A stretch of DNA of 64,000 nt from positions 124,001-188,000 of the forward strand of contig NZ_BAAADV010000001.1 in the NCBI RefSeq assembly GCF_039522665.1. Direction: 5' to 3'. Shown here one piece after another: positions 1 through 64,000 of this stretch (position 1 is the stretch's first letter; each line of letters opens with the position of its first letter). This DNA is from Natronoarchaeum mannanilyticum (lineage in GTDB: Archaea; Halobacteriota; Halobacteria; Halobacteriales; Natronoarchaeaceae). Under the pieces are notes generated by a model. That model was not told where the DNA came from. It did not search any database and saw nothing but the letters and a program-made list of their open reading frames with translations. The position numbers were made by a program, and so were the translations under genes.

Positions 1-1
1 C

Positions 2-70
2 CGGTTCAAGAGCGGCCGGTGGATGGCGATCAGCCGGTCCTATCGCCCCGAGGCGTCGCTGAGCGACTGA
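2..70 (+). CDS. C-terminal end of an unidentified protein (partial)
   Basis: An open frame enters from the left edge and ends at the TGA at 68-70, giving 22 residues that finish RPEASLSD. The residues are polar and ordinary for a haloarchaeal C-terminus. Too little is present to name a family. The call rests only on frame, codon use and the absence of another gene here. Confidence 0.4.
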   Translation, partial: RFKSGRWMAISRSYRPEASLSD

Positions 71-160
71 TTGGTCTCGATAGTCCGCCGAATCCGTTTC
101 CCTCGATGTGTGGTAACACCAAACAATAAATACGACAGACGTAGTCATAGTTCGTTGTCC

Positions 161-391
161 ATGTCTAGTTCGCGACGTACCCTTCCGATCCGACCCGACG
201 CGATCCCCACGTCGCTGCTCGCGCTGGCAACCGTCGCCGCGCTGACGCTGACCGGTGCCGATGTTGGCGTCAGGGCGCTGATGGCTGCTGGACTCTCGAA
301 GAACGCGGCGGGCACCGGAACCATGCTTGTCGCCATCGTCGTCGGGCTCGCCGTACTGATGCGACTGACGAGAGCCGTCTCGACCCGATAA
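161..391 (+). CDS. small two-helix membrane protein, unknown function
   Basis: Predicted 76 residues with two hydrophobic segments, about residues 17-38 and 56-70, joined by a short loop, and Arg-rich ends. It is therefore probably a small inner-membrane protein of unknown role. The ATG at 161 is preferred over the upstream TTG at 71 because an AT-rich TATA-like stretch (126-132) lies about 30 bases before it, as expected for a leaderless haloarchaeal transcript. No family is recognised. Confidence 0.65.
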   Translation: MSSSRRTLPIRPDAIPTSLLALATVAALTLTGADVGVRALMAAGLSKNAAGTGTMLVAIVVGLAVLMRLTRAVSTR

Positions 392-736
392 TTGGCGGCC
401 GGACGCTCAATTTCGAGTTTCGGGCATCCGAATCGTTGTTTTTCGCGCTCTCGCTCCGAGAGCGACTGCGTCGCCCTCGCGACGCTCTCCCTGGGTCACC
501 CTCAGATTCTATATCGCAATATGAGATTTATCACTTCGTTCAGACACCGCTTCGGCGTCGCACCGAAATCAGGACAAATCGAGGCGTTAACCCGTGAAGT
601 GCTCAAAATCGACACATAGAAGCGCATTTTGGTGGATCGCAAGCGAACGGAACCCGCTCGAAGCGGCGCCTCGGGCGTCGAGCGCGCCTGCGCCGAACCG
701 ACGCAGTTTAAGGCGCGGCACTCCGAACCCGGAGGT
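392..736. other. intergenic region before aspS
   Basis: This 345-base gap has no convincing gene. It holds an inverted repeat of CGCTCTCG and CGAGAGCG type around 449-465, an AT-rich patch at 503-540 and, at the end, a TATA-like TTTAAGG (705-711) followed by a GGAGGT Shine-Dalgarno directly before the aspS ATG. The open frames 392-619 (+) and 502-750 (-) have no family resemblance and poor codon use. Confidence 0.5.
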
Positions 737-2038
737 ATGCAGGACCGCACTTACACAGCGGACGCCGAGCCGGGCGACGCCGTCACCGTCGCCGGCTGGG
801 CTCACGAGATCCGCGACCTCGGCGGGATCGCCTTCCTCATCGTTCGAGACCAGTCCGGGAAGATCCAGGTCAAGTTCGAGAAAGACGAGATGGACGACGA
901 GCTCGTCGAAACGGGACTGGACATCTCCCGGGAGAGCGTCGTCAAGGTGACCGGCGACGTCGAGGAAGAACCCCGCGCTCCGACCGACGTCGAGATCGTC
1001 CCCGAAGACGTGGAGGTCATCGCGCCCGCGGACCCCGAACTGCCGCTCGATCCCTCGGGGAAGGTCGACGCCGAACTCCCGACGCGACTCGACAACCGGA
1101 CGCTCGACGTCCGAAAGCCCGAGATACAGGCGATCTTCGAGATCCGCGCGGAGATCCTGCGCGCGGTTCGCGACTACTTCCGATCGATCGGCAGCACGGA
1201 GATCAACACGCCGAAGATCGTCGCCACGGGCACCGAGGGCGGCACCGAGCTGTTCCCGGTCACCTACTTCGGCCAGGAAGCGTTCATGAACCAGTCGCCC
1301 CAGCTGTTCAAGCAGCTGATGGTCGGTTCCGGACTCGAGCGCGTCTTCGAGGTCGGCCCGATCTTCCGCGCCGAGGAGCACAACACGCCGCGACACCTCA
1401 ACGAGGCGACGATGATCGACTTCGAGTCGGCCTTCATCGACCACGAGGAGGCAATGGACGTCTGCGAGGGCACGCTCCACGCCGCCTACCAGGCCGTCGA
1501 GGAGAACTGCCAGGAGGAGCTCGAACTCCTGGGGTACGACGACTTCGCGGCCCCTGAGGAGGACTTCCCGCGACTCACCTACGAGGAGGCTCTCGAGCGC
1601 ATCAACGCCACCGGCGAGCTTGACGAGCAGCTCGTCTGGGGCGACGACCTCTCTACCGAGGCCGAAAAGGCGCTCGGCGACGAGATCGGCGGCCACTACT
1701 TCATCACCGACTGGCCCAGCGAGATCAAGCCGTTCTACATCCAGGACTACGACGACGACGAGGAGCTCTCGAAGGGCTTCGACCTCATGCACCCGCGCAT
1801 GGAACTGGTCTCGGGCGGCCAGCGCGAGCACCGCTACGAGAACCTCGTCGAAGGGTTCGAGCAGCAGGGGCTCGATCCCTCGCAGTTCGAGTACTACACC
1901 AAGATGTTCAAGTACGGCATGCCGCCCCACGCCGGGTGGGCCTACGGCGTCGAGCGCGTCGTGATGACGATGCTCGACCTCGACAACATCCGGGAGGCCG
2001 TGCTCTTCCCGCGAGACCGGCAGCGGCTGAGTCCGTAG
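737..2038 (+). CDS. aspS: aspartyl-tRNA synthetase, probably non-discriminating (Asp/Asn)
   Basis: A class IIb aminoacyl-tRNA synthetase of 433 residues, the usual archaeal length. It has an N-terminal OB-fold anticodon domain (about 1-100) and then the catalytic domain with the class II motifs ([11 protein letters not shown]-terminal [19 protein letters not shown]). It charges tRNA-Asp. His23 in GWAHE and Pro82 align, by eye, with Trp26 and Lys85 of the discriminating Thermococcus enzyme. His and Pro there are the residues associated with enzymes that also charge tRNA-Asn, so Asn-tRNA would be made by GatCAB amidation. The ATG at 737 has a strong GGAGGT next to it. Confidence 0.97.
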
Positions 2039-2105
2039 GACGAAGCCGCTGGGAGCCAGCGAGACGAGCGGAGCGAGTCTCGCCGGACCGGCAGCGACTG
2101 AGTCT
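2015..2105 (+). repeat. near-direct 20-base repeat flanking a palindrome at the aspS 3' end
   Basis: 2015-2034 (last codons of aspS) and 2086-2105 match at 18 of 20 positions. Between them lies a perfect 7-bp inverted repeat, GCGAGAC (2059-2065) and GTCTCGC (2077-2083), around a GAGCGGAGCGA loop. The layout resembles insertion of a small palindromic element with duplication of the gene's 3' end. Confidence 0.6.
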
Positions 2106-2382
2106 TTGACGCCGTAATTCGCCGTCACTGCTTCTGCCCGCGATCTCGACGCCGAACAGACAACTGAAGAGCACGCGCGGTCGTCGATCCGTCAACCGGT
2201 AGCTGCTATATCAAACAGCGGGGCGCGGCCTCGTCGCCGGCCGATTCGTCGATGAAACGACCCGGCGCCACGCGTCGAGTCGTGAGCGACGCTCCGTCGC
2301 GCCCGCGGCCCGACAACTCGCCACTCGTTGCCGCCCTTCGGAGAACGCAATCCCTAAACGCCTGTCCGCCTACATTCTGGCT
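2039..2382. other. intergenic region between aspS and mfnA
   Basis: A 344-base gap. Its left part holds the palindrome and repeated aspS tail described separately. The rest has no gene that can be supported. A weak promoter for mfnA may lie near 2350-2360 (ATCCCTAAAC). Confidence 0.4.
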
Positions 2383-3456
2383 ATGCGAGCCGAGCCGCAG
2401 GATTTCAGCCGGGTGCTCTCCTCGATGTGTACCGAACCGCACCCGGTGGCGCGCGAGGCCGCCGAAGCTTTCCTGGCGACCAACCCCGGCGACCCCGGAA
2501 CGTACCAGACGGTCGCCGAACTCGAAACCGATGCGGTCGACGCGCTGGGCGAGATCGTGGGGCTGGACGATCCGCACGGCTACGTCGCCAGCGGCGGGAC
2601 CGAGGCCAACATCCAGGCCGTGCGGGCCGCGCGCAACCTCGCGGCGACCGAGGACCCAAACGTCGTGCTGCCCGAGAGCGCCCACTTCAGCTTCCGGAAG
2701 GCGGCGGGGCTGCTCGGCGTCGAACTTCGGACCGCGCCGGTCGACGACGACTATCGGGTGCACGTCGACGCCGTGACGGAGCTGGCCGACGCCGACACCG
2801 CGCTGGTCGTGGGCGTCGCCGGTTCGACCGAGTACGGCCGCGTCGACCCGCTCGACGCGCTGGCGGACGTGGCCGACGACGCCGGCGCCCTGCTCCACGT
2901 CGACGCCGCCTGGGGTGGATTCGTCCTCCCCTTTACCGACCGCGAGTGGCGCTTCGACCACGTCGACGCGGACACGCTGACGATCGATCCGCACAAGATG
3001 GGCTGTGCGGCGATCCCCGCGGGCGGGTTTCTCACCCGATCGCCGGAGGTGCTCGACGCGCTGGCCGTCGACACGCCGTACCTCGAATCGACCGATCAGG
3101 CGACGCTCACCGGGACGCGCAGCGGCGCCGGCGTCGCTAGCGTCGTCGCCGCGCTGGAGGAACTCTGGCCGGAGGGCTACCGCGAGCAGTACGTGCGCGC
3201 CCAGAACAACGCCGACTGGCTGGCCGACGCCCTCGCCGAGCGGGGGTACGACGTGGTCGAGCCCGAACTGCCGCTCGTGGCCGCCGACGTCCCGCCGACG
3301 CTGTTCGATCGCCTGCGCGAGGAGGGGTGGCGCATCTCGCGAACGGGCGCCGGCGAACTCCGGGTCGTCTGCATGCCCCACGTCACCCGCGAGATGCTGG
3401 AGTCGTTCGTCGCGGACGTCGACGCGCTCCGGCGGACCGTCAGCACGGGCGACTGA
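2383..3456 (+). CDS. mfnA: L-tyrosine/L-aspartate decarboxylase (PLP)
   Basis: A 357-residue group II PLP decarboxylase of the archaeal MfnA family. Asp174 in HVDAAWGG is placed to bind the pyridine nitrogen, and Lys205 in TIDPHKMG is the Schiff-base lysine. Methanogens use MfnA to make tyramine for methanofuran. Haloarchaea lack methanofuran, so the likely role is aspartate decarboxylation to beta-alanine for coenzyme A (inferred). Full length, ATG start, stand-alone transcript. Confidence 0.92.
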
Positions 3457-3611
3457 GACGAAATCGGTCGTATCGGCACTGAAAACGGCCGAATCCGGCG
3501 CATACGGTTAAGCTCCCTGCGCACCTAGAGGTAGGTAGGAACGAGGTCGGTGCCGCCGACCGGATCGATTTTCTCTCTCGCGGCCGCGACGCCGACGTTC
3601 CGGTGATACCA

Positions 3612-4304
3612 ATGATTTCAGAAGCCATCGACTACCCGCGCAGCAACGAAGGTTCCGTACGAACTCTCCTGATCGGGGGACTGCTCGCGCTCACGAGCGT
3701 TCTGATCGTCCCGGCGATCGTCCTGATCGGTTACTTCATGCGCGTGCTCCGCTCGGTCGCCCGCGGCGACGAGCGCGCGCCCGCCTTCGAGAACTGGGAG
3801 GGGCTGCTCCGCGAGGGCGTCCGCGGGTCGGTCGTCGCGCTCGCCTACGCGCTCGTCTCGGCGGTCGGCGCCGTCGTGTTCGTCGGCGGCGCGCTCGCGC
3901 TGACCGGCGACGCGACCGCCGTCGGCGTCGCGCTGCTGGTGATCGGCGGACTGCTGTGGGTCGCGCTCTCGCTCGCCGCCGCGTACGTCACGCCCGCCGC
4001 GCTGGCTAACGTCGCCGAGAGCGGCCGGATCGGCGCCGGCTTCGACGTCGCGACGCTCAGCCCCGTGCTGTTCAGCGAATCGTACGCGACCGCCTGGCTC
4101 GTCGCGGCGGGGTTCGTCCTCGCCGGCGGCGTCGTCTCGGGCATCTTCGCCGGCATCCCCGCGGTCGGAGCGGTCGTCGCCGCGTTCGTCGGCTTCTACG
4201 CCGGCGTCGCCGCGTACTACGCGATCGGGCGGGCCTGGGGCGACCGCGAGGAGGTCGACGTCGCCGAGATCGACCCCGAAACCGTCTCCCGGCCGGCCGC
4301 CTGA
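3612..4304 (+). CDS. DUF4013 family membrane protein
   Basis: 230 residues with several hydrophobic segments (about 20-45, 75-100, 105-135, 160-185 and 190-215). The N-terminal region around residues 30-75, with IGYFMRVLRSVARGD and PAFENWEGLLREGVRG, is the typical start of DUF4013 proteins, which are widespread in Halobacteria and have no known function. ATG 3612 is chosen over GTG 3603, only three codons upstream. Confidence 0.85.
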   Translation: MISEAIDYPRSNEGSVRTLLIGGLLALTSVLIVPAIVLIGYFMRVLRSVARGDERAPAFENWEGLLREGVRGSVVALAYALVSAVGAVVFVGGALALTGDATAVGVALLVIGGLLWVALSLAAAYVTPAALANVAESGRIGAGFDVATLSPVLFSESYATAWLVAAGFVLAGGVVSGIFAGIPAVGAVVAAFVGFYAGVAAYYAIGRAWGDREEVDVAEIDPETVSRPAA

Positions 4305-4398
4305 CGTCGGTCGCCAGACTGAATCTCCCGGTCGGCACCCCGCCGACCGAACTACCGCAACCTGACGGTTTTTCCGACGCCGTGCCGACTCCCGTACC

Positions 4399-5376
4399 AT
4401 GGACCTCGGTATCATCAGCACTGCGGACATCGCCCGCGGATCGCTCATTCCCGCTCTGGAGGGCAGCGACCACGACGTCGCCGCGATCAGTTCGCGCGAC
4501 GCCGACCGCGCCCGATCGGTCGCCGACGAGTACGGCATTCCCCGGAGCTACGGCTCCTACGAGGAACTGCTCGAAGACGACGGCATCGACGGCGTGTACA
4601 ACCCCCTACCCAACGGGCTCCACGCAGAATGGACGAAGAAGGCCGCCGACGCGGGGCTGCACGTGCTCTGCGAGAAACCCCTGACCGAGGACGCCGAGGA
4701 GGCCCGCGAGGTCGTGGACCACTGCGCTGATCGCGGCGTCACGCTGATGGAGGCGTTCATGTACCGGTACCACCCCCGCACGGAGCGCGCCGCCCAACTC
4801 GCGCGCGAGGAACTCGGCGAGATCCGGTCGGTGAACGCCTCGTTCAAGTTCCCGCTGTACGGCCGCCCCGGAGACGTGCGCCTCGATCCCGATCTGGCCG
4901 GCGGGAGCCTGATGGACGTGGGCTGTTACGCCGTCTCGGCGGCGGGGCTGTTCCTCGGGGAACCAGATCGCGCGTACGCGCACACCGACGACTCGCGCGG
5001 TAGTGGTGTCGACACCGAACTCGCCGGCGTGCTGGAGTACGAATCTGGAGCTTCGGCCCGCGTGGCCTGCGGCTTCGACACGCAGCTCGTCCAGCGCTAC
5101 CGCGTCGAGGCGACCGACGGCTGGATCGAGGTGGGCGACGCCTTCGACGCGCCGACCGAGGAGCCCGTCGAGCTGGAGTACCGGATCGACGGCCGGCACG
5201 GCGTCGAGACGTTCGACCCGATCGACCAGTACCGCCTTGAGGTCGATCACTTCGCGGAATCGATCGAGGCCGGCGAGGAGCCGCGCACCGGCGGCACCGA
5301 GGCGATCGCGAACATGCGCGTGATCGACGCGCTCTACGAGAGCGCCGACCGCGACGCGCCGGTATCGGTCGAGTGA
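4399..5376 (+). CDS. Gfo/Idh/MocA family NAD(P)-dependent oxidoreductase
   Basis: 325 residues: an N-terminal Rossmann domain (about 1-120, beginning DLGIISTADIARG) and a C-terminal substrate domain. Lys93 in CEKPLTEDAEEA is the family's catalytic EKP lysine. Members oxidise sugars or related polyols, and haloarchaeal D-xylose dehydrogenases belong here, but the substrate cannot be decided from sequence. There is no sugar operon around it. Its 3' end faces an MFS gene on the other strand. Confidence 0.9.
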   Translation: MDLGIISTADIARGSLIPALEGSDHDVAAISSRDADRARSVADEYGIPRSYGSYEELLEDDGIDGVYNPLPNGLHAEWTKKAADAGLHVLCEKPLTEDAEEAREVVDHCADRGVTLMEAFMYRYHPRTERAAQLAREELGEIRSVNASFKFPLYGRPGDVRLDPDLAGGSLMDVGCYAVSAAGLFLGEPDRAYAHTDDSRGSGVDTELAGVLEYESGASARVACGFDTQLVQRYRVEATDGWIEVGDAFDAPTEEPVELEYRIDGRHGVETFDPIDQYRLEVDHFAESIEAGEEPRTGGTEAIANMRVIDALYESADRDAPVSVE

Positions 5377-5582
5377 ACGGGCGATACACCGGCTAGAAGC
5401 TCAGTTTTCGGAACCTTCGACGTTCGTATCGCGCCCGATCGTCAGCGACTGCTCCGGCGCCGACCGGCGGGATAAATCCTATACCGCGATAGCAAATCGG
5501 TGTCGGCGTCGCGATGCCCTGCCGAGGCGGCCGTCGCGAAAAAGATGAGCGGCCGTCTGTCGGTCGATCGCGGATCGCACGG

Positions 5583-6755
5583 TCAGTACTCCGACCCGAG
5601 CAACCAATTCGCGCCGAGAAGTACGAGCACGACCGCCATCAGCACCGCGAGCATCGTGAACGAGGCCGCCCACCCGAACTGATCGGCCACGGTCCCGGTG
5701 GCAACCGATCCGGTCGCGGCGATCATCATGTACACCGTCCGCACCAGACCGAAGCCGGCGCCCCGCTCCTCGTCGGAGAGCTGGTCCATGAACCGCGGGA
5801 TCACCGCGGCGCCCCAACCCATCCCCAGGCCGAGCAGGACGATCCCGGCCGACACCGCGGCGATCCCCGGCCCCGCGACGAGCAGCCCGAACCCGGCGAT
5901 GCCGGCGCCCATGCACAGCGCGGTGGCGACGTCGCGCCCGAACCGGTCGGCGACCGACCCGACCGCGACCTGCAACACCCCCTGGATCACGAAGTAGACC
6001 GCAAACAGCGTCCCCGACAGCGTTCCGGAGTACCCCCGGAAGTTCTCGAGGAACGTCGGCAGGAACGACGCGACGCCCTGCCACGTGAAATCGCAGATGA
6101 TCGCGACGGCACCCGTAAAGACGATCGAGGGCCGCGAGAGCAGATCGAGGATCGGCGCGAGTTCGAGCCGCTCGCGCATCGGCTGGTCGGGTCGCCGCGG
6201 CTCGGTCGGCCGGACGCCGCGCGCGAACAGCGCCAGCGCCGGGATCGCGACGACGACGGTGATCCCGACCGCCGGCCGCCAGCCGTGTCGAACCGCGATC
6301 CACGAGACGACGATGGGCGTGAGCAGCCCGGCGGCGGGCGCGCCGGCGTTGTGCAGGCCGACCGCAGTCCCGATGTCGTCGTACGTGCGCGTGAGCAGCG
6401 TCGTCGCGACGCTGTAGTGCAGTCCTGCGGCGGCGCCCAAGAGCACCGTTCCGAGGACGAACACGGCGAACTGCGGGGCCGAGACGATCAGGAGACTCGT
6501 CGCGCCGGTGCCCGCGATCGACGCGAGGACGACGATCCGCTCGCCGTACCGGTCGGCAAGGAGGCCACTGGGGAACTGCGCGAGCGCGTAGGTCATCCAC
6601 ATCCCCGTCAGCGCCAGCCCGATCAGGCCGTTCGAGACGCCGAACTCCGCGGTGAGATCGGGGACGACCGGACTGATCGCGAGCCGGCCGACCATCGTCA
6701 CGAAGAAGGCCAGCGTACAGAGGGCGAGGACGGTGTCGCGGTAGCGCCAGCGCAT
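5583..6755 (-). CDS. MFS transporter
   Basis: 390 residues with about 12 hydrophobic segments and the MFS motif A in the first cytoplasmic loop, SGLLADRYGERIVVL (about residues 63-77). It starts MRWRYRDTVLA at 6755. The frame stays open 26 codons further upstream, but that part is Arg-rich, has no other Met and would overlap the promoter region facing the tRNA-binding gene, so the shorter start is used. The substrate is unknown. It runs convergent to the oxidoreductase and divergent from the next gene. Confidence 0.92.
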   Translation of the reverse strand: MRWRYRDTVLALCTLAFFVTMVGRLAISPVVPDLTAEFGVSNGLIGLALTGMWMTYALAQFPSGLLADRYGERIVVLASIAGTGATSLLIVSAPQFAVFVLGTVLLGAAAGLHYSVATTLLTRTYDDIGTAVGLHNAGAPAAGLLTPIVVSWIAVRHGWRPAVGITVVVAIPALALFARGVRPTEPRRPDQPMRERLELAPILDLLSRPSIVFTGAVAIICDFTWQGVASFLPTFLENFRGYSGTLSGTLFAVYFVIQGVLQVAVGSVADRFGRDVATALCMGAGIAGFGLLVAGPGIAAVSAGIVLLGLGMGWGAAVIPRFMDQLSDEERGAGFGLVRTVYMMIAATGSVATGTVADQFGWAASFTMLAVLMAVVLVLLGANWLLGSEY

Positions 6756-6860
6756 CGATACGCTCACCCGTCTCCGGCGCGGGGACGTACGCCTTCGGAT
6801 TTCGGGCGCGGCTTCCGCCTTCCGAAGGTTCAATTCGGCGGGCGGTGCAGATCCTCGACG

Positions 6861-7184
6861 ATGACTGAGAGTCCCTTCGACGTCACGATCAGGGTCGGCG
6901 AAGTGGTCGACGCCGAACCGTTTCCCGAGGCGAACAAACCCGAGCTCGTGAAGCTGTGGATCGACCTCGGCGACGAGGAGGTCCAGTCGGCCGCCCAGTT
7001 AGGGTACAACCACGATCCCGAGGAGCTGCCGGGGCGACAGGTGCTCTGTGCGACCGATCTCGGAACGGTCCCGATCGCGGGTTTCGAGTCGCAAGCGCTG
7101 ACGGTTGGCGTCCCCGACGCCGACGGCAACCCGATGCTGGTCGGTCCCGACGAGGACGTCCCGCTCGGTGGCGAGTTGTACTGA
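6861..7184 (+). CDS. CsaA/EMAP-II-type tRNA-binding protein
   Basis: A 107-residue single OB-fold of the tRNA-binding domain family, with RVGEVVDAEPFPEANKPELV near the N-terminus and VLCATDLG and VGVPDAD further on. It resembles stand-alone CsaA, which binds structured RNA or acts as an export chaperone in bacteria. The same fold occurs fused to MetRS at 10.0-10.4 kb in this window. Monocistronic, ATG start. Confidence 0.88.
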   Translation: MTESPFDVTIRVGEVVDAEPFPEANKPELVKLWIDLGDEEVQSAAQLGYNHDPEELPGRQVLCATDLGTVPIAGFESQALTVGVPDADGNPMLVGPDEDVPLGGELY

Positions 7185-7238
7185 GCGGCGGCCGGGACGG
7201 AGAAAGGAGGTGTCGGCAGGGGCGGCGACTGTTCGGAT

Positions 7239-7607
7239 TCAGCAGTCCGGACGGGCGTCGTCGCGAGCGGCCAGTTCGAGGTACGGCGCGAGCGCGGTCG
7301 CGGCCCGGGTCGACAGCGTCACGACGTCGGTCCGGGGATCGTACTCGGCGACCCCCGTCTCCTCGAACTTCGGTAGGTGCGTGTGGTAGAGCCCGGTCGC
7401 GACGCGCTGGCGGCGCTCGTCGGTCGGCTCGCCCTCCCGCTCCGCGACGGCCTCGGCGAGTTCCGAGAGCGGGACGGCGCCGACGCGGTCGGCGAGATAG
7501 TACAGCGCGTTGCGTCGCCGCGAGTGGTTCAGCACGTCGAAGATGACGTCAGCCCGCAGGCCGGGGTCGATGCGGTTCCGCTCGGGGTTGGCAGTGTCGG
7601 TCGTCAT
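7239..7607 (-). CDS. DUF7344 winged-helix protein
   Basis: 122 residues. The block HSRRRNALYYLADRVGAVPL, then a segment with LYHTHLPKFEETGVAEYD and VTLS, is the haloarchaeal DUF7344 pattern: a winged helix with a conserved HxHLPKL/FxxxG wing. Probably a DNA-binding regulator; targets unknown. Two relatives occur in the window (11767-12102 and the C-terminus of 39965-40984). Confidence 0.8.
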   Translation of the reverse strand: MTTDTANPERNRIDPGLRADVIFDVLNHSRRRNALYYLADRVGAVPLSELAEAVAEREGEPTDERRQRVATGLYHTHLPKFEETGVAEYDPRTDVVTLSTRAATALAPYLELAARDDARPDC

Positions 7608-7826
7608 GATAACATCACCCCGCCCTCACGTTCGATAGCGCGGCTGTACCGACGGTAGGGCGTGACGATTACGGCTTGCCGCGGGAGTAATATAGCCCTA
7701 TCTGAAGAATGCTCGCGTTCCGCCTCGTTTGCGTGTCGACCGTAGCGTGACGCGAGCGTTTACGTACCGAAAGGTGTTCGACGCGTTCGTTTACGACCCG
7801 ACGCGCGACGAGCGCGCGAGACGAGA

Positions 7827-8036
7827 TCAATCGTCGGCGTCGAGCGCGTCGCTCGCCCGGCGGCTGATCGTCACCGTCCAGTCGGGGACGCTGGGCGACT
7901 CGGTTTCGACCGTCCAGTCGCCGTCTACCGGCGACCCGGCGGCGAATGCCCGAAGCAGCAGGTCGGAGAGCTCGCGGTCGAACTCGACAGGCTCAGTGGG
8001 GGTGTCCGAACAATCTGTGGGATCGTGAGAGTACAT
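7827..8036 (-). CDS. small acidic haloarchaeal protein, unknown
   Basis: 69 residues starting MYSHDPTDC. The middle (FDRELSDLLLRAFAAG, then VDGDWTVETESPSVPDWTV) looks like a small folded domain. ATG 8036 is preferred to the longer Arg/Pro-rich start at 8090. It lies between a DUF7344 gene and metG. No family is recognised with confidence. Confidence 0.6.
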   Translation of the reverse strand: MYSHDPTDCSDTPTEPVEFDRELSDLLLRAFAAGSPVDGDWTVETESPSVPDWTVTISRRASDALDADD

Positions 8037-8248
8037 GGTCCGTCGTGGGTGTCGTCCGGCGGGTCGCGTCAGGGCGCGGGGCGGCGACACTCAGAGGGAA
8101 GGGAGGCGCGACGACAGCATAACGCTTGCGCGCGCCGGAGCAAGCACCGCGGCCGGAATCCCGCCCGTCGGCAGCGGCCGGAAACGCAGGTGAGCGATCC
8201 ACGGCCGAAACCAGCGGCTTTTACTCGCGGAAGCGACCAAGCGATAGT

Positions 8249-10390
8249 ATGAGCCGCGAAGAGTTCCCGACCGACGATCCCGCCGTGGTGACCTGCGGGC
8301 TGCCGTACGCCAACGGCGACCTGCACATCGGTCACCTGCGGGGGTACATCGGCGCCGACGCGTTCGACCGCGCCCTGGAGACGCTGGGCCAGAAAACCGC
8401 CTACGTCTGCGGGTCGGATATGCACGGCACGCCGGTGGCCGTCAACGCAGAACAGGAGGGCGTCGATCCCGAGGCGTTCGCCCTGGAGTGGCACGAGCAG
8501 TACGAGGAGACGTTCCCGAAGTTCAACGTCGACTTCGACAACTACGGCCACACCCACGACGAGACCAACACCGAGCTCACCCGGGAGATCGTCAGAACAC
8601 TCGACGAGGCGGGGTACGTCTACGAGAAGGAGATCCAGGTCGCCTACGATCCCGACGCCGATCAGTACCTGCCCGACCGGTACGTCGTCGGCACCTGCCC
8701 CTACTGCGGGGAGAAGGCCCGCGGCGACGAGTGCGACGAGGGCTGCCAGCGCCACCTCGAACCCGGCGAGGTCGAGGACCCGACGAGTTCGATCACGGGC
8801 AACCCCGCCGAGTACCGCGAGCGCACCCACAAGTTCTTCGAGGTCTCGGAGTTCTCCGACTACCTGACCGAGTTCCTCGACGGCCTCGAAGGGACCTCGA
8901 ACGCGCGCAACCAGCCGCGCCAGTGGATCGAGGACGGCCTGCAGGACTGGTGTATCACCCGCGACATGGACTGGGGGATCGACTATCCCGGCGAGACAGA
9001 GGGCGAGGACGACCTCGTGCTGTACGTCTGGGTCGACGCGCCGATCGAGTACATCGCCAGCTCCAAGCAGTACTCCGAGCGCGTCGGCGCCGACGAGTAC
9101 GACTGGGAGGAAGTCTGGAAGGACAGCAACGCGACGGGCGAGTCCGGCGGCGAGATCGTCCACTTCATCGGCCGCGACATCATCCAGCACCACACCATCT
9201 TCTGGCCGGCGATGCTGGAGGGCGCCGACTACAACGCGCCCCGCGCTGTCGCGGCGACGGGCTTCATCACGATCAACGGCAAGGGCCTGTCGACCAGCCG
9301 GAACCGCGCGATCTGGGCCGAGGAGTACCTCAACGAGGGGTTCCACCCCGATCTGCTGCGGTACTACCTGACGACGACCGGCGGCCTCCAGCAGGACGTC
9401 GACTTCTCGTGGGACGCGTTCCAGGAGAAGGTCAACGGCGAGCTGGTGGGCAACGTCGGCAACTTCCTCTACCGGAGCACGCTGTTCGCCTACCGCAACT
9501 ACGAGGGCACGCCGGACGCCGACGTCTCGGAGGAGGTCCGCGAGCGAATCCAGGACGCCGTCGAGCAGTTCCGCGCCGGCGTCAACGACTACTCGCTGCG
9601 CGACGTCGCGGGCGCCACGACCGAGCTCGCGAAGTTCGGCAACGAGTACATCCAGCGCAACGAGCCCTGGAACCTCGTCGACGACGACCCCGAGGAAGCC
9701 GAGCAGGTGATCCGCGACTGCGTCCAGATCGCCAAGGCCGTCGCGGTGCTGCTGGAGCCGATCGCCCCGGACAAGGCCCAGCAGGTCTGGGAGCAGCTGG
9801 GCGAGGACGGGGACGTCGCCGACGCGCTGCTCGAACACGCCCTGGAGGCGCCGCCGGCCGAGTTCGACGAGCCCGTCGAGCTGTTCGACAAGATAGAAGA
9901 CGACCGCGTCGAGGAGCTCAACGAGAAGCTCGCCGAGCGGGTCGCGGCGGCGAGCGACGATCAGGACGCCGACGCGGACGACGCCGAAGCCGAGGATGAC
10001 GCCGACGCGGCGTCGAGCGACGACGGCGACGCGGCCGACGCGGCTGCCGCCGATCTCGAAGCGCTCGCGGACGAGCGCATCGGCTTCGAGGAGTTCCAGG
10101 ACGTCGACATGCGCGTCGGGCGCATCGAGAGCGCCGAGGGGATCGAGGGCGCCGACGAGCTCGTCCGCCTCGAGGTCGACATCGGCGTCGAGACGCGCCA
10201 GATCGTCGCCGGCCTCAAGCAGCTCCACGACGTCGACGCGCTGCCGGGGACGAAGGTCGTCGTGCTGGCGAATCTGGAGAAGGCCGAGCTATTCGGCGTC
10301 GAGTCGAACGGCATGGTGCTGGCGGCGGGCGAGCAGGCCGACCTGCTGACGACCCACGAGGACGCCGCGCCGGGCACGAAGATCAAGTAA
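8249..10390 (+). CDS. metG: methionyl-tRNA synthetase with fused C-terminal tRNA-binding domain
   Basis: 713 residues. The class I signature HIGH is at 26-29. A zinc knuckle has Cys150, Cys153, Cys162 and Cys166. The KMSKS equivalent is KGLSTSR (345-351). The anticodon domain follows, then a very acidic Ala/Asp linker (about 568-605) and a C-terminal EMAP-II-like OB-fold (about 610-713) that improves tRNA binding. It charges tRNA-Met in the cytosol. ATG 8249 is chosen because MSREEFPTDDPAVVTCGLPYA reaches the canonical N-terminus; the longer frame to 8126 is basic and unrelated. Confidence 0.97.
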   Translation: MSREEFPTDDPAVVTCGLPYANGDLHIGHLRGYIGADAFDRALETLGQKTAYVCGSDMHGTPVAVNAEQEGVDPEAFALEWHEQYEETFPKFNVDFDNYGHTHDETNTELTREIVRTLDEAGYVYEKEIQVAYDPDADQYLPDRYVVGTCPYCGEKARGDECDEGCQRHLEPGEVEDPTSSITGNPAEYRERTHKFFEVSEFSDYLTEFLDGLEGTSNARNQPRQWIEDGLQDWCITRDMDWGIDYPGETEGEDDLVLYVWVDAPIEYIASSKQYSERVGADEYDWEEVWKDSNATGESGGEIVHFIGRDIIQHHTIFWPAMLEGADYNAPRAVAATGFITINGKGLSTSRNRAIWAEEYLNEGFHPDLLRYYLTTTGGLQQDVDFSWDAFQEKVNGELVGNVGNFLYRSTLFAYRNYEGTPDADVSEEVRERIQDAVEQFRAGVNDYSLRDVAGATTELAKFGNEYIQRNEPWNLVDDDPEEAEQVIRDCVQIAKAVAVLLEPIAPDKAQQVWEQLGEDGDVADALLEHALEAPPAEFDEPVELFDKIEDDRVEELNEKLAERVAAASDDQDADADDAEAEDDADAASSDDGDAADAAAADLEALADERIGFEEFQDVDMRVGRIESAEGIEGADELVRLEVDIGVETRQIVAGLKQLHDVDALPGTKVVVLANLEKAELFGVESNGMVLAAGEQADLLTTHEDAAPGTKIK

Positions 10391-10493
10391 TCGCAGCGTC
10401 GCTCCGTTCCGGCCGAGTCGGATCCGATCGGAGCCGACGCTCGTTTTCCCGCAAGTTCTAACCCGCCCTACCGCTCAACGGCTACTAGCTATC

Positions 10494-11702
10494 GTGTCTC
10501 GATTCCTCTCGAACGCGGGCGGGCGACGCGTGATCCTGGCTCTCGGGGGCCTCTACGTCGCGTCCGGCATCGCGTGGCCGCTCGCACAGGTTCGAGCGGG
10601 CATGCCGCCGCGGGAGGGACTGAGCGTCGCCGTCCTCTCCGGCGGCGCCGGGATCGCCCTGCTCTACGGCGGCTATCGCCTGCCGGAAACCGACGTTCGC
10701 CCCGAGTTCTTCGCCACCGTCGCCGTGTGGTGTCTCCGCGGCGTCGTCGCGATAGCCGCCGTCCTCGTGTTTCTGGAGCTCCTCGTCGACCTCACGAACG
10801 TCGTCGCCAACGTGCTCATCCTTTCGCCGCTCGCCGGCGTCGCCGGCTTCGCCGCGGGCCTGTACGACGCGCGCGCCAGAACGCGAACGCGAGAACTCGA
10901 ACTCCGAAATCGTGAGCTGGAACGAACGAAGGCCGAACTCGAGGACACGGTCGACCAGCTCCGGACGTCGAACGAGCGCCTCGAGGAGTTCGCCTACGCC
11001 GCCTCCCACGATCTGCAAGAGCCCATGCGGATGGTGTCGAGCTACCTCCAGCTGCTGGAAAAGCGGTACGGCGACGACCTCGACGAGGACGCCGAGGAGT
11101 ACATCGACTTCGCGGTCGGCGGCGCCGACCGGATGCGCGCGATGATCGAGAGCCTGCTGGCGTATTCGCGGGTTTCGACCGGCGGCGAACCGCTCGAACC
11201 GACGGACGCCGAAGCGGCGCTCGAGACGATTCTCGACGACTTCGCGCCGACGATCGAGGAAACCGACGCGACGATCACCGCCGACGAACTGCCGACGGTG
11301 CGCGCCGATCCCGAACAGCTCGAACAGGTGTTCCGGAACCTGCTCTCGAACGCGCTGGCGTTCAGCGGGGACGACCCCCCGAAGGTGCACGTCGGCGCCG
11401 ACCGCGAGGGCGACGAGTGGCGGTTCTCGGTCGCCGACGAGGGGATCGGCATCGAGGGAAAGTACCAGGACCAGATCTTCAACGTGTTCGAGCGCATGCA
11501 CGCCGACCAGTCTGGTGCTGGCGACGACCACGGCGGCATCGGGCTCGCGCTCTGCGAGCGCATCGTCGAGCGCCACGGCGGCCGGATCTGGGTCGAGTCC
11601 GACCCCGGCGAGGGCGCGACGTTCTACTTCACGGTCCCGGCGGTCGGCAGCGACGCGGACGACCCCGAGCGACCCGCCGAACCGGACAGCGATCTTATCT
11701 AA
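10494..11702 (+). CDS. membrane sensor histidine kinase
   Basis: 402 residues: four hydrophobic segments (about 13-30, 42-60, 72-97 and 103-122), a coiled coil of charged residues (130-165), an H-box with His172 in AASHDLQEP and an HATPase domain with NLLSNAL, DEGIGIE and GGIGLAL boxes. It should autophosphorylate on His172; no response regulator lies beside it. The start is GTG. A group of small regulators follows, which may be coincidence. Confidence 0.92.
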   Translation: MSRFLSNAGGRRVILALGGLYVASGIAWPLAQVRAGMPPREGLSVAVLSGGAGIALLYGGYRLPETDVRPEFFATVAVWCLRGVVAIAAVLVFLELLVDLTNVVANVLILSPLAGVAGFAAGLYDARARTRTRELELRNRELERTKAELEDTVDQLRTSNERLEEFAYAASHDLQEPMRMVSSYLQLLEKRYGDDLDEDAEEYIDFAVGGADRMRAMIESLLAYSRVSTGGEPLEPTDAEAALETILDDFAPTIEETDATITADELPTVRADPEQLEQVFRNLLSNALAFSGDDPPKVHVGADREGDEWRFSVADEGIGIEGKYQDQIFNVFERMHADQSGAGDDHGGIGLALCERIVERHGGRIWVESDPGEGATFYFTVPAVGSDADDPERPAEPDSDLI

Positions 11703-11766
11703 GATCTCAGCACCTACGTCGTTTGGCGCGTAACATACCCCCTACCGGTTCCTTCGATAGAGTACG

Positions 11767-12102
11767 ATGTCAGTAACCCGCTTCGCCGACGACCGCGCTC
11801 TCTCGGAAGCCACGCTTACCAGCGTCGTCGACCCGCGACGCCGAGCCGTCCTCGCCGCGCTGCAGGGCGAACAGACGGTCGTCGACCGGCGCGACCTCGC
11901 CGCGAAGGTCGCCGCCGTCGAGAACGACGCCGCGCCCGCGGCGGTCGAGGCGGACGCAGTCGACGACGTGCTGCTGACGCTCCACCACGTCCACCTCCCG
12001 AAGCTGGACGACGCCGGCTACCTCACCTACGATACCGAGGAGAACGAGATCGAACCCCGGACAGCCGACGTCGGCGAGCCCCCGCTGCTCGCCGAGTTCT
12101 GA
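11767..12102 (+). CDS. DUF7344 winged-helix protein
   Basis: 111 residues with the DUF7344 pattern: VVDPRRRAVLAALQGE near the N-terminus and LHHVHLPKLDDAGYLTYD in the wing. It lies 64 bases after the histidine kinase and could be its downstream effector, but no receiver or phospho-acceptor is visible. Probable DNA-binding regulator. Confidence 0.8.
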   Translation: MSVTRFADDRALSEATLTSVVDPRRRAVLAALQGEQTVVDRRDLAAKVAAVENDAAPAAVEADAVDDVLLTLHHVHLPKLDDAGYLTYDTEENEIEPRTADVGEPPLLAEF

Positions 12103-12195
12103 GAACTGAGCGGTCCGGCGGTTCCTTCTTCACGCCGCGACCGGAGTACCGCGGTGTGCTCGGCACCCATCAAAACGAGCGCGCGTCCGGCGGCG

Positions 12196-12492
12196 TCAGG
12201 CCGAGAGCGGACTGTCCACCGTTTTGTGGAGCGTTACGGTCTCGTTCGCCCCGACGACGACGGCGTACCCCGCGTAGTCGAATCGCAACTCGCCGCCCGC
12301 CGCGTCCGACGGAAAGAGGCTGTCCAGCGTGTCGGGATCGACAGTGTCGTACAGCGGCGGCAGGCCGGTCGCCGCCGTGTTCGACGCCGTCGCGACCGCC
12401 CGCACCACGGCGGCGCTGGTCGGCTCCTCGTCGCCGGCCGAACACGCGAAGATCGCGGAGTCGTCGGCGGTGTCCGTAGCGGGGTCGTCCAT
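12196..12492 (-). CDS. HalOD1 output-domain protein
   Basis: 98 residues. The stretch AAVVRAVATASNT, then PPLYDTVDPDTLDSLF and ELRFDYAGYAVVV, fits HalOD1, a small haloarchaeal domain proposed as the output of signalling proteins. ATG 12492 is used; a GTG at 12546 would add 18 residues. It is transcribed away from the Bat-type regulator, with 75 bases between starts, so the two may share a control region. Confidence 0.75.
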   Translation of the reverse strand: MDDPATDTADDSAIFACSAGDEEPTSAAVVRAVATASNTAATGLPPLYDTVDPDTLDSLFPSDAAGGELRFDYAGYAVVVGANETVTLHKTVDSPLSA

Positions 12493-12567
12493 AACTACGT
12501 TACAGCTTTCTAACGGGTAGTCCCCGTGGCTAGGATTTAACCCCACAGGCGCCGAACGCCCTCACTG

Positions 12568-13308
12568 ATGACAGTGAACCAGCAGCGTCCGGTGTCCGAG
12601 GGGGTGACGCGGGTCGAGTTCGCCGTCTCGGACCCGGAGTACCCCTTCGTCGGGGCGTCCGCGATCGACGGATGCAGGATCTTTCTGGAGGAGATTCTCC
12701 CCCGCGGCGCGAACTCCTACGCCGAGTTCTTCGCGGTGGTCGGCGCCGATCCCGACCGCATCCTCGAACTCGCGGACGAGCATCCCTCCGCCGACCCGAC
12801 GCTGCTCAACGAGTACGAGTCGGGCGGGCTGTTCGAGTTTCACGTCGCCGAGGCGTGCCCGGCCGTCTTCCTGAGCGAGCGCGGCGCGCTGCCGCGGCGC
12901 GTCTACAGTACCGGAGGCGAGGGGCACATCCGCGCCGAAATCCCGGCGGACGAAGACGCCGGCGAGATCGTCGACGCGTTCCTCGACGCCCACCCCGACG
13001 CCGAGCTGGAACGCAAGTGCGACCAGCCGTACGTGACGCCGATGTTCAGCCACCGCCAGTTTCGAGAGGCGATCGATGAGCGACTCACCGACCGCCAGAC
13101 GGAGGTGCTGGTCGCGGCCCACGAGTCGGGCTACTACGACTGGCCACGCGGGATCACCGCCGAGAAACTCGCCGACCGACAGGGCATCTCGACGTCGACG
13201 CTGCTCAAGCACCTCCGGGCCGTCGAGCGCAAGTTCATCGGCGCGTTCTTCGAGCGGCCCGAAGAGACGGGCTCCGCTCGATCGGGTGCCGCCGCCGACG
13301 CCGAGTGA
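12568..13308 (+). CDS. bacterio-opsin activator (Bat)-type HTH regulator
   Basis: 246 residues. The N-terminal two thirds is a ligand-sensor-like region. The C-terminus (about 170-235) is an HTH_10 domain starting LTDRQTEVLVAAHESGYYDW and continuing with AEKLADRQGISTSTLLKHLR and AVERK. This arrangement is typical of haloarchaeal Bat-like transcription regulators. Target and signal are unknown. Confidence 0.88.
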   Translation: MTVNQQRPVSEGVTRVEFAVSDPEYPFVGASAIDGCRIFLEEILPRGANSYAEFFAVVGADPDRILELADEHPSADPTLLNEYESGGLFEFHVAEACPAVFLSERGALPRRVYSTGGEGHIRAEIPADEDAGEIVDAFLDAHPDAELERKCDQPYVTPMFSHRQFREAIDERLTDRQTEVLVAAHESGYYDWPRGITAEKLADRQGISTSTLLKHLRAVERKFIGAFFERPEETGSARSGAAADAE

Positions 13309-13367
13309 GTCGATGTAGGAGACCGGCCGTTAGTCGGCGGCGCTGTCGGCCACACGGCCGTCGACCA

Positions 13368-13715
13368 TCACCCGATTTCGAACTCCGTTTCCGCCTGGTA
13401 CTTTCGTTCGGCGTGCTTCGACGCTTCGAGTCGGATCTCCTCTAACGCGTCTTCGAACTCGCCGTCCGCGTAGGTCGCCTCGCGCTCGGCCGACCATCCG
13501 TCCTCGGGTTCCAGCGAGAGGTACCAGATCCGGTCCTCGGTCGCGAACAGCACGTCCTCGGCGTGGTCCTCGTTCGGCCCGTCCGGCCCGCCGGGACCGC
13601 GCACCAGCACGGGCGAGGCGTGACGCACGGCGTCGGCGTCGCCCAGCGAGTCGATGGCGTCCCGGGTCAGCGGCGCGTCGGGCAGCGACGACAGCACGCT
13701 CGGATCCTCGGTCAT
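13368..13715 (-). CDS. haloarchaeal protein of unknown function
   Basis: 115 residues starting MTEDPSVLSSLPDAP, with an acidic central part and a conserved-looking block DVLFATEDRIWYLSLEPEDG. No membrane segment or named motif. ATG 13715 is chosen over TTG/GTG starts upstream that add only nine residues. It is divergent from pyk, with 240 bases between starts. Confidence 0.65.
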   Translation of the reverse strand: MTEDPSVLSSLPDAPLTRDAIDSLGDADAVRHASPVLVRGPGGPDGPNEDHAEDVLFATEDRIWYLSLEPEDGWSAEREATYADGEFEDALEEIRLEASKHAERKYQAETEFEIG

Positions 13716-13955
13716 GGTCCGGAATGGGACGCCGCCGGGCAAGAAAGCCCCGGTCGAAACGCCGGCCGCGCCTCATCGGTCGACGCGACGGCCCACACCC
13801 ATCGAGCGCTACGGTCGGCCTCCGTACGCTGCACACGTTCGGCTCGATCCGATACCGACGCCGAGCTGTCACGAAACTCCCGACGATAGTGAGCAAACGC
13901 ACCACGCGCGACCGGAACAAAGCGTTTTTTGAGTAGGTCGGGCGTACACCCTGGC

Positions 13956-15746
13956 ATGAGAAACGCGAAGATAGTCTGTACGCTGGGTCCGGCATCGGAA
14001 TCCCGGCGTACGATTCGGGATCTTGCGGACGCGGGGATGTCGGTCGCGCGGCTCAACGCGAGCCACGGTGACCTCGAGACGCGGGGGGAGCTGATCGACC
14101 GCATCCAGGCGGTCGACGAGGCGGCCGACGAGCCGCTGGCCGCGATGCTCGACACCAAGGGCCCCGAAATCCGCACCGCGCCCCTGGAGGAACCGATCGA
14201 GCTCGAAGCCGGCAGCGAAATCCGGTTCGTCGAGGGCGAGGAGGCGACGCCCGAGGAGGTCGGCCTGTCGGTCTCGATCTCCGGCGTCGCCGAGGGCGAC
14301 CGCATCCTGCTCGACGACGGGCGGATCGAGACGACGGTGACCCGGGTGGACGGCGACGCCGTGTACGCGCACGTCGAGGACGGCGGCCCCTTGCCCGGCC
14401 GCAAGGGCGTCAACATCCCCGGCGTCGACCTCGATCTCGACGTCGTCACCGAGAAGGATCGCAAGGACCTGGAGCTGGCCGCCGAGAAGGGCGCCGACTT
14501 CGTCGCCGCGAGTTTCGTCCGCGACGCCGACGACGTCTACGAGGTCAATCAGGTGCTGGAGGAAGCGGGCGCCGACATCCCGATCATCGCGAAGATCGAG
14601 CGGGCGGGCGCGGTCGACAACCTCGACGAGATCATCGACGCCGCGTACGGCGTGATGGTCGCGCGCGGCGACCTGGGCGTCGAGTGCCCGATGGAGGAGG
14701 TCCCGATCGTCCAGAAGCGGATCATCCGGAAGTGCCGCGACGCCGGCGTCCCGGTCATCACGGCGACGGAGATGCTCGACTCGATGGTCCACGAGCGCCG
14801 GCCGACTCGCGCGGAGGCCTCGGACGTCGCCAACGCCGTGCTCGACGGTACGGACGCCGTGATGCTGTCGGGCGAGACGGCCATCGGCGAGCACCCGGTT
14901 CGCGTCGTCGAGGCGATGGACCGGATCGTCGCCGAGGTCGAGCGCAGCGGCGAGTACCGCGAAGTTCGGGAGGGCCGCGTCCCCGCGGCCGACGACTCGC
15001 GGACCGACGCGCTGGCCCGGTCGGCGCGCTACCTCGCGCGGGACATCGGCGCCGGCGCGGTCGTCGCCGCCAGCGAGTCCGGCTACACCGCGCTCAAGAC
15101 AGCGAAGTTCCGCCCGGGCGCGCCGGTCGTCGCGGCGACGCCGAACGATCGCGTCCGCCGCCAGCTCGCGCTCTCGTGGGGCGTCCGTCCGGTGTACGCG
15201 CCGTTTACCGACGAGGGATCCGACGCCGTCATCGAGAACGCCGTTCAGGCCGCGCTCGACTCGGGCGCCGCCGAGAGCGGCGACACGGTCGTCGTCCTCT
15301 CGGGGATGATGACCGAGCTCGAAGGAACCAGCACGACGAACATGCTCAAAGTCCACGTCGCGGCTGACGCGGTCGCGGCGGGACGCGTCGTCGTCGAAGG
15401 CCGCCTGTCGGGACCGGTCGCCAGAACCACCGACGGCGATCTCTCTGACGTTCCGGAGGGCGCGATCCTCGCGCTCGACGAGTCGTTCGACGGCGAGTTC
15501 GACGGCGACGCCGCGAAGCTCGGCGGCATCGTCGACGCCCGCCCCGGCATGACCGGCTACCCCGCGATGGTCGCCCGCGAGCTCGACATCCCGATGGTCA
15601 GCGGCGCCGATCTGAGCGGCGACGTCGACGTCGGCGAGACGGTGACGATCGACGCCCAGCGCGGCGTCGTGTACGCCGGGGACGTAGTCTCCGCGCGCGA
15701 GCGCGCCGAGCAGACGGGCCGGGCGCCGGCCGAGCGGCATCGGTAG
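13956..15746 (+). CDS. pyk: pyruvate kinase with C-terminal PEP-utiliser-like domain
   Basis: 596 residues. The catalytic core carries RLNASHG (32-38), DTKGPEIR, VMVARGDLGVE and TATEMLDSM. After about residue 470 there is an extra domain like the phosphohistidine mobile domain of PEP-using enzymes, as in some bacilli. Its signature, normally TSHAA, reads TGYPA (533-537), so the phospho-acceptor His is absent and the domain is probably regulatory or structural. Last step of glycolysis. A TATA-like T-run at 13923-13931 suggests a leaderless transcript. Confidence 0.96.
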   Translation: MRNAKIVCTLGPASESRRTIRDLADAGMSVARLNASHGDLETRGELIDRIQAVDEAADEPLAAMLDTKGPEIRTAPLEEPIELEAGSEIRFVEGEEATPEEVGLSVSISGVAEGDRILLDDGRIETTVTRVDGDAVYAHVEDGGPLPGRKGVNIPGVDLDLDVVTEKDRKDLELAAEKGADFVAASFVRDADDVYEVNQVLEEAGADIPIIAKIERAGAVDNLDEIIDAAYGVMVARGDLGVECPMEEVPIVQKRIIRKCRDAGVPVITATEMLDSMVHERRPTRAEASDVANAVLDGTDAVMLSGETAIGEHPVRVVEAMDRIVAEVERSGEYREVREGRVPAADDSRTDALARSARYLARDIGAGAVVAASESGYTALKTAKFRPGAPVVAATPNDRVRRQLALSWGVRPVYAPFTDEGSDAVIENAVQAALDSGAAESGDTVVVLSGMMTELEGTSTTNMLKVHVAADAVAAGRVVVEGRLSGPVARTTDGDLSDVPEGAILALDESFDGEFDGDAAKLGGIVDARPGMTGYPAMVARELDIPMVSGADLSGDVDVGETVTIDAQRGVVYAGDVVSARERAEQTGRAPAERHR

Positions 15747-15842
15747 GCGTCCCGGCTCCGGTAGGCGTCCGGGAGTCGGCGGCGCCGACGTGCGCCGCAC
15801 TCGGACGGGTCGCTTTTTGTGCTGGCCCGGCTACGATAAGGT

Positions 15843-16103
15843 ATGGCTGCGCCGAGCGACGACGACGACGAGGGGCGCGAGTGGGAGTACAGCCTCGCAG
15901 ATCTGGAGGACGACGACGACGCGGGAGACGAGGCGTCGGACGAGAGGGGGCCCAGCGCTGAAGACGGTGAGACCCCCTACGAGGCGATCGACCGCTCGAT
16001 CGAACCCGAAGAGATCGACCTCGAGAACGCGGCGTTCGTCGCGCTCGGCGCTCTCGTGGGGGTCCTGATCGTGCTGCGGACCGCCACGGTGTTCGTCGGG
16101 TGA
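15843..16103 (+). CDS. small acidic protein with one C-terminal membrane helix
   Basis: 86 residues: a strongly acidic soluble part (1-58) with YEAIDRSIEPEEIDLENAAF and one hydrophobic helix (about 61-84). The pattern is common in small haloarchaeal membrane proteins of unknown role. It is a separate gene between pyk and the NfeD/stomatin pair. Confidence 0.7.
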   Translation: MAAPSDDDDEGREWEYSLADLEDDDDAGDEASDERGPSAEDGETPYEAIDRSIEPEEIDLENAAFVALGALVGVLIVLRTATVFVG

Positions 16104-16175
16104 CCGTCGCCCGGGCCGCCGGTTCCCTGCCACGCTTGCACAAGCATTAATCGGTCACGTTCCCAACACCCGCGT

Positions 16176-16835
16176 ATGGTGTTGGAGGCCGTCGACCCGC
16201 CGCTGTTGTTGGTGATCGCCGGGATCGTCCTCTTAGTGATGGAAGCGATGGCGCCCGGGGCTCACCTGATCGTGCTCGGCGTCGCGCTGCTGTTCGCGGG
16301 GCTGCTGGGAATGGCGTTTACGCCCCTCGCGGCGCCGATCGCGATGGCCGCGACGGTGCTGGTCGTCGGTGCGGCCGCGCTGTGGATCTACCGGGAGTTC
16401 GACTTCTACGGCGGGAAAGGGACCGCGCGAACGAGCGACTCCGATTCGCTGAAGGGTCAGACCGGGAAAGTCACCGAGCGCGTCACCGCGACCGAGGGAC
16501 AGGTCAAACTGGAGGACGGCGGGTTCAACCCGTTCTTCCAGGCCCGCGCGTTCGACGAGGAGATCCCCGAGGGGACGGAAGTGATCGTCGTCGACCCCGG
16601 CGGCGGCAACGTGGTGACGGTCGACTCGATGGAGCAGTTCGACCGGGATCAGATCGACCGCGAACTCGAACGGGACAGCAGAGCTTCGGAGGCGTCTGAG
16701 GACGCCGATACCGCGTCGAGGGACGCCGAAGCCGCATCGCAGGACGACGACGGGGACTCGCACGACGCCGCGGCGGGGGACGCCGACGCCCAGTCGGACG
16801 ACGAGCGCGACGTCGAAACCGAAGAGGCGGGGTAG
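16176..16835 (+). CDS. NfeD family membrane protein
   Basis: 219 residues: three hydrophobic segments (about 7-28, 31-48 and 52-72), an NfeD-type OB-fold (about 90-155, with LKGQTGKVTERV and GTEVIVVDPGGGNVVTVD) and a long Asp/Glu/Ala tail. NfeD proteins work with SPFH proteins in membrane microdomains, and the next gene encodes one. A TATA-like CATTAATCGG lies about 30 bases before the ATG. Confidence 0.9.
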   Translation: MVLEAVDPPLLLVIAGIVLLVMEAMAPGAHLIVLGVALLFAGLLGMAFTPLAAPIAMAATVLVVGAAALWIYREFDFYGGKGTARTSDSDSLKGQTGKVTERVTATEGQVKLEDGGFNPFFQARAFDEEIPEGTEVIVVDPGGGNVVTVDSMEQFDRDQIDRELERDSRASEASEDADTASRDAEAASQDDDGDSHDAAAGDADAQSDDERDVETEEAG

Positions 16836-16893
16836 GGCGAACCGGTCTCCTGTCGCGCGGCCGGAAATGATAGACCGTGATGAACAGAGAACT

Positions 16894-16900
16894 CTTATTA
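16894..16900 (+). promoter_or_regulatory. TATA box of the stomatin-like gene
   Basis: CTTATTA centred 27 bases before the ATG at 16924, the spacing expected for a leaderless archaeal transcript. It indicates that the SPFH gene has its own promoter in the 88-base gap after NfeD. Confidence 0.55.
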
Positions 16901-16923
16901 CGCTCCCGACATAAATTGCGATC

Positions 16924-18066
16924 ATGGCCGGAGAAATACTACTGCAGGCCGTCCCGACGATTACGGTCCTCGGGGCCCTCCTGCTGCTGTTGGCGGTCGT
17001 AACGCTCGCGAGTTCGATCGAGATCGTCGACGCGACCGAGAAGCGCGCGCTGACGGTGTTCGGCGAGTACCGCAAACTGCTCGAACCGGGTATCAACTTC
17101 GTCCCCCCGTTCGTCTCGAACACGCACAAGTTCGACATGCGAACCCAGACGCTGGACGTCCCCCGGCAGGAAGCGATCACCCGCGACAACTCGCCGGTGA
17201 CCGCCGACGCCGTCGTCTACATCAAGGTGATGAACGCCAAGAAGGCGTTCCTCGAAGTCGACGACTACAAGCGGGCCGTCTCGAACCTCGCCCAGACGAC
17301 GCTCCGGGCGGTGCTGGGCGACATGGAACTCGACGACACGCTGAACAAGCGCCAGGAGATCAACGCCAAGATCCGCAAGGAACTCGACGAGCCCACGGAC
17401 GAGTGGGGGATCCGCGTCGAGTCCGTCGAGGTCCGCGAGGTCAACCCCTCGAAGGACGTCCAGGAGGCGATGGAGCAACAGACCAGCGCCGAGCGCCGCC
17501 GCCGCGCGATGATCCTCGAAGCGCAGGGCGAACGGCGCTCCGCCGTCGAGCAGGCCGAGGGTGACAAGCAGTCCAACATCATCCGCGCGCAGGGTGAAAA
17601 GCAGAGCCAGATCCTCGAAGCGCAGGGTGACGCCATCTCGACCGTGCTGCGCGCAAAGTCCGCCGAGTCGATGGGCGAGCGTGCGGTGATCGACAAGGGG
17701 ATGGAGACGCTCGAAGAGATCGGCAAGGGCGAGTCGACGACGTTCGTGATGCCCCAGGAACTCACCTCGCTCGTCGGTCGGTACGGCAAGCACCTGACCG
17801 GCAGCGACGTCGAGCAGCAGGACGGGTCGCTCGACAGTCTGGAGTTCGACCAGGAGACCCGCGAGATGCTCGGCCTCGACGACATCGAGGAGATCCTCGG
17901 CCAGATCGACGCCGAAGCCGAGATGGACGTCGAGCAGATGGAGGAGGAAGCCCAGGCGATCAAGGAGGGCAGTGCGGGCGCGAACATCCGCAGCGCCGAC
18001 GAAGTGATCGAGGAGATGGACCAGGAGGTCGAGGAGCAGGCCGACGTCGAACAGGAATTGGAATAA
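16924..18066 (+). CDS. SPFH/stomatin-like membrane scaffold protein
   Basis: 380 residues: an N-terminal membrane anchor (about 8-30), an SPFH/band 7 domain (about 30-205, with KRALTVFGEYRKLLEPGINF), then a coiled coil built from repeated AQGE/AQGD units (about 200-245) and a long acidic tail. It oligomerises at the membrane, and with NfeD may control proteolysis or membrane order. Full length. Confidence 0.93.
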   Translation: MAGEILLQAVPTITVLGALLLLLAVVTLASSIEIVDATEKRALTVFGEYRKLLEPGINFVPPFVSNTHKFDMRTQTLDVPRQEAITRDNSPVTADAVVYIKVMNAKKAFLEVDDYKRAVSNLAQTTLRAVLGDMELDDTLNKRQEINAKIRKELDEPTDEWGIRVESVEVREVNPSKDVQEAMEQQTSAERRRRAMILEAQGERRSAVEQAEGDKQSNIIRAQGEKQSQILEAQGDAISTVLRAKSAESMGERAVIDKGMETLEEIGKGESTTFVMPQELTSLVGRYGKHLTGSDVEQQDGSLDSLEFDQETREMLGLDDIEEILGQIDAEAEMDVEQMEEEAQAIKEGSAGANIRSADEVIEEMDQEVEEQADVEQELE

Positions 18067-18261
18067 CTGCCCCGCGGAGGCGCCGTCCGCCGCCGCTCCG
18101 TCGCCGTCACCTCGGCGTCGACGCGACCTGTTCCGCCCCGCGCCGACCCGACCCGCAACTAATCGGACCGATCTGCAGTCATTTTTATTCGAACTTGAGC
18201 ATCGGAAGCAACTGCGACCATCCGAAGCGGTTTTATTTCGACGCGCTCTACTCCGCGGTAG

Positions 18262-18882
18262 ATGTCCGGTCCCCGAGACGTCGACGAGTCCAAGCGCGCC
18301 ACGCTGCGGCGCTTCGCCGCCCTCGGCGCCGCGGCGCCGTTCGCCGGCGGCGTGGCCGCGGGCGAGGAGGCCGAGAGCGACGACAGCGAGGCCCGGAGCG
18401 CGATTTCGGGCTACCTCGCGACGACGCCCGGCGCGCACTTCTCGAAGGTCCGCGACGACCTGCAGCTGGGCACGGGCGAGACCCAGCACCACCTCCGGGA
18501 GCTGCTCGACGCGGGCCGGATCGAGTCGCGCCGCGACGGCGACTACCGGCGGTACTTCCCGGCCGACCGCTTTTCGGAGTTCGAGCAGGTGGCGCTCGGG
18601 TATCTCCGCCGCGAGACGCCGCGGGGAATGCTCGTCGAACTCCTGCGGGATCCCGCCGCGACCGGCGGCGACATCGCCGACGCCGTCGGCGTCTCGCGCC
18701 CGACAGTCAGCAAGTACGCCGGCGAACTGGAGTCGGCTGGGCTGCTCTCGCGGGAGGACGGCTACGCGGTGCGAGAGCCCGAGACGGTGCTGACGCTGAT
18801 CGTCCGGTACGCCGATTCGTTCGGCGAGGACGCCGAGGCGCTGGCCGGCGAGGCCGACGAGCTGATCCGGTTCGATCCGTAG
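18262..18882 (+). CDS. tandem winged-helix regulator with a Tat-like N-terminus
   Basis: 206 residues. Two winged helices are visible: about 45-105 (ISGYLATTPGAHFSKVRDDL, then TQHHLRELLDAGRIESRRDG) and about 112-175 (LRDPAATGGDIADAVGVSRP, then TVSKYAGELESAGLL). The first 35 residues read KRATLRRFAALGAAAPFAGG, like a twin-arginine signal or weak membrane anchor, which is odd for a DNA-binding protein. A TATA-like GGTTTTATTTCG lies about 27 bases before the ATG. Confidence 0.85.
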   Translation: MSGPRDVDESKRATLRRFAALGAAAPFAGGVAAGEEAESDDSEARSAISGYLATTPGAHFSKVRDDLQLGTGETQHHLRELLDAGRIESRRDGDYRRYFPADRFSEFEQVALGYLRRETPRGMLVELLRDPAATGGDIADAVGVSRPTVSKYAGELESAGLLSREDGYAVREPETVLTLIVRYADSFGEDAEALAGEADELIRFDP

Positions 18883-18963
18883 CCCGCCGCGGCGCTCCCG
18901 ATCGGACAGTCGGAGCGAGTGACCGCGAGAAGAGTTTTGACGCGCGTTCTACGAGTCGCCGAT

Positions 18964-19239
18964 TCAGGCGCTGACCTTCCAGGTCGTGCTGGAGGAGTAG
19001 CCCCACTTCTCGACGTCGACGTCGAAGTTCCCCTCCTGGATCGCGGTCATGTTCGCGCCGACTTCCTTGGCGGTCATGTCGAGCGCGTCGCCGATCAGCC
19101 GCGACTTGAAGTACGTCTTGGTCGCCGCGCGCTCGCGCAGGTACGAGAGGATGCGCCGTTGCTTGTCGGACAGGTCGGGAGCGGTCTCGGACTCGGCGGC
19201 GGTTTCCGCTTCGGCGGTCGCGGTTGCGGTCGTGCTCAT
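18964..19239 (-). CDS. DUF7123 family small protein
   Basis: 91 residues: a Thr/Ala/Glu-rich N-terminus (1-22), then a compact helical domain with DKQRRILSYLRERAATKTYF and a C-terminal VEKWGYSSSTTWKVSA. A close relative is encoded at 33931-34155. The helix-turn-helix appearance suggests nucleic-acid binding, but this is inference. Confidence 0.75.
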   Translation of the reverse strand: MSTTATATAEAETAAESETAPDLSDKQRRILSYLRERAATKTYFKSRLIGDALDMTAKEVGANMTAIQEGNFDVDVEKWGYSSSTTWKVSA

Positions 19240-19393
19240 ACTACAGGGTAGAGGTAAGACCGCCTTAGGGGGTTTGGTACGAGGGGCTAACCCCGTGCAG
19301 TCTTGCGATTTTGGCGCCCAATTCGACCGAAAGAAACCTACCTGAGGGCGCCGTTGGTACGGCTGGTTAACGCCCCGGCGGCCGGACCGGTCC

Positions 19394-19410
19394 GGTAACG
19401 CACAGTTACC
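19394..19410. promoter_or_regulatory. inverted repeat, possible operator or terminator
   Basis: GGTAAC (19394-19399) and GTTACC (19405-19410) around a 5-base loop, in the 213-base gap between yjjX and the DUF7123 gene. There is no T-run, so it is a weak candidate for either role. Confidence 0.3.
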
Positions 19411-19452
19411 AGCGATGGCGCGGTGGCGTCTCTCACCGATCCCCGGCCTCGA

Positions 19453-19974
19453 TCACTCGTCGTAGTGGGGCGTCACGAACGGTCCGAGCGCCGCGCCGAC
19501 CGCGTGGGCGAGCGACGACCGGCGATCGATGGCGTCGCCGGAGAGGATGCCCGCCGCGCCCTTTCCCTCGCCGACGTTCTCGGTCCCCAGTACCTCGTCG
19601 ACGACCGGACCGAGCTCGCGCCCCTCGCGGACGGGGTCGGCCATCGATTCGGGCAAGCGGATCGTCGGCCCGGCGCCGCGGCCCGTTCGTTCGCCGTCGG
19701 TCGCCGCGGCCCACATGATCAAGTACAGGCCCGGCCGCGATTCGATCTCCGCGACGCCGCCCTCGACGCCGACGCCGAGATCGTAGTCGCCGGCCGCGAG
19801 GGCGCGCTCGGCGCGCGTCTCGGCGCCCTCGATCGTCTCGGCGCGCCCCCGCGGTTGCTCGGGGACGCCGGAGTCGACGTCCGCGCTCTCGACCGCGACG
19901 CCCGGCACGTCCGCCAGGGCGTCCTCGACCGCCGCTACTTTGACCGGGTTCCCGCTCCCCACGCTCACTCGCAT
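19453..19974 (-). CDS. yjjX: inosine/xanthosine triphosphatase (DUF84/YjjX)
   Basis: 173 residues. It begins MRVSVGSGNPVKVAAVEDAL, the family's nucleotide-binding start, and carries a GVEGGVAE-type motif and a C-terminal LSGDAIDRRSSLAHAVGAAL block. The enzyme removes deaminated purine nucleoside triphosphates from the pool. It lies 74 bases after aroC on the same strand and may be the last gene of an aroD-aroC-yjjX unit. Confidence 0.88.
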   Translation of the reverse strand: MRVSVGSGNPVKVAAVEDALADVPGVAVESADVDSGVPEQPRGRAETIEGAETRAERALAAGDYDLGVGVEGGVAEIESRPGLYLIMWAAATDGERTGRGAGPTIRLPESMADPVREGRELGPVVDEVLGTENVGEGKGAAGILSGDAIDRRSSLAHAVGAALGPFVTPHYDE

Positions 19975-20048
19975 TACCCGAAGCAGTCGCTCGGGCTATC
20001 TGTAAGCAACGATTCGGACGGTGGGAAAATCGAACGTCGGCGTCTCGA

Positions 20049-21200
20049 CTACTCGTTACGCGGACTGCTCGGGTGGTAGTCCGTGTCGTACTCGCCCACC
20101 TGTCCGTCGACGCGGTCGGGGTTGATCCGACCCGAGAGCAGCATGAAGTCCACCAGGGTGAGCGCGAGCATCGCCTCGACGACGGGGACGCCGCGGGGCG
20201 GCAGCACCGGGTCGTGGCGCCCGATGACCTTCTCCTCTTTTTCCTCGCCGGTCTCCCAGTCGACGGTCTGCTGGGTCTTGGGAATCGACGTCGGGGCGTG
20301 GAGCGTCACCTCACCGTAGATCGGCTCGCCCGACGTTATGCCGCCCTGCAGGCCGCCGTGGTCGTTTTCGGCGGGGACGGGCTCGTCGTTCTCGTCAAAT
20401 TCCCAGTGGTCGTTCCGGTCGTAGCCCGAAACCTCGCGGGCATCCTTGCCGAGGCCGAACTCGAAGGCGGTCGTCGCGGGGACGCTCATCATCGCCTGCC
20501 CCAGGCGGGACTCGACCGAGTCGAACCGGGGCGCGCCCAGCCCGCGCGGGACGCCGCGGGCCTCGAAGTAGATCGACCCGCCGATCGAGTCGCCTTTTTC
20601 CTGGTAGTCCTCGATCAGTTCCTGCATCTCCGCGGCGGCGTCGGGATCCGCGCAGCGCACGTCGTTCTCCTCGCTGTGTTCGAGCATCTGCTCGAAGGAG
20701 ACTTCCGGCGCCTCGACGTCGCCGATCTGGTTGACGTGGGCTTTGAGCTCGACGCCCTCCTGTTTCAGGAGCTTCTTCGCGATCGCGCCCGCGGCGACCC
20801 AGTTCACCGTCTCGCGGGCCGACGAGCGCCCGCCGCCGCCCCAGTTGCGCGTGCCGAACTTCGACGAGTAGGTGAAGTCGCCGTGGGAGGGCCGGGGCGC
20901 CGTGATGAACGGCTCGTACTTGCCCGAGCGAGCGTCCTTGTTCTGGATGACCATTCCGATCGGCGTCCCGGTGGTGTAGCCGTCCTGGACGCCGCTTTTG
21001 ATCGCGACGTCATCGGGCTCGCCGCGGCTGGTCGAGATCTTCGACTGGCCGGGCTTGCGCCGGTCGAGGTCGCCCTGGATGTCCTCTTCGGAGAGTTCGA
21101 GCCCGGCCGGACAGCCCGACACGGTCACGCCCATCGCCTCGCCGTGGCTCTCGCCGAACGTGGTCACCTGGAAGAGGCGACCGAACGAGTTCCCGTTCAT
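20049..21200 (-). CDS. aroC: chorismate synthase
   Basis: 383 residues, typical length. It starts MNGNSFGRLFQVTTFGESHG with the conserved His19, followed by RRKPGQSKISTSRGEPD and SSARETVNWVAAGAIAKK signatures. It makes chorismate from EPSP using reduced FMN. ATG 21200 fits the canonical N-terminus; the frame is open far upstream only because of high G+C. aroD lies 127 bases upstream on the same strand. Confidence 0.97.
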   Translation of the reverse strand: MNGNSFGRLFQVTTFGESHGEAMGVTVSGCPAGLELSEEDIQGDLDRRKPGQSKISTSRGEPDDVAIKSGVQDGYTTGTPIGMVIQNKDARSGKYEPFITAPRPSHGDFTYSSKFGTRNWGGGGRSSARETVNWVAAGAIAKKLLKQEGVELKAHVNQIGDVEAPEVSFEQMLEHSEENDVRCADPDAAAEMQELIEDYQEKGDSIGGSIYFEARGVPRGLGAPRFDSVESRLGQAMMSVPATTAFEFGLGKDAREVSGYDRNDHWEFDENDEPVPAENDHGGLQGGITSGEPIYGEVTLHAPTSIPKTQQTVDWETGEEKEEKVIGRHDPVLPPRGVPVVEAMLALTLVDFMLLSGRINPDRVDGQVGEYDTDYHPSSPRNE

Positions 21201-21327
21201 TACCCGCTTCTGAGGGGGCCGGGCATTTAGATGTTGCAATTTCTGTAAGAAGGTCGATTTGCGTCGGCTGCGCGCGAGCGCCGACGATGACGCGGCGTCT
21301 CGCAGCCGTCGATCCGGACGCAGCGCC

Positions 21328-22005
21328 TCAGTCGTTCGATTCGAGCTGCTCGACCAGCTCCCGCAGCGTCGCGAGGTCGTACTGGCCGGGCGCGGTCGCG
21401 TCTTCGGGGTCGACCGGCGCGTAGCCGATCCGCGAGCCGTACAGCGGCGCGACGGCGCGGGAGTGGCGTCCGGCCTCGCCCATCGCCATCGTCGCGACGC
21501 GCTCGCCCCTGGCGTCGAACTCCTGCGTGGCGGCGAGCAACACGAGCACGTCCTCGCGCGAATGGGCGGTGACCGCGAGCTTGCCGACGTCGCCGAACGC
21601 CGCCGCCTCTTCGAGGACCTTCCGCAGGTCCGCGGGCGAGGGCGTGCGCTCGAAGTCGTGGGCCGAGACGACGACCGAGACGTCCCGGTCGCGGGCCGCG
21701 GCGGCGACCTGCTGGCCCTTGTCGGTGCGGACGCTGTCGAGTTCCAGATCGATCGCCTCGACGGCATCCAGCTTCGCGGCTTCGTCGAGGGCGTCCAACC
21801 GTCCGCGGTCGGACGCCTCGCCGCCCTCCCACTCGGCGCGGTTGGTCGCGAGGATCGGCAGCTCGCCGTCGTACGATTCCAGCGCCTCGATCGGGTCGTC
21901 GGCCAGGTCCATCCGGAACTCGACGGCGTCGGCGTCGTCGCGCGCGGCCGGCTCGTCGTCGAGACTCGCCGTGGACGCACAGAGGACGAACGAGTCGAAG
22001 TTCAT
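21328..22005 (-). CDS. aroD: 3-dehydroquinate dehydratase, type I
   Basis: 225 residues. Visible active-site residues are Glu29 in EFRMD, His116 in SAHD and the Schiff-base Lys142 in GKLAVTA. It converts 3-dehydroquinate to 3-dehydroshikimate. ATG 22005 is preferred over the ATGs nine residues upstream because it gives the canonical start MNFDSFVLCAS, with a T-rich TATA-like stretch at 22031-22038. Confidence 0.95.
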   Translation of the reverse strand: MNFDSFVLCASTASLDDEPAARDDADAVEFRMDLADDPIEALESYDGELPILATNRAEWEGGEASDRGRLDALDEAAKLDAVEAIDLELDSVRTDKGQQVAAAARDRDVSVVVSAHDFERTPSPADLRKVLEEAAAFGDVGKLAVTAHSREDVLVLLAATQEFDARGERVATMAMGEAGRHSRAVAPLYGSRIGYAPVDPEDATAPGQYDLATLRELVEQLESND

Positions 22006-22084
22006 ACTGTATCGGGCGCGTTCCGGCATCAAAAAAGCACCTTCTCGGGCGGTTCTGCCGGCGAAGATCCCGAACTGCGGCCGA

Positions 22085-23056
22085 TCAGGCCAGCCCGAGG
22101 CTCTCCTCGGCTTCGAGCAGCTCGTGGTAGCGGTTGCGGATCGTGACCTCGGAGATGTCGGCGACGTCGCTGACGGCGGCCTGCGTCGTCTTCTCGTTGG
22201 TCAGCAGCGCGGCGGCGTACACCGCGGCGGCGGCGAGGCCGACGGGGCTCTTGCCGGAGTGGACGCCTTTCTCCTTGGCGTTCTGGAGAAGCTTGCGGGC
22301 GCGGTGCTCGGCCTCGTCGGAGAGTTCGAGCCCCGACGCGAAGCGGGGGACGTAGCTCTCGGGATCGGCGGGCTGGACTTCCAGGCCGAGCTCTCGGACG
22401 ACGTAGCGGTACGTCCGGGCGACCTCGTTCTTCTCGACGCGGGAGACCTCGGCAATCTCGTCCAGACTTCGCGGCACGCCGGCCTGGCGGGCGGCGGCGT
22501 AGACGCAGGCCGTCGAGACGCCCTCGATCGAGCGCCCGGGCAGGAGGTCCTCGTTGAGCGCGCGGCGGTAGATCACACTGGCCGTCTCGCGGACGTTGCT
22601 CGGCAGGCCGAGCGCGGAGGCCATCCGGTCGATCTCGCCGAGGGCCTGCTTGAGGTTGCGCTCCTTGGAGTCGCGCGTGCGGAAGCGCTCGTTCCACTTG
22701 CGGAGGCGCTGCATCTTCTCTCGCTGGCGCGAGCCCAGCGAGTTACCGTAGGCGTCCTTGTCGCGCCAGTCGATGTTCGTCGAGAGGCCCTTGTCGTGCA
22801 TCGTGTTCGTCGTCGGGGCGCCGACGCGTGACTTCTCGTTCTTCTCGGCGGCGTCGAACGCGCGCCACTCCGGCCCGCGGTCGACGGAATCCTCCTCGAC
22901 GACGAGGCCGCAGTCGGCACACACCGTCTCGCCGTGTTCCTCGTCGTTGATGAGCTGGCCGGAACACTCCGGGCAGGAGACGCTCTCGTCGGCCGACTCT
23001 GTTTCTTCTTGCTGTTCGTCCGTTCGGGTTCGCGTCCGTGCGTTTGACTCTGTCAT
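22085..23056 (-). CDS. tfb: transcription initiation factor TFB
   Basis: 323 residues: an N-terminal zinc ribbon (Cys28, Cys31, Cys46, Cys49), a B-reader/linker with WRAFD, and two cyclin repeats (about 125-210 and 220-310; the second holds the recognition helix region SEVTIRNRYHELLEAE). It bridges TBP-bound promoter DNA and RNA polymerase. Haloarchaea usually carry several TFBs, so this is one paralogue. Promoter evidence suggests a leader of about 60 bases. Confidence 0.97.
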   Translation of the reverse strand: MTESNARTRTRTDEQQEETESADESVSCPECSGQLINDEEHGETVCADCGLVVEEDSVDRGPEWRAFDAAEKNEKSRVGAPTTNTMHDKGLSTNIDWRDKDAYGNSLGSRQREKMQRLRKWNERFRTRDSKERNLKQALGEIDRMASALGLPSNVRETASVIYRRALNEDLLPGRSIEGVSTACVYAAARQAGVPRSLDEIAEVSRVEKNEVARTYRYVVRELGLEVQPADPESYVPRFASGLELSDEAEHRARKLLQNAKEKGVHSGKSPVGLAAAAVYAAALLTNEKTTQAAVSDVADISEVTIRNRYHELLEAEESLGLA

Positions 23057-23137
23057 TGTGCGAAGGCGGGGGCTGACCGGGCAGGAGAATCCTGGAAAAA
23101 CCCCGGGTGAAACCTTTCGTAGAAATTGCTACCCGGC

Positions 23138-23148
23138 ATATTTAAATT
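23138..23148 (-). promoter_or_regulatory. TATA box of tfb
   Basis: On the minus strand the AT-rich ATTTAAATATG lies 82-92 bases before the tfb ATG, giving a predicted start near 23115-23120 and an unusually long leader for a haloarchaeal gene. It is the only strong TATA candidate in the gap. Confidence 0.5.
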
Positions 23149-23229
23149 ATTCGGTATCATCGGAGCTCACTCGCGAGCGAGCGTTCGAGCAGCCGAAATC
23201 TCTACAAAAATCCAAACGTTCATTACAGA

Positions 23230-24783
23230 TCACGCGACGAGCTTGTCGACGATAGTCTCGTCGTCCACGACGAGATTGTACGCCTCCTCGTCGTCGTTCC
23301 ACAGCGCCAGCGCCGACTCGATCGAGAGCAGGTCGCCGTAGTCGGCGGCCGCCAGCTCGCGGTTCAGCGACGTCTCGCGCGTGAGAACGGCGTAGTGCTC
23401 GGTGGCCTCGCTGCCGTCGCTGATCTTGTACAGCGGGTTCGCGTCGCCCTCCGAGAGCGACCGGCTCAGCTTCAGCGCCAGCAGGTCGATCCGCTCGGAG
23501 ACGTGGCGTTCCATCTCGGCCATCTTCGCGTAGCGATCCGGCTCGGGATCCAGCGCGTACTTGCGCAGGCCGTCCGTCCGCAGGATCGAGTGGGAGAACT
23601 GCACGTCGACGTTGACGAACTCGCCGTGCTCGTGGTCCGGGTCGGACGCGCCGGCGTCGTCGAGGCGCCGCTGGAACTCGGGCACTTCCAGATCGGGGCG
23701 GACGTCGAACGACCAGCCCCGGTCGGTCGGCGCCTCGCCGGGCCAGAGGCGCACCGTCGGCGAGAAGACGGTCGCGGGGGGTCGGTCGGCGGCGTCCCCG
23801 GCGTCCTGAGCGTCCGCCCCGTCGCCGGCGGACTCGTCGGCCAGCGCGCGCTCGATCTCGCGGAGGCCGGTGCTCGTGTTCCGATCGGCGGGCGCCAGCG
23901 CGACCATCGACCCCTCCGGCGCCAGCGCGCCGAGGTAGCGCCGAGCGACCGAAACGGGGTCGTCGAGTTCGCTCAACACGTTGGCGAAGATGATCAGGTC
24001 GAACCCGGGGCCGGCCGAGCCGTCGGCGCCAGCCGCGCTGTCGGCGTCGTCCGCGCCGTCGTCGCCGCTCGCGAACTGCGCGTCGAGGACGCTATCGGGA
24101 TCGAACGCCTCGGCGCGCTCGCGGTGGATCGTCGGGTGGAAGTTCCGCGACGTTTCCGCGAGCAGCTCGTCGAGCACGTCCGCGGCCGCGCTCGGCTCGA
24201 CGGCGTGGTACTCGATCAGCGCCTCGTCGGCCAGCAGGTCGTGCAGGCCGAGCGCCGGCCCGCCGACGCCGGCGCCGACGTCGAGCACGCGCAGTCGACG
24301 GTCGACCAGCCCGCGCTCGGAGAGATCGGCGAGCGCGTACTGGACGACGGCGTAGTAGTCGGGCAGGTGGTAGAGCGCGTAGCCCAGCGCCGCCTCGCGG
24401 TCGTACTCGACGGGGTGCTGGCGGTAGTAGGCGTCCTTGAGCCGCCGGATCGTCTCGCGGAGCCGGTCGCCCGACTCGCCTTTCGGCCAGTCGTGACCGT
24501 ACTCCTCGACGAGCAGGTCCTCGACGCGCTCGGCGTACGCCTGCGGGAACGCCTCGACGGTGCCGGGTCTTGCCGTCACCGGCTCCTCGGAGATCGGGAC
24601 GAACGTGCCGTCCTCCCGCTCGCGGAGGCCCAGCGCGACGGCTTCCTCGCGGAGCGTCTGCCGGACCACCGCGGGATGGGGCTGGCTCTCGACGTACTCG
24701 TAGATCTCGTCGGGGTCGATCGGGCGCACCTCGCGCAGGTACTTCGCGTTCTCGACGATCGCGCGGCGCTCGTCGTCGGTCAT
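23230..24783 (-). CDS. Rsm22-like SAM-dependent methyltransferase
   Basis: 517 residues. A helical N-terminal part (1-160) is followed by a Rossmann-type SAM site RVLDVGAGVGGPALGL (165-180) and FANVLSELDD (motif IV region). The C-terminus is acidic. The arrangement fits the Rsm22 family, linked to small ribosomal subunit assembly. The ATG overlaps the end of the prephenate dehydrogenase-like gene (ATGA), so the two are probably translated together. A T-run follows the stop on the minus strand. Confidence 0.75.
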   Translation of the reverse strand: MTDDERRAIVENAKYLREVRPIDPDEIYEYVESQPHPAVVRQTLREEAVALGLREREDGTFVPISEEPVTARPGTVEAFPQAYAERVEDLLVEEYGHDWPKGESGDRLRETIRRLKDAYYRQHPVEYDREAALGYALYHLPDYYAVVQYALADLSERGLVDRRLRVLDVGAGVGGPALGLHDLLADEALIEYHAVEPSAAADVLDELLAETSRNFHPTIHRERAEAFDPDSVLDAQFASGDDGADDADSAAGADGSAGPGFDLIIFANVLSELDDPVSVARRYLGALAPEGSMVALAPADRNTSTGLREIERALADESAGDGADAQDAGDAADRPPATVFSPTVRLWPGEAPTDRGWSFDVRPDLEVPEFQRRLDDAGASDPDHEHGEFVNVDVQFSHSILRTDGLRKYALDPEPDRYAKMAEMERHVSERIDLLALKLSRSLSEGDANPLYKISDGSEATEHYAVLTRETSLNRELAAADYGDLLSIESALALWNDDEEAYNLVVDDETIVDKLVA

Positions 24784-25676
24784 CGGTCCTCCTCCGCGCC
24801 GGACGCTGAGGCGTCAGTGTCGGTGCCGGGCGCCGACGCGTCTGTGACGGCGCCGGACGCCGAAGCGTCGGCGACGCGGCCGGCCTCGCGGTACAGTTCG
24901 TCGAACGCCTCGTCGTCGGCGTCGGCGATTTCCCGAGCGGCCGCGGCGACCGCTTCGGCGCCGTCGAACGTCGACTGGATCTCGCCGTACACCCGCGGGT
25001 TGGTGCCGGTCACCTGCTCGACCAGATCGAGCAGCCCCGACGAGATCGGCGTCTGGAATCGCTCGGGGACGTCCTCGGCGGCCAGCGCGTACGCCAGCAC
25101 CGCGGTGTGGGCGCCGGCCTGAACGGTCGCCATCGCCCCGTCGTGCTCCTCGGGCGTGGTCTCGAACACCTCGTTGCCGGCTCTCGCAATGGCGTCGAGC
25201 ACGGCGTCGGTCGTCGGCCCCTCGCGAGGCCGGACGGCGGCGACGTTGCCCGGCGCGTTCTCGGGCGCGAACAGCGGGTGGAGGCTGGCGCGCTCCAGTT
25301 TCGGGGCGTGCTCGGCCATCGCTTCGACGGGGCCGGCCATCTCGCCGGTCACGTCGACGACCGCCTCGGTCGCCCGATCGGCGTGCTCGGCGATCGCCTC
25401 GGCGGCGGCCGACATCGGCACCGCGACGCAGACGAGCTCGAACCGATCGTCGGTATCCGGGGAGACGGCGCGACCGCCCGCGGCGTCGGCTGCAGCGGCG
25501 GCGGCGTCGGCGTCGAGATCGGTAAAGGCTACGTCGGCGTCGAGATCCGCGGTCCCGGCGTCCGCTGTCGCGTCGTCGTCGGCATCCGGTTCGACGGCCG
25601 CCGCGCCGCGCTCGCCGGACAGCGCCGCGCCGAACCAGCGTCCCATCGCCCCCGCTCCGACGACCAGTACGTCCAT
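24780..25676 (-). CDS. tyrA: prephenate dehydrogenase-like protein
   Basis: 298 residues. The N-terminal Rossmann start MDVLVVGAGAMGRWFG carries the nucleotide-binding glycines (7, 9, 12); LHPLFAP and the helical C-terminal half fit the TyrA family, which makes 4-hydroxyphenylpyruvate for tyrosine. The last 30 residues are a low-complexity repeat of DASASG/DASAPG units. ATG 25676 is used; nine extra codons upstream are unlikely. It is coupled to the next gene by a 4-base overlap. Confidence 0.85.
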   Translation of the reverse strand: MDVLVVGAGAMGRWFGAALSGERGAAAVEPDADDDATADAGTADLDADVAFTDLDADAAAAAADAAGGRAVSPDTDDRFELVCVAVPMSAAAEAIAEHADRATEAVVDVTGEMAGPVEAMAEHAPKLERASLHPLFAPENAPGNVAAVRPREGPTTDAVLDAIARAGNEVFETTPEEHDGAMATVQAGAHTAVLAYALAAEDVPERFQTPISSGLLDLVEQVTGTNPRVYGEIQSTFDGAEAVAAAAREIADADDEAFDELYREAGRVADASASGAVTDASAPGTDTDASASGAEEDR

Positions 25677-25709
25677 TGGCGCGAGATAGCCGGGGGCGGT
25701 CAAAAAAGG

Positions 25710-26264
25710 CTACGAGTCGGTCGCCGCCGACCGATCCTCGCACCACTCGTCTTCGAGCAGCCCGAACGCGAGCAGGTCGTGGTACTCCCCGTCGACGAAC
25801 GCCTCGTCGCGGTGGCGTCCCTCCCGCTCGAAGCCGATCGACTCCAGCAGCCCGATCGAGGCGTCATTAAGGGCGATCGTGTGGGCGATCAGCTTGTGCA
25901 GGCGACGGTGCTCGAACGCGTACTCGACGGCGAGCGCGACGGCCTCGGCGCCGTACCCCTCGCCCTGCTGGTCCGGCGCGATCCAGAACGACAGCGCCGC
26001 GTTCCCCCAGTTGTCGTTCAGTTCCGTCAGCGAGACGAAGCCGACGCGGGACTGGCGCGTGGTGACCAGAAACGGGACGGTGGCGTCGTTCTCGCGCAGC
26101 TCCGCGACCGTCTCGCGCTGTTCGGCGCCGCTTGCCGGCGTCGCCCGTTCCATCGCCCGCCAGATCGCGGGGTCGTTGACGCCGTCGCGGAGGAAGCCGA
26201 CGTCCTCGTCCTCGATCGGTCGGAGCGACACGGCCTCGCCCGTCAGAAACTTCGGTCCCGGCAT
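25710..26264 (-). CDS. GNAT N-acetyltransferase, RimJ/RimL type
   Basis: 184 residues with the acetyl-CoA binding loop QQGEGYG (99-105), preceded by LSFWIAPD and followed by ALNDASIGLLESIGFEREG, both typical of RimJ/RimL-like enzymes. The substrate (protein N-terminus, amino acid or antibiotic) is unknown. It lies 33 bases upstream of the TyrA-like gene on the same strand. Confidence 0.9.
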   Translation of the reverse strand: MPGPKFLTGEAVSLRPIEDEDVGFLRDGVNDPAIWRAMERATPASGAEQRETVAELRENDATVPFLVTTRQSRVGFVSLTELNDNWGNAALSFWIAPDQQGEGYGAEAVALAVEYAFEHRRLHKLIAHTIALNDASIGLLESIGFEREGRHRDEAFVDGEYHDLLAFGLLEDEWCEDRSAATDS

Positions 26265-26382
26265 CGACCGTGCGGTTGGTCGCCGGGGTAATGATCCTAG
26301 GGGCGGCGAGTCGATCGAGAGCGGCGGCGATCGGGTGCAGCGCAGCGCCCGCTGGCGGCGCTTCGTAGCGCCGAACGGTACA

Positions 26383-26388
26383 TTTAAA
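26383..26388 (+). promoter_or_regulatory. TATA box of tfe
   Basis: TTTAAA centred 28 bases before the tfe ATG, the classic spacing for a leaderless haloarchaeal transcript. It would drive the three-gene tfe operon. Confidence 0.65.
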
Positions 26389-26413
26389 CTCGCGGACGCA
26401 CGCCACTAGAACA

Positions 26414-26944
26414 ATGGCTTTTGAGGATCTCCTCGAGGACCCCGTCATCCAGAAGTACTTGCACGAGCTCGTCGGTCCGAAGGGTATGCCGGTCGCGGCC
26501 GCCCCGCCGGACGGCGAGGTCACCGACGAGGAACTCGCCGAGGAGCTCGACATGGAGCTCAACGACGTCCGCCGGGCGCTGTTTATCCTCTACGAGAACG
26601 ACCTGGCGTCGTACCGCCGGCTCCGCGACGAGGACTCGGGCTGGCTGACGTACCTCTGGACGTTCGAGTACGACAAGATCCCGGAGAATCTCGAAGAGGA
26701 GATGCACCGCCTCTACGAGGCCCTGGAGGAACGTCGCGAGTACGAGCGCACCCACGAGTTCTACCTCTGTGAGGTCTGCTCGATCCGCTTCGAGTTCGGC
26801 GAGGCGATGGACTTCGGCTTCGAGTGCCCCGAGTGCGGTTCGCCCCTGGAGTCGATGGAGAACACCCACCTCGTCGACGCGATGGACGAGCGCATCGCCG
26901 AGCTCCGCGACGAGCTGAACGTCGAGATCGAGGCCGAGGCATAA
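26414..26944 (+). CDS. tfe: transcription initiation factor TFE (alpha subunit)
   Basis: 176 residues: an N-terminal winged helix (about 1-90, with EVTDEELAEELDMELNDVRR) and a C-terminal zinc ribbon (Cys119, Cys122, Cys138, Cys141). It helps RNA polymerase open promoters. The stop codon overlaps the next ATG by one base (TAATG), making it the head of an operon with a DUF2110 gene and a lipoprotein. Confidence 0.96.
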   Translation: MAFEDLLEDPVIQKYLHELVGPKGMPVAAAPPDGEVTDEELAEELDMELNDVRRALFILYENDLASYRRLRDEDSGWLTYLWTFEYDKIPENLEEEMHRLYEALEERREYERTHEFYLCEVCSIRFEFGEAMDFGFECPECGSPLESMENTHLVDAMDERIAELRDELNVEIEAEA

Positions 26945-27618
26945 TGGTCGTCCTGGCCACGAAGCTGTACGTCTCGGGCGACGCAGAGGACCGCGCGCTG
27001 GACTCGCTGCGTTCGCTGATCGACAACGCGCTGGGCGAGCTCGACGTCACCTACGAGCTGGGCGTCCGCCACGACGACTTCCCCTCGGTGACGATCGAGG
27101 GCGAGGACGCCGTCGCGGCCCGGAACGTGCTCTCCGAAGAGTGGGGGGCGATCACCGACAGCTTCGAGGACGGCGAGACGTACGTCGGGACGCTCGAATC
27201 CTGGGACGACGACGGGTTCGTGCTCGATTCGGGCGGCGCCGTTCGCATCTCGGCGGCCGACCTCGGGCTCGGCCAGGGGGGCCCCGAGCAGATCCGCCAG
27301 CGCTTCGGCATCGTCCAGCACACGCCCCTTGAGTTCGTCTACGGCGACGCCGAGGACGACGCCCGCCTCTCGGAAGCCCAGCAGGACCGGCTCTACGAGT
27401 GGACCCGCGGGACGGGCCGGGTCAACGTCAACAGCGCCACGCGCGCGGAGGTCCGGGCGACGGTCAACCGGGCCGGCCACGCCCAGGACATCATCACGGT
27501 CGAGCGCCTCGGGCTCTTAGAGCAGAGCGTCATCTGCGCCGAAGGAACCGACCCGCCGGGACTGGTCGCGAGCATCGGCCAGTACCTGCCCGCCGAGCTG
27601 CGCGCCGTCGTTCCATGA
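26944..27618 (+). CDS. DUF2110 family protein
   Basis: 224 residues, starting MVVLATKLYVSGDAEDRALD. Conserved next to tfe in Halobacteria as far as I recall; function unknown. The C-terminal half has repeated helix-rich segments (RVNVNSATRAEVRATVNRAG) that resemble a nucleic-acid-binding region, but this is only an impression. It overlaps tfe by 1 base and the following gene by 4. Confidence 0.85.
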   Translation: MVVLATKLYVSGDAEDRALDSLRSLIDNALGELDVTYELGVRHDDFPSVTIEGEDAVAARNVLSEEWGAITDSFEDGETYVGTLESWDDDGFVLDSGGAVRISAADLGLGQGGPEQIRQRFGIVQHTPLEFVYGDAEDDARLSEAQQDRLYEWTRGTGRVNVNSATRAEVRATVNRAGHAQDIITVERLGLLEQSVICAEGTDPPGLVASIGQYLPAELRAVVP

Positions 27619-28385
27619 ACCGCCGGCTGCTCCTCGCGACGGTCGCGGTCGCGCTCCTCGCGATCACCGCGGGCTGCGTCGGCGGCGGCGGGCCCGACGA
27701 GGAGCGGCTCAACGAGGACGCGACGTACAACTGGAGCGTCCAGCAGGACGTGTACATCGACATCGCGAACGCCGGCTCGCTCACCAGCGACGCCGAGTTC
27801 AAGGCGGTGTACGACGTCTCCGGGAAAGACGAGATCGAACTGTACAGGAGCGGCATCACCAGCGACCGGCCGCTGCGGATCAGCGCGATCAAGTTCCGCG
27901 GCGAGAACGGCAGCTTCACGAACGGCACCGACCTCGACGTCGAGCGCACCGACGAGCAAACCGTCGTGAATCTCCCGAGCGAGGACGGAAAGCTTGCCTT
28001 CACGTCCGAAACCGATCCCAAGGAGCTTCGCATCCCGGCGTACGTCGAGGGCTCTTACCGCGTGGCGCTTCCGCCCGATCACAGCACCGAGGACTTCCTG
28101 CTCGGGCACGTCAGCCCGCGCAGCGGCTACCGAACCGAGACGGTCGACAATCGGGTCAACATCGTCTGGAGCGACGTTTCGAGCCCGATCTTCCTGAAGT
28201 ACTACGTCGACCGCGACCGGTACTTCTTCTACGGGCTGGTCGCCAGCCTCGGGCTGGTCGCGCTCGGCGGGTACTTCCACTTCAACCGGCAGATTCGGAA
28301 GTTAAAGCGGATGCGCAAGGAGCACGGCCTCGAACTCGATCCGGAGGACGACGACGGCAAGCGGCCGCCGCCGGGGATGGGCTGA
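27615..28385 (+). CDS. membrane-anchored lipoprotein (DUF5803-like)
   Basis: 256 residues: a signal peptide with lipobox AITAGC (Cys at about 20), an extracytoplasmic beta-rich domain, one transmembrane helix near the C-terminus (about 206-222) and a basic cytoplasmic tail. It starts inside the end of the DUF2110 gene (ATGA). Role unknown. Confidence 0.8.
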   Translation: MNRRLLLATVAVALLAITAGCVGGGGPDEERLNEDATYNWSVQQDVYIDIANAGSLTSDAEFKAVYDVSGKDEIELYRSGITSDRPLRISAIKFRGENGSFTNGTDLDVERTDEQTVVNLPSEDGKLAFTSETDPKELRIPAYVEGSYRVALPPDHSTEDFLLGHVSPRSGYRTETVDNRVNIVWSDVSSPIFLKYYVDRDRYFFYGLVASLGLVALGGYFHFNRQIRKLKRMRKEHGLELDPEDDDGKRPPPGMG

Positions 28386-28481
28386 CCGGGGCGTAACACT
28401 GTCCGGCCGCCCTGCGGCGTCGAACCGGCCGCCCCATACCCTTCCCGCGAACTTTTGTCTCGGGCCGCGCAACGGTCGGGT

Positions 28482-29186
28482 ATGCACGTCGCGGTCATCA
28501 ACGTCGGCGACGAGATCCTCGCCGGCGACACGACCAACACCAACGCGACCTGGCTCTGCGACCGCCTCGACGAGCGCGGCGTCGACGTCGAGCGGATCAC
28601 GGTCGTCCCCGATCGCGTCGCCGACATCGCCCGCGTCGTCAACGAGTACCGCGCCGAGCACGACGCCGTCGTGGTCACCGGCGGACTCGGCCCGACCCAC
28701 GACGACGTGACGATGGAGGGCGTCGCCGCCGCGTTCGGTCGCGAGGTCGAGCGCAACGAGGAGGCCGTCGAGTGGCTCGTCGAGCACGGCGGCTACCAGC
28801 GCGACGATCTCGTCGAGGGGACGAGCCACCTGCCCGCGGGCGCACGCGTGCTCCACAACGAGGTCGGCGTCGCGCCGGGCTGCGTCGTCGACGACGAGGT
28901 GTACGTCCTGCCGGGCGTCCCCCAGGAGATGGAGGGGATGTTCGAGCGGGTCGCCGGGGAGTTCGCCGGCGAGCGCACGCACGTCGTCGTCGTAACTGTC
29001 GACGAACCCGAGAGCGCGCTGCTCGATAGAGTTGAAGAGCTCCGGGAGCGCTTCGACGTGACGGTCGGCAGCTACCCCGGCGAGTTCGTCCGGGTGAAAC
29101 TCAAGGACGTCAACGCCGACGCGGTCGAGGCGGCGGCCGACTGGCTCCGCGAGCGGGTCGACGTCGTCGAGACCGAGGAGCGCTGA
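28482..29186 (+). CDS. CinA-like molybdopterin-binding domain protein
   Basis: 234 residues matching the MoaB/Mog fold part of CinA: MHVAVINVGDEILAGDTTNT at the start, VVTGGLGPTHDD in the middle and VLPGVPQEME later. It lacks the NMN deamidase half of bacterial CinA. Activity is uncertain; it may act on ADP-ribose or a pterin. ATG 28482 gives the canonical N-terminus. Confidence 0.9.
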   Translation: MHVAVINVGDEILAGDTTNTNATWLCDRLDERGVDVERITVVPDRVADIARVVNEYRAEHDAVVVTGGLGPTHDDVTMEGVAAAFGREVERNEEAVEWLVEHGGYQRDDLVEGTSHLPAGARVLHNEVGVAPGCVVDDEVYVLPGVPQEMEGMFERVAGEFAGERTHVVVVTVDEPESALLDRVEELRERFDVTVGSYPGEFVRVKLKDVNADAVEAAADWLRERVDVVETEER

Positions 29187-29218
29187 CGGCGTCGGTCGGT
29201 CGAGGACCGCGGGCGCCG

Positions 29219-29329
29219 TTACCGGTACAGGTAGAACAGCCAGGCGATCGTAATCAGCAGGCTCGATCCCAGCACGGCGAGGCTCGTCGGCCACATCGGC
29301 AGGTCGGCGGCGAGGGGTGCGACGGTCAT
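29219..29329 (-). CDS. 36-residue membrane microprotein
   Basis: A short frame from ATG 29329: an eleven-residue leader, then a single hydrophobic helix ending LFYLYR. Such one-helix proteins are frequent in Halobacteria. It is transcribed towards the CinA-like gene, 32 bases away. Support is the helix pattern and codon use only. Confidence 0.5.
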   Translation of the reverse strand: MTVAPLAADLPMWPTSLAVLGSSLLITIAWLFYLYR

Positions 29330-29448
29330 GGTCGCGTGTTTTTGCGGCGCGCTCTTAAGCTTTGAGAAGCTGTCCCACCGGCGGGGCACCGCACGGACCT
29401 CCACCGTCGAGCGGCGGTCTTTTCCCCCCGCTCGCCCAACGTGTCCGT

Positions 29449-30639
29449 ATGCGTCGGATCGGCGTCGTCGTGAACCCCGTCGCCGGAATGGGCGGGCGCG
29501 TCGGCCTCAAGGGAACGGACGGGAAAGTCGCGGAAGCCGTCGAGCGCGGGGCGACGCCGCGGGCCCCCGAGCGCGCGATCGAGGCGCTGGAGTCGCTGGC
29601 CCGCCACGCCGAGGATGAGATCGATCTGCTCGCTGCCGGCGGGCCGATGGGCGCCGACGAGGCGGTAGCCGCGGGGTTCGAGCCGGCGGTCGTCTACGAA
29701 TCGGCCGGCGCGGCGTCAAGTACAGACGCCGCCGATCCCCCCGAAACGACCGCGGAGGACACGCGAACGGCCGTCGAGGCGTTCGTCGATCGCGGGGTCG
29801 ATCTCGTGCTGTTCGTCGGCGGCGACGGCACCGCCGTCGACGTCGCCGCGGCGCTGGACGACGTCGAGGCCCGCGGCGACGCCGCGACCGGCGACGATAC
29901 CGCCGCAGAGGAGACGCCGATGCTCGGCGTCCCGGCGGGCGTGAAGGTGTACTCGTCGGTGTTTGCAGTCTCCCCGCGGGACGCCGGGCGGATCGCGGCG
30001 ACGTTCGAGCGCGTCGAGGACCGGGAGATCAACGACATCGACGAGGACGCCTACCGCGGCGGCGCCGTCGAGACCGAGCTGCGCGGCGTCCGACCCGTGC
30101 CGGTCTCCGAGGAGCTGCAGTCGAGCAAACAGCTCGGCGGCGGCAGCGTCGAGACGCTCGCGGAGGGGTTCGTCCGCGATATCGATCCGGGGACGACCTA
30201 CGTGCTGGGGCCCGGCAGCACCGTCGGCGCGATCAAGGAGCGGCTCGGGTTCGAGGGGTCGCCGCTGGGCGTCGACGTCTGGCGGGCCGCGCCCGAGAGC
30301 GTCGAAGCCGAGAGCTACCACGAGCCGGCGTCGCCGGCCGGCGAGTTGCTCGTCCGCGACGCCACCGAGGCCGAGATCCTCGACGCGATCGAGGAGCCGG
30401 CGGTCGTCGTCGTCTCGCCGATCGGCGGCCAGGGGTTCGTGTTCGGCCGGGGGAACGACCAGATCTCGCCGGCCGTGATCGAGCGCTGCGACCTGGAAGT
30501 CGTCGCCTCCCGGCGGAAGCTCGACGACCTGAACGTGCTCCGGGTCGACACCGACGACGAGGACCTCGACGAGTCGCTCCGCGGCTGGCTGAAGGCCCGC
30601 GTCGGTCGCTTCGAGCGGCGGATGATGAAAGTCGTCTAA
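29449..30639 (+). CDS. ATP-NAD kinase family protein
   Basis: 396 residues, longer than ordinary NAD kinases (about 270-300). It has the N-terminal VNPVAGMGGRVGLKGTDGK typical of the ATP-NAD/AcoX branch and the GGDGTAVDVAAAL nucleotide loop. It probably phosphorylates NAD or a related cofactor; the substrate is not certain. ATG 29449 matches the family start. Confidence 0.88.
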   Translation: MRRIGVVVNPVAGMGGRVGLKGTDGKVAEAVERGATPRAPERAIEALESLARHAEDEIDLLAAGGPMGADEAVAAGFEPAVVYESAGAASSTDAADPPETTAEDTRTAVEAFVDRGVDLVLFVGGDGTAVDVAAALDDVEARGDAATGDDTAAEETPMLGVPAGVKVYSSVFAVSPRDAGRIAATFERVEDREINDIDEDAYRGGAVETELRGVRPVPVSEELQSSKQLGGGSVETLAEGFVRDIDPGTTYVLGPGSTVGAIKERLGFEGSPLGVDVWRAAPESVEAESYHEPASPAGELLVRDATEAEILDAIEEPAVVVVSPIGGQGFVFGRGNDQISPAVIERCDLEVVASRRKLDDLNVLRVDTDDEDLDESLRGWLKARVGRFERRMMKVV

Positions 30640-30643
30640 GACC

Positions 30644-30650
30644 TTATATA
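30644..30650 (+). promoter_or_regulatory. TATA box before the AbrB-PhoU gene
   Basis: TTATATA, 24-27 bases before a GTG at 30671 and about 95 bases before the preferred ATG at 30743. A second candidate, GATTAAGG (30712-30719), stands 27 bases before that ATG. Two transcripts, or two starts, are therefore possible. Confidence 0.5.
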
Positions 30651-30742
30651 TTGGACGGCCGTTCGCAGCAGTGTATTATTACTCCCGTGTGGATAATGCA
30701 GATATAGACAAGATTAAGGTCGGCTCCGCCGTACCTCCCTCC

Positions 30743-31774
30743 ATGGAAACGCGCAAGGTCCAGCGGCTGGGGCCCTCCACGCTCGCGATGACGCTCCCGG
30801 CGGAGTGGGCGAGCGAACAGAACGTCGAGAAGGGCGACGAGGTGTCCCTGCGGATGGGCGGGAAGGGGACGCTGACGGTGATGCCCGAGTCCGCGAGCAC
30901 CGAGGAGTCAGAGGCGATCATCCGCGCCGACAATCTCGACGCCAACGCCGTCGAGCGGGCGATCGTCGCCCAGTACGTGCTCGGTCGGCGCGTCATCCGG
31001 ATCGACCAGTCCGAGGGGGCACTCTCGTCGGATCACATCAACGCCGTCTACAAGGCCGAAACCCAGCTGATGGGCCTGGGCGTCATCGAGGAGACGCCGG
31101 AAAGCATCGCCATCCGCTGCTCGGTCGATCCCGAGGACTTCACGCTCGACAACCTCATCGAGCGCCTCGAATCGACCGGCTCGACGATGCGCGGCGAGGG
31201 GATCAAGGCGCTCGCGCACGGCAACCCCGATCTCGCCCAGCGCGCGCTCAACCGCGAGCGCCAGGCGAACAAGATCTTCGTCCTGATGCTGCGGCTGATC
31301 TTCACGGCCTACCAGAATCCCAACCTCGCCCGCGCCGTGGGACTCGAATCGGGCTTCCCGCTGATCGGCTACCGCTCGATCGCGAAGAACCTCGAACTGA
31401 CCGCCGACAACGCCGAGGACATCGCCGAGATCGTCCTCGACGCCGAGGACCACTCGCTGAGCGTCGACCAACAGACGATGCGGCGCATCCGGGAGTTCAC
31501 CGACGACGTCGACGAACTGACGAAGATCGCCGTCGAGTCGGCCGTCGAACGCAACTACGACAAGACGATCGAGGCCCGCCAGCGATTCCACGAGGTCGGC
31601 GACCGCGAGCAAGAGATTCTCTCGGATCTCCCCGAGATGGACAACGAGGACCTCCTGCAGGTTCGGGAAGTGCTCGTCAGCCTCCAGCAGACCGCCGAGT
31701 ACGCCATGCGGAACGCCGAGATCGCCGCCAATCTCGCGCTCAACGAGGAGTCAGAGCACACGACTATTAACTAG
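30743..31774 (+). CDS. phoU: AbrB-PhoU family phosphate uptake regulator
   Basis: 343 residues: an AbrB/MazE-like DNA-binding domain (about 1-50, METRKVQRLGPSTLAMTLPA) and two PhoU helical repeats. Such fusions are typical of haloarchaeal phosphate regulators. The usual start METRKVQ selects ATG 30743; a GTG 24 codons upstream also fits a TATA box. No transporter genes lie beside it. Confidence 0.88.
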   Translation: METRKVQRLGPSTLAMTLPAEWASEQNVEKGDEVSLRMGGKGTLTVMPESASTEESEAIIRADNLDANAVERAIVAQYVLGRRVIRIDQSEGALSSDHINAVYKAETQLMGLGVIEETPESIAIRCSVDPEDFTLDNLIERLESTGSTMRGEGIKALAHGNPDLAQRALNRERQANKIFVLMLRLIFTAYQNPNLARAVGLESGFPLIGYRSIAKNLELTADNAEDIAEIVLDAEDHSLSVDQQTMRRIREFTDDVDELTKIAVESAVERNYDKTIEARQRFHEVGDREQEILSDLPEMDNEDLLQVREVLVSLQQTAEYAMRNAEIAANLALNEESEHTTIN

Positions 31775-31790
31775 AGACGACGCTACGACC

Positions 31791-31848
31791 TTTTTTCGCC
31801 TCGGGTCGCCTTCGGCGACCGCTCGGCCAAAAAATCTCGGCCAAAAAA
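31791..31848. terminator. bidirectional terminator region
   Basis: T6 (31791-31796) follows the phoU-like stop on the plus strand, then a perfect hairpin GGTCGCC-TTC-GGCGACC (31804-31820). A 13-base direct repeat CTCGGCCAAAAAA (31822-31834 and 31836-31848) gives two T6 runs on the minus strand, where the convergent gene 31978-32481 should end. Confidence 0.6.
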
Positions 31849-31977
31849 GCCGCTCGCTCACTCGCTTTGCTCGTTCGCTCGCGGTTGTTGCGCTGGACCA
31901 CTACAGCACCGCTACCGCGCGCTATCCGGCAGTACGCGACCGCATCCGGACGCCGACACCGCCGCGGCGCGACGCCG

Positions 31978-32481
31978 TCAGTCGGCTGGTAGTTCCGCCG
32001 TCGCGTCGTCGGCGCTCGTCGTCCCCTTGCTCTCCCCGCCGGTCTTTTCGGCGCGCAGCGGCTTCCGCGAGGCGATCTCGCAGTCGAACGCCGAGTGCTC
32101 GGCGACGTGCCGGACGATCATGTGGCGGCGCGAGCCGGTGATGCCCGTGCGGCCCACGTCGTCGGCGTCGAACTCGTCGGGCAGGCGATCGTACAGCCGG
32201 CGCAGCTCCTCGAAGTCCCGGAACACCTTGGCGTTGCCCGCCGAGTCGGCGCCGCAGCGGCTGACCTCGTACGTTCCGTCCTCGCGGTACTCGCCGGCGG
32301 TCCGGAAGAACTCGGTGCGCTCGGTCAGCGCGTCGCCGACGGCGTCCTGCAGCTCGGCGGCGTCGCTGCGGGACAGTCGGAACTGGGTGCCGTCGATTGT
32401 TACTTCGATACACTCGTCGTCGCTCGACGCCGCTACCGGTGTCTCATCGCCCGAGAAGAACGCGATCAGGAGCGGAGTCAC
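31978..32481 (-). CDS. haloarchaeal protein of unknown function
   Basis: 167 residues, soluble and acidic. Blocks IEVTIDGTQFRLSRSDAAEL and GITGSRRHMIVRHVAEHSAF look conserved, the latter perhaps a basic binding patch. The start is GTG 32481, with no ATG near the N-terminus, so the first residues are uncertain. No named family is claimed. Confidence 0.65.
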   Translation of the reverse strand: MTPLLIAFFSGDETPVAASSDDECIEVTIDGTQFRLSRSDAAELQDAVGDALTERTEFFRTAGEYREDGTYEVSRCGADSAGNAKVFRDFEELRRLYDRLPDEFDADDVGRTGITGSRRHMIVRHVAEHSAFDCEIASRKPLRAEKTGGESKGTTSADDATAELPAD

Positions 32482-32580
32482 TCCGTGTCATGCGTACGTT
32501 GCTTCAGGTCGAGACCACAAAACGTTACCGGCGAAGCGCGACGCCGTCATCGCGGCGTCGGGGTGCCGAACTACCGCTTA

Positions 32581-33573
32581 TCAGCTGTCCTCGCCCTCGA
32601 AGATGCTCGTCTCGATCGTCTCCTCGTGGTCGAGCGCCCGTACCGGGACGCGGAACTCCTGGCCCTCGATCTCGACCGTGGCGTAGAAGCGGATCTCCAG
32701 CTGGGTCACCTGCTCGTTCTCCAGGTGGGTCACCCACCACTCGTCGAGGTTGTCGTTGGTGATCGCGGTCGTGGTCTCGATCCGCTCGGACCGATCCGGG
32801 AGGATGGCCGCGTTCGTCTCCGAGCCGCCCTCGCCGACCAGCACGTCGTTCATCGTGATCTCGTAGTCGATCTCGGTCACGGTCAGCGGGTAGGCCTGCG
32901 GGTTGTACGCGACGAACTCGACGTTCATCGGCGTCCGATCGCGCGAGACGGTCCCCCAGTCCGCGCTGGTCTCGTTGACGTACAGCACCGGGTTCTCCAC
33001 GAGCGGCGTCGCCGTGATCGCCGAGTCCTCGACTTCGACCGGACGCGTCTCGTTCGAGTCGAACTGGCCGATCAGGTCGGTCTCGATCGATCGCTCGATC
33101 GAGAACTGCTTGCTGCGGCCGAGCCGCTCGGACGTGACGTCGGCGTCGACGACGAGCCGGCTCCGCTCGCCGTTCCGGACGTGGCTGGCGAACCACGGCG
33201 GGATCTGCCGGTTGTCCATCCGGGTCGTGAGCTCGGTCGTGCTGTTGCCCGGCCGGAGCGAGACGCCCTCGCGAGAGCCGTTCGCGACGCGGACGTCGTT
33301 CATCGAGACGCCGTAGTCGATCCGCACGTCGCCGAGCGTGACGCCGACGGGATTGGGGTTCGAGATCACCAGATCCGTCTCGATCGTCGTCGTCGACTCG
33401 TCGACGGCGCCGAACTCGTTGTCGACGGCGGCGACGCCCGGGACGCCCAGCACGCCGAGGCCGACGGCGGCGCCGAGCATCACCGACAGCGTCAGGACGA
33501 CGGTGCCCGCGACGCGCAGCTTGCTCCCCAGCAGCAACGCCTGGAGAGCGCCGAAATCGTCAGGTAGGTCCAT
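32581..33573 (-). CDS. LEA14-like (WHy domain) membrane-anchored protein
   Basis: 330 residues: a membrane anchor (about 20-45), then two WHy/LEA type 2 repeats, visible as TTTIETDLVISNPNPVGVTL and later MNVEFVAYNPQAYPLTVTEI, each followed by a similar IDYxxxMNDV segment. Such proteins are linked to desiccation or osmotic protection and sit outside the membrane. ATG 33573 is chosen; the frame upstream is not protein-like. Confidence 0.88.
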   Translation of the reverse strand: MDLPDDFGALQALLLGSKLRVAGTVVLTLSVMLGAAVGLGVLGVPGVAAVDNEFGAVDESTTTIETDLVISNPNPVGVTLGDVRIDYGVSMNDVRVANGSREGVSLRPGNSTTELTTRMDNRQIPPWFASHVRNGERSRLVVDADVTSERLGRSKQFSIERSIETDLIGQFDSNETRPVEVEDSAITATPLVENPVLYVNETSADWGTVSRDRTPMNVEFVAYNPQAYPLTVTEIDYEITMNDVLVGEGGSETNAAILPDRSERIETTTAITNDNLDEWWVTHLENEQVTQLEIRFYATVEIEGQEFRVPVRALDHEETIETSIFEGEDS

Positions 33574-33661
33574 CTTATCCCGGGATGGACACCCCGGCTG
33601 TAAAAGCCTCTCGTCAGTCGCTCTGACAAGAGCTAAGTTGCTGCCCTCGCAAGCCGCGGGC

Positions 33662-33850
33662 ATGACAGCGTCCGCTTCGCAGTCGACCGACAAGGGAATC
33701 GGGATCGCCGTACTGTGCGCCGTCGTCGCCGGGCTGGGCGCGCTCGCGATGTTCGGCGGCGCGCCGGACGTCACCGCGGCGTGGGGCTTCGCCGCCGCGA
33801 TGGCGTTCGGCGCGCTGTCGGTCGTCGCGCTCCACGTCTACGAGGATTGA
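33662..33850 (+). CDS. small two-helix membrane protein
   Basis: 62 residues: polar start, two hydrophobic helices (about 12-32 and 37-57), end HVYED. Similar to many small haloarchaeal membrane proteins; function unknown. Divergent from the LEA14-like gene, with 88 bases between starts. Confidence 0.7.
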   Translation: MTASASQSTDKGIGIAVLCAVVAGLGALAMFGGAPDVTAAWGFAAAMAFGALSVVALHVYED

Positions 33851-33930
33851 GAATCGGTCGGGACGCCGTCCCGTGGTAGTCCTGCACGATCAAAAACCGT
33901 TAAGCGCGTCGAGCGCCTAGCGCGGGCGTA

Positions 33931-34155
33931 ATGTCCGACTACAGCGACGAGGACCGGCGCATCGTCTCGTACCTCCGCGAGAGCGCCGCCCGCGGGGAGC
34001 GGTACTTCCGGGCGAAAAACGTCGCCGAAGCGATCGGGCTCTCGGCCAAGCAGGTCGGATCGCGGCTCCCCCGCCTCGCGGAGGAGGCCGACGAGGTCGA
34101 CATCGAGAAGTGGGGTCGCTCCCGGTCGACGACCTGGAAGGTAACGGTCAGCTAG
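33931..34155 (+). CDS. DUF7123 family small protein (paralogue)
   Basis: 74 residues. It aligns with 18964-19239: DEDRRIVSYLRESAARGERY against DKQRRILSYLRERAATKTYF, and IEKWGRSRSTTWKVTVS against VEKWGYSSSTTWKVSA. It lacks the Thr-rich N-terminal tail of the other copy. A small helical, possibly DNA-binding protein. Confidence 0.78.
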   Translation: MSDYSDEDRRIVSYLRESAARGERYFRAKNVAEAIGLSAKQVGSRLPRLAEEADEVDIEKWGRSRSTTWKVTVS

Positions 34156-34206
34156 AGTGTCGCCGGAACGGGCGGCTTTTTACTCCCGAGCGCCTCAGTT
34201 TGGCCA

Positions 34207-34641
34207 ATGACAGTCCGGGTCGAGCGGACGTTCGAGTTGCCCGTCGAGCGCGAGCGCGTCTGGGAGTTCATCTCCGATCCGGAGCAGCGCGCGCGGGCGA
34301 TCAGCGTGGTCTCGGACTTCGAACTGGACGACGCGGACGGGCGACGGGCGACGTGGCACGTCGAACTGCCGATCCCGCTACTGAATCGGACGGCGGCGGT
34401 CCGCACGGAGGACGTGGAGCGCAGACCGCCCGAGTACGTCAAGTTCGTCGGCCGGTCGAAGGTGATGCGCGTCACCGGCGAACACGAGATCGAGGCGACC
34501 GACGGCGGGTCGCGGGTCGTCAACCGCTTCGTCGTCGACGGCCGCCTGCCGGGCGTCGAGCGGTACTTCGAGCGCAACCTCGACGGGGAGCTCCAGAACC
34601 TGGAGGCGACGCTCCGCGAGAGTCTGGGGGTCGAGCAGTGA
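34207..34641 (+). CDS. SRPBCC (CoxG-like) protein
   Basis: 144 residues with the START/SRPBCC pattern: TVRVERTFELPVERERVWEF at the start and a long C-terminal helix (about 118-142). Members bind hydrophobic ligands or act in cofactor assembly; the ligand is unknown. It lies 52 bases upstream of the nitrilase gene on the same strand and is probably co-transcribed. Confidence 0.82.
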   Translation: MTVRVERTFELPVERERVWEFISDPEQRARAISVVSDFELDDADGRRATWHVELPIPLLNRTAAVRTEDVERRPPEYVKFVGRSKVMRVTGEHEIEATDGGSRVVNRFVVDGRLPGVERYFERNLDGELQNLEATLRESLGVEQ

Positions 34642-34693
34642 TCGGGGACGGGCGCAGGGTCGAGCGCAAGGGCGTGACCGGGGTGGCGAGAGC

Positions 34694-35524
34694 GTGACTG
34701 AGGACGACTCGTCCGCCGGCGTCACGCTCGCGCTCGCACAGATCGAAGTCGAGCCCGGTGCGGTCGAAGCCAACCGAAAGCGGGCGACCGACGCCGTCGC
34801 CCGGGCTGCCGACCGCGGCGCCGACCTCGTCGCACTCCCCGAGATATTCAACGTCGGCTACTTCGCGTTCGACCTCTACCACCGGCAAGCCGAGCCGCTG
34901 GGCGGCGAGACGCTCTCGCGGATCGCCGACGCCGCGGCCGAGCACGACGTCGCGGTGCTCGCCGGCAGCATCGTGGAAGATCTGGCGGCGACGAGCGGCG
35001 TCGAGACGCCGGCCGCGGAGGGGCTGGCGAACACCTCCGTTTTCTTCGATCGCGCCGGCGAGCGTCGGGCGGTGTACCGCAAGCGCCACCTGTTCGGCTA
35101 CGACTCGGCGGAGGCCGAACTGCTCGTCCCCGGCGAGCGCACCGCGACCGCCGAGTTCGAGGGTTTTACCGTCGGGATGACGACCTGCTACGACCTGCGC
35201 TTTCCCGAGCAGTACCGCGAGCTGACCGACGCGGGCGCGACGCTCGTGCTCGTACCGTCTGCGTGGCCCTATCCCCGCGTCGAGCACTGGCAGACGCTCT
35301 CGCGCGCGCGAGCGATCGAGAACCAGTGCTACGTCGCCACGATCAACGGGGCGGGCGAGTTCGACGACGCGACGCTGCTCGGGCGCTCGACGGCGTACGA
35401 CCCGTGGGGGACGCCGCTGGCGTCGTGCGACGACGATGCCGCGATCGTCACCGCGGAGATCGATCCCGAGCGCGTCGACGCGGTCCGCGAGGAGTTCCCG
35501 GCACTGCGAGACCGGCGCGTCTGA
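34694..35524 (+). CDS. carbon-nitrogen hydrolase (nitrilase superfamily)
   Basis: 276 residues with the full catalytic triad: Glu50 in ALPEIFNVG, Lys130 in YRKRHLFG and Cys165 in TTCYDLRFPE. The length and pattern fit omega-amidase/deaminated-glutathione amidase-like branches; the substrate is unknown. The start is GTG, preceded by GGGTGGCGAGAGC, a weak ribosome site. Confidence 0.92.
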   Translation: MTEDDSSAGVTLALAQIEVEPGAVEANRKRATDAVARAADRGADLVALPEIFNVGYFAFDLYHRQAEPLGGETLSRIADAAAEHDVAVLAGSIVEDLAATSGVETPAAEGLANTSVFFDRAGERRAVYRKRHLFGYDSAEAELLVPGERTATAEFEGFTVGMTTCYDLRFPEQYRELTDAGATLVLVPSAWPYPRVEHWQTLSRARAIENQCYVATINGAGEFDDATLLGRSTAYDPWGTPLASCDDDAAIVTAEIDPERVDAVREEFPALRDRRV

Positions 35525-35845
35525 TCCGGCGCTGCGCGACCGGCGTCCGACCCGGCGATCGCAGGCGTCGGCCTCGGCCTCGGCCGCTTCCGCAGACCGT
35601 GCCTTTATACGTTCGCCCGCCCAACGAACGCCTGCCGGACACACGGCGCTTTTCACGTCGTTCCGGCACAACGCTCGTCGCGCTCGACCCGACTCCGGGA
35701 TCGACCTAGGCGATCCCGCCGCTCCGGTTCGGCGTCCCGCTGCTCGCTCGAAGCGGGCCCGACGCCGGAGCCACCCGGCGTCCCACCTCGGCCCACTCCG
35801 CCTTTCGCGCTTTCACAATAGCACAACCGTGTAGCTGCGGCGCTC
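35525..35845. other. intergenic region between nitrilase and RIO-like genes
   Basis: A 321-base gap between the 3' ends of two convergent genes. It contains a promoter-like CCTTTATACG (35600-35609) but no start codon or frame that can be supported after it. A small RNA is possible but unsupported; nothing else is seen. Confidence 0.4.
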
Positions 35846-36646
35846 TCAGTCGGCGACCTTCTCGATCTCGCCTTTCACCAGCGCCGCGTCGAAGTCGTGG
35901 TCCGGGCGCATCTTCACGAAATCGAGGAACTCGCGGGCGGCGAGCACCTCTTTCGGCGAGTAGTGCGTCGTCGCTGCCTCGATGGCGTCTCGGGCGCCGA
36001 TCGTCGGCGCGAGCACGGCCAGCGCGCAGGCCAGATCGTACGAACGGGCCGACGCCAGCCCCTCCTCGCGGACGTAGGTGGCGTCGATGAAGTACAGCTC
36101 GTCGTCGGCGATCAGAACGTTCTCCCCGCGTAAGTCGCCGTGGGCGAGCTCGTCGTCGTGCATCCGCCGGAGCGCGCCGAACAGCTCGTCGGCGCGGCGT
36201 CGCTTCTCGGCGGTCGAGAGGTCCTCGAAGGTCCGGAAGTCCTTCAGGTACTCCAGCACGAGGACGCCGAACTCGTCGAACTCGAACACGCCGACCGGCG
36301 CCGGGGCGTTCAGCCCGATCCGGCGCATCTCGCGTGTCGCCTCCAGTTCGTGGCGCGCCATCTCGACGGGTCCGTCGAACCGGCCGAAAAAGCCCTCGGT
36401 CCCGCTGGAGAAGACCCCGGCGTTTCTCGCGCCGGTGAGCACGGCGTGGACGAGCGCGTTCTGGGGCGTGATCACCTTCACGAACCAGCGCTCGTCGACG
36501 ACCAGCGGCGTCGACAGCCAGTTGTCGGCGTCGAGAAACGTGATCCGCACTTGCTCGCGGTCGGCGCGGCGCGCCAGCTCGGCGCCGATGGCTTCCAGCT
36601 GGGGCCAGCCGACGGTGCCCCGGACGATGCCGCGCAGGTCCATCAC
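35846..36646 (-). CDS. RIO-type kinase-like protein
   Basis: 266 residues with the atypical kinase catalytic loop HGDLRGENVLI and a downstream metal Asp in YFIDATY. The N-terminal lobe has VDERWFVKVITP as the ATP-lysine region. Haloarchaeal RIO1-like kinases/ATPases may act in ribosome assembly or signalling; the role here is open. Two ATGs in a row at the start; the first is used. Confidence 0.85.
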   Translation of the reverse strand: MMDLRGIVRGTVGWPQLEAIGAELARRADREQVRITFLDADNWLSTPLVVDERWFVKVITPQNALVHAVLTGARNAGVFSSGTEGFFGRFDGPVEMARHELEATREMRRIGLNAPAPVGVFEFDEFGVLVLEYLKDFRTFEDLSTAEKRRRADELFGALRRMHDDELAHGDLRGENVLIADDELYFIDATYVREEGLASARSYDLACALAVLAPTIGARDAIEAATTHYSPKEVLAAREFLDFVKMRPDHDFDAALVKGEIEKVAD

Positions 36647-36740
36647 GCGAACGGTGGGCTGGGAGCGTTAAATGCCTCTCGCCGGCTGAGTGTATCAATC
36701 GTTCGTGATCTTTATGCTCGGCGTCCGCGAACTCTCACGC

Positions 36741-37934
36741 ATGGAGTTTCGCGTCCCCGACGAGCACCGGATGATCCGCGAGAGCGTCCGGGACTTCTGC
36801 GAGGCCGAGATCGCGCCGATCGCCCAGGAGATCGAGGACGAGCACCGGTTTCCCGACGAAATCTTCGACCAGCTCGCGGAGCTGGACGTGATGGGCGTCC
36901 CGGTCGACGAGGAGTACGGCGGCCTCGGCGGCGACCAGCTGATGTACGCGCTCGTCGCCGAGGAACTGGGCCGAGTGTCGGGCGCGATCGGGCTGTCGTA
37001 CGCCGCCCACGTCAGCCTCGGCTCGAAGCCGATCGAGATGTTCGGCACCGAGGAACAGAAAGAGCGCTGGCTCCGCCCGCTCGCAGAAGGCGAACACATG
37101 GGCGCGTGGGCGCTCACCGAGCCCGGCAGCGGGAGCGACGCCAGCGACATGGACACGCGCGCACGAAAGGACACCCCCGAGCAGAGCTCGGCGAGCTCTG
37201 AGACGCTGGAGGCGTCTCAGAATGGCGACGAGTGGGTTCTCGACGGGACCAAGCAGTTCATCACGAACGCCAACGTCGCCGGTTCGATCCTGGTCAAGGC
37301 CGTCACCGATCCCGACGCGGGCTACGACGGCATCTCGACGTTCATCGTCGACCCCGACGCCGACGACGGGTTCGAGGTGACGACCGTCTGGGACAAGCTC
37401 GGGCTGAACGCCTCGCCGACCTGCGAGATCCGGTTCGACGACTGCCGGCTCCCCGAGGATCGCCTGCTCGGCGAGGAGGGCGACGGCTGGCGCCAGACGA
37501 CGAAGACGCTGGACGGCGGACGCATCTCGATCGCCGCGCTGTCGGTCGGGCTCGCGCAGGGGGCCTACGAAGCCGCCAGATCCTACGCCACCGAGCGCGA
37601 GCAGTTCGGCCAGCCGATCTCCGAGTTCGACGCGATCCGGGACAAGCTCGTCGCGATGGACCGGAAGATCGAGCGCTCGCGCCTGCTGACTCACAAGGCC
37701 GCCTGGACCTACGACGAGGGCGAGGACTGCACGCGGCTGTCCTCGCTGGCGAAGTTAGACGCCAGCGAGACCGCCCGCGAGGTCGCCGAGGAGGCGATCC
37801 AGACGCTGGGCGGCTACGGCTACACGACCGACTTCGCGCCCCAGCGGTTCTACCGGGACGCCAAACTCATGGAGATCGGCGAGGGGACCAGCGAGATCCA
37901 ACACCTCGTCATCGGGCGGGAACTCGGGCTCTAA
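36741..37934 (+). CDS. acyl-CoA dehydrogenase
   Basis: 397 residues, typical three-domain acyl-CoA dehydrogenase: helical N-domain, central WALTEPGSGSDASDM region and C-terminal GEGTSEIQHLVIGREL with the catalytic Glu and FAD contact. It oxidises acyl-CoA in fatty-acid or branched amino-acid breakdown. Residues 145-161 (TPEQSSASSETLEASQN) look like a foreign insert in a surface loop and are encoded by a palindromic stretch. ATG 36741. Confidence 0.94.
   Translation: MEFRVPDEHRMIRESVRDFCEAEIAPIAQEIEDEHRFPDEIFDQLAELDVMGVPVDEEYGGLGGDQLMYALVAEELGRVSGAIGLSYAAHVSLGSKPIEMFGTEEQKERWLRPLAEGEHMGAWALTEPGSGSDASDMDTRARKDTPEQSSASSETLEASQNGDEWVLDGTKQFITNANVAGSILVKAVTDPDAGYDGISTFIVDPDADDGFEVTTVWDKLGLNASPTCEIRFDDCRLPEDRLLGEEGDGWRQTTKTLDGGRISIAALSVGLAQGAYEAARSYATEREQFGQPISEFDAIRDKLVAMDRKIERSRLLTHKAAWTYDEGEDCTRLSSLAKLDASETAREVAEEAIQTLGGYGYTTDFAPQRFYRDAKLMEIGEGTSEIQHLVIGRELGL
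37173..37223 (+). repeat. palindromic in-frame insertion in acyl-CoA dehydrogenase
   Basis: A 51-base stretch with two overlapping perfect inverted repeats: CAGAGCTCG (37182-37190) with CGAGCTCTG (37192-37200), and TCTGAGACGC (37197-37206) with GCGTCTCAGA (37212-37221). It keeps the frame and encodes a Ser-rich surface loop absent from ordinary family members. Confidence 0.65.
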
Positions 37935-38065
37935 CTGCTGCCGACGGCTGCCGCGTCCGTCCGGATGCCTCTTCAGTTAGGCACGACAATTATGTCCGTT
38001 CGCCGGACAGGTACTCGGAGAGTGCGCCGATCGAGGTCTCCGGAGTGTAACCACGGGGGGCGACC

Positions 38066-38656
38066 CTGACAGACGCTTCGCCGCGGCGCCGCGGTCAGGT
38101 CGGCGTCGAGACGCTGATCGTGTTCGCCGCGATGATCGTCGTCGCCGCGCTCGGTGCGACGCTGCTGATCTCGACCGCCGGAATGCTCCAGAACACGGCC
38201 GAGGCGACCAGCGAGGACTCCTCTGCGCAGGTCAGCGACCAGATCCTCGTCGTCGGCGCCACGGGCACGATCGACGTCGACGGCGGCGACCGGACGGTCG
38301 ACGGCGTCAACCTGACGGTGACGACCTCGCCCGGCGCCGGCGAGATCGATCTCTCGGGGGCGTCGATCGAACTGGTGGGCGCGACGCGCCAGCGGACGCT
38401 CGGCTACGGCGAGACGGCCGACGCGGGCTCGTTCGCGGTCGAGCCGCTGGTCGACGACGACGCCAGCGCGCCGGTACTGAACGACAGGAGCGACCGCTTT
38501 TCGATCCGGATTTCGCTCGACGGCGACGCGCGGCTCGAACCGGGCGAGCGGGCGACGATCCGGGTCGTCGGCGCCGGCGGGAGCGTCCAGACGAAGATCG
38601 TCGGGGCACCCCAGTCGCTCCGGTCGTACGAGGAGGGCGACGACGTCGCGCTCTGA
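38066..38656 (+). CDS. archaellin/type IV pilin-like protein, probable CTG start
   Basis: About 196 residues. A class III signal RRRGQVGVETLIVF, then a hydrophobic helix and TAGMLQNTAEATSEDSSAQVS, match haloarchaeal archaellins closely; cleavage after RRRG is expected. Between the in-frame stop at 38048-38050 and this signal there is no ATG, GTG or TTG. The first possible start is CTG 38066 (encoding LTDASPRRRGQV), six bases after a GGGGGG tract. The GTG at 38120 would remove half the signal. No archaellum operon is nearby, so this may be an accessory pilin. Confidence 0.75.
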   Translation: MTDASPRRRGQVGVETLIVFAAMIVVAALGATLLISTAGMLQNTAEATSEDSSAQVSDQILVVGATGTIDVDGGDRTVDGVNLTVTTSPGAGEIDLSGASIELVGATRQRTLGYGETADAGSFAVEPLVDDDASAPVLNDRSDRFSIRISLDGDARLEPGERATIRVVGAGGSVQTKIVGAPQSLRSYEEGDDVAL

Positions 38657-38728
38657 CGCCGCTGTGGTATCGGAGTGTTCAGACTGCGCCGCGGCGTCTC
38701 GACGCCGCTGCGCGACGGGATCGGACGG

Positions 38729-39901
38729 TCAGTCCAGCACCAGTCGCTTCTCGTAGTCGGTCAGATTCTCGCAGCCGTCTTCGGTGACGACCACGAGGTC
38801 CTCGATCCGGATCCCGCCGAACTCCGGATCGTAGAGGCCCGGCTCGACGGTGACGATCTGGCCGGCCTGCAGCTCCTCGCCGGTCGGGTTCAGCGTCGGC
38901 TGCTCGTGGACGTCCAGCCCGATGCCGTGGCCCGTGCCGTGGATGTAGCCGACCTCCGTCGACGGGTCGGAGCGCAGCGTCGGGTAGCCCGCGTCCTCGT
39001 AGACGTCGCAGACCGCGTCGTGGACCGCCTTGCCCGTGACGCCCGCCGCGACGGCGTCGAGCGCGGCCTCCTGAGCTTCGAGGGTCGCGTCGTAGCGCTC
39101 GCGGACCTCCTCGGAGGGCTCGCCCCGCAGGAACGTTCGGGTCATGTCGGCGTGGTACTTGCTCTCCTTGTCCCGCGGGAAGATGTCGACGACGATCGGC
39201 TCGTCGGCGGACAGCGGCCCGCTGCCGCGGTCGTGGGGGTCGGCCGCGTCCGCGCCGCCGGCGACGATCGTCTCGTCGAGCGCGCAGCCGTTTCGCAGCA
39301 GTTCGATCTCGATCTCCCGCTTGACGAACTCGCTGGTCAGGGGCTCGTCGTCCCGGTACAGGATGCCGTCCCGGATCTCGGCGTTCGCGATCAGCTCCTC
39401 GGCTCTCCGCAACGCGGCCTCGTTGGCGCGCTGGGCCGCCCGGACGTGGTCGATCTCCTCGTCGGTCTTGACAGACCGGATCTCGGTGATCACGTCCGAG
39501 CGCTCGACGGCGACGCCGAGGTCGCGCTCGCGCAGCCCGTCGGCGGTGCCCGTCGGGAACGACCCGGGAACCAGCGCGGCGCCGACGCCGTGGTCGGCGA
39601 GGAACGCGGCGATCACGTCGAGTCGCGCTTCCTTCGGGCCGTCGCGGGCCGCCCGCTCCTGGTAGTCGTACTCGCCGAGGCGCGCGACCGTGGCGGCGCG
39701 GCTCTCCTTCTCGGCGCGGCCGTACTCCAGGCCCGAGACCAGCAGGTGGACGTCGGCACCGTCGTACAGCGCGAGGAACGGGTCGGGCGCGTCGAACCCG
39801 CAGACGTAGTACTGGTCGGAGTCGTCGTGGCCGTCGAACAGGTAGCCGTCGGCGCCGTGTTCCTCGACGGCGGCGGCGAGTCGCGAGAGGTCCGGATCCA
39901 T
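38729..39901 (-). CDS. M24 family Xaa-Pro peptidase
   Basis: 390 residues: N-terminal creatinase-like domain (1-140) and a pita-bread catalytic domain with the metal-ligand motifs VVDIFPRD, YHADMTRTF, HGTGHGIGLDVHE, TVEPGLY and IRIEDLVVV. A probable dipeptidase/aminopeptidase P acting on proline-containing peptides in the cytosol. All ligands appear present. Convergent to the archaellin-like gene. Confidence 0.92.
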   Translation of the reverse strand: MDPDLSRLAAAVEEHGADGYLFDGHDDSDQYYVCGFDAPDPFLALYDGADVHLLVSGLEYGRAEKESRAATVARLGEYDYQERAARDGPKEARLDVIAAFLADHGVGAALVPGSFPTGTADGLRERDLGVAVERSDVITEIRSVKTDEEIDHVRAAQRANEAALRRAEELIANAEIRDGILYRDDEPLTSEFVKREIEIELLRNGCALDETIVAGGADAADPHDRGSGPLSADEPIVVDIFPRDKESKYHADMTRTFLRGEPSEEVRERYDATLEAQEAALDAVAAGVTGKAVHDAVCDVYEDAGYPTLRSDPSTEVGYIHGTGHGIGLDVHEQPTLNPTGEELQAGQIVTVEPGLYDPEFGGIRIEDLVVVTEDGCENLTDYEKRLVLD

Positions 39902-39964
39902 ACCCGATTGGTGGGCGGTGGCGGATAAAAGATATCGGGGTCCGGCGTCGTCCCGACCGAGCGG

Positions 39965-40984
39965 TCAGGGGCGTTCGAGCCGGTCGACGTGCCTGAGAAA
40001 CGTCACGAGCCCGGGCTCGAACCCCCGTTTCTCGATCTCCCCGGTTTCGTGGTCGTACTCCACGAGCCCGGCCTCGTCGAGCCGCGGCAGGTGGTTGTGC
40101 ACGAGCGCGATTTCGACCTCTCGGCGGTGGAGTGGCCCGGTCACGTCGCCGCGAGCTACTTCCCGATCGACGACCTCGTCGGCGAGCCGCTCCAGGGACG
40201 TGATCTGCGTCCGCGACCTGGCGAGCGCGTACGTGGCTCGACGCCGCCGCTCGTCCGCGAGCAACTCGAACACGTCGTCGAGCGAGTGATCGAGCGGCAG
40301 CTGCTCCGGCGAGGTCTCATCCGGGTACAGCGCCGATGTCTCGCCGCGGAACTGCGGCGCCTCGTCCCGCGAGGAGGTCGTCACGGTCCAGCCGTCCTCC
40401 GGGGCGTGTTCGACGACGGCGTCGAACAGCGGCCGGACGTCGGCGACGGTCTGCTCGTCGTGGGCCTCGGGGTCGAGGTGGTAGTGGGCGACGGCGTCGG
40501 TCGCCTCGAGTCGGGCGTCCAGCGCGTTGATCAACTGGACGACCTCGCCCCGGGCGAACGAGTCGAGCAGCTCGGACAGCGAGTGGATGCACGCGAGCGT
40601 CCGCTCGGAGTCCTCGGCCCACTCGCCCAGGTACTGGCCGATCGTCAGGGCGAGCTCCATCGGCCCGGCGGTGTCCGACAGCACGTCGACCGATAGTTCC
40701 GACACCTCCTCGGCGACCGCCGCCCGCTCGGCATCCGTCGACGACGCGCACCCGTCGACGACGGCCGCCCGGTTGGGTATCGTCCCGTCGCCTTCCCGTT
40801 TCCAGAGCGCCAGTCGCTCGGCGGGCGTCTGGGAGAGCGTGACGCTCAGAACGTTCTCGCGTCTCGGATCGTCGAACGTCAGCAGGTCCACGCAGGCGCG
40901 ATCGTCGGCCGGGTCCGACGCCGGCGCCACGAGGAGTACCGACGTCGAATCCTCCAGTTGCGTCGACAGGGGCCTACTCGCCAT
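39965..40984 (-). CDS. DUF7504-type sensor fused to a DUF7344 winged helix
   Basis: 339 residues. Residues 1-200 resemble a degenerate RecA/KaiC-like domain without Walker motifs (SVLLVAPASDPADDRACVDL, then TLACIHSLSELLDSF), as in haloarchaeal DUF7504 proteins. The C-terminus (about 235-335) is a DUF7344 winged helix with LADERRRRATYALAR and LVHNHLPRLDEAGLVEYD. A probable transcription regulator. An AT-rich TATA-like CTTAATAAAAAAATAC lies 35-50 bases before the ATG. Confidence 0.8.
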   Translation of the reverse strand: MASRPLSTQLEDSTSVLLVAPASDPADDRACVDLLTFDDPRRENVLSVTLSQTPAERLALWKREGDGTIPNRAAVVDGCASSTDAERAAVAEEVSELSVDVLSDTAGPMELALTIGQYLGEWAEDSERTLACIHSLSELLDSFARGEVVQLINALDARLEATDAVAHYHLDPEAHDEQTVADVRPLFDAVVEHAPEDGWTVTTSSRDEAPQFRGETSALYPDETSPEQLPLDHSLDDVFELLADERRRRATYALARSRTQITSLERLADEVVDREVARGDVTGPLHRREVEIALVHNHLPRLDEAGLVEYDHETGEIEKRGFEPGLVTFLRHVDRLERP

Positions 40985-41283
40985 CGTTGGGAGGACAGAG
41001 CGGTCCCGAACCCTTCAGTATTTTTTTATTAAGCATCAATACCCCTGGTTAATCAGAGTTTACCCCACTATCAAGCAAAAACTATATGATCGCAACTGTG
41101 ACCTTTTAGCACTACCCGCTCCCGGGCTCGTCAGTACCTGTCCGGTCTCGACCTGTCCCTGCTTCGATCGTCGACCTCGCCAACGGTCGACGCCTGTCCC
41201 AGCTCCGGCGTCGACGAGCCGCCCGATCCGACGAGCCGCCCGGTTCCGGTACTGTGATACGCCCCCCGCCCGACCCATCGGGC
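40985..41283. other. AT-rich divergent promoter region
   Basis: 299 bases between the divergent DUF7504-type and aroA genes. 41018-41110 is strikingly AT-rich, with a T7 run and several TATA-like strings on both strands (TTTTTTTATTAAG; AACTATATGATC). It probably holds promoters, but no gene. Confidence 0.45.
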
Positions 41284-42579
41284 ATGAACGTCGAGATCTC
41301 ACCGTCGAGGGTTCGGGGCGCGGCGGCGGCGCCGCCGTCGAAGAGCTACACCCACCGCGCGGTGCTGGCCGCGGGCTACGCCGAGGGCGCGACCGTGCGG
41401 GATCCGCTGACGAGCGCGGACATCCGGGCGACGATGCGGGCCGTCGAGGCGTTCGGCGGGTCGGTCGAGGAGCGCGAGGACGGGTCGCTGGACGTCGAGG
41501 GCTTCGCCGGCCGCCCCGACGTGCCGGCGGACGTGGTCGACTGCGCGAACAGCGGGACGACGATGCGGCTGGTGACCGCAGCGGCGGCGCTCGCCGACGG
41601 CGGCACCGTGCTGACCGGCGACGAGTCGCTGCGCTCGCGCCCGCAGGGCCCGCTGCTCGACGCCATCGAGCAGCTGGGCGGGAGCGCCCGCTCGACGCGC
41701 GGGAACGGCCAAGCGCCGCTGGTGATCGACGGCCCCATCGCGGGCGGCACGGCGTCGATCCCGGGCGACGTCTCCTCGCAGTTCATCTCCGCGCTGCTGT
41801 TCGCGGGCGCGGTCACCGACGAGGGCGTCGAGATCGATCTCGAAACTGAGCTCAAATCCGCGCCGTACGTCGACATCACGATCGAGCTGCTGGACGCTTT
41901 CGGCGTCGACGCGCGCCGGACCGACGCTGGGTTCGCGGTCGACGGCGGGCAGTCCTACGCGCCCGAGGGAGGGGAGTACGCGGTCCCGGGCGACTTCTCG
42001 TCGATGTCGTATCTCCTCGCGGCCGGCGCGGTGGCGGCCGCGGATGGCGAGACGGTCGACGTGCGCGGCGCCCAGCCGAGCGCGCAGGGCGACAGCGCGA
42101 TCGTCGGCGTCCTCGAAGAGATGGGCGCCGCGATCGACTGGGATCGCGAGGCGGGCGTCATCTCGGTCGAGCGCTCCGACCTCTCCGGGACGACCGTCGA
42201 CGTCGGCGACACGCCGGACCTCCTGCCGACGATCGCGACGCTTGGGGCGATCGCCGACGGCGACACCCGGATCGAGAACTGCGAGCACGTCCGCTACAAG
42301 GAGACCGACCGGGTCAGCGCGATGGCCGAGGAACTCGGGAAGATGGGCGCGAGCGTGACCGAGGAGCGGGACGTGCTGACGATCCACGGCGGCGAGACGG
42401 AGCTCTCGGGGGCTACTGTGGACGGGCGCAAGGACCACCGGATCGTCATGTCGTTGGCGGTGGCCGGGCTGGTCGCGGACGGGTCGACGACGATTCGGGG
42501 CGGCGAGCACGTCGACGTCTCGTTCCCCGGCTTCTTCGGGACGTTCGAGGAGCTGGGCGTCGACGTGGTGCGGGAGTAG
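41284..42579 (+). CDS. aroA: 3-phosphoshikimate 1-carboxyvinyltransferase (EPSP synthase)
   Basis: 431 residues, full length. The N-terminal [19 protein letters not shown] carries the phosphoshikimate-binding Lys and Arg; [20 protein letters not shown] and [13 protein letters not shown] are further signatures. It joins shikimate-3-phosphate and PEP. ATG 41284 fits the family start. Separate from the other shikimate genes by several kilobases. Confidence 0.96.
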
Positions 42580-42624
42580 TGCCGGGCTAGTTTCTGTCCG
42601 AGGGCTTGCTCGTCAAATACCGTA

Positions 42625-42633
42625 CATTAATAC
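42625..42633 (+). promoter_or_regulatory. TATA box of the restriction-modification gene
   Basis: CATTAATAC about 30 bases before the ATG at 42659, fitting a leaderless transcript. The overlapping string ATACCGTACATTAA resembles the imperfect palindrome at the trpC start (56129-56142). Confidence 0.5.
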
Positions 42634-42658
42634 GAGATGCGGCGAGTGATACGACCCA

Positions 42659-45600
42659 ATGAGCCAGGCGACGTTGCCATCGGAGCCCTACCGGAACTCG
42701 AACCTGTTCTCGGGCTACTACCTCGACGAGCGCGTCGACGACCTCGACGCGTGGGACTGCGACGACGAGGCAGCCGAGGCGTTCGAGGAACTGCGCGAGC
42801 TGTGGGATCTCGAAGGCGATCTCGTGGCATCGTACAAGGAAGACGAGCTGCTCGACAGCTGGATCGACGAGGTGCTCGACGCGCTCGGGTTCGGCACGCT
42901 CTCGGAGACGACGCTGCCGGGCGACAGCAGCGGGTACAACGACCGACTGCTGTTCGAGTCGGCCGAGCGGCGTCGCGGCGCCGCGCTGAAGAAACAGTCC
43001 GGCGACGCCGAGGCGATGTACAGCCCCGCGAGCGCGGTGCTCGAAGCCAAGCAGTGGGACGCCGACTTCACGGAGCGCTTCGACGAGCGGCGCCAGTATC
43101 GCGACGCGTCCCACCAGATCCGCTACTACCTCGAACGCACGCCCGAGGACCTTCGCTGGGGCGTCCTGACCAACGGGCGCAAGTGGCGTCTTTATGGAAC
43201 GAAGGATTACGCGACCGAGATATACTACGAGGTCGACCTGCCGGAACTGCTGGAGTCGGGGAGCCTGGAGGCGTTCAAGTACTTCTACGCCTTCTTCCGG
43301 CCCGACGCGTTCGTCGAGACCAACGGCACCTCCTTCCTCGATCGCGTGTGGTCCGAAAGCGAGACCGCAGCCAAGGAGCTCGGCGAGGACCTGCAGGACA
43401 ACGTCTTCACCGCGCTACGAGTGCTCGGCGAGGGCTTTGTCGAGACGAACGACCTCGATATCGACCCCGACGACGAGGAGTCGCTCGCGGAGCTCAAAGA
43501 GCAGTCGCTGGTGTTGCTGTACCGGCTGATGTTCGTGCTCTACGCCGAGTCCCGCGACCTGATCCACCCGGACGACCCCGCGTCGGTCGCCGAGTACGAG
43601 GAGAACTTCAGCCTCGACCAGCTCAGGCTGGATATCCACGAGGACGTCCAGGGCGGGCAGGATCTCGACGAGTACAGCGAGTACTCCACGTCGATGTGGT
43701 CGCGCCTGCAGGACCTGTTCCGGCTCGTGGATTCGGGCGAGGAGTCGCTGGGCATCCCGCCGTACAACGGCGGGCTGTTCAACCGCGAGGAACACACCTT
43801 CCTCGCCGAGCACGAGGTCGCCGACCGCTACATCGCGGAGGTGATCTACCGGCTCGGAACCACGGAGGACGAGGACGGCGCGTTCGTGCTGGCGGACTAC
43901 GCCGACCTGGACACGCGCCACCTCGGATCGATCTACGAGGGGCTGCTCGAACACGAGTTCCGCATCGCGTCCGAGCAGTACGCCGCGGTGCGCGAGGACG
44001 GCGGACAGGTCTGGAAGCCAGCCACCGAGGTCAGCGCGGCCGACTTCGTCGAGCTGGTCGAGGCGGGCGAGCTGTACGTCGTCAACGACGAGGGCGAGCG
44101 CAAGGCGACGGGCGCGTACTACACGCCCGACTACGTCGTCTCGTATATCGTCGAGGAGACGATCGACCCCCTGTTGGAGGAGATCGACGAGGACCTCCGG
44201 GCCGACGGGCTGGAGCCGAGCGACCCGGCGTACTTCGGGCGGTTCTACGGCCGCGTGCAGGATCTGACGATCCTCGATCCCGCGATGGGGTCGGGCCACT
44301 TCCTCACGAAGGCGACGGGGTATCTCACCGAGCGCGTGATGGCGGTCGTCCGCGAGGGCGAGCAGGGTCGCGACGAGCAGGCGATCCGGCGCACGATCGC
44401 GCGCGAATGCATCTACGGCGTCGACGTCAACGGGATGGCCGTCGAGCTGGCGAAGCTGTCGATGTGGCTCGAAACCCTGGCGGCCGACCAGCCCCTGGCC
44501 TTCCTCGATCACCACCTCAAGACCGGCAACTCGCTGGTGGGCTCGGACATCACGGAGGTCCTCGCGGAGGACGACGAGCCCTCGGACGGCCAGCTGACGC
44601 TCACCCAGGCGCTCGCGCACGTCCGCCAGTCCACGCTGGAGCACGTGATGGAGCTGATGCAGGACCTGCTGGCGATCGACAACGAGACGCTCTCGGACAT
44701 CAAGTCGATGGAGGAGCTGTACGACGAGATCCGGGCCGATCCGCTGTACCAGCGCCTGTTCGCACTGGCGAACGTCGACACGGCCGAGCAGTTCGGGCTG
44801 GACGTCCCCGAGGGCGCCTACGAGGAGATGGCCCGTGCGATCGAGGACGACGACGAGTGGGCCGAGATTCAGGAGCGGGACTGGTTCCGGAGTGCGCAGG
44901 CGACTGCGAAAGAGGAGGACTTCTTCCACTGGGAGATAGAGTATCCCGAGGTGTTCTTCGGGGAGGACGGGGTGAAGCTAGATGGGTCTGGGTTCGATGC
45001 AGTGGTCGGGAATCCGCCGTATGTGCGGATGGAGGAATTCAAATCGCTCAAAGGGTATCTTGAGAGCTCATACGAGGTTCACGCCGCCCGCACGGATTTA
45101 TACACGTACTTCATTGAGAAATCGATCGAACTATCGAGACAGAATGGCAAGTACGGCTCCATCATCTCGAATAAATTTCTTCGAGCAAACTACGGCAAGT
45201 CTGTTCGTTCACTACTCGGACGAGAGACGACCATTCAGCAAATCGTAGACTTCGGGGGACTCCCCGTATTTCCTGATGCGACTGTTCGCTCTGCGATTGT
45301 TTTGACCGAACAAGATGCGAAGTCGACAGACCCCGGGTACTACGCTTCGATCGAGAACCTAGAATTTGTTTCTCTTTCTGATGAGGTGGAGAAGATGGGG
45401 CACAAGGTATCTAGTGATGGTCTTAGCGGTGAGACTTGGCGTCTCGTCGATCAGAGTGTCTCGAATCTGATGGAAAAAGTCGAGGATCAAGGAAAATCCC
45501 TCGCAGAGTGGATCGAGGATGGACAAATAGGATGGGGGGTGAAGACAGGGCTCAATTCAGCGTTTATAATCAGCGAGGAACGGAAGAATGACCTCGTCGA

Positions 45601-46762
45601 CAAAGATCCGCGAACAGAGGAACTCGCGAAGCCACTCGTAAGGGGAAAGCAACTCCGTCGGTATCACATCCAGACTGGAAAGGAATGGCTTCTGTACGTT
45701 CACAGTGATGTTGATATCGATGACTATCCAGCTGTAAAAGAGCATCTCGAACAGTACAGAAGTGACCTTGAACAGCGAGCAGCTATCGACTCCTGGTATG
45801 AACTTCAGCAACCACAAGAGGCCTATGCCGAATTTATTGAATCTGATAAAATCCTCTATCCAGAGATAGCTCCTGAGGCCCGTTTCGTATTTGATGACCA
45901 ACACCGGTATCCGAACAACAAATGTTTCTTTATTCCGTCATCGAATCGTGGACTACTTGCGTTCTTGAATAGTAGTCTGTGTCTTTTTTATCTCTCGAAG
46001 ATTGTTGCGAAACTCGAAGGAAGCACGGCGGACAGCCTGTATTACGAATTCCGTACGCAGTATATGGAGCAACTTCCTGTAGTAGAATCGTTCGATGCAG
46101 ACGAACATTCACTTGGCGAGCTTGCGCAGGAAGCGACCAGACTGCGTGAGCGTTTGCATAATCTCAACCTCTCCCTCCTCGACCACCTCGGCTCCTACAC
46201 CGAGGGCCAGACCCTCTCCGAAGTCGGCCTCACCCAGCCCCCGGAGGGCTCGGCCGATTCGGTGCTCCAGCAGACGACCGAGCAGAAGCCGAACCTGCGC
46301 GTCGGCGAGGTCGTCGTGCGGCGGGAGTCCGACAGCACCGTCGAGATCAAACTCACCGCGCGGTACAAGCCCGACGACGAAGATGCGCACGAAACCGACC
46401 AGTGGGGCTACACCGAGACCGACCCCCTGCCGGCGCTGCGGATCACCGACCTCACCGAGACCGAGGCGGACCTGATCGAGGCGTTCGTGCCGGTGGCGGT
46501 CGACGAGGCCGGCGGGTTCGCGGACTTCCGCGAGACCGCCACGAAGACGAACTCGCTGGTCGATCGCCTGCGGAAGCTGACGCTGCCCCGCGTCGCGGAC
46601 GTGGAGGCCGGCCTGGAGAGCTACGTCGAGACGACGGCCCGGGCGGAGGAGTTAGAGGAGAAAATCGAGCAGACCGACGCGCTGATCGACGAAATCGTGT
46701 ACGAGCTGTACGGATTGTCGGACGACGAGATCGAGATCGTCGAGGAGGCGGTCGGAGAGTAG
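42659..46762 (+). CDS. single-chain restriction-modification enzyme (Eco57I/type IIG-like)
   Basis: 1367 residues. An N-terminal PD-(D/E)xK-like nuclease region is suggested by Asp95 and Glu129-x-Lys131 (VLEAKQWD). The adenine methyltransferase follows, with SAM motif DPAMGSGHFL (540-549) and catalytic NPPY (785-788). A TaqI-like target-recognition region (about 790-1165) and a C-terminal helical domain complete it. One protein probably both methylates and cuts a specific site, protecting against phage or plasmid DNA. The DNA for about residues 790-1165 is clearly AT-richer than the flanks, indicating a swapped specificity segment. No separate methylase or specificity gene is present. Confidence 0.9.
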   Translation: MSQATLPSEPYRNSNLFSGYYLDERVDDLDAWDCDDEAAEAFEELRELWDLEGDLVASYKEDELLDSWIDEVLDALGFGTLSETTLPGDSSGYNDRLLFESAERRRGAALKKQSGDAEAMYSPASAVLEAKQWDADFTERFDERRQYRDASHQIRYYLERTPEDLRWGVLTNGRKWRLYGTKDYATEIYYEVDLPELLESGSLEAFKYFYAFFRPDAFVETNGTSFLDRVWSESETAAKELGEDLQDNVFTALRVLGEGFVETNDLDIDPDDEESLAELKEQSLVLLYRLMFVLYAESRDLIHPDDPASVAEYEENFSLDQLRLDIHEDVQGGQDLDEYSEYSTSMWSRLQDLFRLVDSGEESLGIPPYNGGLFNREEHTFLAEHEVADRYIAEVIYRLGTTEDEDGAFVLADYADLDTRHLGSIYEGLLEHEFRIASEQYAAVREDGGQVWKPATEVSAADFVELVEAGELYVVNDEGERKATGAYYTPDYVVSYIVEETIDPLLEEIDEDLRADGLEPSDPAYFGRFYGRVQDLTILDPAMGSGHFLTKATGYLTERVMAVVREGEQGRDEQAIRRTIARECIYGVDVNGMAVELAKLSMWLETLAADQPLAFLDHHLKTGNSLVGSDITEVLAEDDEPSDGQLTLTQALAHVRQSTLEHVMELMQDLLAIDNETLSDIKSMEELYDEIRADPLYQRLFALANVDTAEQFGLDVPEGAYEEMARAIEDDDEWAEIQERDWFRSAQATAKEEDFFHWEIEYPEVFFGEDGVKLDGSGFDAVVGNPPYVRMEEFKSLKGYLESSYEVHAARTDLYTYFIEKSIELSRQNGKYGSIISNKFLRANYGKSVRSLLGRETTIQQIVDFGGLPVFPDATVRSAIVLTEQDAKSTDPGYYASIENLEFVSLSDEVEKMGHKVSSDGLSGETWRLVDQSVSNLMEKVEDQGKSLAEWIEDGQIGWGVKTGLNSAFIISEERKNDLVDKDPRTEELAKPLVRGKQLRRYHIQTGKEWLLYVHSDVDIDDYPAVKEHLEQYRSDLEQRAAIDSWYELQQPQEAYAEFIESDKILYPEIAPEARFVFDDQHRYPNNKCFFIPSSNRGLLAFLNSSLCLFYLSKIVAKLEGSTADSLYYEFRTQYMEQLPVVESFDADEHSLGELAQEATRLRERLHNLNLSLLDHLGSYTEGQTLSEVGLTQPPEGSADSVLQQTTEQKPNLRVGEVVVRRESDSTVEIKLTARYKPDDEDAHETDQWGYTETDPLPALRITDLTETEADLIEAFVPVAVDEAGGFADFRETATKTNSLVDRLRKLTLPRVADVEAGLESYVETTARAEELEEKIEQTDALIDEIVYELYGLSDDEIEIVEEAVGE
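45030..46160 (+). other. AT-rich, horizontally exchanged segment within the RM gene
   Basis: By eye G+C falls to roughly 40-50 % here, against about 65-70 % on both sides, with AT-rich codons rare elsewhere in the window (AAA, ATA, TTT). The borders coincide with the end of the NPPY motif and the start of the C-terminal helical domain. Confidence 0.75.
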
Positions 46763-46831
46763 CGGAATTGGGTGCTGGATGGGTCGGAGGTCTCGCGCTA
46801 TCGGTCGCTCTCTGGAAGCGGGACAACACCT

Positions 46832-46860
46832 TGAAAGCCCCGCCGCGCGCTCTCGAACAG
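46832..46860 (+). repeat. truncated 5' copy of the structured element
   Basis: TGAAAGCCCCGCCGCGCGCT followed by CTCGA repeats the beginning of element A, 48 bases upstream, but the conserved loop and 3' half are missing. It looks like a partial tandem duplication or a remnant. Confidence 0.5.
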
Positions 46861-46879
46861 CACTCGACGACAATTCTCT

Positions 46880-46998
46880 GAAAGCCCCCGCCGCGCTCGA
46901 CCGGTTGCGGCTCGCTGCGCGCTTCGCTCCCTCCGGTCGCTCCAGTGCTTGCTTCGCCTCACCGGACCGAGCGCGGCGGCCCCTTTCATTCCCGCCCG
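46880..46998 (+). repeat. structured repeat element, copy A
   Basis: 119 bases. Outer pair GAAAG (46880-46884) with CTTTC (46983-46987), a symmetric CCC/CCC internal loop, then a 12-bp stem CCGCCGCGCTCG (46888-46899) with CGAGCGCGGCGG (46968-46979), extended by CCGG/CCGG. The interior has CTCGCTGCGCGCTTCG (46911-46926) and CCAGTGCTTGCTTCG (46942-46956); the tail is TTCATTCCCGCCCG. Same plan as copies B and C, but a different stem sequence. Confidence 0.75.
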
Positions 46999-47156
46999 AA
47001 ACCGCAGCCTCGTCCTCCCCAACCGGCTCACTCGGTCGCGGTGCTCCCTCGCTCGCCCCTCGCGCGGCGCTGTCTCGCCACGAGAGGCTCGACAGCGCGC
47101 GCCGATCACCCGGTATCCGCGGACAGAGCGACGATACTTCTCGGAAAGGGGAGAGA

Positions 47157-47166
47157 CTTATTGCGT
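47157..47166 (+). promoter_or_regulatory. promoter of the toxin-antitoxin pair
   Basis: ACTTATTGCG centred about 26 bases before the GTG at 47187, the usual spacing for a leaderless haloarchaeal gene. Confidence 0.5.
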
Positions 47167-47186
47167 TCTATTACAAAGTAGTACAC

Positions 47187-47504
47187 GTGCCGATCAACAT
47201 CGACCGCCTCGACGAGGAACCCGCGGACGTGCTGGACCTCAAGGAGGGCACGCAGCCCTACCGAATCGTCCGGTTTCTCGCGGCGAACGACGACAAGGCG
47301 TACACGCAGACGGAGCTCCACGAGGAGACCGGCATCAAGCGCGGCAGCGTCGGCGCCGTGCTGTCGCGCCTGGAGAACCGAGGACTGGTCCGTCACCAGG
47401 GGCGGTACTGGGCGATCGCGGAGGACGACCGGCTCGCCTCCTACGCGGCACAGCGGGGAGCCAGCTCGTCGTCGACGACCGACGACTACTACGGCGAGGA
47501 ATGA
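47187..47504 (+). CDS. winged-helix protein, probable antitoxin
   Basis: 105 residues from GTG. A MarR-like winged helix (about 20-80: EGTQPYRIVRFLAANDDKAY, then LHEETGIKRGSVGAVLSRLE) with a Ser/Thr/Asp tail. Its stop overlaps the next ATG (ATGA). A small DNA-binding protein directly before a PemK/MazF-like gene is the usual toxin-antitoxin layout, so it probably neutralises the toxin and represses the operon (inference). Confidence 0.75.
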   Translation: MPINIDRLDEEPADVLDLKEGTQPYRIVRFLAANDDKAYTQTELHEETGIKRGSVGAVLSRLENRGLVRHQGRYWAIAEDDRLASYAAQRGASSSSTTDDYYGEE

Positions 47505-47833
47505 CGGGGTACTCCCGCGGTGCCGTGGTCAAGGGGCCGGATCTGCTCGCCGACCACGACTATCGACCGTACGTCTGCCTGAGCGACGACACCCACCCGT
47601 TTGCCGACGAGGAATCCCTGTACGCGGCTGTGACGACGACTCGCCGATCGGTGGCGATCCCGCTTTCCGACGACGACTTCGCGAGCGGAACCCTCCCGCG
47701 CGAGAGCTACGTCAATCCGTGGACGGTCGTGACGATTCGGAACGACGACATCCACGGCGTGGAGTGCCACCTCGTCGATGACACTGTCGAGAAGATCGCA
47801 AACGAATCCGCCGAGTACCTGGGCGTCCGGTGA
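47501..47833 (+). CDS. PemK/MazF-like protein, probable toxin
   Basis: 110 residues. YSRGAVVKGPDLLADHDYRP, followed by YVCLSD, SVAIPLSDDDF and NPWTVVTIRNDDI, gives the beta-barrel pattern of PemK/MazF proteins, which are mRNA interferases. The catalytic Arg/Thr/Ser set cannot be assigned surely in this divergent copy. Translationally coupled to the preceding winged-helix gene. Confidence 0.7.
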   Translation: MTGYSRGAVVKGPDLLADHDYRPYVCLSDDTHPFADEESLYAAVTTTRRSVAIPLSDDDFASGTLPRESYVNPWTVVTIRNDDIHGVECHLVDDTVEKIANESAEYLGVR

Positions 47834-47840
47834 CCGATCA

Positions 47841-48713
47841 ATGAACGCCAGGACGGAAGACTCCGACAGAAGTAGCCTCCTCGACCGCGTCTCGACAGCG
47901 CTCGACGCCGACGCTACGGACGCCACCGAACTCGACGGCGGCAACGTCGGGACGGTGTACCGGGTCGCGTTCGCGGACCGCGCGCCCGTCGCGGCGAAGG
48001 TCGACGACGCGCCGCTGGGCGTCGAGGCCGCCATGCTCCAGTACCTCGCCCGCGAGACGCCCCTGCCCGTCCCCGACGTGTACCACGTCGAGCAGGGCCT
48101 GCTCCTGCTGGAGTTCGTCGCGGGCGACGGCCGGTTCGACGAGCGGGCCGAGCGCGATCTCGCGCGCCGGGTCGCGGCGCTCCACGACGTGTCTGCCGGC
48201 GCGTACGGCTTCCCGTTCGACACGCTCTCGGGGCCCTTCTCGCAGTCGAACCCATGGACCGACTCGTGGATCGGCTTTTTCAGGGATCAGCGGGTGGTGC
48301 CGTTCGCCGAGGCCGCGCACGCGGACGGGGCGCTCCCCGACGCGACCCTCGATCGCGTGCGGGAGTTCGCCGATCGGCTCGACGAGCTCCTCGTCGAGCC
48401 CGACGCGCCCGCGCTGCTCCACGGCGACGTCCACCCTGGCAACGTCGTGTTCGAGGAGGGCGCGGTGCGGGCCGTCCTCGACCCGGCGATCTTCTACGGC
48501 CACGACGAGTTCGACCTGTCGTACGTGCTCCGGTCGGACGCGGTGGGCGACGCGTTCCTCGACGAGTACCGACGGCACCGCGACGTCGACCCGGCGTTCT
48601 TCGAGACGCGACGGGACGCCTACGACGCGTTCCACGCGCTGGAGAACGTCCGCTTTTTCGGCGATCGGGTGCTGGACCGGCTGGAGCGGGCGCTAGACGG
48701 CGTCGGAGTGTGA
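47841..48713 (+). CDS. fructosamine kinase / aminoglycoside phosphotransferase-like protein
   Basis: 290 residues of the protein-kinase-like fold: ATP loop GGNVGTVYRVAF (33-44), catalytic LLHGDVHPGNVVF (192-204) and metal site LDPAIFYGHDEFDLS (213-227). The HGD and DPA-x-x-YGH pattern is that of fructosamine-3-kinases, which repair glycated proteins. It starts 7 bases after the PemK-like gene, so it may share its transcript. Confidence 0.85.
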   Translation: MNARTEDSDRSSLLDRVSTALDADATDATELDGGNVGTVYRVAFADRAPVAAKVDDAPLGVEAAMLQYLARETPLPVPDVYHVEQGLLLLEFVAGDGRFDERAERDLARRVAALHDVSAGAYGFPFDTLSGPFSQSNPWTDSWIGFFRDQRVVPFAEAAHADGALPDATLDRVREFADRLDELLVEPDAPALLHGDVHPGNVVFEEGAVRAVLDPAIFYGHDEFDLSYVLRSDAVGDAFLDEYRRHRDVDPAFFETRRDAYDAFHALENVRFFGDRVLDRLERALDGVGV

Positions 48714-48817
48714 AGGGTCAGTTCGTGCGGCCACGGCCCGAACGACCGGACTCACCCGGCGTCCGAACGGAAATCCGAAGCGTAATGGGCGCAGCGTCGT
48801 AACCCCGAGAAAAGATA

Positions 48818-49219
48818 ATGGTACGGAAACGTCCTCTGATCGCCGCCGCGCTGTCGCTGTACCCGGGGCTGGGACACGCGTACCTGCGGCGCTGGCTGCG
48901 CGCGCTGCTGTGGTTCGGGCTGGTCGTTTCCGCCGTCGCGTTCGTCGCGCCCGAAGCGGCCTTAGACGGCTCGGTGGGCGTGTTCGAGGGGGCTCAGATG
49001 ATTTCGGGGAACCTCTCCACGGTCGAGGAGTTCGCGCTCGTCTCGATCCTGGGCTTTAGCATGCTCGACGCGTACCTGCTGGCCGAGCACGGCGAGCGTC
49101 AGAGCGACGACGGCGTCCCGACGTGCCCCCACTGCGGGCAGGAACTCGACGAGGACCTGGACTTCTGTCACTGGTGTACGAGCCGGCTGGACGAGCCAAC
49201 CGAAGAAGAGTCGGTCTGA
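48818..49219 (+). CDS. membrane protein with C-terminal zinc ribbon
   Basis: 133 residues: two or three hydrophobic segments (about 7-22, 27-45 and 68-88) and a C-terminal double-CxxC zinc ribbon (CPHCGQELDEDLDFCHWC, about 104-121). A common haloarchaeal architecture with unknown function. It ends 27 bases before the convergent DHQ synthase II gene. Confidence 0.82.
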   Translation: MVRKRPLIAAALSLYPGLGHAYLRRWLRALLWFGLVVSAVAFVAPEAALDGSVGVFEGAQMISGNLSTVEEFALVSILGFSMLDAYLLAEHGERQSDDGVPTCPHCGQELDEDLDFCHWCTSRLDEPTEEESV

Positions 49220-49246
49220 AAGCACCCGCTCGCGACCGCCCGGACT

Positions 49247-50425
49247 TCACTTCTCGATGATGCTCTCTTCGACCGCCTCGCCAAAGTGGCGAGCTTCCGC
49301 GCCGTAGTACAGTTTGACCTCGTCGCCCTCTTCGAGGTCGGTGACCGCCGTCCGGCCGTCGCTCGTCGCGACTTTCACCGTCTCGGCGTTCTGGATCAGC
49401 GTCTCGACCCGGTCGCCGTCGACGTCGAGTTCGACGCGGAACATCGGGCGCTGCTCGATCTTGACGCGGCCGACGACCGCCTCGCGCGTGTTGCCGTCGA
49501 GGTCGACGATCTGGACCTCGTCGCCGCTCTTGAGCTCCGAGAGGTACTTCGTGCCGCCGTCGGGCGTCCGGATGTACGCGTGGACCGCGCCCGCGTTGAC
49601 CCGAAATGGTCGAGAAGCGACGTACGGCGATTCGGCGGTCTCGGCGTGGACGAACACGAGTCCCCGCGACATCGAGCCGATCAGCATCCCCTCGTCGTGG
49701 TCCATCAGACTCCCGGTATCGACGCAGACGCGGTCGGCGCTGCCGGCGCGCTCGATCTCCAGCACCTCGCCGTACTGCAGGTCGAGCGTCTCGCGCTCGG
49801 CCTCGTCGCGGACCGCGACGGTCTCGCGGATCTCGTCGGGGTCGGAGCTATCGAGCAGCACCGCGTCGGCGCCCAGCTCCAGCGTCTCGTAGGCGGTCTG
49901 GGCCTCCTCGGCGGTGGTGACGCCCGCGATCAGCGTCGTCTCCTCGCCGATGCGCGCGATCAGGTTCTCCAGAGGGATGATCGTCCAGTCCTCGGCGACG
50001 ACGATCGTGTACTCGGCGTCCTGCGCGGCGGTCTCGGCGAACGCCTCGTAGTCCTCGTCGAAGATGCGGACGTACGACCCCTGCGCGCGGTCGTCGTCCC
50101 GGCGGAGCGTGGAGAGATCGGCCGAGCCCGAGAGGTCGCCCGGCAGGTCGACCGTGCCGTCGCCCTCGCCGTTCTTGCCGACCACGTAGGCGTCCGGCTC
50201 GGCGTCCTCCGCGTCGTCGGCTTCGGCGTCGTCGATCACGTCGACGTCGCCGCCGCTGCGGAACGCCGCGACGTTCACGTCGCCCAGCTCCCGGACTCGG
50301 GCCACGTCGTGCTCGTCGACGAGCACCCAGTCGACGCCGGACTCCAGCCCGGCGGTGATTCGCTTGCGCCGCTCGTCCCAGTCGCCGACGGAGTCGTCGG
50401 CCTTCAGCCAGACTGCGCGTGTCAT
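49247..50425 (-). CDS. aroB': 3-dehydroquinate synthase II
   Basis: 392 residues of the archaeal AroB' family (unrelated to bacterial AroB). It begins [20 protein letters not shown], and [34 protein letters not shown] and [10 protein letters not shown] are family blocks. It converts ADH (from ADH synthase, 52280-53086) to 3-dehydroquinate with NAD. An acidic loop (about 60-95) is a haloarchaeal addition. Confidence 0.95.
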
Positions 50426-50585
50426 GCTCGAACGCTCGCAGGCGGCGGGCTTGAACGTGGCGGAACGTCGGAAGTTTGCGCGGGCGGGTGCGTCCGCTCC
50501 CGACGGTGCGGATAGTACTGATAGTTACGGTAGTACCGATACTATCGACATAGACGATAAGACCCGACGGCGCCCTCCCTCTGAT

Positions 50586-51215
50586 ATGGCGCCGAACCTC
50601 GACGACGACGCCGGCAGCACGGACACCGATCGCAGCGACGCCGTCGCCTGGACGCCGTCCCGGGACAGCGACGACCGCGCCGAGTTCGTCGCGCGAGTGA
50701 TCGTGGAGCAGTTCGGCGGGCCCGCGCTGTGCGAGTTCGGGCGCGACCCGACCGTGGTCGCGGCCCGCCGGATCGCACAGCACCGGACCGGCCGCGACGC
50801 CACGCCGCTGGAGGACGCCGCGGCGGCGGCCGAGCTGTCGGTGCCGACGGTCGCCCGCGCCGAGAACGCGCTGCTCGCGGAGCTCGGCGCGCCCGCCGCC
50901 CCCGCCGAGGTTCGGCGCCTGACCGACCGGGTCGAACGGTGCCGCCAGGTGCTGGTCGCGACCGCCCGCGACCGGGCGGGGGCGCCGCGGCTCACGACGG
51001 TGCTCTGCGGCGGCGGCCCCGACGATGTCGATCCGGAGGATGTCGACGTTCCCGACGCCGTCGACCCGCTTCCCCCCGCCGAGAGCGCCGAGGAGCTGAA
51101 GGCGTACTACCACCGGCTCCGGTCGGACCTGCGCTGCGCGCGGCTCGGCTTCCGGCTCTACGAGGCGGTCGTCGAGGCCGAACTCGGCGGTGCCTCGCAG
51201 CGCGGTCGCGACTGA
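50586..51215 (+). CDS. haloarchaeal protein of unknown function
   Basis: 209 residues, acidic and mostly helical, with PTVVAARRIAQHRTGRDATP and LSVPTVARAENALLAELG that could form a helix-turn-helix, and a C-terminal helix LRSDLRCARLGFRLYEAVVE. No family is recognised. ATG 50586; the region between 50425 and 50586 holds the divergent promoter. Confidence 0.65.
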   Translation: MAPNLDDDAGSTDTDRSDAVAWTPSRDSDDRAEFVARVIVEQFGGPALCEFGRDPTVVAARRIAQHRTGRDATPLEDAAAAAELSVPTVARAENALLAELGAPAAPAEVRRLTDRVERCRQVLVATARDRAGAPRLTTVLCGGGPDDVDPEDVDVPDAVDPLPPAESAEELKAYYHRLRSDLRCARLGFRLYEAVVEAELGGASQRGRD

Positions 51216-51242
51216 TCGGCGGCGGCTTCGCGCCACCGAGTT

Positions 51243-51410
51243 CGGCCCTCCACCCCGCTGACGCTCGGCCCACCGCTCCGCTGACGCTCGGCCCTCCGCT
51301 CCGCTGACGCTCGGCCCTCCGCTCCGCTGACGCTCGGCCCTCCGCTCCGCTGACGCTCGGCCCTCCGCTCCGCTGACGCTCAGCCCTCCGCTCCGCCGAC
51401 GCCCGACCCC
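51243..51410. repeat. tandem repeat, 23-base unit, about seven copies
   Basis: CTGACGCTCGGCCCTCCGCT plus CCG repeats with starts at 51258, 51281, 51304, 51327, 51350 and 51373, and a degenerate copy at 51396. It lies between the 3' ends of two convergent genes. The period is not a multiple of three and there are no spacers, so it is neither coding nor CRISPR. Confidence 0.85.
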
Positions 51411-51463
51411 ACACTGTCCGTCGCGGCGATGCCGCCGCGGCATCGCCCGCCGCCGGCCGCCGA

Positions 51464-52222
51464 CTACTCTGGGTGTTCCAGTTTGTGCCGGAACGCCCGG
51501 AGCGCGTTGTGCCCGCGCTCGGTCAACTCGACCAGATGGCGCCGCCCGACCTCCCGGATCTCCAGGTAGCCGTCCTCGACCAGCGGCGAGACGACGTGCG
51601 TGTCGAGCAGTCGGAACTTCGCCTTGTCGTTGGCCGGGTCGCGGTCCGCGACGAACGAGAGGCCCGCCTCCTCGGCGTGGTCGATCAGGTCGCGCTTTTT
51701 CGGCCTGGCCGTCCCGCCCTCGCGCTCTGCGAGGTAGTCCATGACCGCGACCTGATCGCGCGAGGGCGAGTCGACGGGGTAGGTCGGCAGCGTCGCCAGG
51801 TCCGAGAAGCCCTCGCTGATCGGCTCGGCGTCGGCGTCGTGGGCGTACTCCTCGGGTTCGACGTAGTAGGCGGTGGCGTCGGTCGAGACGTCCATGCAGG
51901 CGATCGTCGCGCCGATCGCCGCGAGCGTGCCGGCGCCCGAGACGTTCACCCGCACCGAGTCCCCGCGGTGCTCGGCGGCGATCGTCGTGACGACGCCGAG
52001 CACGTCGTAGACGTCCCGCAGGTCGCAGTCGCGACGCCGGACCTCGAGGCCTTCCGCGTCGAGCGCGGCGACCACCTCGTCGTGGTACTCCGGCGTCTCG
52101 TGGTGCGGGTCGTCGTGTTCGAGCAGGTACACCACGTCGGCCCGGTAGCGCACGACCGGCTCGACGATCCGGTCGAGCTCGCTACCGAACGGCACGACGT
52201 GCACCCGGTCGACGGCGTCCAT
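51464..52222 (-). CDS. CARF-like sensor with C-terminal winged helix (DUF6293/HFX_2341 type)
   Basis: 252 residues. The N-terminal Rossmann-like part (MDAVDRVHVVPFGSELDRIV, with VRVNVSGAGTLAAIGATIAC) resembles the nucleotide-binding CARF fold; the C-terminus (about 165-250) is a winged helix ending RRHLVELTERGHNALRAF. CARF-wHTH proteins such as Csa3 usually sense cyclic oligonucleotides in CRISPR systems, but none is present here. It follows the ADH synthase gene on the same strand with a 57-base gap. Confidence 0.8.
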   Translation of the reverse strand: MDAVDRVHVVPFGSELDRIVEPVVRYRADVVYLLEHDDPHHETPEYHDEVVAALDAEGLEVRRRDCDLRDVYDVLGVVTTIAAEHRGDSVRVNVSGAGTLAAIGATIACMDVSTDATAYYVEPEEYAHDADAEPISEGFSDLATLPTYPVDSPSRDQVAVMDYLAEREGGTARPKKRDLIDHAEEAGLSFVADRDPANDKAKFRLLDTHVVSPLVEDGYLEIREVGRRHLVELTERGHNALRAFRHKLEHPE

Positions 52223-52279
52223 GAACGAGGGCGCGCACCCTCGGCGCAAAACAGTTACGTTCGCTTACGATTCGCCCGC

Positions 52280-53086
52280 TTACGCTTCGACGGCCAGGCC
52301 GGCCCGCTCGAGCGCCTCGTCGACGCCCGCGTCGTCGTGGATGACGGCGGAGATGGCCCGCGAGATGGCCTCGGGATCCTCGTGCTGGAAGATCGACCGG
52401 CCCATCGAGATGCCGTCGGCGCCGGCGTCCATCGCGCCGCGGACGTTCTCGACGGTCTCTCGATCGGTGCCGGGGCTCCCGCCCGCGATGACGACCGGCA
52501 GGCGCGTCGACTCGGTGACGTGCTGGAAGCTCTCGGCGTCGCCGCTGTAGGCCGTCTTGACCACGTCGGCGCCGACCTCCTCGGCGAGCCGCACGGCGTG
52601 GCCGAGATACTCGGCGTCGTGCTCGGGGTCCTCGCCGTCGAGGTGCTCGCCGCGGGCGTACGACATCGCCAGCACCGGGATGCCCAGCCGGTCGGCCTCG
52701 GCGGTCATCTTCGAGAGGTCCTCGATCTGGTCGGGCTCGTGCTTGCTGCCGACGTTGATGTGGTAGGAGACGGCGTCGGCGCCCGCGCGGACGGCTTCCT
52801 CGACGGTGCCGGTGCGGCGCTTCTCGTTGGCGTCCGGCCCGATCACCGTCGAGGCGTTGAGGTGGACGATGTACCCCTGCCCGTTCTTGTTGTCGTGGAC
52901 CCGCGGGGCGATCCCCTTCTGGGTGAGGACGGCGTCGGCGCCGCCGCGAGTGATCGCGTCGATCGTCGATTCGATGTCTTTCAGTCCCTGTACCGCTCCG
53001 AGCGTGATCCCGTGATCCATCGGGACGATCATGTACTTCCCGTCTGTCCCGATGCGTTCGAGTCGCGCGTCCGTTCCGATAGTCAT
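52280..53086 (-). CDS. aroA': 2-amino-3,7-dideoxy-D-threo-hept-6-ulosonate (ADH) synthase
   Basis: 268 residues, fructose-bisphosphate aldolase class I-like. Asp24 in VPMDHGITLG, Tyr143 in MSYARG and the Schiff-base Lys177 in VVKTAYSGD match the archaeal ADH synthase active site. It joins aspartate semialdehyde with a sugar-derived unit to give ADH, the entry to the archaeal shikimate pathway. It lies 64 bases downstream of trpA on the same strand and is probably part of the same aromatic gene group. Confidence 0.94.
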   Translation of the reverse strand: MTIGTDARLERIGTDGKYMIVPMDHGITLGAVQGLKDIESTIDAITRGGADAVLTQKGIAPRVHDNKNGQGYIVHLNASTVIGPDANEKRRTGTVEEAVRAGADAVSYHINVGSKHEPDQIEDLSKMTAEADRLGIPVLAMSYARGEHLDGEDPEHDAEYLGHAVRLAEEVGADVVKTAYSGDAESFQHVTESTRLPVVIAGGSPGTDRETVENVRGAMDAGADGISMGRSIFQHEDPEAISRAISAVIHDDAGVDEALERAGLAVEA

Positions 53087-53150
53087 GGTATGTGGGTCTC
53101 TGGCAACCTGCGGTAATGTGTTTTCCGATTCGCGAGGTGGCCCGCCGCTC

Positions 53151-54005
53151 TCATCGGGCGCCGTCGGTGACCTTCCCGGATCGCTCGTCCGCGCCGTCGA
53201 GAGCGCCGGCTTTCAGCTCCGCGGCCTTGGCTTCCAGGCGCTCGGCGACGGTGCCCTCGTCCGCGTCGCCCTCGGCCACGATGTCGACGAACACGCTGCC
53301 CGCGACGACGCCGTCGGCGCCCGTCGCGACGATCTCCTCGGCGTGCTCGCGCTCGCTGACGCCGAATCCCACCGCTTTGGGGACCGACCACTCGGCGAGC
53401 CGCGCGAGGCTCTCGTGGGTGGCGTCGCTGACGTCGGCCTGCGCGCCCGTCGTTCCGAGGCGGGCCTGCACGTAGACGAATCCGGAGACGCGCTCGCGCA
53501 TCGCCTCGAGGCGCTCGTCGGTGGTCGTCGGCGCGACGACGAAGATCAGGTCGACGCCGAACTCGTCGCAGGCCTCCCGGAGCGGATCGCTCTCGTCGAC
53601 CGGCAGGTCGGGGATGATCAGCCCCGAAATTCCCGCTTCGGCGGCGCGCCGGACGAACGGGCGCAGGCGTTCGTAGTCGCTTCCCTCCTTCCGGTCGCCG
53701 TACTGGTACAGTAGGTTGTAGTAGGTCATGCAGACCAGCGGGACGTCGACGTCCAGGGTCTCGACGATCTCGAAGAAGCGCTCGGGCGTCGTGCCCGCCG
53801 CGAGCGCGCGCTGGATCGCGTTCTGGATCGTCGGGCCGTCCGCGATCGGCTCCGAGAACGGCATCCCGAGTTCGATCACGTCGGCGCCACCGGCCGCCAG
53901 CGCCTCGACGTACTCGGCGGTGGCCTCGGGCTCGGGGTCGCCCGCCGTGACGTACGGCACGAGCGAGGGCTCGTCGCCGGCGATCGCCTTTTCTATATCA
54001 CTCAT
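53151..54005 (-). CDS. trpA: tryptophan synthase alpha chain
   Basis: 284 residues, TIM barrel. Glu45 and Asp56 in [19 protein letters not shown] are the catalytic pair; PDLPVDESD is also typical. It cleaves indole-3-glycerol phosphate to indole. The start overlaps the end of trpB by 8 bases, so translation is coupled. The C-terminal 25 residues are a haloarchaeal extension. Confidence 0.97.
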
Positions 54006-55269
54006 GGAAGACCCCCATGTCGGGCGCGGCGTCGATGTCGCGCTTCTCGGTCTCCTCGATGGCGGATTCGAGGTCCTTGTCGCCCCGGCCCGAGAGGTTG
54101 AGCACGATCACGTCGCCCAGGTCGCGCTCCGCCGTCCCGGCGGGGACGCCGTCGGGGCCGAGTTGCTGTTCGAGGAACGCGACGGCGTGGGCCGACTCCA
54201 GGGCGGGGATGATCCCCTCGACCTGCGAGAGCCGGTGGAACCCTTCCAGCGCGGCGTCGTCGTCGACACTGACCGGCGTGACGTGGCCCTCGTCGACGAG
54301 GTAGGACAGCTCCGGCCCGACGCCGGCGTAGTCCAGCCCCGAGGAGACGCTGTGGGACTCGACGATCTGGCCGTCGGCGTCCTGCAGCAGTTTGGTGCGG
54401 GCGCCGTGGAGCACGCCCTCGTCGCCGGATGAGAGCGACGCCGAGTGCGGGGCGACGCCCTCGTCCTCGTCGACGAACAGGCCCTCGCCGCCGGCCTCGA
54501 CGGCGAACAGCGTGGTGTCCCCGTCTTCGGCGTCCGGGACGAACTCGTGGAACGCGCCCATCGTGTTCGAGCCGCCGCCCGCGCAGGCGACGACGCTGTC
54601 GGGCAGGCGTCCGGCTTTGTCCTGAATCTGCTCGCGGGCCTCCTCGCCGATGACGGCCTGGAAGTCCCGGACCATCCGGGGGAACGGGTGAGGACCGACG
54701 ATCGAGCCGATCACGTAGTGAGTGTCCTCGACGCTGGTCGCCCACTCGCGCATCGTCTCGTTGATCGCCTCCTTGAGCGTGCCCCGCCCGACGGTCACCG
54801 GGACGACCTCGGCGCCGTTCAGGCGCATCCGGAACACGTTGGGGCGCTGGCGGTTGATGTCGCGGCGACCCATGTAGATCTCGCAGGGCATGTCGAGGTG
54901 GGCCGCTGCCATCGCCGTCGCCGTGCCGTGCTGGCCGGCGCCGGTCTCTGCGACGATGCGCTCCTTGCCCATGTATTTGGCAAGCAGCACCTGCCCAAGC
55001 GCGTTGTTGAGCTTGTGGGCGCCGCCGTGGAGCAGATCCTCCCGTTTGAGATAGACGTCGGCGTCGTAGCGCTCGCTCAGCTGGTCGGCGCGCTGCAAGG
55101 GAGTGGGCCGGCCGCCGAAGTCGGCCAGGCGCTCGCGGAACTCGTCCATGAACCCGTCCTCGTTCTCGAGGACGTAGCGCTCGTAGGCGTCCGTGAGCTC
55201 TTCGATCGCCGGCATCAACACCTCCGGCACGTACTGTCCGCCGTACTCTCCGAACTTCGTCGTGCTCAT
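53998..55269 (-). CDS. trpB: tryptophan synthase beta chain
   Basis: 423 residues. Lys86 in [11 protein letters not shown] is the PLP lysine; [17 protein letters not shown] and [12 protein letters not shown] (phosphate loop) are present. It condenses indole with serine. The frame overlaps trpC by 4 bases (ATGA) and trpA by 8. Confidence 0.98.
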
Positions 55270-56129
55270 TCGTTGTCTCCTCTCTGGGACTCCGCCGTGG
55301 TCAGTCGTTCGGTGTTCTCTCGAACCGTTGCGGCCGGATCCGCTCCGTCGTCCTCGCGAGGCGAAGCCGAGCGAGGGCTCGATGAGCTCCGCTCATCGGT
55401 GTCGTAGTCCATGATCGCGCTGCCGATCAGCAGGGCGTCCGCGCCCGCCCGACGCATCCGCCGGACGTCGTCCGGCGTCGAGACGCCGCTCTCCGCGATC
55501 AGCGTCGCGTCGGTTCTGTCCCGCGCGTGGGCGGCGACGTCCTCGAACGTCGCGAGATCGACCTCCAGCTTCGCGAGGTCGCGGTTGTTCACTCCGACGA
55601 AGTTCGCGCCGGCGTCGACCGCTCGCTCCAGTTCCTCGCGCGTGTGGACCTCGACGAGCACCTGAAAGCCCCGATCGCGGGCCGCCGCGAGCAGGTCGGC
55701 GAGATCGTCGCCGACGAACCGCGCGATCAGCAGCACGACGTCGGCCGCGACGGCGTCGAGCTGGGCCTCGCGCAGCAGGAAATCCTTGCGCAGCACCGGC
55801 ACGTCGACGGCCTCGCGCACCCGTTCGAGATACTCCGGGCTGCCGCCGAAGTGCTCAGGTTCGGTGAGCACCGAGAGGGCGGCCGCCCCGCCGTCGACCA
55901 TCGCGCGGGCAAGTTCGACGGGATCGTCGGTTCGGGTGCCCTCCGTCGTCGGGCTGGTGGGTTTGACCTCGGCGATCACCGGCGTCCGACCGTCGGCGTC
56001 TGCCGCCGCGACGGCGTCGTCGAGCGATCGCGGGTTGACCGACACCCGGTCGGCGGCGGGCGAGTCGCGCTGCCGCGCGGCGTCGAGGATCGATCTTACC
56101 GCTGGCGCTACGTCTTCATCAGCGTCCAT
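55266..56129 (-). CDS. trpC: indole-3-glycerol-phosphate synthase
   Basis: 287 residues. [30 protein letters not shown] and [14 protein letters not shown] are the catalytic and phosphate-binding blocks; [20 protein letters not shown] closes the barrel. First gene of the trpCBA operon. A Ser/Arg-rich stretch before the C-terminal VRENTERL (about residues 248-271) looks like an insertion. A TATA-like CTTATG lies about 30 bases before the ATG. Confidence 0.96.
55352..55398 (-). repeat. palindromic insertion near the trpC 3' end
   Basis: Two inverted repeats, CCTCGC (55352-55357) with GCGAGG (55371-55376) and CGATGAG (55380-55386) with CTCATCG (55392-55398), encode a low-complexity [14 protein letters not shown] stretch between the last barrel helix and the usual C-terminus. 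Confidence 0.5.
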
Positions 56130-56142
56130 TATCGTACATTAA
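56129..56142. promoter_or_regulatory. imperfect palindrome at the trpC start, candidate operator
   Basis: TTATCGTACATTAA (TTAnnGTACnnTAA) overlaps the trpC start codon and predicted transcription start; the TATA candidate lies at 56157-56162 on the minus strand. A repressor bound here would block the trp operon. A near match lies in the restriction-gene promoter. Confidence 0.35.
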
Positions 56143-56265
56143 CGGACGGAAATGCACATAAGGCTTGCGCACCCGACGCGCTCGGTGCGACCGGAAGCGC
56201 TGGCCGTCGGTCGCGTCGGCGGCGACGTACCAATCTTCAAGTCGGTGACCGACCGAAGCTATCGC

Positions 56266-56733
56266 ATGGACGCAGACGACGCCGGCATCTACGCGCGCGA
56301 CTCGGAGTACCTCGACCGCTCGATCCAGCTCGGCGTCGCCAGCAGCAAGGTGCTGCGGGTGACGTTCCCCGAGTCGCCCGACGCCGACGCGGCGACCGAC
56401 CATCCCCTGCTCGATCGGATCGACGACTACCTCACGGGCGTCGAGGAGGAGGACTTCGCGGACGTGCAGGTCGCGCTGACGGTGCCGACCGACCAGCGCA
56501 AAGTGCTGGAATCGGTCAGGGACGTCCCCTACGGCGAGTCGGTGACGGTGGCGGCGATCGCCCGGATGACGCCCTCGCTGAACGACGACGACGAGGAGGC
56601 CCTGACGCTCGTTCGCACCGCGCTGGCGGAGAATCCGGCGCCCCTCGTGATCCCGGACCACCGCGTCAGCGACGGGCCGAGCGCGGCGCCGCCGGCCGTC
56701 GAGCAGCGACTCCGCTCGATCGAGGGACTCTGA
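56266..56733 (+). CDS. MGMT-family (alkyltransferase-like) protein without active-site Cys
   Basis: 155 residues. The C-terminal half has the DNA-binding and active-site layout of O6-alkylguanine-DNA alkyltransferases (VRDVPYGESVTVAAIARM, then PLVIPDHRV). The usual PCHR is PDHR, so Asp131 replaces the alkyl-accepting Cys. It cannot act as a classic suicide repair enzyme and may work like alkyltransferase-like proteins that flag damage for excision repair. ATG 56266 is chosen; 38 codons upstream are not family-like. Confidence 0.85.
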   Translation: MDADDAGIYARDSEYLDRSIQLGVASSKVLRVTFPESPDADAATDHPLLDRIDDYLTGVEEEDFADVQVALTVPTDQRKVLESVRDVPYGESVTVAAIARMTPSLNDDDEEALTLVRTALAENPAPLVIPDHRVSDGPSAAPPAVEQRLRSIEGL

Positions 56734-56759
56734 AGCGCAGCGTCAGAACCCGCGCGCGC

Positions 56760-57119
56760 TCAGAAGCCCAGGGCGCGCTTGATCGTCGTCAGCACCCCCG
56801 GATCGTCCGTCGGTAGCTCCCGGGCCAGCGCGTCGAGTTCCTCGTCGCCGAACCGTTCGTCCTCCCGGGCCGAGCGCAGCCACACTTCCCACTCGTCGTC
56901 GGTCATCGTCCCCCGTGACTCGGGACCCCACTGGTCGACCAGCGCCTCGCGCCCGGGAAACGGGACGTCCATGTCGCCCCCGCCCCAGTACAGCGGGACG
57001 AGCTTGAACTCGTACTCCTCGTGGTCGAGCGGCTGGAACCGGTAGGGGTACTCCTCGTAGAGAAACACGTCCTCGGGCGTGACGACCTCGCCGTCCGGAA
57101 GCTCCAGCGTCTCGGGCAT
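56760..57119 (-). CDS. haloarchaeal protein of unknown function
   Basis: 119 residues, acidic and aromatic-rich: DVFLYEEYPYRFQPLDHEEY, then VPLYWGGGDMDVPF and MTDDEWEVWLRSAREDERFG. No membrane segment and no recognised family. It is convergent to the MGMT-like gene, and its upstream region carries the structured elements. Confidence 0.7.
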   Translation of the reverse strand: MPETLELPDGEVVTPEDVFLYEEYPYRFQPLDHEEYEFKLVPLYWGGGDMDVPFPGREALVDQWGPESRGTMTDDEWEVWLRSAREDERFGDEELDALARELPTDDPGVLTTIKRALGF

Positions 57120-57219
57120 CTGTGCGGTTGTTCGGCGCGCTCGCCCTTGAGGATTGCCGACTAGGAACTATCTGGTTGTCCTCTGGAACGAGAGAGTTCC
57201 GCACGGATACTACCGCCTC

Positions 57220-57335
57220 GAAAGCCCCCGCGGGCTGGACTCGGGAGGCTTGCTGCGCGCTTCCCCGCCTCCGGCGGGTCCAGTGCTTGCTGCGCCTGCC
57301 TTCGTCCAGCCCGCGGCCCCTTTCAGTCCCACCCG
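57220..57335 (+). repeat. structured repeat element, copy B
   Basis: 116 bases. GAAAG (57220-57224) pairs CTTTC (57320-57324); CCC/CCC internal loop; 13-bp perfect stem CCGCGGGCTGGAC (57228-57240) with GTCCAGCCCGCGG (57304-57316). The interior contains GCTGCGCGCTTCC (57252-57264), a small CCCGCC/GGCGGG hairpin (57264-57278) and CAGTGCTTGCTGCG (57281-57294). The tail is TTCAGTCCCACCCG. Confidence 0.78.
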
Positions 57336-57356
57336 ATGCCGGTTAACCAACTGGCG

Positions 57357-57472
57357 CGGGCGGGACTGAAAGGGGCTGCCTGCTCCGGGAAGACGGCCGA
57401 AGTAAGCACTGCACCGAACGAAGTGAGGGAAGCGCGCAGCGAGGCCATCGACCGGAGCAGGCAGGGGCTTTC
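57357..57472 (-). repeat. structured repeat element, copy C
   Basis: 116 bases on the minus strand, read from 57472 to 57357. GAAAG/CTTTC outer pair, CCC/CCC loop, 13-bp perfect stem CTGCCTGCTCCGG with CCGGAGCAGGCAG (plus-strand 57452-57464 and 57376-57388). The interior has CTCGCTGCGCGCTTCC and CAGTGCTTACTTCGG; the tail is TTCAGTCCCGCCCG. It shares loops and ends with B, but not the stem sequence. Confidence 0.78.
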
Positions 57473-57527
57473 GAGGCGGTGATATTGGAAGCTACTCTGC
57501 GGGTCCAGCTACAGTCAGAAACAACTG

Positions 57528-58451
57528 CTAGTCGGCCCACTCGAGCCCGAACCCCTCGTGGACGACGAACTCCAGGGCGTTGATCAGGTAGTGAGCCACG
57601 ATCACCGTCAGCAAACTCCCCGTCAGAACGAACGCCGCCGCGAGGACGCCGCCGAGCATCCCCGTCACGATCATCCCGCTGGGCCCCTGGATGCCGTGGC
57701 CGAAGCCAAAGGCCAGCGAGGAGGCGGCCGCGAGTACCCACGGCGAGACGCCGAAGCCAGTCGACAGCGCGCCGATCAGCGCGGCGCGAAAGAGCAGCTC
57801 CTCGAACACGGCGATGATCGGCAGCACGACCGCCAACAAGACGATCCAGCCTACGATGGAATCCGGCCCGAGCGCGCCCCTGAGCTCCTCGCTGTACTCG
57901 ACGCCGACGCGTTCGAGGTTCGCCGCGAGCAGTTCGTTGCCGGCGTACAGCGCGACGCCGAGTCCCAGCCCGACGCCGAGCGCCGGCCAGCCGACGTTGG
58001 CGGCGGCGTCGATCCCGAGCGCCGTCGCGGGGACGTCGGCGGCCCACGCCGCGACGAGCACGATCGCGCCGAGCGCGCCGTGGGTCACCGCGACGTTCGC
58101 GAGCAGGGCACCCGTCGAAAGCGATTGGAGGTCGGCGTCGGGCCGCGGGTTCCGACGGTGGTCGGACGCCGATTGCAGGTCGTCGGGATCGTTCAAGTCA
58201 TCGACTCTGTTCTTGGCCGCGTCGGCGTCGTGGCGCTCGGCGTCGACGTCGTGCCGCTCGGCACCGGCGTCGTGTCGCTCGGGGGCGGCCTCGCGCAGTT
58301 CGTCGCCGTGGTCCGGTGGGTCGGCAGTCGTCCGCGGCGACCGCTGTTCGCCCGAGCCGACGCTCGACGCCGACTGCGTGGCGCGTGCGAGTGTGAGTAC
58401 TACTGCGAGGACGGCGAGCGCGACCAGCGCGAAAGCTACCCACCGAGTCAC
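57528..58451 (-). CDS. CPBP family intramembrane glutamic protease
   Basis: 307 residues: an N-terminal membrane helix (about 5-24), a hydrophilic linker with repeated ERHDADA-like units (about 55-100) and a membrane domain with the CPBP motifs EELLFRAALIG, FGFGHGIQG and HYLINALEF. Such proteases process prenylated proteins or bacteriocin-type peptides; the substrate is unknown. All key Glu, Arg, His and Asn residues are present. Confidence 0.9.
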   Translation of the reverse strand: MTRWVAFALVALAVLAVVLTLARATQSASSVGSGEQRSPRTTADPPDHGDELREAAPERHDAGAERHDVDAERHDADAAKNRVDDLNDPDDLQSASDHRRNPRPDADLQSLSTGALLANVAVTHGALGAIVLVAAWAADVPATALGIDAAANVGWPALGVGLGLGVALYAGNELLAANLERVGVEYSEELRGALGPDSIVGWIVLLAVVLPIIAVFEELLFRAALIGALSTGFGVSPWVLAAASSLAFGFGHGIQGPSGMIVTGMLGGVLAAAFVLTGSLLTVIVAHYLINALEFVVHEGFGLEWAD

Positions 58452-58503
58452 GTTGCACCGTACGGAGCGGCGATAGAAAAGATGCCCCCTTGCGGGCGAG
58501 AGC

Positions 58504-60720
58504 CTACTGCGGGCTCGGGTTCGAGCCGGCCTGGCCGACCTGGGGATCCAGCGCCTGGCCGGTGATGCTCTTGAGCCGGTCGACGAGACTGTCCTTCTCG
58601 GTCTCGCCGGCCAGCGCCACGTCGAGCACCTCGCTGATGTTGCTGACCGGGACGATCTCGACCATCTCCTCGTACTCGTCCTCGATCATCACGTCCTGCT
58701 CGTTGGCCTTCGGGATGATGATCGTCTCGATGCCGGACTTCGCGGCGGCCTCGATCTTGTGGGTGACGCCGCCGACGGGCAGCACGTCGCCCCGCACCGA
58801 CAGCGAGCCGGTCATCGCCAGGTCCTGGCGCACCGGGATGTCTTCCAGCGCCGAGATGACGGCGGTGGCGACCGTGATCGACGCCGAGTCGCCGTCGACG
58901 CCCTGCTGGCCCGCCTGGACGAACTGGATGTGGACGTCCTTCTCGGAGAGGTCGACGTCCGAGAACTTCTTGATGATCGCGGAGACGTTCTGGACCGACT
59001 CCTCGGCCATCTCCTGGAGCTTCCCGGTGGCGATCACCTGGCCGCCGCCCTGCGCGGGCGCGACCTCCGCCATGACGGGAAGCATGATGCCCGAGTCCTC
59101 GCCCATCACGGCGAGGCCGTTGACGCGGCCGACGACGTCGCCGTCGGCGACCGTGAGCTCGTAGTCCTTGCGGCGCTCGATGTAGGTGTCGGCGAGCTGC
59201 TGCTCGATCGAGCGCGAGCGCTTCTTGGCCTGCAGCACGTCCTCGCGCTCGGTGAACTCCTTGTCCTCGGCGCGGGCGATGTCGCCCGCGACGCGGACCA
59301 GCCCGCCCAGGTTACGGAACAGCAGCGTCAGGTGGCCCTTCCGGCCCGACCGGCGCTTGGCTTCCAGCACCACTTCCTTCGCCGCTTCGGGCGTGAAGTG
59401 GGGCAGGCGGCCGTCCTTCTCGACCTCCTGGGCGATGAACCGGATGTACTTCCGGCGCATCTCGGGGGTGTCCTCGATGGTGTCGTCCATGAACACCTCG
59501 TAGCCGTACCCCTTGATCCGGGAGCGCAGCGCCGGGTGCATGTTCTCCAGCGCGTCGCGGTTCCCCGCGGCGATCATGATGAAGTCGCAGGGGACGGGCT
59601 CGGTCTGGACCATCGCGCCCGAGGAGCGCTCGGACTGGCCCGTGATCGAGAACTCGCCCTCCTGGATGGCCGTCATCAGCTTCTGCTGGCTGCGGATGTC
59701 GAGCGTGTTGATCTCGTCGACGAACAGCACGCCCTTGTTGGCCTTGTGGATCGCCCCCGGTTCGACGCGGTCGTGGCTAGGGGTCTCCATCCCGCCGGAC
59801 TGGAACGGGTCGTGGCGGACGTCGCCCAGCAGCGCGCCGGCGTGGGCGCCGGTGGCGTCCTCGAACGGCGCCTGAGTCTGATCGGCGGCGTTGACGATCA
59901 TGTTCGGGATCATCGCGTCGCTGCCGCGCTGGGTGTAGCGGAACAGGATGTAGACGGCGACCGCGGCGATGATCCCCAGCAGGAGCGACGCCCCCGTGAT
60001 GAGGGTGTACCCGAGGATGATCGCGACGATGATCAACATCAGGAAGGTGCGCAGCTGGTTTCGCTTGCGCGCTTCCTCCTTGTGGGCGTCGATGATCTGC
60101 TCGCCCTTGCCGGCCGGAACCGTCCGGACCTTCGGCTCGTTGCCGTCGTCCGGGTTATGGTAGACGAGAACGTCCTGGAGATCCTCCTTGGGCAGGAGGT
60201 GGCTCATCGCCTTGGCCAGCATCGACTTGCCGGTCCCCGGCGAGCCGATCATCATCACGTGGCGGCGCTGCTTGGCCGCCTTCTTGACGATGTCGCGGGC
60301 CTCGTCCTGGCCGATAACGTGGTCGACCAGCTCGTCGGGGATCGAGATCTCGGCGGTCGAGTCGATGTCGAGCCCCCCGAGCAGGTCGTCCTCGTCGAAC
60401 TCGTCGCGGATGTCGGCTTCGACCTCGCTGCCGAGGTCGTCCTCGAGGCCGTACTCGTCGTCGAGGTCGTCGGCGGACTGGGTCGACGTGTCCTCCGCCG
60501 CATCCTCGCCGTGCTCGTCGACCGTTTGCTCGTCGTCCGTTCCCTCCCCCGTTTGCTGTGCTTTCCCCGACGGCGCGCCGTCCGACGCGTCCTCCGTCGG
60601 CTCCGTAGACTCGCCCGTTCGCTCCGCGGCGTCCTCCTCCCGGGACGCCGGGGTCTCCGCGGGCGATTCGCTTCCCCCGTCCCTGCGGGGGTCGTCGTCG
60701 GTATCCGTGTCGTTACTCAT
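58504..60720 (-). CDS. lonB: ATP-dependent membrane protease LonB
   Basis: 738 residues. A long acidic N-terminus (1-125) precedes the AAA+ domain with Walker A GSPGTGKS (159-166), which is split by two membrane helices (about 225-242 and 244-261), the hallmark of archaeal LonB. The C-terminal protease carries Ser612 in GDSASITVA and Lys655 in THKIEAA, the catalytic dyad. Degrades damaged and regulatory proteins at the membrane and is known to be essential in Haloferax. A TATA box stands 40-46 bases upstream. Confidence 0.97.
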
Positions 60721-60759
60721 AGAATCGTTCTGCTACCTAATTCGAAGGCTGCGCTACTG

Positions 60760-60766
60760 ATATACT
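60760..60766 (-). promoter_or_regulatory. TATA box of lonB
   Basis: On the minus strand AGTATATCAG lies about 43 bases before the ATG at 60720, giving a predicted 5' leader of around 15-20 bases. Confidence 0.5.
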
Positions 60767-60957
60767 TTCTCCCTCAGTGCGTCGTCCACGCACGCGAGGA
60801 CCGCCGTACGGCGGGTTGGCGGCCGGTTACTCGGCCGCTCGATCGACCGGTCGCGGACCCTGGACGTGTCGCTCGGCAATCATCACGAGCGCAGCGGCGG
60901 CCGAGTCCCGGCGCGGCGTCTCGCCACGCTTATGGCCCGAGCCACGAAGGTTCGAGC

Positions 60958-61482
60958 ATGACCCGCGGGTGCTACATCGGCCGGTTCCAGCCGTTTCACA
61001 ACGGCCATCTCAGCATGGTCGAGGCGATCGTCGAGGACGACCACGTCGACGAGCTCGTGCTCGGCATCGGGAGCGCCGACGCCTCCCACACGAGACACGA
61101 CCCGTTCACGGCCGGCGAGCGCATCATGATGCTCACGAAGTCGCTCGTCGACCTCGACCTCGTGACGTACGCGGTGCCGATCGAGGACCTCGATCGCAAC
61201 TCCGTCTGGGTGAGCCACGTCCAGAGCATGAGCCCCGATTTCGACGTCGCGTACTCGAACAATCCCCTCGTCATCCAGCTGTTCGAGGAGGCCGGCGTCG
61301 AGGTGCGCCAGTCGCCGATGTTCAACCGCGAGGTGCTGGAGGGCTCGGAGGTCCGCGAGCGCATGATCAAGGACGGCAACTGGGAGTCGCTGGTGCCCGA
61401 TCCGGTCGTCGACACGATCGAGGAGATCGACGGCATCGAGCGCATCCAGCGCGTCAGCGAGACCGACAGCAACGGCATCTGA
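60958..61482 (+). CDS. nadM: nicotinamide-nucleotide adenylyltransferase (archaeal NadM)
   Basis: 174 residues. GRFQPFHNGHLSM (8-20) is the nucleotidyltransferase HxGH loop; the ISSTR-like segment is EGSEVRERM further on. It forms NAD from NMN and ATP. A TATA-like CGCTTATGGC (60927-60936) about 27 bases before the ATG fits a leaderless transcript. A SAM hydrolase gene follows 37 bases later on the same strand. Confidence 0.94.
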   Translation: MTRGCYIGRFQPFHNGHLSMVEAIVEDDHVDELVLGIGSADASHTRHDPFTAGERIMMLTKSLVDLDLVTYAVPIEDLDRNSVWVSHVQSMSPDFDVAYSNNPLVIQLFEEAGVEVRQSPMFNREVLEGSEVRERMIKDGNWESLVPDPVVDTIEEIDGIERIQRVSETDSNGI

Positions 61483-61519
61483 GACGGCGTACTCCATCCC
61501 CGATTCACACCACGCACCC

Positions 61520-62335
61520 ATGATCACGCTCTCCTCCGATTTCGGCTCGCCGTACCCCGCCGCGATGAAAGGCGTCGTCCTGCAGCGCACCGACGCCCGC
61601 CTCGTCGACGTGAGCCATACGTTCCCCCGCCAGGACGTCCGCGCCGCCGCGTTCTGGCTCCGCGAAATTCTCCCGTACTTCCCGCCCGCGACACACCTGG
61701 TCGTCGTCGACCCCGGCGTCGGCACGGATCGGGCCGCGATCGCCGTCGAAGCCGGCGAGCACGTCCTCGTCGGCCCCGACAACGGCGTCCTGCTGCCGGC
61801 CGCCAGAGAACTGGCTGGCGCTGCGGACGACGCCGACGCCGAGGCGGCGACGAGCGCCGAGGCCGACGCGATCCGCGTCCACGAGATCGGCTACGAGGAC
61901 GCCGCATCGAGCACGTTCCACGGCCGCGACGTGTTCGCGCCGGCGGCCGCCGCCGTCCACGAGTCGTGGGCCGCTGACCGCACCGTTCCGGACGCCGTCG
62001 ACGGGCTGGGCGCCGTGACGCCGACCGACGAGTTCGTCGACCTCGAACTCCCCGAGCCGGCGATCGAAGGCGACGCGGTCCGGTGCGAGGTGCTGGTCGT
62101 CGACGACTTCGGCAACGCGATCACGAACGTGCCGGGCTACGTGCTGGAGAGCCTCGACGAAGTTCGCGTCGACGGGCGGGCGGTGCCCGCCGTCGAGACG
62201 TTCGCCGAGGTGCCGGAAGGCCAGTGGCTCGCGACCGTCGGCAGCCACGGCAACGTCGAACTCGACGTCAATCGCGGCCGAGGCGACGAGGCGTTCGGCG
62301 TCGAAGCGGGCGATTCGGTGCGGTTAGAACTCTGA
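61520..62335 (+). CDS. SAM hydrolase / hydroxide adenosyltransferase (DUF62)
   Basis: 271 residues: ITLSSDFGSPYPAAMKGVV at the start, VVDPGVGTDR, GPDNGVLLP and VVDDFGNAITNV are the conserved Asp/Arg/His-type blocks of this family, which splits S-adenosylmethionine to adenosine and methionine. Residues 95-115 are an Ala/Asp-rich haloarchaeal loop. Downstream of nadM on the same strand. Confidence 0.92.
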   Translation: MITLSSDFGSPYPAAMKGVVLQRTDARLVDVSHTFPRQDVRAAAFWLREILPYFPPATHLVVVDPGVGTDRAAIAVEAGEHVLVGPDNGVLLPAARELAGAADDADAEAATSAEADAIRVHEIGYEDAASSTFHGRDVFAPAAAAVHESWAADRTVPDAVDGLGAVTPTDEFVDLELPEPAIEGDAVRCEVLVVDDFGNAITNVPGYVLESLDEVRVDGRAVPAVETFAEVPEGQWLATVGSHGNVELDVNRGRGDEAFGVEAGDSVRLEL

Positions 62336-62476
62336 AATTCTCGGCGTCGAACCGGACCAGACGCCGTGCCGCGCGTCAACCACGAGTTGATAGGTCAGGT
62401 ATGCGAAACTGACCAGCACCAGCGCGATCGATCCCCAGACGAGCAGGTCGAACGCGGTCGGGCCGAGCGCGCTCAT
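62324..62476 (-). CDS. 50-residue membrane protein coupled to the symporter
   Basis: A short frame that overlaps the symporter stop (ATGA at 62473-62476). It reads MSALGPTAFDLLVWGSIALV, continues through one hydrophobic helix (about 11-32) and ends RISEF. Its end overlaps the convergent SAM hydrolase gene by 12 bases. Small one-helix partners next to sodium:solute symporters are known, so it may be an accessory subunit. Confidence 0.65.
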   Translation of the reverse strand: MSALGPTAFDLLVWGSIALVLVSFAYLTYQLVVDARHGVWSGSTPRISEF

Positions 62477-64000
62477 CGGTTCACCTCCGACGCGGCGGCG
62501 TCGGCGTCAGGCGTCGCCCCGCGGTTCGCGTCAGACTCTTCGTCGGCGTCCCGCCCGCCGTCGGTCATCGGCTGCTCGATCTCGCGAATCTCGCGAGCCA
62601 GGCCCGCGTGATCGAAGTCGGCGTCGGCGACCCGCGCGGCGACGAGCGTCAGCAGCGCCGAGACGGCTGTCGCACCCACAAACGCGTGCATGAACGACGG
62701 TGCGGGCAGCGCTCCGCCGAGCCCCGGAATCGTCGCGAGCGGCCCGCGCAGCGTCGGGAAGAACGCGACGCCGACGGCGAGGCTCGCGAGCGAACTGGCG
62801 AGCGCGCCGGTTTCGGTCAGCCGGCTGGAGTACAGTCCTGCGATGAACGGGATAAACGTCGCCGCCGCCAGCAGGTCGGCGGTCAGAAACAGCGAGAGGA
62901 CGCTGTACCCCTGCGATCCGATCGCGATCGCGCCCGCCGCGACGACGACGGTCAGCGCCCGGCCGGTCCGCGAGAGCGTCGCGGCGTCCGCATCGATCAG
63001 GCGAGCGAGGTCCGCCGTGACGAGGCTCGCGATGGCGTTGAACATCGTGTCCGCCGAACTGGCGACCAGGAGGACGGCCAGCACCACGACCACCAGCGCG
63101 ACCCACTCGGGGAACGACTCGGCGACCAGCACGAAGAAGGCGACGCTGGCGTTGCCGTCCCCGATCAAACCGAGTCCCGCCGCGGCGACGCCGAACAGTC
63201 CCGACAGCAGGATCAGCGGAACGCTCATCGCCGCGGCGGCGACCAGCGAGCGCCGGAGCGTCGCGTCGTCCTTCGCGGCGTAGACGCGCTGCCACCGACC
63301 CTGGTTGAGCATCCCCGCGCCGAGCACCGCGAACGCGACGTAGATCCCGAACTCGACGCCGGCCGCGTAGCCGGGATCGAGCAGGTGGGCGTTCGCGCTC
63401 GCGATGTCGGCGTGGACCTCGCCGGTGCCGCCGAGCGCGAACAGCGCGCCCGCGAAGCCGACCGCGAGCAGCGGGAGGATCACGAGCGTCTGGACGGTGT
63501 CGGTGACGATCGTCGCCACGAGGCCGCCGTAGGCGGTGTAGACGAGCACGAACCCGCCGATCAGCGCGGCGGTCTGCCAGAGCGGAACCCCTGCGAGCAT
63601 CGCCAGCGCGCCGGCGATACCGGTCATCTCCGCGGCGAGGAACACGAACATGTAGAGCATCGAGACGACCAGCACGTACGCGTACATCCGCGGACCGAAC
63701 CTGACGAGGGCGTACTCGGTGAGCGAGTGACCCTCGGGCATCAGCCGCCGGATGCGGACGCCGACCGGGACGAGCAGGAGCAGCGGGATCGCGCTCCCGA
63801 TCGTGTAGCCGAGTACCGCTGGCAGGCCGCCGAACGCGGCGCCGGCCTCGGCGGGACTCAGCAGGATCCACGCGCCCATCGACGAGGCGACGAGCGTCGC
63901 CGTCGACGCGCCGGTGCCGATCGAGTTGCGCGCCGAGACGTAGTCCTCGACGGTGTCGACCCGACCGCGCGAGTACAGCAGGCCCAGCGCCGTCACCGCG
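62473..64000 (-). CDS. sodium:solute symporter (SSS family), 5' end outside the window
   Basis: At least 508 residues with about 12-13 hydrophobic segments. YSRGRVDTVEDYVSARNSIG is the family's N-terminal loop; QGRWQRVYAAKDDATLRRSL and ASSADTMFNAIASLVTADLA are core SSS blocks. The GTG at 63996 is probably internal, because the frame stays open to the window edge and the first helix is missing. It moves an organic solute with sodium; substrate unknown. The C-terminal tail is acidic. Confidence 0.9.
   Translation of the reverse strand, partial: AVTALGLLYSRGRVDTVEDYVSARNSIGTGASTATLVASSMGAWILLSPAEAGAAFGGLPAVLGYTIGSAIPLLLLVPVGVRIRRLMPEGHSLTEYALVRFGPRMYAYVLVVSMLYMFVFLAAEMTGIAGALAMLAGVPLWQTAALIGGFVLVYTAYGGLVATIVTDTVQTLVILPLLAVGFAGALFALGGTGEVHADIASANAHLLDPGYAAGVEFGIYVAFAVLGAGMLNQGRWQRVYAAKDDATLRRSLVAAAAMSVPLILLSGLFGVAAAGLGLIGDGNASVAFFVLVAESFPEWVALVVVVLAVLLVASSADTMFNAIASLVTADLARLIDADAATLSRTGRALTVVVAAGAIAIGSQGYSVLSLFLTADLLAAATFIPFIAGLYSSRLTETGALASSLASLAVGVAFFPTLRGPLATIPGLGGALPAPSFMHAFVGATAVSALLTLVAARVADADFDHAGLAREIREIEQPMTDGGRDADEESDANRGATPDADAAASEVNR

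Follow-up and report, generated by a model that had tools for sequence, protein, structure and literature searches.

The SMR-A short mobile repeats of Haloquadratum walsbyi (HqIRS42, 43 and 55) are about 110 bp long, carry prominent inverted repeats without a transposase and occur in tens of copies (PMC3119063). The families are alike in shape without sequence similarity, include palindromes inserted into palindromes and were defined by strain-specific insertions (PMC3119063). The arms of the element described here share this length, the prominent inverted repeats, the absence of a transposase and the many copies, and the whole element is larger.

The locus lies in a window of 64,000 nucleotides (G000:C1:124001-188000), which is part of a 3.57 Mb assembly whose relatives are haloarchaeal. 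The original prediction proposed three copies of a structured RNA in this window, and we found all three with the motifs ascribed to them; copy A lies outside the interval 57220-57472 to which that prediction was assigned.

46880-46988, plus strand: copy A
57220-57325, plus strand: copy B
57367-57472, minus strand: copy C

As claimed for copies A, B and C, each of the stems CCGCCGCGCTCG, CCGCGGGCTGGAC (B) and CTGCCTGCTCCGG (C) finds its complement inside the copy that carries it. The further claim that the stems are unrelated from one copy to the next needs correction, as the stem of copy A is common to about 15 other copies in the G000 genome. In this genome, the anchored pattern GAAAGCCCC..CCCCTTTCA occurred 21 times compared with 0 for the reversed control, a covariance model identified 30 arms, and the long copies were about 80% identical. 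Elsewhere in the window we observed a tandem 23-bp repeat of seven units (51219-51432, about GCTCCGCTGACGCTCGGCCCTCC) and a low-G+C stretch at 44001-46000 (0.57 versus about 0.69 elsewhere) that is possibly foreign DNA.

Architecture of the element

Copies B and C form the arms of a single inverted-repeat element rather than two independent elements, and are positioned tail to tail with 41 bp between them. A hairpin of 105 nt is not the unit. The RNA fold of B+C reached -202.5 kcal/mol (z -12.3), and the DNA fold of 57150-57540, which includes more flank, had a z of -9.9. The predicted B+C fold is a four-way junction. The outer stem (P1) is formed by the strands GCCTCGAAAGCCC/GGGCTTTCGAGGC, the two arms (P2 and P4) each close on themselves, and CCCCTTTCAGTCCC pairs with GGGACTGAAAGGGG in the central stem (P3).

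57157-57536, no strand assigned: outer extent of the inverted repeat in the DNA fold, a weaker stem ending GCCGACTAG / CTAGTCGGC; ends approximate; interval absent from the congener G001
57211-57227, plus strand: P1 left strand, TACCGCCTC + GAAAGCCC, pairing with 57465-57482 in RNA and DNA folds
57228-57316, plus strand: P2, left arm (copy B), with stem 57228-57240 CCGCGGGCTGGAC pairing with 57304-57316 GTCCAGCCCGCGG and conserved inner loops between
57317-57375, plus strand: P3, central stem, CCCCTTTCAGTCCCACCC .. GGGCGGGACTGAAAGGGG, with a short loop, in RNA and DNA folds
57376-57464, minus strand: P4, right arm (copy C), with stem 57376-57388 CTGCCTGCTCCGG pairing with 57452-57464 CCGGAGCAGGCAG
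57465-57482, plus strand: P1 right strand, GGGCTTTC + GAGGCGGTGA, in RNA and DNA folds

Both arms were matched by the covariance model, P2 at G000:C1:181220-181334 (E 6.5e-21) and P4 at G000:C1:181358-181472 on the minus strand (E 1.0e-23). The GAAAG of B or C has two pairing options, either across the whole element or inside its own half. Because each can pair either way, the symmetric CCC/CCC internal loop of the original prediction does appear when the halves are folded alone, but its C's are paired in the B+C fold; where other genomes carry copies with a single arm, the CCC/CCC loop may be genuine. The outer hexamers were complementary at 0.667 inside loci versus 0.435 for swapped loci (0/300). 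Among 108 element loci in other genomes, the arms were oriented '+-' in 31 cases and '-+' in one, and 26 plus motifs in other genomes had an inverted partner 25-37 nt away. The element has a short form with a core of about 265 bp and a long form of about 450 bp.

The long form runs from a left arm through a structured middle of about 190 nt to a right arm that belongs to a second class, with TATCC..GGATA. Copy A represents a truncated element of this form; just upstream of it, the start of the arm is partly repeated as an outer copy, an arrangement that also precedes several other copies.

46833-46852, plus strand: partial outer copy of the arm start, GAAAGCCCCGCCGCGCGCTC
46880-47103, plus strand: truncated long-form element, comprising the left arm (46880-46988) and part of the middle

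The second arm class, GACATATCC..GGATAGGGGTCGCTGAGACGAC inside the same GAAAGCCC/CCCCTTTCA ends, was seen in L069, L078, L085, L088, L116, L133 and L176 and forms the right arm of the long form. Arm-less forms GAAAGCCCCCGGCCCCTTTCAGTCC were observed at L163, L167, L135, L161 and L117, with the partner arm still present in some. Some arms contain nested double palindromes, in which two hairpins of about 20 nt are joined by TGATGA or TCATCA; examples are positions 250-540 of L051 (G000:C1:716900-717500) and loci L094, L097, L128, L153, L158 and L164. The stems of these nested palindromes vary yet stay complementary. The palindromes recur near fixed places in the arm, e.g., after GCAGCGAG, and differ between orthologues that are 91-95% identical.

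Covariation in the arms

Alignments showed that each arm has a variable stem of 12-13 bp followed by a second stem, in which a purine mismatch recurs, an asymmetric loop that is conserved as TCGCT / KTC, and an inner short stem with a TT bulge, whose pairs swap from C-G to G-C and from C-G to T-A, below a variable tip. The unpaired loop bases, the purine mismatch and the TT bulge are conserved across genera. Across 45 diverse haloarchaeal arms, 94.7% of cells were paired compared with 77.5 +/- 0.7 in shuffled alignments, the covariation score was 0.412 against 0.119 +/- 0.009 shuffled and at most 0.068 for slid partners, and double changes occurred at 19 of 30 pairs. The same analysis of 140 arms gave 93.2% paired cells, double changes at 24 of 30 pairs and a score of 0.403 versus 0.116 shuffled. 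Arms were picked by their conserved ends, and the GAAAG/CTTTC pairs are therefore uninformative on covariation; A3 was fitted to the structure and A2 was not, and it is the variable helices of A2 that carry the result. Covariation in the arms is thus far above chance and order-wide, and the original prediction of conserved loops with compensating stems was upheld in both arm sets. Within genomes, homogenisation of the stems was weak (identity 0.638 versus 0.605; 18/500 shuffles); gene conversion is therefore not the principal cause. Covariation alone does not discriminate between RNA and folded DNA.

Distribution

Of 117 genomes in the order, 97 gave a covariance-model match to the arm; these represent 39 of 45 genera and often carry 20 to at least 31 arms, and no arm was detected in the other 20. 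A search of haloarchaeal genomes with such a model had been suggested with the original prediction, and covariation held against shuffles and slides. G001, of the same genus, had 5 model matches versus 30 in G000, reflecting lineage-specific expansion or loss. Using one long copy as a blastn query, we obtained matches in 32 of 59 relatives, and an exact 20-base pattern returned at least 120 stretches, the records being haloarchaeal by name among the matches listed. The element is also present on 12 plasmids; phage records gave no match to it, and no IMG/VR contig contained the exact pattern.

The family had not been recognised originally, and no Rfam 15 family covers the element at the gathering score, the sole results being a chance sub-threshold mir-4433 and an unrelated tRNA; nor did it match a known transposon end. 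Literature searches by words and by sequence string returned a Haloquadratum paper (PMC3119063) as the nearest, and none carrying the sequence of the element. The arms thus constitute a common, dispersed haloarchaeal family that apparently lacks a prior description.

History of the loci

Alignment with long-gap scoring showed about 40 bp at the B/C site of G001 where the window has 372. Other G001 loci keep remnants: an arm-less GGAA..CCCCGTTCAGTCCCACCC persists at the L016 site, whereas L011 has retained just the right end and L014 just the right arm. Because of this, loss and original absence are indistinguishable at the B/C site. The comparison with G001 revealed no new insertion, and several G001 sites hold what deletion left of an ancestral copy that was shared. 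The position of copy A is shared with G003 and G005, which belong to another genus. Element positions are also shared between genera at L062, L093 and L141, in a gap between apparent cobalamin genes, and at L064/L123 and L076/L087. The loops are intact at these old cross-genus loci, which past mobility alone leaves unexplained.

RNA or DNA as the folded molecule

Retention of loops at old shared loci, together with covariation around conserved loops, is consistent with a structured RNA family that is expressed at dispersed loci and functions as RNA, e.g., by protein binding. The strand on which such an RNA was originally proposed does not show the expected wobbles. Read on the plus strand, the outer stems of 77 arms contained 935 Watson-Crick cells, 3 G.T and 13 A.C, and the best 90 model-aligned arms contained 70 A.C versus 22 G.T despite the model favouring G.T; neither set showed enrichment of G.U over A.C on this strand. 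The opposite strand is therefore likelier, if one strand is used. There, the A.C excess reads as G.U and the wobble direction fits RNA, few columns being dominant: three supply much of the A.C excess in the best 90 arms. The minus strand was also more stable as RNA in 77 of 102 arms, by a mean of 2.8 kcal/mol, and in its conserved inner loop, GAM / AGCGA, a tandem G-A lies beside a stem. Tandem G-A next to a stem is found in kink-turns, but the complement-strand loop has one nucleotide more than the standard kink-turn.

Nevertheless, wobbles are scarce on both strands, with G.U at 5.4% (plus) and 3.5% (minus) in arms folded as RNA versus 8.6% in the SRP RNA of the same genome. Gene contexts of the elements, with genes called by a simple acidic-ORF caller, matched the background of gaps and showed no strand preference relative to genes, and we rejected a terminator or cis-regulatory role on these grounds; copies in four annotated plasmid regions were intergenic. 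Further arguments against an RNA family are the dozens of copies, the decay of copies and outright loss of arms in relatives, the nearly always tail-to-tail pairing, the nested palindromes and the flipping of the interior described below. The RNA family of the original prediction is thus unsupported, and we consider an RNA role, more probably from the opposite strand, unlikely. The specific case of a huge undescribed archaeal RNA family on the complement strand, with a kink-turn-like loop bound by an L7Ae-type protein and dozens of copies order-wide, appears quite improbable.

Loci L154 and L183 have flanks that are about 91% alike and largely different stems (CCGCCCGCTCGAC against CCGGGCGCTACGG); the L183 stem is complementary and the L154 stem has two mismatches. 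Such fast, in-step change of stems with few wobble intermediates would suit old functionless palindromes kept complementary only by templated mutation, i.e., template switching or hairpin repair between arms. However, this correction would erase mismatches and leave loops unpreserved, and the cross-genus conservation of the loop bases, purine mismatch and TT bulge makes the explanation distinctly unlikely.

Comparison of G000:C4:304451-304711 with G001:C1:679183-679452 showed that the interior of the element (central loop and arm type) is inverted between these congeners. Synteny breaks were present at 4 of 12 element loci versus 18 of 175 control points, a suggestive coincidence in small numbers. 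The G000 loci L013, L015, L020 and L023 sit at synteny breaks with G001, where the left flank of L020 and the right flank of L023 adjoin (C1:819312-819328). A role for the element as a site used by the host chromosome, for instance a cruciform that serves recombination, replication or the organisation of the chromosome, would accommodate the four-way junction fold, the flipped interior, the breaks and the positions shared between genera, but is very improbable given that related genomes carry from 0 to more than 30 copies (none detected in 20 of 117), that loci decay freely and that the few breaks equally fit ordinary recombination between repeats.

A probable non-autonomous palindromic element

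With somewhat better than even confidence, we favour a dispersed, non-coding, quasi-palindromic and non-autonomous haloarchaeal DNA element that is recognised, when folded, by an enzyme acting in trans. That unpaired bases are conserved argues that the folded form is what is recognised. Pairing is strict, stems change fast and in a coupled manner, and arms are lost or flipped, all of which argues that the folded molecule is DNA and not RNA. The many copies, which are indifferent to their gene context and decay freely, argue for a selfish rather than a host function. These three arguments together therefore suggest a non-autonomous palindromic element.

Most likely, it spreads now, or did so formerly, as a non-autonomous element that is recognised as a single-stranded hairpin or cruciform. 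A putative enzyme supplied in trans would use the conserved unpaired bases as recognition points, and stem sequence may drift so long as pairing holds. The arms would be kept complementary by the folding requirement, probably also by hairpin-templated repair or replication, and the element is perhaps largely old. The homogenisation of hairpin arms, raised as the main alternative in the original prediction, may therefore play a part.

Inspection of the flanks revealed neither sharp ends nor target duplications, and DDE-type ends with target duplication were rejected on this basis. An autonomous version was rejected since no gene was present between arms in 8-kb loci. A Y1/RAYT partner showed no association, as 15 of 32 genomes with at least 20 arms had no Y1 transposase (PF01797); it is not a required partner at present, and its presence in the past is possible.

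If this reading is correct, one folded element that is uncatalogued in Rfam, and without a name as far as the searchable literature shows, fills intergenic DNA of most haloarchaeal genomes. It would offer hundreds of natural covariation experiments on one fold, a test case for selection versus hairpin-templated mutation, and possibly a candidate agent of archaeal genome rearrangement.

Comparison with known systems

REP, BIME and REPIN sequences, with their RAYT (Y1) enzymes, share with the element intergenic palindromes, inverted pairs, many copies and presumed mobilisation in trans, but their arms are 20-40 nt rather than about 110 nt (PMC2817692, PMC3116915). The inverted palindrome pairs of REP/REPIN are matched by the strong '+-' excess of the element; the GTAG-type tag known there has no known counterpart in it, and Y1 association is absent. 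PATEs and IS605-type ends of haloarchaea are likewise structured palindromes struck by nested palindromes, but PATEs have no terminal inverted repeats (PMC3119063), which the element has as its outer stem P1. MITEs are, like the element, short, non-coding and multicopy with terminal inverted repeats, whereas neither target duplication nor a parent transposon was seen for the element in a non-exhaustive inspection of flanks and 8-kb loci. At integron attC sites the fold matters, and the arms vary but remain complementary while unpaired bases are conserved. The element resembles them in all three respects, by analogy only, and its interior is much larger.

The nested palindromes in the arms recall those of Haloquadratum, whereas the SMR-A description includes no four-way junction, long form or conserved loops (PMC3119063). 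Comparing by description rather than by sequence, we favour the Haloquadratum short mobile repeats as the known elements closest in kind.
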